33,867 nt of DNA, from positions 1 through 33,867 of the forward strand of contig CAMBQV010000011.1 of assembly GCA_945870145.1 (NCBI GenBank), read 5' to 3'. This stretch comes from Akkermansia muciniphila. GTDB taxonomy: Bacteria > Verrucomicrobiota > Kiritimatiellia > RFP12 > UBA1067. Of this stretch, positions 1 to 33,867 are shown piece by piece. Each line of letters begins with the position of its first letter. Within the stretch, counting starts at the first letter, position 1. The position numbers and the translations under genes are program-made. The notes under the pieces were generated by a model. That model did no database searches and was not told where the DNA came from. It saw only the letters and a list, made by a program, of their open reading frames with translations.

Positions 1-1
1 T

Positions 2-247
2 GTTGAGAACCAGATCCAGTTGACCATGGATGTGGTGAAGGCTATTTTAGAGTCGCGTGGCATGAGCTGGGCAGATACAACCCGCGCCATTATGTATCTC
101 AAGAAACCGGAATATATGCCCATCTGGCAGGCATGGCTTCAGAGGAACAACCTGACAGCCCTGCCGATGGTGACCATCGAGGCAGATGTGTGCCGGGATG
201 ATCTTTTGGTGGAACTTGAATTGGATGCTGTGAAAAAGAACGTGTGA
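2..247 (+). CDS. C-terminal part of a RidA/YjgF/YER057c/UK114-family protein (5' end outside window)
   Basis: Frame open from base 2: VENQIQLTMDVVKAILESRGMSWADTTRAIMYLKKPEY...; RidA-like 'ENQ..... ILE..G.s..D....' pattern and C-terminal V.IEA.VCR.dLLVElE. Confidence 0.55.
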   Translation, partial: VENQIQLTMDVVKAILESRGMSWADTTRAIMYLKKPEYMPIWQAWLQRNNLTALPMVTIEADVCRDDLLVELELDAVKKNV

Positions 248-1002
248 GCGTGATGAAGAGACTCTTGAACAGATTTCTGAGCCTAAGCGTTGCAGCGTGG
301 CTCTGCATCCTCCTTTCATTCGGCTCGATCGCGTTGGCGTGTCTGGGTGCGACTCGGGCAGGGGAGTGGATGTCCAGACTCCCCAATCTGATCGGTATTG
401 CAGTTTTGACCTTGGGCATTGCGATCACTAGCGTACGGGCGCTCTTCCGCAGACGTTTTGATTCTGCGCTCTTCCATGGCGGGTGCGTCTTAATTATGGG
501 GGGTTGGCTCGTGGGGCAGGTCGCCCTCCGTGTCGCCTCGCCAGAGAACCCTGCGAATGGTCTCATGGCGATGATAGATGGAGAAATGTCGGATCAGCTC
601 TTCCAAGGGGCTCGACTCGAAAAGCTTGTCGGCCGTGTTCCCTTTACAGTCAAACTTGAAAAATTCACAGTGGAACGTTATCCCGCGCGGGATCCTCAAC
701 ACGAAGCTCCTGTACGCGAGTATAGTAGTCGCGTGACTATCCAAGAGCGTAATAAACCCGCACGTGTCGAGAATATACGTGTAAACCATCCTGCCATTGT
801 CCAAGGCTTTTATATTTACCAGATGAGCTGGGGACAAACACAAGATCGTTGGGGCAATCCTGTGAATTATACGGTGCTGCAATTTAAGCGCGACCCAGGA
901 CTTCTGAGTGTTTATTCTGGCTTTGGCCTGCTCTTTGTGGGTGCGTTCTGGTTTGCTGCGCGCTGTTTCCGTCTTAAGCGAGGAGGTGTGGCATGTCTGT
1001 GA
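244..1002 (+). CDS. ResB-like cytochrome c biogenesis protein
   Basis: Hydrophobic N-terminus, 'VNHPAIVQGFYIYQMSWG' ResB-like segment, followed by a CcsA-like gene; GTG start, 4-nt overlap with upstream CDS. Confidence 0.7.
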   Translation: MSVMKRLLNRFLSLSVAAWLCILLSFGSIALACLGATRAGEWMSRLPNLIGIAVLTLGIAITSVRALFRRRFDSALFHGGCVLIMGGWLVGQVALRVASPENPANGLMAMIDGEMSDQLFQGARLEKLVGRVPFTVKLEKFTVERYPARDPQHEAPVREYSSRVTIQERNKPARVENIRVNHPAIVQGFYIYQMSWGQTQDRWGNPVNYTVLQFKRDPGLLSVYSGFGLLFVGAFWFAARCFRLKRGGVACL

Positions 1003-1799
1003 AATGGACACCCCAAGGTTTGTTAATCTATGCGACCATGGCCGCCTTCTTGTTGGCTGTCATCCTCCTCAGGACAGAGCGCAAGGCGTTAGGCCGCGGT
1101 TTTTGGTTTTCGGGTTTTGTTTTTGCAACTGCGGCGGTCGTCTTTCGCGGGATTCATACGGGCCATCCTCCGATGCAGAACCTCTTTGAGTTTTTTCTTT
1201 GCATGGCCGCCTTCCTCTGGCCCTTGGCCCAGTTGAGCCGCTATCAGACCGGCTCGGATACGGATTTTCAGGATGCGCTCTTGGGGCTCCTCATTCTCGT
1301 TCCAGCAGGCTTTGTCTTTGACGAGGAACGTCGCATGCTTCCGCCAGCGCTCCAGAGTCCGCTCTTCATCCCGCATGTGGGGAGCTATGTGGCGGCCTAT
1401 ATTATCCTCGCGCGTTCCGCCTTCATGGCCATCCCGCTCTTCAGGTGTGCTGGTCCATTGACGGAGGATCATCCGCGCTTCCTTGAGATTTCGCGGGCGG
1501 ATGCGGTCTCGCGTCAGACTGCGGCCATGGGCTTTGTGCTGATGACCGTCGGACTCTTTCTCGGCTCCATCTGGGGAAAGATCTGCTGGGGACACTACTG
1601 GCAGTGGGATCCCAAAGAGATGTGGTCGCTGGCGACGTGGTTCATGTATGCGGCTTACTTCCATCTCAGGCTCCGCAACGGCCTTCGCAATCCACTCCTA
1701 CTCGCGATTCTGCTCTGGCTCGGCTTTCTCTTTGTCGTCTTGACGCTGACCTGGATTAATGTCTCACGGCTCTTCTCAGGCATGCATACGTACGCGTGA
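993..1799 (+). CDS. ccsA: CcsA-type cytochrome c assembly protein
   Basis: WWD-like segment 'GKICWGHYWQWDPKEMWSLATWFMYAAYFHLRL', multiple TM segments, overlaps the ResB-like CDS. Confidence 0.85.
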   Translation: MSVKWTPQGLLIYATMAAFLLAVILLRTERKALGRGFWFSGFVFATAAVVFRGIHTGHPPMQNLFEFFLCMAAFLWPLAQLSRYQTGSDTDFQDALLGLLILVPAGFVFDEERRMLPPALQSPLFIPHVGSYVAAYIILARSAFMAIPLFRCAGPLTEDHPRFLEISRADAVSRQTAAMGFVLMTVGLFLGSIWGKICWGHYWQWDPKEMWSLATWFMYAAYFHLRLRNGLRNPLLLAILLWLGFLFVVLTLTWINVSRLFSGMHTYA

Positions 1800-1822
1800 A
1801 GCCTGCCGCCCGGGGGCGGAGA

Positions 1823-1855
1823 AGTAGCAGTAGGCAGTAGCAGTTGGCAGTTAAT
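1823..1855. repeat. Degenerate heptamer array, AGTNGGC family: AGTAGC|AGTAGGC|AGTAGC|AGTTGGC|AGTTAAT
   Basis: Direct reading; 6/7-nt periodicity, intergenic, 24 nt after ccsA stop. Confidence 0.85.
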
Positions 1856-1887
1856 GCCCAGGGGACAAACGAAGGAATAACTGTATT

Positions 1888-1964
1888 GCACAAAGTCACA
1901 AGGCCACAAAGTTAAGAAATGAAGCTTCAGTCTTGAATTTCTTTGTGGCTTCGTGGCTTTGTGC
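1888..1964. repeat. Inverted pair of 8-nt periodic arrays, CCACAAAG family, forming one long imperfect hairpin
   Basis: Left GCACAAAG|TCACAAGG|CCACAAAG (1888-1911); right CTTTGTGG|CTTCGTGG|CTTTGTGC (1941-1964), reverse complement GCACAAAG|CCACGAAG|CCACAAAG; centre GAAGCTTC (1921-1928). Confidence 0.85.
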
Positions 1965-1998
1965 GAGATAATTTAGCCAAGTTATCAGCAAGGAGTCT

Positions 1999-2949
1999 AT
2001 GGGCACTTTTTCAAAATCACAAGCGACGAAGGCGATGTTGATCGTCTTGTTGGGTCTTTTTTCAGCACAAGGTGCAGAGGAGAAACGTATGGAAAAAAAA
2101 TATCGCGAGTTGACCTCGGAAGAGGCGCGTGTCATTCTTAAAAAAGGAACGGAAGCCCCTTTCACCGGCAAGTATGAGAAGGCCAAGGAGCCCGGCGTCT
2201 ATACGTGCAGACAGTGTGGCGCGGCACTTTATCGTGCCGAGGATAAGTTTGTCGCCCATTGCGGCTGGCCGGCTTTTGATGACGAGATCCCAGGCGCGGT
2301 CCGTCGCGAAGCGGATGCGGATGGCCGACGCACAGAGATTCTCTGCGCATCCTGTGGTGGCCATTTGGGACACATCTTCTTGGGCGAAGCGCTGACAAAG
2401 AAGAATGTTCGTCATTGCGTCAACTCAATATCCATGGATTTTGTTGCAGAAAAAAATCTGGATATTCCTTTTAAACGTGCTGTTTTTGCAGGAGGCTGTT
2501 TTTGGGGTGTTGAGTACTATCTGCAAAAAGCAAAGGGCGTCATTCAGGCCGTCAGTGGTTATACAGGCGGTACGGTTGAAAATCCAACCTATGAAGAGGT
2601 TTGTCGCAAGAAGACGGGCCATGTCGAGGCGGTCGAGGTTCTCTATGATCCCCAGCAGACTAATTATGAGACTCTAGCCCGGCTCTTCTTTGAGATCCAT
2701 GATCCGACCCAGGCGAATGGGCAAGGGCCTGATCTTGGCGAACAGTATCTTTCAGTCCTCTGCTACAAGGACAAAGAAGAGAAGTCGGTGGCCGAGAAGC
2801 TGATCGGTTTGCTCAAGGAAAAGGGGCTTCAGGTGGCGACACGTGTCGAGCCAGCCAAAACCTTCTGGAAGGCTGAGAGCCGCCATCAGGACTACTATTT
2901 TGTTACCGGCAAGCAACCCTACTGCCACCGTCCCGAAAAAAGATTCTAA
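1999..2949 (+). CDS. msrAB: Fused methionine sulfoxide reductase B-A, possibly exported
   Basis: MsrB half: CRQCG, CASCGGHLGHIF, RHCVNSISMDF; MsrA half: AVFAGGCFWGVEYYLQKAKGV...SGYTGG; N-terminal hydrophobic stretch MLIVLLGLFSAQGA resembles a signal peptide. Confidence 0.92.
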   Translation: MGTFSKSQATKAMLIVLLGLFSAQGAEEKRMEKKYRELTSEEARVILKKGTEAPFTGKYEKAKEPGVYTCRQCGAALYRAEDKFVAHCGWPAFDDEIPGAVRREADADGRRTEILCASCGGHLGHIFLGEALTKKNVRHCVNSISMDFVAEKNLDIPFKRAVFAGGCFWGVEYYLQKAKGVIQAVSGYTGGTVENPTYEEVCRKKTGHVEAVEVLYDPQQTNYETLARLFFEIHDPTQANGQGPDLGEQYLSVLCYKDKEEKSVAEKLIGLLKEKGLQVATRVEPAKTFWKAESRHQDYYFVTGKQPYCHRPEKRF

Positions 2950-3042
2950 ACGCTTAACGTCCAACGCTTAACGCTAAACGTTTAAGTGGATGCATTTGAT
3001 ACTTCAGCGTTGAGCGTTAAAAGTTCAGCGTTGAGCGTTCTA
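2946..3042. repeat. Inverted pair of exact-7-nt-period arrays (6 units per arm), CNNAACG/CGTTNAN family
   Basis: Left 2946-2987: CTAAACG CTTAACG TCCAACG CTTAACG CTAAACG TTTAAGT; right 3001-3042: ACTTCAG CGTTGAG CGTTAAA AGTTCAG CGTTGAG CGTTCTA; first unit contains the msrAB stop codon TAA (2947-2949). Confidence 0.9.
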
Positions 3043-3057
3043 AATATAAGTTTTCGT

Positions 3058-3087
3058 TTGCAATCGCCAAGAAGAAGGGCGTATACT
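3058..3087 (+). promoter_or_regulatory. Putative sigma70-type promoter for the lipoprotein pair (TTGCAA-N18-TATACT)
   Basis: -35-like TTGCAA 3058-3063, -10-like TATACT 3082-3087, 18-nt spacer; CDS starts at 3140 with AGGAGGG upstream. Confidence 0.45.
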
Positions 3088-3139
3088 ACGCACATTATTT
3101 TTTTCATAATAACAAGCTATCAGACAAGCAGGAGGGTTT

Positions 3140-3574
3140 ATGAATTATAGTCGTGCCGGAGGGATCCTTCTTTTTCTCTTGTTACTCGGGACAGGCTGTG
3201 TCAACGTGCAGAAGACCAGCAATGCGGCTCTGTACAACCTAGAGGTTCTTGAAGCAGAGGGAAAGCCCCAAGAGGTCATCACGGTCTCCAACTATGGTTA
3301 CTACCTCTTCAATTTTTTTCCGATCTTCTGCGGCAACACCATGGAGGGACGTATCGGCAACACGGTCTGGTTTCAGAATCATGTAACACTCGAACGGACA
3401 CAGGGAGTCATGATACGAGAGATCAAGGAGCAAAAGCCTTTAGTGACCAATCTGCAGACGCACTCGTATGAAACGTGTTTCTTCAGCGTAATTCCCTATA
3501 TCGGAAACTCATTGGGAATTATCTGGTACAAACAAATCGACCTCTCCGCTGTTCTCGTCAAGGCCAAGAAATAA
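3140..3574 (+). CDS. Small lipoprotein of unknown function with NYGYYLF motif (paralog 1)
   Basis: Lipobox-like LLLLGTGC; strong RBS aggaggg; shares NYGYYLFxFxP...G and VTNL with the downstream CDS. Confidence 0.75.
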   Translation: MNYSRAGGILLFLLLLGTGCVNVQKTSNAALYNLEVLEAEGKPQEVITVSNYGYYLFNFFPIFCGNTMEGRIGNTVWFQNHVTLERTQGVMIREIKEQKPLVTNLQTHSYETCFFSVIPYIGNSLGIIWYKQIDLSAVLVKAKK

Positions 3575-3586
3575 GGAGCCCCTCCC

Positions 3587-3982
3587 ATGAAAAAACTATT
3601 AAAGAGTGCTTTGGTCCTGACGCTCCTTCTCTGCCTCTCGGGTTGTGCAACGGTAAAGATGGCCCGTAACTTTGAAGGACTCCGCGTGGATGATGGGGCC
3701 AAACCCGTTGCCTCGGTGGCCATTGAGAATTATGGTTACTACCTCTTCGGTTTTATCCCGCTGATCGCGGGCGAACCTCGTTATCCGAATGCGCCGCTGT
3801 GTACGCTCTTCAGCGACTCAGTGACTCCACAGAACAATATGATGATGCTCGCGAAGACCGCCCAGAAGACAGGAGCTAAAAAGGTTACAAACCTGCGCGT
3901 CTATGAATCGTGGACAGGGTCCTTCTCCTTCTGGGTCGTCTGGCAAAAACAACTTTATACAGGAGCGCTCCTGACCGAATGA
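3587..3982 (+). CDS. Small lipoprotein of unknown function with NYGYYLF motif (paralog 2)
   Basis: Lipobox-like LLCLSGC; 'VASVAIENYGYYLFGFIPLIAGEP'; 12-nt gap from paralog 1. Confidence 0.75.
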   Translation: MKKLLKSALVLTLLLCLSGCATVKMARNFEGLRVDDGAKPVASVAIENYGYYLFGFIPLIAGEPRYPNAPLCTLFSDSVTPQNNMMMLAKTAQKTGAKKVTNLRVYESWTGSFSFWVVWQKQLYTGALLTE

Positions 3983-5196
3983 GCTTGGAACTGCTCGCAC
4001 CCGCAGGCGACATGACCTGCCTTCAGGCGGCCCTCGATGCAGGTGCCGACGCTGTCTATCTTGGCCTCGAGTCGCTGAACATGCGCCAACTGGCCACGCG
4101 TAATTTTACGCGAGAGACTTTACCAGAGGCTTCGGCTCGCTGTCGCGCCCGAAAGGTGAAGCTCTATTTGACGCTGAACAGCATCCTCTACGAAGACGAG
4201 CTTCCCGAACTGGAGTCGCTCCTGCGTTTTGCCCAGCCCTTGATTGATGCGGCTATTGTTGCAGACTGGGCTGCCATCACTGCGTGTAAGCGTCTCGGAG
4301 TTCCCTTTCATATCTCTACGCAAATGTCCTGCTCCAACTCGGTTGCTGCGCGCGTTCTCGTCGAACAGGGGGCCAGTCGTATCGTCTTGGCACGCGAGTG
4401 TTCGCTGGACGAGGTGGCAGCCATTGCCCAGAGCGGCATAGAAGTTGAAACCTTTGTGCATGGCGCGATTTGCGTGGCCATCGCCGGACGTTGCCTGCTC
4501 TCCCATGAGGCGTATGGCTGTTCCAGCAGTCGAGGCGAGTGTCATCAACCGTGTCGGCGCGAGTTTTTGATTAAGGAGCTTCGCGAGGGAGAGAACGCGA
4601 ATGCGGAATTCATTGTGCAACCTCATACCGTCCTCTCGGCACGAGACCTCTGTTCGCTCCCCTTCATGGACAAGTTGATAGCGGCAGGTATCACCTCCTT
4701 CAAAATCGAGGGACGTGCTCGTAACCCTGAATATGTAAAGACCGTGGTGACCGCCTATCGTCGAGCCATAGAGGCGGTGCAGGCGGGCTGTTTTGATGCG
4801 CCTCTCGTGGAGACACTCTTGGCGGAGTGCGCCAAGGTCTATCATCGCGAGTTCGGCGTCGGCCTCTTTTATGGTCGTCCCGGCGCGGGCCAGTTCACCA
4901 ACACAGACCTTAATCAAGCCACCCAAAAGAAACTCTACGTCGGGTTAGTTCAGAATTACTATGCAAGAGCTCAGATGGTGCAGGTCGTGATCCAGGATCA
5001 AGCGATCACGCTCGGAGACACCCTCGCAATCCATGGCGAGACCACAGGCGTGGTGGAGGTGAGCATCACGGAGCTAAGGCGTGACGAAGAAGTCCTTGCG
5101 CGCGCTGAACGCGGCACGTGGATCACCTTCCCCTGTGAGCAGCGCGTACGCACAGGCGACAAGGTCTACGTTGTGCGAGAGAGCGGGATTGGATAG
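3979..5196 (+). CDS. Peptidase U32 family protein (TrhP/YegQ-like or related)
   Basis: MSLELLAPAGDMTCLQAALDAGADAVYLG; VHGAICVAIAGRCLLSHEAYGCSSSRGECHQPCRREF; FKIEGRARNPEYVKTVVTAYRRAIEA. ATG at 3979 overlaps previous stop (ATGA); the track start at 3910 is an extension. Confidence 0.88.
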   Translation: MSLELLAPAGDMTCLQAALDAGADAVYLGLESLNMRQLATRNFTRETLPEASARCRARKVKLYLTLNSILYEDELPELESLLRFAQPLIDAAIVADWAAITACKRLGVPFHISTQMSCSNSVAARVLVEQGASRIVLARECSLDEVAAIAQSGIEVETFVHGAICVAIAGRCLLSHEAYGCSSSRGECHQPCRREFLIKELREGENANAEFIVQPHTVLSARDLCSLPFMDKLIAAGITSFKIEGRARNPEYVKTVVTAYRRAIEAVQAGCFDAPLVETLLAECAKVYHREFGVGLFYGRPGAGQFTNTDLNQATQKKLYVGLVQNYYARAQMVQVVIQDQAITLGDTLAIHGETTGVVEVSITELRRDEEVLARAERGTWITFPCEQRVRTGDKVYVVRESGIG

Positions 5197-5228
5197 TAGG
5201 CAGTTGGCAGTAGCAGTAGGCAGTCACC
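5195..5228. repeat. AGTNGGC-family array: AGTAGGC|AGTTGGC|AGTAGC|AGTAGGC|AGTCACC
   Basis: Direct reading; first unit overlaps the U32 TAG stop (5194-5196). Confidence 0.88.
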
Positions 5229-5292
5229 TCTTGCGTCCTTTTGTCCTGCTATCCTTTTATCAAAATTAATTTGTACATTCTTAAAGGGCTCT

Positions 5293-5319
5293 GCCCACTG
5301 CCGACTGCTACTGCCTACT
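5293..5319. repeat. AGTNGGC-family array on the minus strand: GCCCACT|GCCGACT|GCTACT|GCCTACT
   Basis: Reverse complement AGTAGGC|AGTAGC|AGTCGGC|AGTGGGC; contains the TAG stop (5315-5317) of the minus-strand CDS; inverted partner of 5195-5228. Confidence 0.88.
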
Positions 5320-6013
5320 GCGCTGCCACGGGCGCGAGGTCAGTCCGATGCTTCACGATCTCCTCGACGATCTGGGTGATGCCGGCGTAGTGCCAGCCAT
5401 CGAGCGTGAGCTTCTTATTGTTGGCGCATACGAGACGGACAATGCCCTTCTCTTTCCACTGGGACCAGTCAACAGAGACAATATCGGTGTAGTCAAGAGG
5501 TTGGGAACCGATGCTTGTTCCGCTCAAACCCTGCTCATCCGCACTAAACTGCCGCGTCGCCCGAAAGGCGATTACACCAAAGGCTAGAAGTCCGAAAATA
5601 AGGGTGATACCTGCTTGTACAAATTGCGTTGTGAGATCTTGCTCAGAGTAGACGGGCTTTTTAAAAAGGTCTGTCAAGTGTTTGGCTTGCGCCTCACGCG
5701 CGGCCGTGTCGTTGGCTAGCTCCTTGGACAACTTTAATTCGCCCATCTTTTTGACGAGCTTGGAGGGTGCGCTCGCGCCTTTCTTTGCAAAGAGGAGATC
5801 CAAGGGCGTCTTGCCGTCCTCGTCGCGGTCAAGCCAAGCCGTGACCGTGAGATTCGTGGCGAGTAACTCCTGGCGAACCGACTCCAGGGTTGTGTTGACC
5901 TTCGGATAGGCTTTGGCGCCGTCATAGATGGACCAGAGGCAGATGCCAACCATCATGGCACCCACACCCAGTATACGGAACGCGTACTCACGATTCAGTT
6001 TGGTTGTGATCAT
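5315..6013 (-). CDS. Hypothetical membrane protein (two predicted TM segments)
   Basis: ILGVGAMMVGICLWSIYDG and FVQAGITLIFGLLAFGVIAF hydrophobic segments; C-terminal soluble region. Confidence 0.7.
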   Translation of the reverse strand: MITTKLNREYAFRILGVGAMMVGICLWSIYDGAKAYPKVNTTLESVRQELLATNLTVTAWLDRDEDGKTPLDLLFAKKGASAPSKLVKKMGELKLSKELANDTAAREAQAKHLTDLFKKPVYSEQDLTTQFVQAGITLIFGLLAFGVIAFRATRQFSADEQGLSGTSIGSQPLDYTDIVSVDWSQWKEKGIVRLVCANNKKLTLDGWHYAGITQIVEEIVKHRTDLAPVAAQ

Positions 6014-6026
6014 CTTGGACTCTCCA

Positions 6027-7403
6027 TTACTGTGCTAATTCCTGTACCATGAGGGATGACCACGTCATGCACTGCACCAGTTGATCAATGCCGAACGATT
6101 CGTTTGGACAGTGAATCTTGTCCTCTTCACGGCCGAAGCCGACTAAGAGAGGTGCAGCTCCTGAGACACGTTGTAAGGTGGCGACGATCGGAATTGAGGC
6201 GCCCTCCCAACGGAAAAGCGCACCACGAGAATCCATCTCGCCCAGTACCTGAGAGGCCAAGCGGAAGATCGGCGAATTGAGGGGGAGCCTAAAACCTGGA
6301 GCCCCTCGGCATGCTTCAGAAAACACAAGTTTCATGCCACGCGGACAATGGGACTCCAGATGTTTCTGCACCGCGAGATAGGTCTCGGCAGGAATTTGAT
6401 CTGGGACGAGGCGCATGCTGATCTTGGCCAAAGCTGAGGCGGGGATGACGGTCTTGGATCCTGGGCCACCATAGCCTGTGTGAATGCCGTTAATCTCGAT
6501 GGTCGGCTGAAAACTGCCGCGTAACATCATGTTGACTCCCGCTGCGCCGCCTGCAGGAGGACACCCGACCTCCTGCTCGTACTGTTCATCAGAGAGGGCA
6601 GCCTTAATCGCGTGGTCATGCTCCTCCTGACTGGGGGGACGCACACGGTCACTGAATCCTTCGACAGCAATGGAGCCATCGGGATTGTGCAAAGAGGCGA
6701 GTAACGCGGCCATGCCCTGTGCTGGATTGGGAGAGACCCCGCCATGCACGCCCGAGTGCAGATCGTGCTCAGGGCCTGTCAGGGTAATGGTGAAGTGCTG
6801 GACGCCACGAAGCCCGGCAACAATCGAAGGCTGCTTATTGGGGCCGCTCGAGGTATCAGAGACCATCAAGACATCGGCTTGAAGACGTGAGGCGATCTGG
6901 GGTGCTAAGAGAGAAAGTGCTTCGCTTCCGCTCTCTTCCTGCCCTTCGAGGAGGATTTTCAGCGTGGGCAGGGGCTTGCCTGCCTCGATCAGCGCTTTGA
7001 TACCCTGGAGAACGCCGAAGACCTGCCCTTTGTTGTCCTGCGCGCCACGCGCATAGACGCGGCCATCGATCAGCGTAGGCTCGAAAGGGGGAGTCTTCCA
7101 TTCCGGCAAGGGGTCTTCTGGTTGGACATCGTAGTGTCCGTAGAAGAGGACGTTCATGGCAGTATTCTCGCCGAGGCGTTCGGCAAAAAGTACGGGCACT
7201 GGACGCCCGGAATCGGGCGTTAGGAGCTCGACATCAAAACCGAGGGGGCGTAAAAACTGCTTGAGCCACGTCGCGCACCGCGCGCAGTCGCCCAGCCGTT
7301 TCGGATCGGTCCCGATGGTGGGAAGTCGCAAAAGTTCAAACAACTCGTCCAGAATAGTCTGGCGGTTTTTATCAAAATAGTCTTGAGCAAATTGTGCATT
7401 CAT
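6027..7403 (-). CDS. M20-family dipeptidase/metallopeptidase
   Basis: VLFYGHYDVQPEDPLPEWKTPPFEPTLIDGRVYARGAQDNKGQ; LLEGQEESGSEAL; TGYGGPGSKTVIPASALAKISMRLVP. ATG at 7401-7403 (MNAQFAQDYFDKNRQ) preferred over the track start. Confidence 0.92.
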   Translation of the reverse strand: MNAQFAQDYFDKNRQTILDELFELLRLPTIGTDPKRLGDCARCATWLKQFLRPLGFDVELLTPDSGRPVPVLFAERLGENTAMNVLFYGHYDVQPEDPLPEWKTPPFEPTLIDGRVYARGAQDNKGQVFGVLQGIKALIEAGKPLPTLKILLEGQEESGSEALSLLAPQIASRLQADVLMVSDTSSGPNKQPSIVAGLRGVQHFTITLTGPEHDLHSGVHGGVSPNPAQGMAALLASLHNPDGSIAVEGFSDRVRPPSQEEHDHAIKAALSDEQYEQEVGCPPAGGAAGVNMMLRGSFQPTIEINGIHTGYGGPGSKTVIPASALAKISMRLVPDQIPAETYLAVQKHLESHCPRGMKLVFSEACRGAPGFRLPLNSPIFRLASQVLGEMDSRGALFRWEGASIPIVATLQRVSGAAPLLVGFGREEDKIHCPNESFGIDQLVQCMTWSSLMVQELAQ

Positions 7404-7440
7404 GGTGCGTGAGTATACCAAAAACAATAAAGAGTCTCAA

Positions 7441-7470
7441 GGGGACACTTTTTTACTCCAAAAGTGGGTC
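7441..7470. repeat. Small imperfect hairpin GGGGACACTTTT...AAAAGTGGGTC between divergent genes
   Basis: CACTTTT (7446-7452) pairs with AAAAGTG (7460-7466). Confidence 0.4.
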
Positions 7471-7548
7471 AATTTTTGGTTAAATACTACCTCTTCTTTA
7501 TTGAACCTTTAAAGCAGAGCTAGACAACAACAAGTCGGTGAATGGATT

Positions 7549-10245
7549 ATGGAAAAGAATTACGATCCGCAAGCAGTCGAAGCAAAATGGTATCCCTGGT
7601 GGGAAGAGAATAAACACTTCCAGGCTGACCCCTCCCAAGGGGGTCTTCCCTACACGGTCGTGATTCCACCGCCGAATGTGACAGGCATCCTCCACATGGG
7701 CCATGCTCTGAACAACACGATTCAAGATGTCTTGGTGCGTTGGCGCCGGATGCAGGGACGTAATACGATCTGGATTCCTGGAACTGACCATGCAGGTATT
7801 GCGACGCAAAATGTCGTGGAAAAGGCACTGCGCAAAGAGGGGCTCTCGCGGCGTGACTTGGGTCGCGAAAAATTTATTGTTCGCGTCTGGGATTGGAAGC
7901 AGGAGTATGGCAGCACGATTGTGCGTCAATTGCGCAAACTGGGCGCAAGCTGCGACTGGTCGCGTGAGCGTTTCACGATGGATGCAGGATTAAGCGAGGC
8001 CGTCTCAGAGGTCTTCTGTCGATTGTATGAAGAAGGTTTGATCTATCGTGGCAATTATATTGTGAATTGGTGTCCGCGCTGCCACACAGCCCTTTCAGAT
8101 GAAGAGAGCGAACACGTGGATACGCAGGGTAACCTCTGGCACATTCGTTATCCGATCCCTGGCGGCGGCGAAGTGGTGGTTGCCACGACTCGACCCGAGA
8201 CGATGTTGGGTGATACAGCCGTGGCAGTCAACCCCGCCGACGAACGCTATCAGGCACTCATCGGCAAGACCGTCACCCTCCCCTTGATGAATCGCGAGAT
8301 CCCTGTGGTTGCAGATGACTATGTCGACCGCGCTTTTGGAACAGGCGTCGTGAAGATCACGCCTGCACATGATCCCAATGACTTCCAGGTCGCCAAGCGT
8401 CATAACCTGCCCATGCTCGATGTGATGAATGGTGATGGTACCATGAATGCCGAGGCTGGCAAGTATGCAGGGATGGATCGCTTCGCCTGTCGTAAGCAGG
8501 TGATTGCCGACCTTGAGGCCCTCGGACTTCTGGTGAAGACGGATCCCCATCCGCACGCCGTCGGCCACTGCTACCGGTGCGACACGGTTGTCGAGCCACG
8601 CCTCTCGAAACAGTGGTTCGTGAAGATGAAGCCACTTGCCGCGCCTGCGATCGAGGCTGTGCGTTCCGGCAGGATCACCTTTACTCCGCAGCGCTGGGAA
8701 AAGACCTACTTTGAGTGGATGGACAATATCCGCGACTGGTGTATCTCACGCCAGATTTGGTGGGGTCACCGCATCCCAGTCTTTACGTGTGAAACCTGCG
8801 AACTCGAGTGGGCTGCTAAGTCCGTGCCGACTGTCTGTCCCAAGTGCAACGCAACGACTATCAAGCAGGACGAAGATGTTTTGGACACCTGGTTCTCCTC
8901 GTGGCTCTGGCCCTTCAGCACCTTGGGCTGGCCACATGAGAACAAGGATCTTAAGTTCTATTATCCGACTCATGACCTTGCGACTGCACCGGAAATTATT
9001 TTCTTCTGGGTGGCACGCATGATCATGGCAGGCTGCAAGTTCATGGGCGACATTCCCTTCAGCAATGTTTACATTCACGGCACGGTGCGCGATGATAAGG
9101 GTCGCAAGATGAGTAAGAGTTTGGGTAATTCGATTGACCCGCTCGACATCATCTCCACCTACAGCGCGGACTCCCTGCGCTTTAGCCTAATGCTCATTAC
9201 CTCCACCGGTATGGACGTCTATGTGAACATGGAGAAGTTTGAGATCGGTCGTAACTTTGGCACCAAGATCTGGAATGCCGCCCGCTTCATGCAGATGCAG
9301 CGTGAAAAGGTCGCGGAAGCGACCGCAGGGGCGACTTATAAGTCGTCCGCCTTATCTGGTCAAGACCTTGTACTGGATCCCGCGCTCCTGCGCGATGATG
9401 ACCGCCATCTCCTGGATTCTCTCTCTCAGACCATTACTGAGATGACTGAGCATCTGGAAAAATTCCGTCTGCAGGATGGCGCCCTTGCCATTTACAACTT
9501 CATTTGGAGTAATTTCTGCGACTGGTATCTCGAATATGCGAAGCTGGATCTCTATGGCACAGACGAAGCACGTCGCCTGCAGGTGCTGGCGGTCATGGAT
9601 GATGTCTTCTCCAAAGCGCTCAAGCTGCTGCACCCTTACATGCCTTTCATCACGGAAGAGCTCTGGCACGAAATGGGTTACGGCAAACCGGAGGAGAGCA
9701 TTATGCGCGCCGTGTGGCCCACCCCCTACGCAGAGGAACAACGTAAGGCATGGGGCTTAAGTGCTGAGACAACCGCATATGTCAACGAGAAGCGCGAATT
9801 GGTAACCGCCGGACGCGCCCTGCGTGCAGAGTCCAACGTGGCACCTTCAAAGTTTGTGAAATACGTGATTCAGGCTCTTGATGACGCGACAGCCCAGCGG
9901 TTGGTTGCGGACAGCGACAGTCTCAAGCAGCAACTTCGTGCAGAGCCGTTAGAGATTGCCTCGGGTAGTGGTGAAAAGGCCATGCCGGGAACGCTCTGCA
10001 AGCTCGGTACAATCTATCTGCCTCTCGAAGGACTCATCGATGTCAAGGCTGAGATGGCTCGCGTTAAGGCAGAGATTGAAAAGAATCAAGGCTTCCTGAA
10101 GGGTGTGAGTGCAAAGCTCTCGAACGAAGGCTTTGTTGCCAAGGCGCCGCCGGAGGTGATCGAGAATCAGCGCGCCAAACAAAAGGAGCTGACCGAGACC
10201 ATCGAACGGCTCGAGAAGCTGTACAAGACGTTCAGTGTAACATGA
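7549..10245 (+). CDS. valS: Valyl-tRNA synthetase
   Basis: PPPNVTGILHMGHALNNTIQD; GTDHAGIATQ; KMSKSLGNSIDPLDII; C-terminal coiled-coil. Confidence 0.97.
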   Translation: MEKNYDPQAVEAKWYPWWEENKHFQADPSQGGLPYTVVIPPPNVTGILHMGHALNNTIQDVLVRWRRMQGRNTIWIPGTDHAGIATQNVVEKALRKEGLSRRDLGREKFIVRVWDWKQEYGSTIVRQLRKLGASCDWSRERFTMDAGLSEAVSEVFCRLYEEGLIYRGNYIVNWCPRCHTALSDEESEHVDTQGNLWHIRYPIPGGGEVVVATTRPETMLGDTAVAVNPADERYQALIGKTVTLPLMNREIPVVADDYVDRAFGTGVVKITPAHDPNDFQVAKRHNLPMLDVMNGDGTMNAEAGKYAGMDRFACRKQVIADLEALGLLVKTDPHPHAVGHCYRCDTVVEPRLSKQWFVKMKPLAAPAIEAVRSGRITFTPQRWEKTYFEWMDNIRDWCISRQIWWGHRIPVFTCETCELEWAAKSVPTVCPKCNATTIKQDEDVLDTWFSSWLWPFSTLGWPHENKDLKFYYPTHDLATAPEIIFFWVARMIMAGCKFMGDIPFSNVYIHGTVRDDKGRKMSKSLGNSIDPLDIISTYSADSLRFSLMLITSTGMDVYVNMEKFEIGRNFGTKIWNAARFMQMQREKVAEATAGATYKSSALSGQDLVLDPALLRDDDRHLLDSLSQTITEMTEHLEKFRLQDGALAIYNFIWSNFCDWYLEYAKLDLYGTDEARRLQVLAVMDDVFSKALKLLHPYMPFITEELWHEMGYGKPEESIMRAVWPTPYAEEQRKAWGLSAETTAYVNEKRELVTAGRALRAESNVAPSKFVKYVIQALDDATAQRLVADSDSLKQQLRAEPLEIASGSGEKAMPGTLCKLGTIYLPLEGLIDVKAEMARVKAEIEKNQGFLKGVSAKLSNEGFVAKAPPEVIENQRAKQKELTETIERLEKLYKTFSVT

Positions 10246-10307
10246 ACGATGTAGACTTTTAAGAGTTTCAATTGAATCAAACAACAAGAATGTGTTAGAG
10301 TTGGGTT

Positions 10308-10628
10308 ATGGTTTTAAAACAAAACATTATGTCATTTGTTGATGGGATTGTTTCAGAATTTCATCCACGACGCATTATTTTGTTTGGCTCATATGCCAAC
10401 GGAGAGGCCAATCAATTTTCGGATGTAGACTTGTTGATTGAGATGAAAAAAGAGCCATTAAATGGGCTGGAAACAGTTGGGCTCATCATTGGAAAGCTAA
10501 AGCCTTCGTTTCCTGTTGATCTAATAGTTCATTCAACGAGGCAGGTAAAAAGCCGCTTGCGTCAAGGTGACTTTTTCTTAAGAAACATTGTTACAAAAGG
10601 CGAAAAGCTTTATGAATGCACTCGTTAA
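10308..10628 (+). CDS. MNT-type nucleotidyltransferase (MntA-like antitoxin)
   Basis: ILFGSYANGEANQFSDVDLLIEM (GSxxxG...SDxDL). Confidence 0.8.
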   Translation: MVLKQNIMSFVDGIVSEFHPRRIILFGSYANGEANQFSDVDLLIEMKKEPLNGLETVGLIIGKLKPSFPVDLIVHSTRQVKSRLRQGDFFLRNIVTKGEKLYECTR

Positions 10629-10836
10629 AGAATGGATTTCTAAAGCGGAAGGTGATCTTGTCTGTGTCCGTCGCGAATGTAGAGCACGTAAAGAGCAGTT
10701 ACAGTTGTTAGATGCGTATTCTGTAGCCTTCCGATATCCTGGTGCAAGTGCAAATCGAGACATTGCACTCACGGCTCAAAAATATTATCAAAGTGTGCGT
10801 ACGGCTTGCCGTATCCAGCTTCATTTACCAACCTGA
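10612..10836 (+). CDS. Shortened HEPN-domain protein, possibly a degraded toxin
   Basis: MNALVKEWISKAEGDLVCVRRECR... and LQLLDAYSVAFRYPG...ANRDIALTAQKYYQSVR resemble HEPN termini; the central helix region is absent; overlaps the MNT gene by 17 nt. Confidence 0.5.
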   Translation: MNALVKEWISKAEGDLVCVRRECRARKEQLQLLDAYSVAFRYPGASANRDIALTAQKYYQSVRTACRIQLHLPT

Positions 10837-10857
10837 AACAGTGAGGAGTAGAAACCG

Positions 10858-11346
10858 ATGAGTGATAATTGTCCCTGTGGGAGTGGCTTGAATTTTGATG
10901 TCTGTTGTGAACCCTTTTTAATGGAGAAGGCTCAACCCAAGACGGCTGCGCAGTTGATGCGTTCGCGTTATTGCGCATACGCTATGGGCGTGATCGATTA
11001 TTTGTACAAGACCTCTGGACCGAGCGTGCGCAAGGAGTTCGACGCTGAGAACAGCCGCAAGTGGGCGGAGTCTGCTAAGTGGAACGGTATGGAGATTGTC
11101 AAGGCCGAGGGGGGCGCTGAGTCAGATACTGTTGGAACTGTTGAGTTCATTGCGCATTATGCCGTGAAGGAAAATGATTTCGACCATCATGAGTTAGCCA
11201 CTTTTGAAAAGATCAACAACAAGTGGTTCTTTATGGATGGCCAGATTTTCGGTGCGGAACCCCTCCGTCGCGAGACGCCAAAAATCGGTCGTAATGATCC
11301 CTGTTCGTGTGGTAGTGGTAAAAAATTTAAAAAGTGCTGTGGCTAA
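10858..11346 (+). CDS. YchJ/UPF0225-like protein with N- and C-terminal SEC-C motifs
   Basis: [17 protein letters not shown] ... [13 protein letters not shown] ... [20 protein letters not shown]. Confidence 0.9.
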
Positions 11347-11359
11347 CAAAGGGTGAGTC

Positions 11360-12031
11360 ATGGACGTTAAAGCCTTTATTTTTGATCTGGATGGAACACT
11401 GATTGACTCCGAGATGCTCTGGGTTGCTGCGATGGTTGCCTATCTTGCAGATCATGGCTGTATCACCTCGCGCCAGGAGATGATGAAGGTTGTGGTGGGC
11501 CACTCGTGGTTTGATATCTATCGCAAAGTAATCGCGCTCGCACCCGTGTTGGCAGCCGTCACGATTCAGGAGATGGCCCTTCAGCTACGGAGTTACTATG
11601 TGAAGCAGTGTGAGGATTCAGGAAGTATTCTCATTCCCACCTCGGTATCCTTGCTGAAGGCGCTTGCCAAGGACTACCCCGTGATTATCGTATCTGGCTC
11701 GCCACATAACGATGTGGAAAATGCTGTTCGTCTCATGGAGGCGGAGGCAAGCGTGAAGTTTGTCCTTGGCGCAGAGGATTACCCTCGAGGTAAGCCAGCG
11801 CCAGATGGTTTCCTGCTTGGTGCAAAGAAGCTTGGCGTTGCCCCTCAGCACTGTGTCGTGTTTGAAGATTCAACCGCAGGTGTTCGTTCCGCAAAGGCTG
11901 CAGGTATGTATTGTGTTGCGCTCTCGCGTCCAGTCGAGCACCCGCAGGACCTCTCGCCCGCCGACTGGATCCTTGAAGACCTCTCCGACTTCTCCGTCGA
12001 GAAGCTGATTACGCGTGGATTCAAAAAATAA
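11360..12031 (+). CDS. HAD-superfamily phosphatase (beta-phosphoglucomutase-like)
   Basis: FIFDLDGTLIDSE; VIIVSGSP; GKPAPDGFLLGAKKLG; CVVFEDSTAGVRSAKAAGM. Confidence 0.92.
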   Translation: MDVKAFIFDLDGTLIDSEMLWVAAMVAYLADHGCITSRQEMMKVVVGHSWFDIYRKVIALAPVLAAVTIQEMALQLRSYYVKQCEDSGSILIPTSVSLLKALAKDYPVIIVSGSPHNDVENAVRLMEAEASVKFVLGAEDYPRGKPAPDGFLLGAKKLGVAPQHCVVFEDSTAGVRSAKAAGMYCVALSRPVEHPQDLSPADWILEDLSDFSVEKLITRGFKK

Positions 12032-12066
12032 CGCAATAAGGCAATAACGCAATAAGGCAATGCTGA
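12027..12066. repeat. 8-nt periodic array AATAACGC|AATAAGGC|AATAACGC|AATAAGGC|AATGCTGA
   Basis: Contains the HAD stop codon TAA (12029-12031) in unit 1 and ends 1 nt before the next ATG (12068). Confidence 0.9.
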
Positions 12067-12067
12067 C

Positions 12068-12685
12068 ATGATGAATAAAGTTGTATTACCGTTAGGTGTA
12101 TATGGAGCGAATTGCGTGATTCTCTGGAAGGATCCGCAGCAAGCTTGGCTTTTTGATCCGGGATATGATGCGGGGACGATCCTTGCGGCGCTGAAGAAGG
12201 AGAATTTGAAGCTTGGCGTCATCGTCCTCACGCATGCGCACTTCGACCATATCTCCGCCGTCAACAATGTTCTCGCAGATCAGCCCGCGCCAGTCTATCT
12301 CCATGCGGCAGATGTCCCGATGGCTTTCTCGCCGATGAATCAGATGCCACCTTACGCCAGCACGAAAAAACCTGCTTCTCTCGACATCACGAAGGGCGAT
12401 GGTGATATGCTGACCTGCGGCGGACTGACCGGTAGCTTTCTCCACACACCGGGCCATACTCCCGGTAGTTGGTGCATCCGCTTTGAGGCGGAGAATCTGA
12501 TGGTGACCGGCGACACGCTCTTTGCAGGCTCGATCGGACGCACCGATTTTCCGGGTGGCAGTATGGAGAAGATGGAGGCCTCCCTGGCAAGGTTGAAACA
12601 GTTGCCTGACGCGACCCGTATCATCTGCGGCCACGGCGCTGAATCCACCCTCGGGCAGGAAAAGAAGACAAATCCGTATTTGTAA
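12068..12685 (+). CDS. MBL-fold hydrolase (glyoxalase II-like)
   Basis: VLTHAHFDHISAV (HxHxDH); HTPGHTPGSWC; MVTGDTLFAGSIGRTDFPGG; ICGHGAESTL. Confidence 0.92.
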   Translation: MMNKVVLPLGVYGANCVILWKDPQQAWLFDPGYDAGTILAALKKENLKLGVIVLTHAHFDHISAVNNVLADQPAPVYLHAADVPMAFSPMNQMPPYASTKKPASLDITKGDGDMLTCGGLTGSFLHTPGHTPGSWCIRFEAENLMVTGDTLFAGSIGRTDFPGGSMEKMEASLARLKQLPDATRIICGHGAESTLGQEKKTNPYL

Positions 12686-12708
12686 GAGACGAAGGAATAA
12701 CCTTTCCC

Positions 12709-12732
12709 GCAGAGACGCTGAGGCGCAGAGGA
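12709..12732. repeat. 8-nt periodic array CGCAGAGA|CGCTGAGG|CGCAGAGG
   Basis: Direct reading, intergenic. Confidence 0.8.
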
Positions 12733-12744
12733 GATTTTTTTCGC

Positions 12745-12760
12745 CTGCCCGCCGTAGCCC
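12745..12760. repeat. Shared intergenic word CCTGCCCGCCGTAGCC (copy 1)
   Basis: 15/16 identical to reverse complement of 14134-14149. Confidence 0.7.
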
Positions 12761-12809
12761 GGAGGGCGAAGGTGGGTGTGTTTCGTGGGAAAAAAAGGAG
12801 AATTAGACT

Positions 12810-14081
12810 ATGGCCATAGACCTCAAAGTAGCATATAAGACAATCATGGATGACCATTTTACACCCGAGATGGAAATTTCCTTTATCGACGGGGTGAAAC
12901 GCCAGACTCTGAAATATGAGAAGGTCTCGTGGGTGATCGATGGCGAGAACAAGGGTTTGCGTTACGGCGAGAATCCAGGGCAGGAAGCTGCCATGTACAA
13001 ATTGGTCAATGGTAACCTCGTTCTCGGCGATGTGACTGCACTGACGCCTGGACATTATCTTGCCTCTGATCCTGAATTGCTACAGTCCGGTAAGCATCCT
13101 GGCAAGACCAACCTCACGGATGCAGACAATGCCCTCAACATCCTACGCTATCTCGATGACACGCCCTGTGCCATCATCGTGAAGCACAACAATCCTTGCG
13201 GCGTGGCCAAGGCCTCCACGCTGGCCGAAGCTTATTTCCGTGCGAACAAGGCAGACCGTCTGGCCGCCTTTGGTGGCTGTATTGCGCTCAACCGTGAAGT
13301 GGATATCGAGACCGCGAAGCTTGTGGCTGAAGCGTATGCTGAAGTGGTGGTTGCCCCCGAATTTGCTCCTGGTGTGATGGAGATCTTCAACACCAAGAAA
13401 AACTTGCGTGTCATGCGCATCAACAACATGGCGAAGCTCACGAAGTTCGTAGCCCAGCGCGTTGTGGACTTCAAATCGCTGATTGACGGTGGCCTCGTTG
13501 CCCAGTGGTCCTTTGTGCCAGAAGCGCGCAAAGCTTCTCAGCTCATGCTGGCGGAGTGCACGACCAAGGATGGTGTGGTGCACAAGACCAAGCGTGCGCC
13601 GACTGCACAGGAGTATGATGATCTCATTTTCGGCTGGCTCGTGGAAGCCGGCGTGACCAGCAACTCCGTACTCTATATCAAGGATGGCGTGACGGTCGGT
13701 ATCGGCACGGGCGAACAGGACCGCGTGGGTGTCGCCGAGATCGCGCGCGACAAGGCCTATCGTAAGTTGGCCGACTGGATCGCCTGGGAAAAATATACAA
13801 CACCGTACAACGAGTTGGTGATGAAGTTCGGCGATGAAGGTAAAAAGCGCATGGCCGCGATTGATGAAGAGGTCAAGGCCAAGAACGGCGGACTGCAGGG
13901 TTGCAGCATGGTTTCCGACGCCTTCTTCCCCTTCCGCGATGGTGCGGAGGTCGGGATCCGCGAAGGTATCAGCGCAATTGTTCAGCCCGGTGGCGCGATG
14001 CGCGACTGGGATGTGATCGATTGCTGCAACGACGCCAATGTCGCCATGGTCTTCACCGGCCAGCGCAGCTTCAGGCATTGA
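12810..14081 (+). CDS. Phosphoribosylaminoimidazolecarboxamide (AICAR) formyltransferase, standalone (no IMP cyclohydrolase domain)
   Basis: LRYGENPGQEAAMYK; IVKHNNPCGVA; AAFGGCIALNREVD; YTTPYNELVMKFG...VSDAFFPFRDGAEVG...GISAIVQPGGAMRDWDVIDCCNDANVAMVFTGQRSFRH. Confidence 0.92.
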   Translation: MAIDLKVAYKTIMDDHFTPEMEISFIDGVKRQTLKYEKVSWVIDGENKGLRYGENPGQEAAMYKLVNGNLVLGDVTALTPGHYLASDPELLQSGKHPGKTNLTDADNALNILRYLDDTPCAIIVKHNNPCGVAKASTLAEAYFRANKADRLAAFGGCIALNREVDIETAKLVAEAYAEVVVAPEFAPGVMEIFNTKKNLRVMRINNMAKLTKFVAQRVVDFKSLIDGGLVAQWSFVPEARKASQLMLAECTTKDGVVHKTKRAPTAQEYDDLIFGWLVEAGVTSNSVLYIKDGVTVGIGTGEQDRVGVAEIARDKAYRKLADWIAWEKYTTPYNELVMKFGDEGKKRMAAIDEEVKAKNGGLQGCSMVSDAFFPFRDGAEVGIREGISAIVQPGGAMRDWDVIDCCNDANVAMVFTGQRSFRH

Positions 14082-14082
14082 G

Positions 14083-14176
14083 GTTAAAACTTCTGCGTTA
14101 AGAGTTCAGCGTTAAGAGTTCCACCTCTGCCAAGGCTACGGCGGACAGGTCAAACTCTCAACTTCCAAAGTTTAAC
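14083..14176. repeat. 7-nt periodic arrays (GTT family), inverted arms flanking a shared GGCTACGGCGGACAGG word
   Basis: Left GTTAAAA CTTCTGC GTTAAGA GTTCAGC GTTAAGA GTTCCAC (14083-14124); right GTCAAAC TCTCAAC TTCCAAA GTTTAAC (14149-14176). Confidence 0.82.
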
Positions 14177-14254
14177 TCAGAATGTATACCAATCCTCATT
14201 ATATTGAATATTTCTTTCGCTTTTCTATTGCTTAACCTTTAAAATACTGTTAAT

Positions 14255-14270
14255 ATTCATTCTAATGAAT
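14255..14270. promoter_or_regulatory. Perfect palindrome ATTCATT-CT-AATGAAT overlapping the hipB start codon, candidate autoregulatory operator
   Basis: 7-bp perfect arms with 2-nt spacer; ATG of hipB at 14265 lies in the right arm. Confidence 0.6.
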
Positions 14271-14468
14271 TTGAAAGAGATAGGTTTATTGATTAAGCAG
14301 CGTCGGAAGGAGTTGGGTTTGGACCAACGGAATCTTGCACGCCTCAGTGGGGTTTCCATCCATAGCCTAAGCGATCTTGAGGTAGGAAAAGGCAATCCCA
14401 CACATGAACGCCTTTCAAAAATTGCTGACGTACTCGGACTGGAAGTCTGTGTGAGGGTGAAGACATGA
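14265..14468 (+). CDS. hipB: HipB-like XRE-family DNA-binding antitoxin component
   Basis: IGLLIKQRRKELGLDQRNLARLSGVSIHSLSDLEVGKGNPTHERLSKIADVLGLE (HTH_3). Confidence 0.85.
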   Translation: MNLKEIGLLIKQRRKELGLDQRNLARLSGVSIHSLSDLEVGKGNPTHERLSKIADVLGLEVCVRVKT

Positions 14469-14797
14469 GTGGGCGCCAGGGAAAGGTCTATTGCCGTGGC
14501 ACATTGGCGGGATTTCTTGAAGAGTTCCCGCAGGGTTATCGTTTTGCCTATGACCCCGCCTATCTCGCTGATCCAGCTCAGCCTGCAATCAGTCTGACGC
14601 TGCCGAAACAGAAAGCATGCTTTGAGTCCTCAGCCTTGTTCTCTTTCTTTTATGGCTTGTTAGCAGAGGGTGTGCAGAAAGAGATCCAATGCTCGCTTCT
14701 CAAAATCGATGAGACGGATGATTTTGGTCGTCTGCTCCAGACAGCAGGTCAGGACACGATTGGAGCTGTGACGGTCCGCAGCGGGGAGGCCGCATGA
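14465..14797 (+). CDS. hipS: HipS-like protein (separate HipA N-terminal subdomain)
   Basis: GTLAGFLEEFPQGYRFAYDPAYL...AISLTLPKQ...FFYGLLAEG...GRLLQTAGQDTIGAVTV; ATGA overlaps on both sides. Confidence 0.82.
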   Translation: MSGRQGKVYCRGTLAGFLEEFPQGYRFAYDPAYLADPAQPAISLTLPKQKACFESSALFSFFYGLLAEGVQKEIQCSLLKIDETDDFGRLLQTAGQDTIGAVTVRSGEAA

Positions 14798-15750
14798 GAA
14801 AGCTCACCCAAGCTGAACAGCGGACCTTAGCCGGCGGCAATCGCACCTTTCCGAGCCAGCTGACCTTCTCGCGTAAAGACGTGGTGACTTTCCGACAAGA
14901 TGCTGTCACACGGATGTCTATTTCCGGTGTGCAAGACAAGATATCGTTGAAGCTGGTCCGAGGAACGCTTCTTCCGACTGATCACGACGGGGAGTACATC
15001 CTGAAGCCTATACCGTCTTCTCCTATTCCTTTCTATGCCTCAGATGTGCCCGCAAATGAACATCTGACCATGCAAATCGCCAACAAGGTCTTCGGGATTA
15101 CAACACCGCCCAATGCCTGCCTTCCCATGAGCGACGGCGAACTGGCCTACATTGTGAAGCGGTTTGACAGACAGGCTGGACAAAAAAGAAGGCAAGAGGA
15201 CTTTTGTCAGTTGTCCAATCGTACCGAGGTTACCCGGGGCCATAATTATAAATACGATGGCAGCTACGAAGAGGCTGGGCGCATTCTTAAGCAGTACTGC
15301 AAGGCGTATCGCGCAGAGATTGAAAAGCTTTTTGAACGGATTGTTTTTTGTTATGCGTTTTCAAATGGAGATGCGCATTTCAAAAACTTTTCCCTGATTG
15401 AGACCGGCTTGGGCGACTTTGTGCTCACGCCGGCGTATGATTTGCTGGCCACCTCCTTGCATTTTCAGAATGAATCTTCCTTGGCACTTAATCTGTTTGA
15501 CGATTTCGAATCCAAAGCTTATGGTGCACTTGGTTTTTATTCTGCACCTGATTTTATTGAATTAGCGCTTCGCTTCGAAATGGATCTGCAGCAGGCGAAA
15601 ACCCTTCTAAAAAGTATGTCGGCACAAAAGGCAAAGGTTGTGGAAATGATTCGTGATTCTTTGCTTTCTGAAGAGGCCAAGGGTGAATATGAACAACGAT
15701 TTCTTGAACGAGTAAAAGCAATCAACAATGGACTGGACGCATCACGCTGA
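14794..15750 (+). CDS. hipT: HipT-like Ser/Thr kinase toxin (HipA C-terminal fold)
   Basis: MSISGVQDKISLKL Gly-rich loop with SIS motif; VKRFDR; FCYAFSNGDAHFKNFSL catalytic loop; LTPAYDLLAT. Confidence 0.88.
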   Translation: MRKLTQAEQRTLAGGNRTFPSQLTFSRKDVVTFRQDAVTRMSISGVQDKISLKLVRGTLLPTDHDGEYILKPIPSSPIPFYASDVPANEHLTMQIANKVFGITTPPNACLPMSDGELAYIVKRFDRQAGQKRRQEDFCQLSNRTEVTRGHNYKYDGSYEEAGRILKQYCKAYRAEIEKLFERIVFCYAFSNGDAHFKNFSLIETGLGDFVLTPAYDLLATSLHFQNESSLALNLFDDFESKAYGALGFYSAPDFIELALRFEMDLQQAKTLLKSMSAQKAKVVEMIRDSLLSEEAKGEYEQRFLERVKAINNGLDASR

Positions 15751-15789
15751 AGCGTCCAATAGGGACAGCCTCACAAAGGAACACACACC

Positions 15790-16974
15790 ATGAATACACT
15801 GCATGAGCTTCAAGACAGCGGCGCACTTTTTGTCGGACCAGAGGTGCATCTCGAGCGGATCGCGCCGGATGTGGTCTTTTATCCTGGCTGCAGGATCTCG
15901 GGTGAGGAGCTTTCCATCGGCCCCGGCTGTGTGATCGGTGCAGAAGCGCCCGTCACACTCAACAACTGTCAGCTTGGCGCGCGGGTCCATCTGGCAGGTG
16001 GCTTCTTTGAGGAGTCGACCTTCCTGGATGACGCGAAGGCGGGAAGCTGTTCGCACGTGCGGCCCGGGTGTTTGCTGGAAGAGGGCGCCTCGATTGCCCA
16101 CAGCGTCGGAATTAAGCAGACGGTCTTTTTGCCCTGGGTCACGGCCGGTAGCTTGATCAACTTCTGTGATGCGCTCATGGCTGGCGGCACCAGCCGCAAA
16201 GACCATTCCGAGATCGGCTCATCCTATATTCACTTTAACTTCACCCCGCATCAGGACAAGGCGACAGCCTCGCTCATCGGCGATGTACCTAATGGCGTGT
16301 TGCTCAAACAGCCACCGATCTTCCTGGGCGGGCAGGGGGGCTTGGTAGGACCTGCGAAGATCGCCTTCGGGACAGTCATTCCCGCAGGACAGATCTGGCG
16401 TGGTAATGTCGAGACGCCTAATCAGCTTGTCGCACGTGCCGGTTTTAAGCGCGACCTCGCGATGAACTACAATCCCAATAACTTCTCAAGCATTTCGCAG
16501 ATCGTCAGAAATAATCTCACCTACATCGGCAACATCCTTGCGCTTGATGCCTGGCACCGCGTCGTGCGTTCCCGTTATTTGAGTGCGTTTGCTTTTCAGG
16601 AGGCGTGCAGGGTTGGCGCACGTAAACGTCTGGCCGATATTTTGACTGAGCGCCTCCATCGTTTGGATGAACTCTTCAAGAAGGTTGGAAAATCTTTTGA
16701 GAATGATCCGTCGCCGCAGAAGGAAAATCAAGAGCTCGTTCAGCAATGGGCTAAGACCAAAGATGCGCTCACGAAGTTTATTGAGAAGCGCGATGCTGTC
16801 GTGGTACCGAGTGAGGTCACCGCGATTGTCAACGCACTGCCTGCGAAAGAGTATCTCACGGAAGTTCAGGCGCTTTCAGATGTGGACTCCACTATCCTCA
16901 ACCTGTGGCTCACCTATCACGTCGCCGCTGTCGAAAAACTCCTCCCCTCCGAGCGTAGTTCTTGCTGTGGCTGA
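15790..16974 (+). CDS. Left-handed beta-helix (hexapeptide) protein, UDP-GlcNAc pyrophosphorylase/GlmU-like
   Basis: Hexapeptide repeat stretches (ISGEELSIGPGCVIGAEAPVTLNNCQLGARVHLAGG), 'SSYIHFNFTPHQDKATASLIGDVPNGVLL'. Confidence 0.7.
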   Translation: MNTLHELQDSGALFVGPEVHLERIAPDVVFYPGCRISGEELSIGPGCVIGAEAPVTLNNCQLGARVHLAGGFFEESTFLDDAKAGSCSHVRPGCLLEEGASIAHSVGIKQTVFLPWVTAGSLINFCDALMAGGTSRKDHSEIGSSYIHFNFTPHQDKATASLIGDVPNGVLLKQPPIFLGGQGGLVGPAKIAFGTVIPAGQIWRGNVETPNQLVARAGFKRDLAMNYNPNNFSSISQIVRNNLTYIGNILALDAWHRVVRSRYLSAFAFQEACRVGARKRLADILTERLHRLDELFKKVGKSFENDPSPQKENQELVQQWAKTKDALTKFIEKRDAVVVPSEVTAIVNALPAKEYLTEVQALSDVDSTILNLWLTYHVAAVEKLLPSERSSCCG

Positions 16975-16985
16975 CCAGCTTCAAT

Positions 16986-17025
16986 GGAAGGATGGAATGC
17001 CGGAATACTGGAATGATGGAAATTA
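16986..17025. repeat. 8-nt periodic array GGAAGGAT|GGAATGCC|GGAATACT|GGAATGAT|GGAAATTA
   Basis: Direct reading; 11 nt after the upstream stop codon. Confidence 0.88.
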
Positions 17026-17164
17026 TTTCATAAAAACCGTACTTCACAAATAGTAGTACTAATTGTAAAGTATGGTTATAAAAAAAGGAGATTCGTAGCT
17101 TCAGGCAAGCCGAGCAACACAAAAAAACAGAATAGCAAGTTATAGGGCCACCCCGTTTGGAGTT

Positions 17165-17178
17165 CCGCCTTTAGGCGG
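17165..17178. repeat. Perfect palindrome CCGCCT-TT-AGGCGG
   Basis: Direct reading in intergenic spacer. Confidence 0.6.
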
Positions 17179-17258
17179 CAGTTTCAACACATTCGTCCCT
17201 TGCGTACTTTTCGGATGCTAAAAAAACCACCTCGTATTTATTCCCGTACTTGACGGTG

Positions 17259-17299
17259 AGTCATAAATGAGTCATAATAAATCACAAATGAGTCATTAG
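17259..17299 (+). promoter_or_regulatory. Direct repeats of TGAGTCAT (3 copies) upstream of vapB, candidate operator
   Basis: gTGAGTCATaaaTGAGTCATaataaatcacaaaTGAGTCATtaggagg immediately before ATG 17311. Confidence 0.5.
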
Positions 17300-17310
17300 G
17301 AGGAATCATC

Positions 17311-17568
17311 ATGACAACACTGACCGTCCATGCGCTGGACGCGACACTTTCACATAAGTTGAAGTCTTATGCAGCGGAGCAACAGAAGAGCTTGAACCAG
17401 TCGGTTAAGGAGCTCCTTGCCGTAGCCCTGGGAATCACAGCACCCCGAAAAAAAGATCATCGGGATGAGTTCATTGACCTCTGCGGGGTATGGTCTGATA
17501 AAGAGGTTCGTGAATTCCAAAAGAACACGGCGTGTTTTTCGGAAATTGAGGAAGGGATCTGGAAATGA
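17311..17568 (+). CDS. VapB/FitA-like antitoxin
   Basis: MTTLTVHALDATLSHKLKSYAAEQQKSLNQSVKELLAVAL (RHH-like); overlaps PIN gene by ATGA. Confidence 0.8.
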   Translation: MTTLTVHALDATLSHKLKSYAAEQQKSLNQSVKELLAVALGITAPRKKDHRDEFIDLCGVWSDKEVREFQKNTACFSEIEEGIWK

Positions 17569-17954
17569 AAACGATCCTCCTCGATACAAATGCTGTCTCG
17601 GCACTGTTTAATGGAGATCCGCAGATATTGGAGTACGCGGCAAAGGCTGAACGGGTTTTCCTGTCTACCGTTGTTATCGGGGAGTTACAGGCCGGATTCT
17701 ATATAGGTAGCAAAGTGCGGGAAAATCAGGCGCTTCTTGAAAAATTACTTTCCCGTTCCACGGTTGAGATATTGCCTGTCACATCCGAAACGGCGGATTA
17801 TTATGGACGCGTGGTGGTAGCCTTACGGAAAGCTGGACACCCTATCCCCGTGAACGATCTCTGGATTGCTGCTCAGACGCTTGAGCAAGGTGCCATTCTC
17901 ATCTCTTACGATAAACATTTCGCCCACGTCCCAGGGCTTCGCGTTAAGCCTTAG
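17565..17954 (+). CDS. vapC: PIN-domain toxin (VapC family)
   Basis: ILLDTNAVSALFNG; VVIGELQAGFYIG; IPVNDLWIAAQTLEQGAILISYDKHF. Confidence 0.93.
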   Translation: MKTILLDTNAVSALFNGDPQILEYAAKAERVFLSTVVIGELQAGFYIGSKVRENQALLEKLLSRSTVEILPVTSETADYYGRVVVALRKAGHPIPVNDLWIAAQTLEQGAILISYDKHFAHVPGLRVKP

Positions 17955-17956
17955 GG

Positions 17957-18952
17957 TTACACACAATTCAAATACGCTTTCACAGCGGGCGTCAGCACCG
18001 CTGGTGTGCGCGGGAGCGTGGCGAGATCGAAGCGCGGCAGAAGATCGTGCAGTGAAAGACACTCGCCCCACGCAGCCCAGCCGCACCACCACGCTAACAA
18101 GCCAATGATCTTCTCGGGCGTATTGCCTGCATCGCGCAAGGCGCAGAGACGCGTGTCGCCATGGCGTTTGGCGAGGCGACGTCCATCTTCGCTCACTACG
18201 AGCGGCACATGCAGAAATGCGGGCGGTGTAAAGCCCAGTGCTTGATAAAGCAGTAGTTGGCGTGGCGTGGCCGGCAACAAGTCGTCGCCGCGCACCACCT
18301 CGGTGATGCCCATTGCCGCATCATCCACCACGACAGCTAGCATATAGCCTGCACCGTGCGGATCACGTGCCAATACAAAGTCGCCGACAGCTTGCGAGAC
18401 ATTCTGTTCATACACGCCTGCACAGAGATCAATAAAGCTGACGCGGTTCGCATCTCCCTCCGTGCAACGGAAGCGCCATGCGGGGAGACGTCCAACAGGC
18501 AACTGCTGCGCAGCCTCTTCGTAACTTGCAAAGCGATCGCGGCAAACACTCGTATAGTAAAGGCCATCTTCGGCGTGAGGTGCTGATTGGCCTGTTTCTA
18601 CATCGCGACGTGTGCAGATGCAAGGATAAACAAGGCCCTGCTGTTGAAGCTGTGCCAGAGCTTGCGCATAATGGGCTTTGCGTTCCGTCTGCGTATAGGG
18701 CGCGCAGGGGCCGCCGACATCGGGTCCTTCATCCCAATCGAAGCCGAGCCAGCGGAGCTCCTCAAGCGCAGCCTGAGCCGCGCCTGGCTTGTTCTTTGGA
18801 TGATCAAGGTCCTCCATGCGCAAGACTAGGGTGCCACCTGCTGCCCGGACGCGGAGCCACGCAATCATAAATGTGCGTGCATTTCCGAGGTGCAAGGCAC
18901 CTGTCGGGCTCGGCGCGAGACGTCCTCGCAGGGGTGAAAAAGCGCAGTTCAT
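17957..18952 (-). CDS. gluQ: Glutamyl-Q tRNA(Asp) synthetase-like (GluRS paralog)
   Basis: RLAPSPTGALHLGNARTFMIAWLRVRAAGGTLVLRMEDLDHPK; YPCICTRRDVE; AKRHGDT variant of KMSKS; ATG at 18952 (MNCAFSPLRG) preferred over the track start. Confidence 0.85.
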   Translation of the reverse strand: MNCAFSPLRGRLAPSPTGALHLGNARTFMIAWLRVRAAGGTLVLRMEDLDHPKNKPGAAQAALEELRWLGFDWDEGPDVGGPCAPYTQTERKAHYAQALAQLQQQGLVYPCICTRRDVETGQSAPHAEDGLYYTSVCRDRFASYEEAAQQLPVGRLPAWRFRCTEGDANRVSFIDLCAGVYEQNVSQAVGDFVLARDPHGAGYMLAVVVDDAAMGITEVVRGDDLLPATPRQLLLYQALGFTPPAFLHVPLVVSEDGRRLAKRHGDTRLCALRDAGNTPEKIIGLLAWWCGWAAWGECLSLHDLLPRFDLATLPRTPAVLTPAVKAYLNCV

Positions 18953-19089
18953 AAAGCAATCGTTGTCAAGAAAAAATCGAGGTTTTTTTAGGCGGATAAA
19001 GAAGGCGCGTATCATACCCCAGAGAGGCTCGGAACGAAAGTAAAAAAGGAGCTTTCAAATTCCTTGAAAATCAAGGACTTACAGAAAAA

Positions 19090-19137
19090 CCACAAAATAT
19101 AGTGGACATCAGCCCTCAGACATACTATATATAGACC
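19090..19137. promoter_or_regulatory. Putative tandem NrdR boxes upstream of nrdJ
   Basis: Box 1 CCACAAAATATAGTGG (19090-19105), box 2 ATACTATATATAGACC (19122-19137); offset 32 bp (about three helical turns); resemble ACACWATATATWGTGT. Confidence 0.6.
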
Positions 19138-19212
19138 TGTTTCGGAAAACTGGAAATTATTTCTTGTGTGTGTCCAACAAGATTTTTGTCTTGGGGAAGG
19201 ATTTTTTGCGCT

Positions 19213-21447
19213 ATGAGTATTGAATCACTGAAAAATTATGTATTTACCTCAAAATACAGTCGCTACATACCCGAAAAGATGCGTCGGGAAACCTTCGAAG
19301 AGGCGGTCGAGCGTGTGATGGACATGCACCGAAAATATTTTTCAGCCAAAGGCTTGGATATTGAAGATCTCTTGAAGGTCTGTGAAGAGGCCATGAAGAA
19401 GCGCATGGTATTGGGCAGTCAGCGCGCCATGCAGTTTGGTGGCGAGCCCATCCTGCGCAAGCATGCGCGTATCTACAACTGCACCACCTCCTACTGTGAT
19501 CGGACGCGCTTCTTCCAGGAGGCACTCTGGCTTTTGCTCTGCGGCTGTGGCGTCGGCTTCTCGGTGCAGAGCCATCATGTTAAAAAGTTGCCTGACATGA
19601 AGCGTCCTATGGGGGCGAATGCGACCTTTATTGTGCCAGACACGATTGAAGGTTGGTCCGATGCGCTGGGCGTTTTACTCTCCAGTTATTTTGTCGCAGA
19701 TCAGCCCTTCCCAGAGTATGCAGGTAAGATCGTTCATTTTGACTATTCACAAATTCGCGCAAAGGGACGTCCCATTGGCTCGGGCATGGGCCGTGCACCT
19801 GGACCGGAACCGTTGCATCGGAGCATCGAGCTGATTCGGACCTTGATTGACAAACGCATTGAAGAGGGCAATACGCGCCTGCGTTCCGTGGATGCTTATG
19901 ATATTTTGATGCATGCCTCGGATGCAGTGCTTTCAGGCGGTGTCCGCCGTAGCGCGACCATCTGCCTCTTCTCGCCAGATGATGATCTGATGGCGACAGC
20001 GAAGACGGGCAACTGGTTTACAGAAAATCCACAACGCGCCCGTTCCAACAACTCCGCTATTTTGCTCCGCGACAATACCTCGCATCATCAGTTCGCTAAG
20101 CTGATGAAGTCCGTGAAGGAGTTTGGTGAACCCGGCTTCGTCTGGACTGACAGTCTGGAGATGACCTTTAATCCGTGCGGCGAAATTGGACTCTATCCGC
20201 AGATTGACAATGTCAGCGGTTTTGCCTTCTGTAACCTCTGCGAGATCAACATGGGTATTGTGGATACCGCTGAAAAATTCCGCGCCGCGTGTCATGCCGC
20301 CGCCATCCTTGGCACCTTGCAGGCGGACTACACAGATTTCCCTTATCTCGGCGACGTGAGTACGCGCATCGCCAAACGCGAAGCCCTGCTCGGTATCTCG
20401 ATGACCGGCATGATGGAACATCCGGCCATCGCCTTTGATGCCAAGCTTCAGCGCGAGATGGCGCAACATATTCTTGATGTCAACGCAATGGTGGCCAAGC
20501 GGATCGGCATCAACCCTTGTGCACGCGCCACCTGCGTTAAACCCGCCGGCACGACGAGTAGCATTCTTGGAACCTCTTCGGGTATTCATCCGCACCATGC
20601 GAAGCGCTACTTCCGTCGCGCCCAAGCCAATGAAGATGAACTCTTGGTTGACTTCTTTAAGGGACAGAACCCCAAGGCCGTTGAAAAATCAGTCTGGAAT
20701 CCGAACGGCACGGATGTGGTGCTCACCTTCTGCGTCACGGCAAGCCCGGATGCGCTCACCAAGCGCGATGTGAATGCCGTCGACCTGCTGAACAAGGTGA
20801 AGTTGACCAAGGAGAATTGGATTGATGCGGGCAAGCGCCTTGAACTCTGTGCACAACCGTGGTTGAGCCACAACGTTTCCAACACCATCTCGGTTAAGGA
20901 TGACGAGTGGGACCATGTAGAGTCCTTTATTTACGATAATCGTCATGCCTTTGCAGGCATCTCCCTCCTGCCGGAGGGTGGCGACTTGGACTATCCACAA
21001 GCTCCCTTCTGCGAAGTGCTGACAGCGGATGAGATTGTGGATTACTATGGTGTCGGAGCTCTTCTCGCCTCAGGTTTGATCGTGGATGGCATGCATGCCT
21101 TTAACGACAACCTCTGGGCGGCCTGCGACAGCGTCTTGGGACGTGGTGAAAACCTTGACACGCCCACGGCAAAAGTTTATCCTAAACGCGTTTTTGAAGC
21201 CATGGAAGAGATTCGGACGGCGAAGATGGACTGGATCCGACGAGCGCACAAGTTTGCCTCCAACTATTTTGGAGGCGATCGGATCAAGCTCACCCGTTGT
21301 CTCAAGCGCGTCAGCGCCTGTAAGCACTGGGAGGATTTGACCCGCTCGTATGCGCCAGTTGACTATACGCAATTGATCGAACGCCAGGACAATACGACGG
21401 TCACGCAGACCGTGGCCTGCGCGGGCGGTAAGTGCGAGATCATTTAG
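19213..21447 (+). CDS. nrdJ: Adenosylcobalamin-dependent ribonucleoside-triphosphate reductase (class II, monomeric type)
   Basis: MSIESLKNYVFTSKYSRYIPEKMRRETFEEAVERVMDMH; FNPCGEIGLYPQ; VKPAGTTSSILGTSSGIHPHHAKRYFRR; C-terminal TVACAGGKCEII; ATG at 19213 preferred. Confidence 0.92.
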   Translation: MSIESLKNYVFTSKYSRYIPEKMRRETFEEAVERVMDMHRKYFSAKGLDIEDLLKVCEEAMKKRMVLGSQRAMQFGGEPILRKHARIYNCTTSYCDRTRFFQEALWLLLCGCGVGFSVQSHHVKKLPDMKRPMGANATFIVPDTIEGWSDALGVLLSSYFVADQPFPEYAGKIVHFDYSQIRAKGRPIGSGMGRAPGPEPLHRSIELIRTLIDKRIEEGNTRLRSVDAYDILMHASDAVLSGGVRRSATICLFSPDDDLMATAKTGNWFTENPQRARSNNSAILLRDNTSHHQFAKLMKSVKEFGEPGFVWTDSLEMTFNPCGEIGLYPQIDNVSGFAFCNLCEINMGIVDTAEKFRAACHAAAILGTLQADYTDFPYLGDVSTRIAKREALLGISMTGMMEHPAIAFDAKLQREMAQHILDVNAMVAKRIGINPCARATCVKPAGTTSSILGTSSGIHPHHAKRYFRRAQANEDELLVDFFKGQNPKAVEKSVWNPNGTDVVLTFCVTASPDALTKRDVNAVDLLNKVKLTKENWIDAGKRLELCAQPWLSHNVSNTISVKDDEWDHVESFIYDNRHAFAGISLLPEGGDLDYPQAPFCEVLTADEIVDYYGVGALLASGLIVDGMHAFNDNLWAACDSVLGRGENLDTPTAKVYPKRVFEAMEEIRTAKMDWIRRAHKFASNYFGGDRIKLTRCLKRVSACKHWEDLTRSYAPVDYTQLIERQDNTTVTQTVACAGGKCEII

Positions 21448-21490
21448 CCCCGTCCGGCGGAAGAGACGCAGAGCCCATTATTATTATCAT

Positions 21491-21533
21491 GGCTGCATGG
21501 CTATCAGGTGGATCACCTGGTGACCTTGCAGCC
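21491..21533 (+). terminator. Strong imperfect hairpin between nrdJ and grpE (terminator or regulatory leader)
   Basis: GGCTGCATGGCTATCAGGTG-GAT-CACCTGGTGACCTTGCAGCC, about 20-bp stem with few mismatches; no clear U-tract; ends 29 nt before grpE ATG. Confidence 0.55.
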
Positions 21534-21561
21534 TACTAACGTATTGACCGTAGAATAGCTT

Positions 21562-22179
21562 ATGAGCAAACACGAGAAACATCATAAAGAAGAGAAGCCT
21601 CAGCACAATGGCGAAAAGGGTGAACAGGCTGTTCCTCTCACCCCTGAAGGCGAGGCGAACCCCGAAGCCTTGATCGTCGAAGAGCAACCGGTTGTCCAAG
21701 CAGGCGCCCCAGTGCCAGAAGTGGCCACGCCCACCCTTGAAGAAGAGCTTGTCACGATGAAGGATCGCTACATGCGATTGATGGCCGACTTTGATAACTT
21801 TCGTAAGCGCCAGATCCGCGAGCGTGAGGAGTGGATCAAGCGTGCAAACGAGGGACTGCTTGCAGACTTCCTGCCTATCGTGGATCACCTCGACATTGCG
21901 CTTGGCAAAGAGAAGGATGCAACCACGCCCTTTGTTGCGGGAATCAAGATGGTGTATGATCAATTTGTCGCCACCTTGGAGAAGAACAATGTGATTCCTG
22001 TGGATGCTAAAGGCCAGCCCTTTAATCCAGAGTGGCATGAGGCACTCTCACAAGTGCCCTCGGAGACGATTCCCGCGAATGAGGTGATCGAACAGTTTCG
22101 GCGGGGTTGGAGCCTCTCTGGCCGCCTCCTGCGTCCTGCTCAGGTCATTGTCTCCTCTGGCAAAGCAGATGCTCAATAA
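21562..22179 (+). CDS. grpE: GrpE nucleotide exchange factor
   Basis: YMRLMADFDNFRKRQIREREEWIKRANEGLLADFLPIVDHLDIAL; NPEWHEALSQVPSE..VIEQFRRGWSLSGRLLRPAQVIVS. Confidence 0.95.
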   Translation: MSKHEKHHKEEKPQHNGEKGEQAVPLTPEGEANPEALIVEEQPVVQAGAPVPEVATPTLEEELVTMKDRYMRLMADFDNFRKRQIREREEWIKRANEGLLADFLPIVDHLDIALGKEKDATTPFVAGIKMVYDQFVATLEKNNVIPVDAKGQPFNPEWHEALSQVPSETIPANEVIEQFRRGWSLSGRLLRPAQVIVSSGKADAQ

Positions 22180-22212
22180 TATTAGCTCCTGATTTTTAAG
22201 AGAACTCTACTT

Positions 22213-23406
22213 ATGGCAACGAAACGTGATTACTATGTCGTGCTGGGCGTGAGTAAAACAGCCAGCGCGGATGAGATTAAAAAAGCGTATCGCAAGTTGG
22301 CGATGCAGTTCCACCCTGATCGCAATCCCAACGACAAGGATGCTGCTGAAAAATTCAAGGAAGCCAGCGAGGCCTACGAAGTTTTGAGCGACGAAGCCAA
22401 GCGTCAACGCTATGATCAGTACGGACACGAGGGCGTAAAATCCTCCTTTGGTTCAGGGGGTTTTGACTTTGGACGTGACTTCACCCACATGCAGGACATT
22501 GATTTGCAGGATATTCTGGGCAGTGTCTTTGGCGGTGGACTTGGGGATATGTTTGGCGGGGGAGGCGGTGGTGGACGTCGCCGTTCGCGCAACCCGAATG
22601 AGCCCCAGCGCGGCAATGATCTGCGCTTCGACTTGGAGATTGATTTTGAGGAGGCCGTTTTTGGTTCCGAACGTCAGGTGGACCTTACGGTCAACGACAC
22701 TTGCGAAACCTGCAAGGGGGCCGGCACGGCAGAGGGTTCGTCTCGCGAGTCTTGCAAGCAGTGCAATGGACATGGCTTTGTAGTTCAAGGCAATGGCTTC
22801 TTCCAGATGCGCCATGCCTGTCCGATCTGCAACGGCGAGGGAAGCATCGTCAAGAACCCCTGTCGCAAGTGCCAAGGCACAGGACGTATCAAGGCGCCAC
22901 GCCATATCACGCTTAAGATTCCAAAGGGTGTTGAGACGGGTTCCCGTTTGCGTCTCACCGGCAAAGGTGAGAGCGGTTCACGCGGAGGCGAACATGGCGA
23001 CCTCTATGTTGTGCTCCATGTGCGCGACCATGAGGTCTTTGAACGTCATGGCGACGACCTCGCCTGTAATGTTCATGTGTCACCTGTACTTGCCACGCTA
23101 GGAGGCGACATTGATGTTCCGACCCCTGAAGGATATGCGCGCCTGAAACTTCCGGCAGGGACCGCAACCGGTAAGGTCTTCCGGTTGCGCGATAAGGGTA
23201 TGCCCAGCTTGCAAGGCGGCAATGGCGATCTCCATGTGCGCATCGAGGTTGAAGTGCCGCAGAATCTTGGCGGTGGTCAACGTAAGGCGCTCGAGGCCTT
23301 TGCTGCAACCCTCACGCCCGACAATTTCCCAGAGGCCCGCAAGTTCCAGAAGCAGACTGACCGCTTCTTTGAGCGCCGTGATGCGCTCAGGAAAGTTAAA
23401 AGTTAA
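22213..23406 (+). CDS. dnaJ: DnaJ chaperone
   Basis: J domain with HPD, G/F-rich linker, four CxxCxGxG-type Zn motifs. Confidence 0.97.
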
Positions 23407-23433
23407 AAGTGAAAACTTGAAACTCGAAGCTTG
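23392..23433. repeat. Exact-7-nt-period array AAAGTTA|AAAGTTA|AAAGTGA|AAACTTG|AAACTCG|AAGCTTG
   Basis: Starts within the last dnaJ codons; stop TAA (23404-23406) lies in the array. Confidence 0.85.
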
Positions 23434-23438
23434 GTAAT

Positions 23439-23465
23439 ACTGCCCACTGCTACTGCCTACTGTTA
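23439..23465. repeat. AGTNGGC-family array (minus orientation): ACTGCCC|ACTGCT|ACTGCCT|ACTGTTA
   Basis: Direct reading; ends 5 nt before rsmE ATG. Confidence 0.85.
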
Positions 23466-23470
23466 CTTCC

Positions 23471-24220
23471 ATGCACCGCCACCTTGTCAAAACAGAAGCA
23501 CTCCTCGCCGCCACCTGCGTGCTCGGCAAGGAGGAGGCGCATCATTTGCAGACGGTCCTCCGCGTCAAGCCCGGTGATGAGGTTCAGCTCTTTGATGGCC
23601 AGGGACGCACACGGCAAGCCGCCGTGGCTGATCTCGCCAAGAACGCCCTTACGCTCTCAACTATTGCGCCCGTTGTGTTTCATGCCAAACCCGCCTGCGC
23701 CTTGACCCTCTTTGCCTGTGTCAGCAAAGGGAAGCACATGGACTGGACCATCGAGAAGGCAGTGGAGTTGGGTGTCGCACGGATTGTTCCTGTTGTTTCC
23801 GCTCGCACGATCGTTCGTATTGAGTCCGAAGACCGTGACGCAAAAGTTGATCGCTGGATGCGCATTGCAGAGGAGGCGACACGGCAGTGCGGAAGCGCCT
23901 GGCTTCCTGAGATTCTTCCGCCCTGTTCGCTCACCGAAAGCCTCGCGCTGGTCAAGGCAACCACGCCGACCTTTGTCGCCGCCCTCACACCAGATGCCAA
24001 ACCTTTGCGCGAATATCTCCTACCAACTGCCAACTGCAACTGCCAACTGCCCACTGTCCAAGCAGGCTGGTTTGTCGGACCGGAAGGCGATTTCACGCCA
24101 GAGGAGCTTGCCCAGCTCTTGGAAGCAGGAGCGCTCCCCGTCAGCCTGGGCAAGAGTGTCCTCCGTACCGAGACCGCCTGTCTCTACGGCCTCTGCGTCC
24201 TCAATTGCGCCTGGCTGTAA
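23471..24220 (+). CDS. rsmE: 16S rRNA m3U1498 methyltransferase RsmE
   Basis: HHLQTVLRVKPGDEVQLFDGQG; VELGVARIVPVVSARTIV; GWFVGPEGDFTPEEL; SLGKSVLRTETA. Confidence 0.93.
   Translation: MHRHLVKTEALLAATCVLGKEEAHHLQTVLRVKPGDEVQLFDGQGRTRQAAVADLAKNALTLSTIAPVVFHAKPACALTLFACVSKGKHMDWTIEKAVELGVARIVPVVSARTIVRIESEDRDAKVDRWMRIAEEATRQCGSAWLPEILPPCSLTESLALVKATTPTFVAALTPDAKPLREYLLPTANCNCQLPTVQAGWFVGPEGDFTPEELAQLLEAGALPVSLGKSVLRTETACLYGLCVLNCAWL
24020..24059. repeat. AGTNGGC-family array inside rsmE coding sequence: CTACCA|ACTGCCA|ACTGCA|ACTGCCA|ACTGCCC|ACTGTCC
   Basis: Direct reading; translated in frame as LPTANCNCQLPTVQ. Confidence 0.88.
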
Positions 24221-24240
24221 GATTTGCTGTCAGGGTTCAG

Positions 24241-24268
24241 GACTTGAGACCTGAGACTTGGGACTTGC
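24241..24268. repeat. 7-nt periodic array GACTTGA|GACCTGA|GACTTGG|GACTTGC
   Basis: Direct reading between rsmE and comM. Confidence 0.85.
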
Positions 24269-24275
24269 AGCACGT

Positions 24276-24307
24276 GACATCAGGACATTAGGATTCCAGG
24301 ACGCAAG
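24276..24307. repeat. 8-nt periodic array GACATCAG|GACATTAG|GATTCCAG|GACGCAAG
   Basis: Direct reading. Confidence 0.7.
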
Positions 24308-24341
24308 CCAACCCTGGCGCGGCGTAGCTCTCAAGCGAAGC

Positions 24342-24381
24342 CGGCTGCCGGCTGCCGACTGCGACTGCCAACTGCCACTTT
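24342..24381. repeat. AGTNGGC-family array (minus orientation): CGGCTGC|CGGCTGC|CGACTGC|GACTGC|CAACTGC|CAC
   Basis: Direct reading; 5 nt from the comM stop codon. Confidence 0.82.
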
Positions 24382-24385
24382 CCCC

Positions 24386-25921
24386 TCACATCCAAATGCT
24401 GCGATCGAGGGAACGGTATTGAATCGCCTCGGAGATATGGCCGGGGCCGATCTCTTCAGCGCCCTCCATATCGGCGATGGTGCGGGCGACTTTGACGATG
24501 CGATCATACGCGCGTGCGCTGAAATGAAACTCGGTCATGGCCATTTTGAGCAACTCGGCTGCCTCCTCCGAAGGGACGCAATGGTCCTGCACATCGCGCG
24601 CTGACATCGCTGCATTACACGTGATCTTGGGATTGCGCGCAAAGCGTTCGCGTTGTCGCCGGCGACAGGTTTCGACGCGATCCCGAATCTCAGCAGAGGG
24701 CGTACCGCGACCTAAGGTGCTCATCTGGTCGTAATTCACCGGGGGCACTTCGATGTGGATGTCGATGCGATCCAGCAAGGGACCTGAAATCTTGTTGCGA
24801 TAGGCCTGTATCTTGGTTGAGGTACAACGGCACTCGCGTTTGGGGTCCCCTGCAAAGCCGCAGGGACACGGATTCATCGCAGCCACAAGCATGAAGCGGG
24901 AGGGGAAGTCGAGGGTGGCTGCGGCGCGGGAGATCGTGACATGGCCATCTTCGAGGGGCTGGCGAAGCACCTCTAAAACGTTGCGATGAAATTCAGGGAG
25001 TTCGTCGAGGAAGAGGACGCCCCGATGGGCCAAACTCACCTCGCCGGGCAAGGGATGGACACCGCCCCCCAAGAGTCCAGCATCTGAGATGGTATGGTGT
25101 GGCGACCGGAAGGGACGTTGGAAGATCAAGGCCTGATGGCTCTTGAGCGTCCCGGCGATGCTGTGGATGCGTGTAGCTTCGAGCGCCTCCTCCAAATGCA
25201 TCTCAGGCAGGATCGAGGCGATACGTCGCGCCAGCATGGTTTTGCCTGCGCCAGGCGAGCCAATCATCAGGATATTGTGGCCACCACAAACCGCGACCTC
25301 GATCGCCCGCTTGGCAGACTCCTGGCCCTTGACATCCGCGAAATCTTCGGTGTGTCCGCGCTCACGTTGGATCAGTTCGGAAAGCTCGACGCGAAAGGGT
25401 TCCAGTTTCAAGGACCCCGAGAGAAACTCGATGGCCTCTCGCAGGTGGCGGACAGGGTAGACCTCAATGCCCTCGGCAACGGCCGCCTCTTCTGCATTGT
25501 CCGCAGGTACAATGATGCCACGTTTGCCTTGCTTACGCATCTCAAGCGTCACAGGGAGTACGCCTCTGACACGACGTACCTCGCCACTCAACGCCAATTC
25601 ACCGATCAAGGCGAACTGGTCGAGATTGGGCATTTCGGCCTCTCCTGTGGCCGCTAGCAGCCCCGCCGCGATCGGCAGGTCATAGACCGGCCCCTCCTTC
25701 TTGATGTCAGCAGGGGCAAGATTAATGGTGGTACGCCCGATCATGGGACGGAACCCCGAGTTGTTCATGGCGGTGAGTACGCGGTCCTTGCTTTCGCGAA
25801 CCGCTGCATCGGGCAATCCGACAATCACAAACTGCGCTTCACCCTTGCCCGCGTTGACCTCGATCTCGACCGAATAGGCATTGACGCCATACACGGCGCC
25901 TGAATAGACACGTGATAACAT
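24386..25921 (-). CDS. comM: YifB/ComM-family Mg-chelatase-like AAA+ ATPase
   Basis: MLSRVYSGAVYGVNAYSVEIEV...; GGHNILMIGSPGAGKTMLARRIASILP; FRSPHHTISDAGLLGGG; MNPCPCGFAGDP. Confidence 0.95.
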   Translation of the reverse strand: MLSRVYSGAVYGVNAYSVEIEVNAGKGEAQFVIVGLPDAAVRESKDRVLTAMNNSGFRPMIGRTTINLAPADIKKEGPVYDLPIAAGLLAATGEAEMPNLDQFALIGELALSGEVRRVRGVLPVTLEMRKQGKRGIIVPADNAEEAAVAEGIEVYPVRHLREAIEFLSGSLKLEPFRVELSELIQRERGHTEDFADVKGQESAKRAIEVAVCGGHNILMIGSPGAGKTMLARRIASILPEMHLEEALEATRIHSIAGTLKSHQALIFQRPFRSPHHTISDAGLLGGGVHPLPGEVSLAHRGVLFLDELPEFHRNVLEVLRQPLEDGHVTISRAAATLDFPSRFMLVAAMNPCPCGFAGDPKRECRCTSTKIQAYRNKISGPLLDRIDIHIEVPPVNYDQMSTLGRGTPSAEIRDRVETCRRRQRERFARNPKITCNAAMSARDVQDHCVPSEEAAELLKMAMTEFHFSARAYDRIVKVARTIADMEGAEEIGPGHISEAIQYRSLDRSIWM

Positions 25922-25971
25922 GGAACGACTCCTCTTTTAATGTGATTTTTTTTGATACTTAACCATTTGGT

Positions 25972-26010
25972 TTAACGCAAAAACCGCAAAATTTGCGGTT
26001 TTTGCGTTAA
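25972..26010. repeat. 39-nt perfect palindrome, 19-bp arms around one base
   Basis: TTAACGCAAAAACCGCAAA-A-TTTGCGGTTTTTGCGTTAA. Confidence 0.9.
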
Positions 26011-26139
26011 GAAACCCTATTCGTCATTAATGACAAAAGACAACCTATTTACCGAAAAATGACAAGGGGGAAACGAAACCCACTTGTTCACTTCGGTGTT
26101 GTCTTCCAACCCTGAATCAACTAAACTTAGAGCTTCATT

Positions 26140-26253
26140 ATGAAGCTTGACCCTCGACTTCGACCCTCACTAACGACACAGGAGCGCACTGCGCTCCTGT
26201 GTACCACCGCCCTCTTTATCCTTGGACTCCTCGTCCGGCTATTTTCCCATTAA
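26140..26253 (+). CDS. Possible small membrane peptide (37 aa), not in the supplied ORF track
   Basis: ATG...TAA translates to MKLDPRLRPSLTTQERTALLCTTALFILGLLVRLFSH, one hydrophobic segment; stop overlaps the antisense stop of the giant gene; no clear RBS. Confidence 0.35.
   Translation: MKLDPRLRPSLTTQERTALLCTTALFILGLLVRLFSH
26176..26202. repeat. 27-nt perfect palindrome, 13-bp arms around one base
   Basis: ACACAGGAGCGCA-C-TGCGCTCCTGTGT. Confidence 0.9.
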
Positions 26254-29200
26254 GGAACAAAAAGCGAGTTGGTGTTGTTGATTAGCTCTTGCGTAGCAAT
26301 AAATTGGTTGTTATGGTCTAAAAACAACTTGAATAGGCCTGCGCTATTTGTAAAGCCATTGATAAATGTACGCGCGTGGAAGTTGGCGTCGAAGGAGTTC
26401 GCACCTATTGAATATTGCCGGATGGATTTCAAGGGCTTAAACGGATCCGTATCCTTTAGCCAGATACTGACAGCCGCGTCGCCACGCAAGAAAGTGACAC
26501 GATTGGTGTATCCACTGCCATCGATTGTTGCCATTTCCAAGGTCAACCATAAACCAAACGGAGGATTAGGCACAGGAGTCATTAGGTTGAAAATGAAGCG
26601 ATTGGTTTGGGTTGGATCCATGTTTAGCCAATACTCCTCCTGAAGTCCAAGCGTGCTAGTTTCAAAATAGCTGGGCGCAAGAGGCTTGTCATTATACTGC
26701 CGTAACCAAGCGATCTGGTCTGCGGTTTGTACAAAATTGGTCACATGAGGGGCGAGCCACAATTCAGCGACCAACGTGGTGTTGGTCTGGACATCCACCA
26801 ACGAGATCGTATAGTTTGTGATCGCTTTCTGATCGGTCGGCGAGAGGAGTTGCACATTGTTAGAGAACACGTTGTAGAAGCGGAACCAAGAGTCGGCAAC
26901 ATAATTGAAATTAGTGGCTTGCCCTTTTTTCATCTTAAACATAAGTGGATTCTTTTGCGCGCCATTTTGCCAACCGTGCGTCAATCGATCTTTCGAGAGA
27001 AGCGTGGAAATAATCAGCACATTCGAGCCCCCGGGCATTGGGGCTACAGGGAACTCTTGTCCTAGATTTCTCTCACCAGGCGTCCAGTTGAGCGGTCCCA
27101 CCCCCTGTTGCCAAGAGTTTGTGTTATCTGTACGCTCGTAGCGACCTGCTGTGACATTCACTTTCCCCGTGTAAGCGAGCGAACCATTGAAGTCTTCACG
27201 TCCCACATAACTAAAAGAGGGCGCCGCGTTTGTAAAGTGAACACCTGTAACCCATGAGACGACTTGACGATTGTAATCGTAGGCGATCGACTGCTCATAC
27301 ATGCCCATCGGACGCTTCAGACGATAGCCTCCCGGATAGAATTGGGCAGCCGTACTCCCTGGATAGAAGCTTTCTTTCCCTTGCATATACCACACGGCCT
27401 TATGCACAACGCAAGTGGTAGAGAGCGGCGGATAGGAGGGTCTGTTATTGATGGCCTCGAGGTCGGGGGCCCCTATCACAAAGAGCCCATACTTACTTCC
27501 ATAGTCCAGCACAGGCGAGACAATTGTAGAGGAGTTTAAGAGATCGGTCCGCCATATATAACGATCCTTGTTCAACACTTCTACCGTCCACCCCTGCAAG
27601 CTCATCCATGCGGGCTGAGCAATTTCAACGTAGGGGTTCATGAAGACCTTGTGGTTCTGTGCCAGAAGCGCGTCATCCTCGTTCAGGTTCAGCTCATTGA
27701 TCCAGACCGCTCCAGGAGGTACATCATAGACGATATAATAGGGCGACCACGTCGTCTTGAGCGCGCCTGTAGAGGTGTTACCCACCCTGTTAAAGTCAAC
27801 AGGGAAGTACCACGAGGGATTCACAAAGTGATCCGAGGTTTCCGGAGACTGGGAGATAACATATTTAGTCGAACTACCTGCTCTGTTATACTCTGCCCAG
27901 ACTATGTATTGGACAACCGAGTACTTCTCCTGCTCGGGAATACCCGTAATCATAAAATCGCCAGTTATACGGTAAATTTGATTGGGCACATCCACACAAT
28001 CCAAAGTCTTTTCAACATGGGTTGGGACATTTGTTACGCCTCCCCACGTGTTGGTCCCCACGACGTAAGCGACCTTGACTACAATATTTTTCGGATCCAG
28101 CAAGATGTTGGTGAGTTGAGCCTCTATGCCAATATCCTCGCCTTCAAGAGGCTGTTTAGTCTCTGTGGGGCCAAGAGACGTGGGTACAAGCAACTTCACG
28201 CCAGTGATATCGAAGCGAGGGTAGATCGCCTCGGTCAAGACGATTTCATCAATACCGATGCGCTGAGGGGTGCCAATTAGAGGGGCCACACCATCGACCA
28301 CCAACTTGACTGCCTTGATGGTATTCGGCAAATTGGTATAACTATAGGAGAAGGGACGGTAAAAGGCATTGGTAATATTGGGAAATGTCGCGAGCCATGT
28401 CCATTCTCCGTCGGGTTTATCTCTATTCCACGTATCCGTCGTAACATAAAGTGAGATTGAGGGGGTGGGGAGCCCTGCTGCATAGTTGGCTGTAAAGGCG
28501 CGAGCAAGGAAGGAGATGGTTCCGAGTCCACGGGTCAGACGTGGTGCCATGATATAGGGATTGTGGTTCGTCATCGGCCGATCCGGATGGGTTCCGATTG
28601 TCATGCGGTTGTTCATGTATCCCGAGATATTTGTATCCAACCACCAGTTGTTGGTCTCCGCGGACGTGATCTTCATGTTGTAAGCAACCCAGTCCTTCGG
28701 CGAATTGGTGGGGTTGTTCCAAATCGTAATATTGTCCAAGTCGATGACCGACTTGTTCGTGTGGGTGAGATCATTGATCAACCGTACGTAGATATTAGTC
28801 TCGGCCAGAATCCCGAGGTATAAGTTGACGTTCACCCAACCACTGGTGACATCAAAGGTTAAGTTGGTTATATCAACCCATCCGACGAGAGTATCTCCAG
28901 GAGAAACGCTTTGCGTGTATTGAATCTTCAATTTCGCAGGTCCGTCTGTTACGCGGTAGCCAAAGAGAATCGAGCCAATACCCTCCACCTGTTCGGAACG
29001 GACACCTTGAATCCGAGTTGGATCGGCCTGGGAAGAATCCAGATGGGCATACCACTGGTTGGTCGTATCATAATTCACCCAGCCCTCAGTGATCTTCCAC
29101 TCATCGGCGGTGATGGGGTCGGTCTTCGCACGCCAGCTCGTCACATGAATACCATCCAGGGCAATATCATCATCATCATCCACCGCGATTCGGATAAGAC

Positions 29201-32200
29201 GGTCCCTCCAGTCATTGGTTGTTGCTGAAAACGTCTGGAAGTTATAGTCGGTGATCGTGTGGGTCGCAAATTGAGTCCATTCACCGGTTGTTGTGCCGGT
29301 ATAGAGCTTCACCTGTGTTGATGTACTTGCGGACAAGAAATTGGTGGTCGCTACATATTTATTGGGCATCACGAACCATTCAGTACTGTTTATACCTATC
29401 GAACTAAAGGTGTTGGTCGCCCATGTAGAGGGGGTAAGATCCGCGATCTCTATTTTGGGGACTCTAAGAGCACAATCTGCAGAATGAAAACCATACGAGC
29501 CATACTGAATGGGCGAGTTTGGGTCCATTACAACAGCACCAACATTCGTTGCGCCATTTGAGAGTGTCCAGCCTGTAATATCCGTCTGATTGAAGTTAAC
29601 CTGTATAGCTGTCTCCGTGGAAGACGGATTGTACACATGAAACTTCGTGGGATAGGTAGCAGCGTCCAACGTCGTCAACTGAGCATCCCAGTTTATTTCA
29701 GCTCCAGTTGCTGTCCGAACGACAGAGGCAAGCAGCTTAGGAGTCAATGTCCCGTCCCATTTCCATATTTCATGTTTGATACGCTTATTAAAGTTAGTAT
29801 CAATGGTGCTCGTGCCCACAGGAGTATCACGACTGTCTGTCGTCTGGGTAATCCGGTATTCATAGAACATCAACATGCTTCGATAATAAGCGATCATAGA
29901 CATCGAGGGCGCCTCCGGTGACATAGAATCCACCTTCATCGATGATCGTATAACATAATTCGAGCGGAGCATGTCAGTCATACGCCATATTGCGTTCATG
30001 CTATAATCAAGCATGTTTTGGGGGAGCGGTCGACTTAAACGCGCCTCATAGGTTAAGGTTCCAATGCCGTGGAGGTTCGGCCACTGAGCGGCGTCATTTT
30101 GTAAATAACCATCGCCTGCGGGTGCGCTTTTGCCAAAGAGTCGGACTGCTAGATTTCGGCGCTGGTTCTCGGTGCCTATATAGTTGGGTTCCGTATTTCC
30201 CGCGGTTCGCTCCACCACATATTGAAAGACACCCGCGTACCATTCGGAATAGTTTAAAATTGGCTCGGGACCTGTTCGCAAAGCAGAGGTTTCAACGGGT
30301 GTATAAATAGAGCCTTGCTTAAAATAATTACTTTTGGCAGAAGCAAAACTTTGCGACCAACCATTCGAGAAGGATTGCGAAAAGGCGGTCTTGGGATACT
30401 TGTCTGCTGAGTCGGTAAAGTAATTCTTTGGAGTGTCCCCCGCGTTCCACCCATTAAAATTCTGGTATTCACCCCGGCCTGCGATATAGTTCGTCTTCTC
30501 GGTGTCGAGCGTAAAGAGGACATAGCTGGACTCCCCTGGAACCGTGGTTACGCCGAACCAGTCATTTGTCCGGCTCGTGATGGTGGCGTTGGTGAGTCCG
30601 CAGTTATCCCCGTACGGGAGAGACCCGTTCTGGATACGGGTGGTACTCATATTCTGCCAGTAAACTTTGTTCGTGGTCGTCTGAAAGGCATTGGTATAAG
30701 CGCCGGTCGCCTCAAAATACCAGAGGAGATTCGTCACCCCTGGGTGATTCACAATGTCGTACTTGGCCTGCCACCGGTTGGTGTTGCTGAGCTCCATTTC
30801 CAAAATCTGATTTGTGGATGAACCATTGACGAAGAGAACCGTTTTGACCTTGTCATGGCTCGACGGGAAGAGACGCAAGGAGAAGACAAAGGGGGTGTTT
30901 GTTGCGCTACTTCCCGAGGTCATCCCTGCAGCAGAGTAGACCCGAGGCGATTTTTTTTCGGACACGGTGTTAGTCACTGCCGGATAGACGGTATAATCCT
31001 TTGACTGGTAGTAAGCACCGTAAAAATGGCATACAAAGAAATATTCAAGATTCCCGGCGTCAGAATAGGCGCGCAGGGCGCTCTCCGGTTGCCAGAGTTC
31101 GCCGTTCCCGAGCCCGTCCCCTATATTGACGCAGGTCATCTTATTGGTCACCCAGGGGGTAACTTGATTGAGATAGTTCCAACGTGAGACCATCAGGACA
31201 TTGGTCCGCGTCTCGCTTATTGTAATATGAGGCCCCGGCATATTGTCAATCCTGATCTGAACTTCCATATTCGTGTTCACGCTTGGATAGGCGTTGAAGG
31301 GAGAGAGCCCATGGGACATGATCACGTCAGCCGGCGGCTCAGAGACACGGAGGTTATCAACCGCTACCATCGGTACATCACGATTGCTGCCTTGGTTGTT
31401 CATTCTTTGAATTCGGATGGCAATCGGCCCCCTACAATTGATTTCTTGTTGATACCGATTCGTCGCAACGGAACCGAGGCTTAAAGAGCTTATCTCCACC
31501 CATGACCACGAATCTGGAGGTATGGGTAACAAAAATTCAGCACTATTTGTTGCAATATAGACTTTAATAATGGCCGCTGGGCTAATAGTCGCGACAGGAG
31601 CTATATCAAAATAGAGCGTACCCACGCCGTTAGTTAAAATAGGCGACGCCATTTTCGATCCAATCAAATTCTGAAAATAAGCACAATAATTTGTGTTGGG
31701 CACATACGTGTTACCATTTAAAACCGGCCCAATGCTCGAGCCTGATGTTAAACGGCCCATACGAATATCAGAAAAGACCCATCCTGATATATGAAGATGG
31801 TTGGTTCCTTTTTGTGAGCCTGCTGTATTATTAGTCCCAATATGCTGCCATGTGGGCGTCGCTCCATTTGTCTGATTATAGTCATCAAATGAAAAATATC
31901 TCCCTTCATTCGGATTCAGATCATAGATCGGTGCTGCAAAAGACCAGTCCGGCGGTGGCTCCAAGGCCTGGACGTTGTCAATAACCACATAAGGCAAATC
32001 CGGATTGCTGCCGAGGGTGTTCATTCTTTGAATTCGAATGGCGATTGAGCCCACATAGTTAAGGTTTGTCTGATAAGTTATCTGATTGGTTGAACTGATC
32101 GCTAAAGACCCTATTTCTACCCATGCGTTGGTGGGTATGGGGCTCACAACATTTGTCGCAATATAGACTTTAATACTGGCCGCTACGCCCAAAGTAGAGG

Positions 32201-32621
32201 CCGCCACAATATCAAACGAGAACGTAGTAACACCATTTGTAAAAATGGGCGACTCCATTTTCGCTCCAGACAGATTCCGAAAATAGGCACAATAATTGAT
32301 GTCAGGGACATACGTGTTGCCGTTTAAGGCCGGCGCGATGCTCGTCCCTGCTGTTATACGGCCCATACGCATCTCCTCAAGGGACCATCCTGATTTATGT
32401 TGATGGTTGGTACCCTCTTGGGATCCGTTATATGTTGTAGCCCCGGTATGCGTCCATGTGCCGTCCGCTGTCAAACTATAGTCATCAAAAAACAGATCAC
32501 GACCTTTATCAGCAGCCGAGGCAGCGCCTTGCGCTACAAGCACAGGAAAACTCAGGAGGGCTAGGCACACAATAAGCCAACCGCTCCAGCTAGGTTTAAA
32601 AATTGGGTTGAGTATATTCAT
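26250..32621 (-). CDS. Giant exported protein (2123 aa) with duplicated N-terminal domain and a lamin-tail-like segment
   Basis: Signal-peptide-like N-terminus (WLIVCLALLSFPVLVAQGAASA); two similar ~180-aa units; N/T/W-rich beta-type composition; 'VWINELNLNEDD...YVEIAQPAWMSLQGWTVEV' resembles a lamin tail domain. Confidence 0.85.
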   Translation of the reverse strand: MNILNPIFKPSWSGWLIVCLALLSFPVLVAQGAASAADKGRDLFFDDYSLTADGTWTHTGATTYNGSQEGTNHQHKSGWSLEEMRMGRITAGTSIAPALNGNTYVPDINYCAYFRNLSGAKMESPIFTNGVTTFSFDIVAASTLGVAASIKVYIATNVVSPIPTNAWVEIGSLAISSTNQITYQTNLNYVGSIAIRIQRMNTLGSNPDLPYVVIDNVQALEPPPDWSFAAPIYDLNPNEGRYFSFDDYNQTNGATPTWQHIGTNNTAGSQKGTNHLHISGWVFSDIRMGRLTSGSSIGPVLNGNTYVPNTNYCAYFQNLIGSKMASPILTNGVGTLYFDIAPVATISPAAIIKVYIATNSAEFLLPIPPDSWSWVEISSLSLGSVATNRYQQEINCRGPIAIRIQRMNNQGSNRDVPMVAVDNLRVSEPPADVIMSHGLSPFNAYPSVNTNMEVQIRIDNMPGPHITISETRTNVLMVSRWNYLNQVTPWVTNKMTCVNIGDGLGNGELWQPESALRAYSDAGNLEYFFVCHFYGAYYQSKDYTVYPAVTNTVSEKKSPRVYSAAGMTSGSSATNTPFVFSLRLFPSSHDKVKTVLFVNGSSTNQILEMELSNTNRWQAKYDIVNHPGVTNLLWYFEATGAYTNAFQTTTNKVYWQNMSTTRIQNGSLPYGDNCGLTNATITSRTNDWFGVTTVPGESSYVLFTLDTEKTNYIAGRGEYQNFNGWNAGDTPKNYFTDSADKYPKTAFSQSFSNGWSQSFASAKSNYFKQGSIYTPVETSALRTGPEPILNYSEWYAGVFQYVVERTAGNTEPNYIGTENQRRNLAVRLFGKSAPAGDGYLQNDAAQWPNLHGIGTLTYEARLSRPLPQNMLDYSMNAIWRMTDMLRSNYVIRSSMKVDSMSPEAPSMSMIAYYRSMLMFYEYRITQTTDSRDTPVGTSTIDTNFNKRIKHEIWKWDGTLTPKLLASVVRTATGAEINWDAQLTTLDAATYPTKFHVYNPSSTETAIQVNFNQTDITGWTLSNGATNVGAVVMDPNSPIQYGSYGFHSADCALRVPKIEIADLTPSTWATNTFSSIGINSTEWFVMPNKYVATTNFLSASTSTQVKLYTGTTTGEWTQFATHTITDYNFQTFSATTNDWRDRLIRIAVDDDDDIALDGIHVTSWRAKTDPITADEWKITEGWVNYDTTNQWYAHLDSSQADPTRIQGVRSEQVEGIGSILFGYRVTDGPAKLKIQYTQSVSPGDTLVGWVDITNLTFDVTSGWVNVNLYLGILAETNIYVRLINDLTHTNKSVIDLDNITIWNNPTNSPKDWVAYNMKITSAETNNWWLDTNISGYMNNRMTIGTHPDRPMTNHNPYIMAPRLTRGLGTISFLARAFTANYAAGLPTPSISLYVTTDTWNRDKPDGEWTWLATFPNITNAFYRPFSYSYTNLPNTIKAVKLVVDGVAPLIGTPQRIGIDEIVLTEAIYPRFDITGVKLLVPTSLGPTETKQPLEGEDIGIEAQLTNILLDPKNIVVKVAYVVGTNTWGGVTNVPTHVEKTLDCVDVPNQIYRITGDFMITGIPEQEKYSVVQYIVWAEYNRAGSSTKYVISQSPETSDHFVNPSWYFPVDFNRVGNTSTGALKTTWSPYYIVYDVPPGAVWINELNLNEDDALLAQNHKVFMNPYVEIAQPAWMSLQGWTVEVLNKDRYIWRTDLLNSSTIVSPVLDYGSKYGLFVIGAPDLEAINNRPSYPPLSTTCVVHKAVWYMQGKESFYPGSTAAQFYPGGYRLKRPMGMYEQSIAYDYNRQVVSWVTGVHFTNAAPSFSYVGREDFNGSLAYTGKVNVTAGRYERTDNTNSWQQGVGPLNWTPGERNLGQEFPVAPMPGGSNVLIISTLLSKDRLTHGWQNGAQKNPLMFKMKKGQATNFNYVADSWFRFYNVFSNNVQLLSPTDQKAITNYTISLVDVQTNTTLVAELWLAPHVTNFVQTADQIAWLRQYNDKPLAPSYFETSTLGLQEEYWLNMDPTQTNRFIFNLMTPVPNPPFGLWLTLEMATIDGSGYTNRVTFLRGDAAVSIWLKDTDPFKPLKSIRQYSIGANSFDANFHARTFINGFTNSAGLFKLFLDHNNQFIATQELINNTNSLFVP

Positions 32622-32646
32622 AGCTCGCTCTTTCTCACAAAAAGGG

Positions 32647-33606
32647 TTACATCATCTTTTTGCGAATATCGATAGCAATTTCTTCTCCGTTGCACATCTG
32701 CTTGGTGAGATTTATTAGGTCGGCGACATCGACTTTTGCTTTACCGTCTGAACCCCGCACAGCAGGCTGAACCACGCCGTCCACATGACCATCTGCAAAC
32801 GCGACGTTGGCAACCCACCGGTTGCTGACCCTATGATTAAAGCCAAAGTATTCATCTTTATTCGTGTCAGGGGCCAAATTACTGTCGCCAGGATTCAAAA
32901 CACTGTCACCCCATGTTTCTCCAGTGAAGACCCCTTTTTGATCTTTTTGCCCAGGTAACTCTGCGAAGAGGACCCGAATAGCTGCGGTGCCGGATTGATT
33001 TATGCTCCCCAAGTTCCTGTGATGATGATGCTTGTATTTGGGTTTATTAGGCTTGTCATGATAACCAAAGTAGTAGTTCATCACATAGGAGCGATAAACT
33101 CGCTTTACCGGAGCAGCCTCCAAAACTTTTTTGTGAGTTCCGCAGAAATAAACACTCGCATCCCCTCCGATGTAAGACCAGAGCACCCCGTTCGTGATGG
33201 AGAAAAAGGCAAGCGTCGTGTCGGCGAAGGTGGAAGCGTTCATGGAGTCTTCCTTTGATTCTGTCAAGCCAGGTTTGTAGGGCCATTCGCCGCCACCCGC
33301 TGGAGTCCAAGAGACCCAAGCGGCTGAGGAAGAGAAATAGACTGTCTCTAGGTCGCTCCCGAGGTGACTGGTTTCGAAGGATCCTGCTGTAGGGATGTGC
33401 TGGTCATCGTCATCGCCAGACTGACTCGTGGTATAGCTGGAGACGGCTTGAGCAAGGTTCTTGAGGTTTGCCATGCATTTCAACTTCTGCCCCCCAGCGA
33501 TGCCACTCGTCATGTTTGTAATCAAGGCAGCGGCCAAGAGGCCGACAATCCCAATGACCATCAGCAACTCGATTAAAGTAAATCCTTTTTGTAGATTTTC
33601 TTTCAT
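32647..33606 (-). CDS. Type II secretion-like pseudopilin / prepilin-type N-methylation protein (DUF1559-like C-terminus)
   Basis: MKENLQKGFTLIELLMVIGIVGLLAAALI; VAFADGHVDGVV; ATG at 33604-33606 preferred. Confidence 0.9.
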   Translation of the reverse strand: MKENLQKGFTLIELLMVIGIVGLLAAALITNMTSGIAGGQKLKCMANLKNLAQAVSSYTTSQSGDDDDQHIPTAGSFETSHLGSDLETVYFSSSAAWVSWTPAGGGEWPYKPGLTESKEDSMNASTFADTTLAFFSITNGVLWSYIGGDASVYFCGTHKKVLEAAPVKRVYRSYVMNYYFGYHDKPNKPKYKHHHHRNLGSINQSGTAAIRVLFAELPGQKDQKGVFTGETWGDSVLNPGDSNLAPDTNKDEYFGFNHRVSNRWVANVAFADGHVDGVVQPAVRGSDGKAKVDVADLINLTKQMCNGEEIAIDIRKKMM

Positions 33607-33679
33607 AATAAGCACACCTAAAATAAACACCCTTTTTAGCGTTCAATATTTTGCGCTTTATTCAGGAAAAAGGCAAGCA

Positions 33680-33703
33680 GGAAGTGGAAGTGGACGTGGA
33701 AAG
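33680..33703. repeat. 6-nt periodic tract GGAAGT|GGAAGT|GGACGT|GGAAAG
   Basis: Direct reading. Confidence 0.6.
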
Positions 33704-33718
33704 GTAAAAGTGAGGTGT

Positions 33719-33867
33719 ACGGGCGTCCCCGCCCGTACTTTGCGCAGGCGCGGACGCCTGCGTACCGTGTGCGTGGCGTACGGGCGTCCCCGCCCGTACT
33801 TTGCGCAGGCGCGGACGCCTGCGCACCGTGGGCGTGGCGTACGGGCGTCCCCGCCCGTACGTTGCGC
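33719..33867. repeat. 61-bp tandem repeat of alternating hairpins, at least 2.4 copies, running off the window end
   Basis: Hairpins GTACGGGCG-TCCC-CGCCCGTAC and CGCAGGCG-CGGA-CGCCTGCG; 'cgggcgtccccgcccgtac' recurs at 33720, 33781 and 33842. Confidence 0.92.

Follow-up and report, generated by a model that had tools for sequence, protein, structure and literature searches.

The STRR class of cyanobacteria consists of degenerate, dispersed 7-bp tandem repeats and is comparable to the repeat family described here. In Xanthomonas and Nostoc, the G-rich heptads GGGAATC and GGGGAYT lie on the sense strand no more than ~50 bp from stop codons and are under-represented in coding sequence (Rehm et al., 2015; PMC4692102). 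The TAACTGA heptads of marine Beggiatoaceae are intergenic and show a sporadic phylogenetic spread; one of their orientations is stop-free and reads as the cyclic heptapeptide LSVISYQ (MacGregor, 2015; PMC4679880). Rickettsia palindromic elements, by comparison, are palindromes of 105–146 bp that form long stem-loops (Ogata et al., 2000; reviewed by Delihas, PMC2229807). Tandem repeats with unit lengths indivisible by three are not expected within genes; here we describe a 7-bp family that appears to have entered a conserved rRNA methylase. Our search of the literature on repeats in Kiritimatiellae found no matching paper.

The window analyzed, a stretch of 33,867 nucleotides, comes from a Kiritimatiellae metagenome genome of 2.43 Mb that is ~79% complete (G000). 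The genus comparison comprises two genomes, G000 and its congener G001 (whose contig C87 matches CAIZQW010000087.1), both of them metagenome assemblies. Gene context was taken from ~3-kb stretches with a simple codon-based gene caller, so that gene limits are approximate and some arrays called as lying inside genes sit at gene ends. The gene of interest, rsmE, encodes a protein with the Pfam domains Methyltrans_RNA (PF04452, 7.7e-43) and PUA_4 (PF20260, 1.6e-13), and its PDB relatives 5vm8, 1nxz and 4e8b were found by sequence as well as by fold. The original prediction, that repeat words which are intergenic elsewhere in the window, including just 5′ and 3′ of this gene, are also translated in frame within it, was confirmed on both counts: the reading frame is intact, the array has the exact limits given in Table 1 with a hexamer as its third unit, and an array is present on either side. 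The coding array is a degenerate 41-bp tandem of the STRR-like kind, with five 7-bp units and one 6-bp unit (CTACCAA CTGCCAA CTGCAA CTGCCAA CTGCCCA CTGTCCA; layout 7-7-6-7-7-7), and it begins at codon phase 0 and translates as LPTANCNCQLPTVQ. Folding found no RNA structure at the array (z +1.49), which is not palindromic and does not form the long palindromic stem-loop that characterizes the Rickettsia elements.

Table 1. Repeat arrays and associated features in the window (positions refer to the whole window)
Feature	Position	Strand	Evidence or comparison
AGTNGGC-sense array, 24 nt past stop of gene 993–1799	1823–1852	+	
AGTNGGC-sense array overlapping stop codon of gene 3910–5196	5195–5224	+	
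Array at stop of convergent gene 5315–6013, inverted pair with 5195–5224	5291–5321	-	
Second heptad family (AAAGTTA), same spacer as 5′ array	23392–23415	+	Repeat scan
Intergenic array just 5′ of rsmE; absent in congener	23438–23467	-	Repeat scan, congener comparison
rsmE (16S rRNA m3U methyltransferase), 249 aa, intact	23471–24220	+	Pfam, PDB relatives
Coding 7/6-bp array, residues 184–197, GCCNACT in sense strand	24020–24060	+	Common to congener G001 (6 bp shorter)
Hexamer unit CTGCAA, source of 6-bp in-frame difference from congener and of second NC	24034–24039	+	rsmE alignment
Palindrome-like dispersed element GCGTAGCNNNNNNGCGAAGCCGGC, adjoining 3′ array	24322–24345	+	Genome matches
Intergenic array 3′ of rsmE; absent in congener	24340–24380	-	Repeat scan, congener comparison

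The family to which these words belong is made up of degenerate tandem CAGTNGG heptads and CAGTAG/CAGTTG hexamers, and most of its units hold only GG as their G tract. With at most one mismatch, its 13-bp composite, CAGTNGGCAGTAGCAGTNGGCAG, matches 102 times in G000 and 141 times in G001, and not once when the pattern is read backwards as a control. Exact matching of the same composite across 162 genomes of the order found it in four, belonging to two different families, with 59, 91, 32, and 1 matches. Of 106 arrays at loci sampled from the genus, 96 fall outside genes as called by the simple codon-based method. An intergenic copy at locus L087 carries the string CTGCCAACTGCAACTGCCAACTGCC, identical to that in rsmE, with the 7-7-6-7 layout found in the coding array, and the intergenic arrays at a site shared by the two species (L115/L184) differ in length by 13–14 bp. 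The palindrome-like element that adjoins the 3′ array is itself dispersed (7 matches in G000, 17 in G001, and 0 for reversed controls) and occurs within coding genes at L120 and L191.

Like STRR-like heptads, the family combines dispersed, mainly intergenic copies with a sense-strand preference right after stop codons. Of the 65 arrays no more than 60 nt from a stop codon, the AGTNGGC sense accounts for 61 and the ACT sense for 4, most of them at -13 to +30 nt, and the sample from G046, which belongs to another family of the order, shows likewise an AGTNGGC-sense bias after stops of 10 to 1 (leaving out an apparent N-terminal array in a queA-like ORF, L275, that is probably 5′ of the true start). 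The array 3′ of rsmE, for instance, lies in the AGTNGGC sense immediately past the stop of the convergent gene 24386–25921. Where two convergent genes each have an array at their stop, the resulting inverted pair (5195–5321) has a strong RNA fold (z -4.30 for 5190–5325) and resembles a two-way terminator; only some intergenic copies pair in this manner. A search for known RNA families in the window gave none at gathering score. One putative idea is that the opposite strand of the arrays, which is C-rich, G-poor, and unstructured, may serve Rho-dependent termination of transcripts arriving from downstream. Genes also end or start within arrays (L086, L089, L091, L105, and L230 in G000; L172 and L186 in G001); the C-terminus of an MTHFR-domain protein, SVGSWQYQWAVAVGSHLRQGYGGQGSSWQNT, falls in one, and the arrays seem to shift gene ends. 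Separately, the end of the window (33717–33867) holds a tandem array with a 61-bp period, 2.5 copies, and 96% of positions matched.

How can a 7-bp repeat be read through at all? Arrays in the GCCNACT sense are stop-free in all frames for any N, and since three does not divide seven, every frame yields the same cyclic heptapeptide, LPTANCQ when N is A and LPTADCR when N is G. Over 139 arrays, 3.0 of 3 frames are open in the GCCNACT sense, whereas the AGTNGGC sense has a mean of 1.59, owing to the TAG within AGTAGG and AGTAGC. The rsmE array is translated in the open GCCNACT sense.

The congener's rsmE, whose protein is 92% identical to that of the window, has five near-perfect heptads at the same place (CTGCCAA three times and CTGCCCA twice), in frame and 6 bp shorter. 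Its loop reads LPTANCQLPTAQ and lacks NCNC; the NCNC of the window RsmE is therefore species-specific, and the earlier remark on an NCNC insert is true of the window protein, where the cysteine pair arises from the 6-bp unit, and does not extend to the congener. Neither of the intergenic arrays flanking the window gene is present in the congener, which nonetheless has the coding array, so the flanking words give no sign of local spread, and a local spread into rsmE from the flanking arrays is unsupported. The loop is 18 residues long in the window protein and 16 in the congener, compared with 11–14, mostly 13, in the nearest relatives outside the genus (56–68% identity), whose loops are unrelated in sequence and mostly Ala/Pro-rich, for example EALAAHAAPPPRA. 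More distant RsmE orthologs have loops of 11–18 residues with one outlier of 48, and since 15–18-residue loops occur among them, the length of the window loop is not exceptional by itself. No exact empty site was found among the outgroup RsmE loops, which are too diverged for a precise insertion, a duplicated target, or a lost segment to be recognized. The unrelated, shorter outgroup loops imply that the window loop was replaced as well as lengthened, with a net gain of five residues and no clean 14-residue insert; cleaner contrasts are provided by the DUF218 protein and by a 43-aa gain in a glycosyltransferase, both described below. Elsewhere among RsmE proteins, this loop is ~30 residues longer in a Verrucomicrobia member (L051:3001–3846), and Limisphaerales members (L056, L058, and L059) have a 25-aa insert, RSGGRQTAGLVGENEKCGSLPKAAT, in a different loop that looks repeat-derived.

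The AlphaFold model of RsmE has a mean pLDDT of 92.9, and its confidence is lowest around the array, at residues 181–200 (~75). In this model a helix ends at 187 and a strand at 196–202 leads to GPEG at 203–206; judging from this order of elements, the array would lie at the far end of the strand from GPEG. The PDB relatives have a gap at the array position in the RsmE alignment, in agreement with the model and with the original prediction of a plausible loop just before GPEG. That prediction was also open to challenge by orthologs from repeat-free genomes with the same length and a similar sequence in this segment; the loops of the nearest relatives outside the genus are shorter and unrelated. 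Taken as comparisons of sequences and a predicted structure, these results support the view that coding genes are open to entry by a dispersed element, which may be tolerated there as a surface loop.

Copies of the family are translated in other genes of the genus. A glycosyltransferase (L092 in G000, L191 in G001; Glycos_transf_1, 5.9e-31 and 5.8e-26) contains, in both species, an in-frame inverted array pair that reads AVGSSSRQL ... LPTAN/H around an unrelated middle, and the array region differs in length by 6 bp between the species. The G001 protein has also gained 43 aa in frame that G000 lacks; this stretch is built of further dispersed repeats, among them a palindrome that occurs twice and is read as TPRQGEAVP and TPRQGEALP. 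Two further G001 glycosyltransferases, L187 and L190, likewise contain arrays. In the G001 DUF218 protein (L215), NCPLLLPTATA lies in a segment missing from the outgroup ortholog (L287 of G005), and in the G000 ortholog the corresponding loop holds another insertion, without an array. A cytochrome-like protein shared by the two species (L091 on C43 in G000, L280 on C149 in G001) has CLLLLPTATAFLL(S/T)GC in common, an apparent lipoprotein signal. Since repeats are translated in rsmE, the glycosyltransferases, the DUF218 protein, and the cytochrome-like protein, several repeat families appear to be tolerated inside genes of this genus. Around the G001 glycosyltransferase, the stretch with the 43-aa gain (L191:961–1108) and a composite stretch of more than 60 aa in the adjoining epimerase-like gene (L191:3–330) hold the TPRQGEAVP palindrome, a GCGTAGC...GAAGCCGGC element, LRQGYGGQ, and NFRTLELQNFRT. 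On the minus strand of the G000 locus, the first 770 bases include a candidate REP-associated tyrosine transposase-like ORF, assigned by eye from its IMPDHLHVVVHV motif, which adjoins the glycosyltransferase and could mobilize some of the palindromic elements.

Several explanations of the rsmE array need to be weighed. On a periodic, gapless heptad score, the window rsmE reaches 17 and the congener rsmE 32, compared with no more than 13 in any of 2000 codon shuffles of the window gene, 5–8 for 17 window genes, and 5–6 for seven RsmE orthologs of other lineages; the codon shuffles and the ortholog scores rule out chance or codon usage as the source. Among 2000 synonymous-codon shuffles of the window gene, 7 attain 17, which indicates that the peptide itself already accounts for most of the signal in this decayed G000 copy. 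The heptad scores, together with six matches in the window to AGTTGGCAGTTGGC (two tandem units, at most two mismatches) where 0.34 were expected, also led us to reject ordinary protein evolution, by which LPTANCNCQLPT would be a divergent loop with codons resembling the repeat by coincidence; although the loop does vary in length across the RsmE family, we give this reading next to no credence. Growth in place, in which slippage expanded a chance CTGCCAACTGCC in the old loop with no part played by the intergenic family, is in keeping with a slippage-type 6-bp change at the rsmE site and with the congener copy being the most regular. However, the 7/6-bp word, present more than 100 times in this genome, is all but missing from the rest of the order, the rsmE layout, hexamer included, matches an intergenic copy, and the same words appear in other genes of the genus; we consider such growth rather unlikely, and an array source elsewhere in the genome is what the distribution suggests.

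Might the array instead be of use to the cell? As a phase-variable contingency locus, it would toggle rsmE by frameshift through heptad slippage, and indeed each 7-bp unit gained or lost shifts the frame, the congener copy consists of five near-regular units, and single slips (of 7 or 13 bp in the rsmE array) remove GPEG. The sole change seen between the two assembled genomes is nevertheless an in-frame one of 6 bp, both genes are in the on state, the window copy is broken by the hexamer and by substitutions, and rsmE is a housekeeping rRNA methylase, all of which makes phase variation highly improbable. A selected function of the loop, such as metal or redox binding by the Cys residues or contact with RNA, would account for the coding array being kept in both species when both flanking arrays were not. 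It strikes us as equally hard to credit: NCNC is confined to the window protein, model confidence is lowest in the loop, and common descent with the loss of out-of-frame changes suffices to explain the sharing.

It thus seems probable to us that an array of the dispersed family lodged in a permissive loop of RsmE before the two species split and has been kept in frame since. According to this proposal, arrays would grow or shrink in whole 13/14-bp units, the pattern expected of replication slippage, and before the divergence of the two known species one array would have come into the variable loop that joins the helix ending at ~187 to the GPEG strand, by copying from another array, by recombination, or by growth in place. 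It would have replaced or overwritten most of an ancestral Ala/Pro-rich loop of ~13 residues. We propose that it was tolerated because the length of this loop varies and the catalytic motif lies elsewhere, with a presumably near-neutral effect on RsmE. Since then only an in-frame length change of 6 bp would have survived, as a single 7-bp slip would ruin GPEG and everything downstream.

A broader and more tentative idea, which we hold possible and would not yet bet on, is that stop-anchored arrays serve as lineage-specific raw material for proteins, absorbed in any frame and evolving into loops or targeting signals; such absorption would be permitted by the stop-free reading of GCCNACT in three frames and by its constant peptide. 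The lipoprotein signal before the cytochrome-like protein, kept in both species, may be an example, a suggestion we make with the same reserve. In this multihaem cytochrome-like protein the GCCNACT-read array forms the hydrophobic core of the apparent signal, and the residues upstream differ completely between the species. Together, rsmE and the other genes of the genus offer a natural series for studying how noncoding DNA turns into protein sequence. The stop-codon anchoring, found in another family of the order and in Xanthomonas and Nostoc too, points to a shared property of heptad repeats.

Among known systems, the family belongs with the heptameric STRR-like repeats, as a new sequence whose composite period is 13 bp, whose distribution is sporadic, and some of whose members are translated. 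It shares with the Xanthomonas and Nostoc heptads the degenerate 7-bp tandem units, the many dispersed copies, the unit-wise length variation, the scarcity within coding sequence, and the sense-strand placement at stop codons, and it differs from them in its AGTNGGC unit with interleaved 6-bp units, which give the 13-bp period, in that a G-quadruplex is not expected for most units, and in having translated copies in conserved enzymes that can be traced between species. With the TAACTGA repeats of Beggiatoaceae it has in common intergenic heptads, a sporadic distribution, and the frame argument for a stop-free orientation, whereas the Maribeggiatoa copies lie mainly upstream of start codons rather than after stops, and the units are unrelated. 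The likeness to Rickettsia palindromic elements put forward in the original prediction holds in outcome only: an intergenic repeat also occurs in frame inside conserved proteins, in rsmE and in other genes, where it is apparently tolerated. The rsmE array is 41 bp long, tandem, neither palindromic nor folded, and arrived without a clean insertion, and we claim for it a parallel with those elements rather than membership among them.
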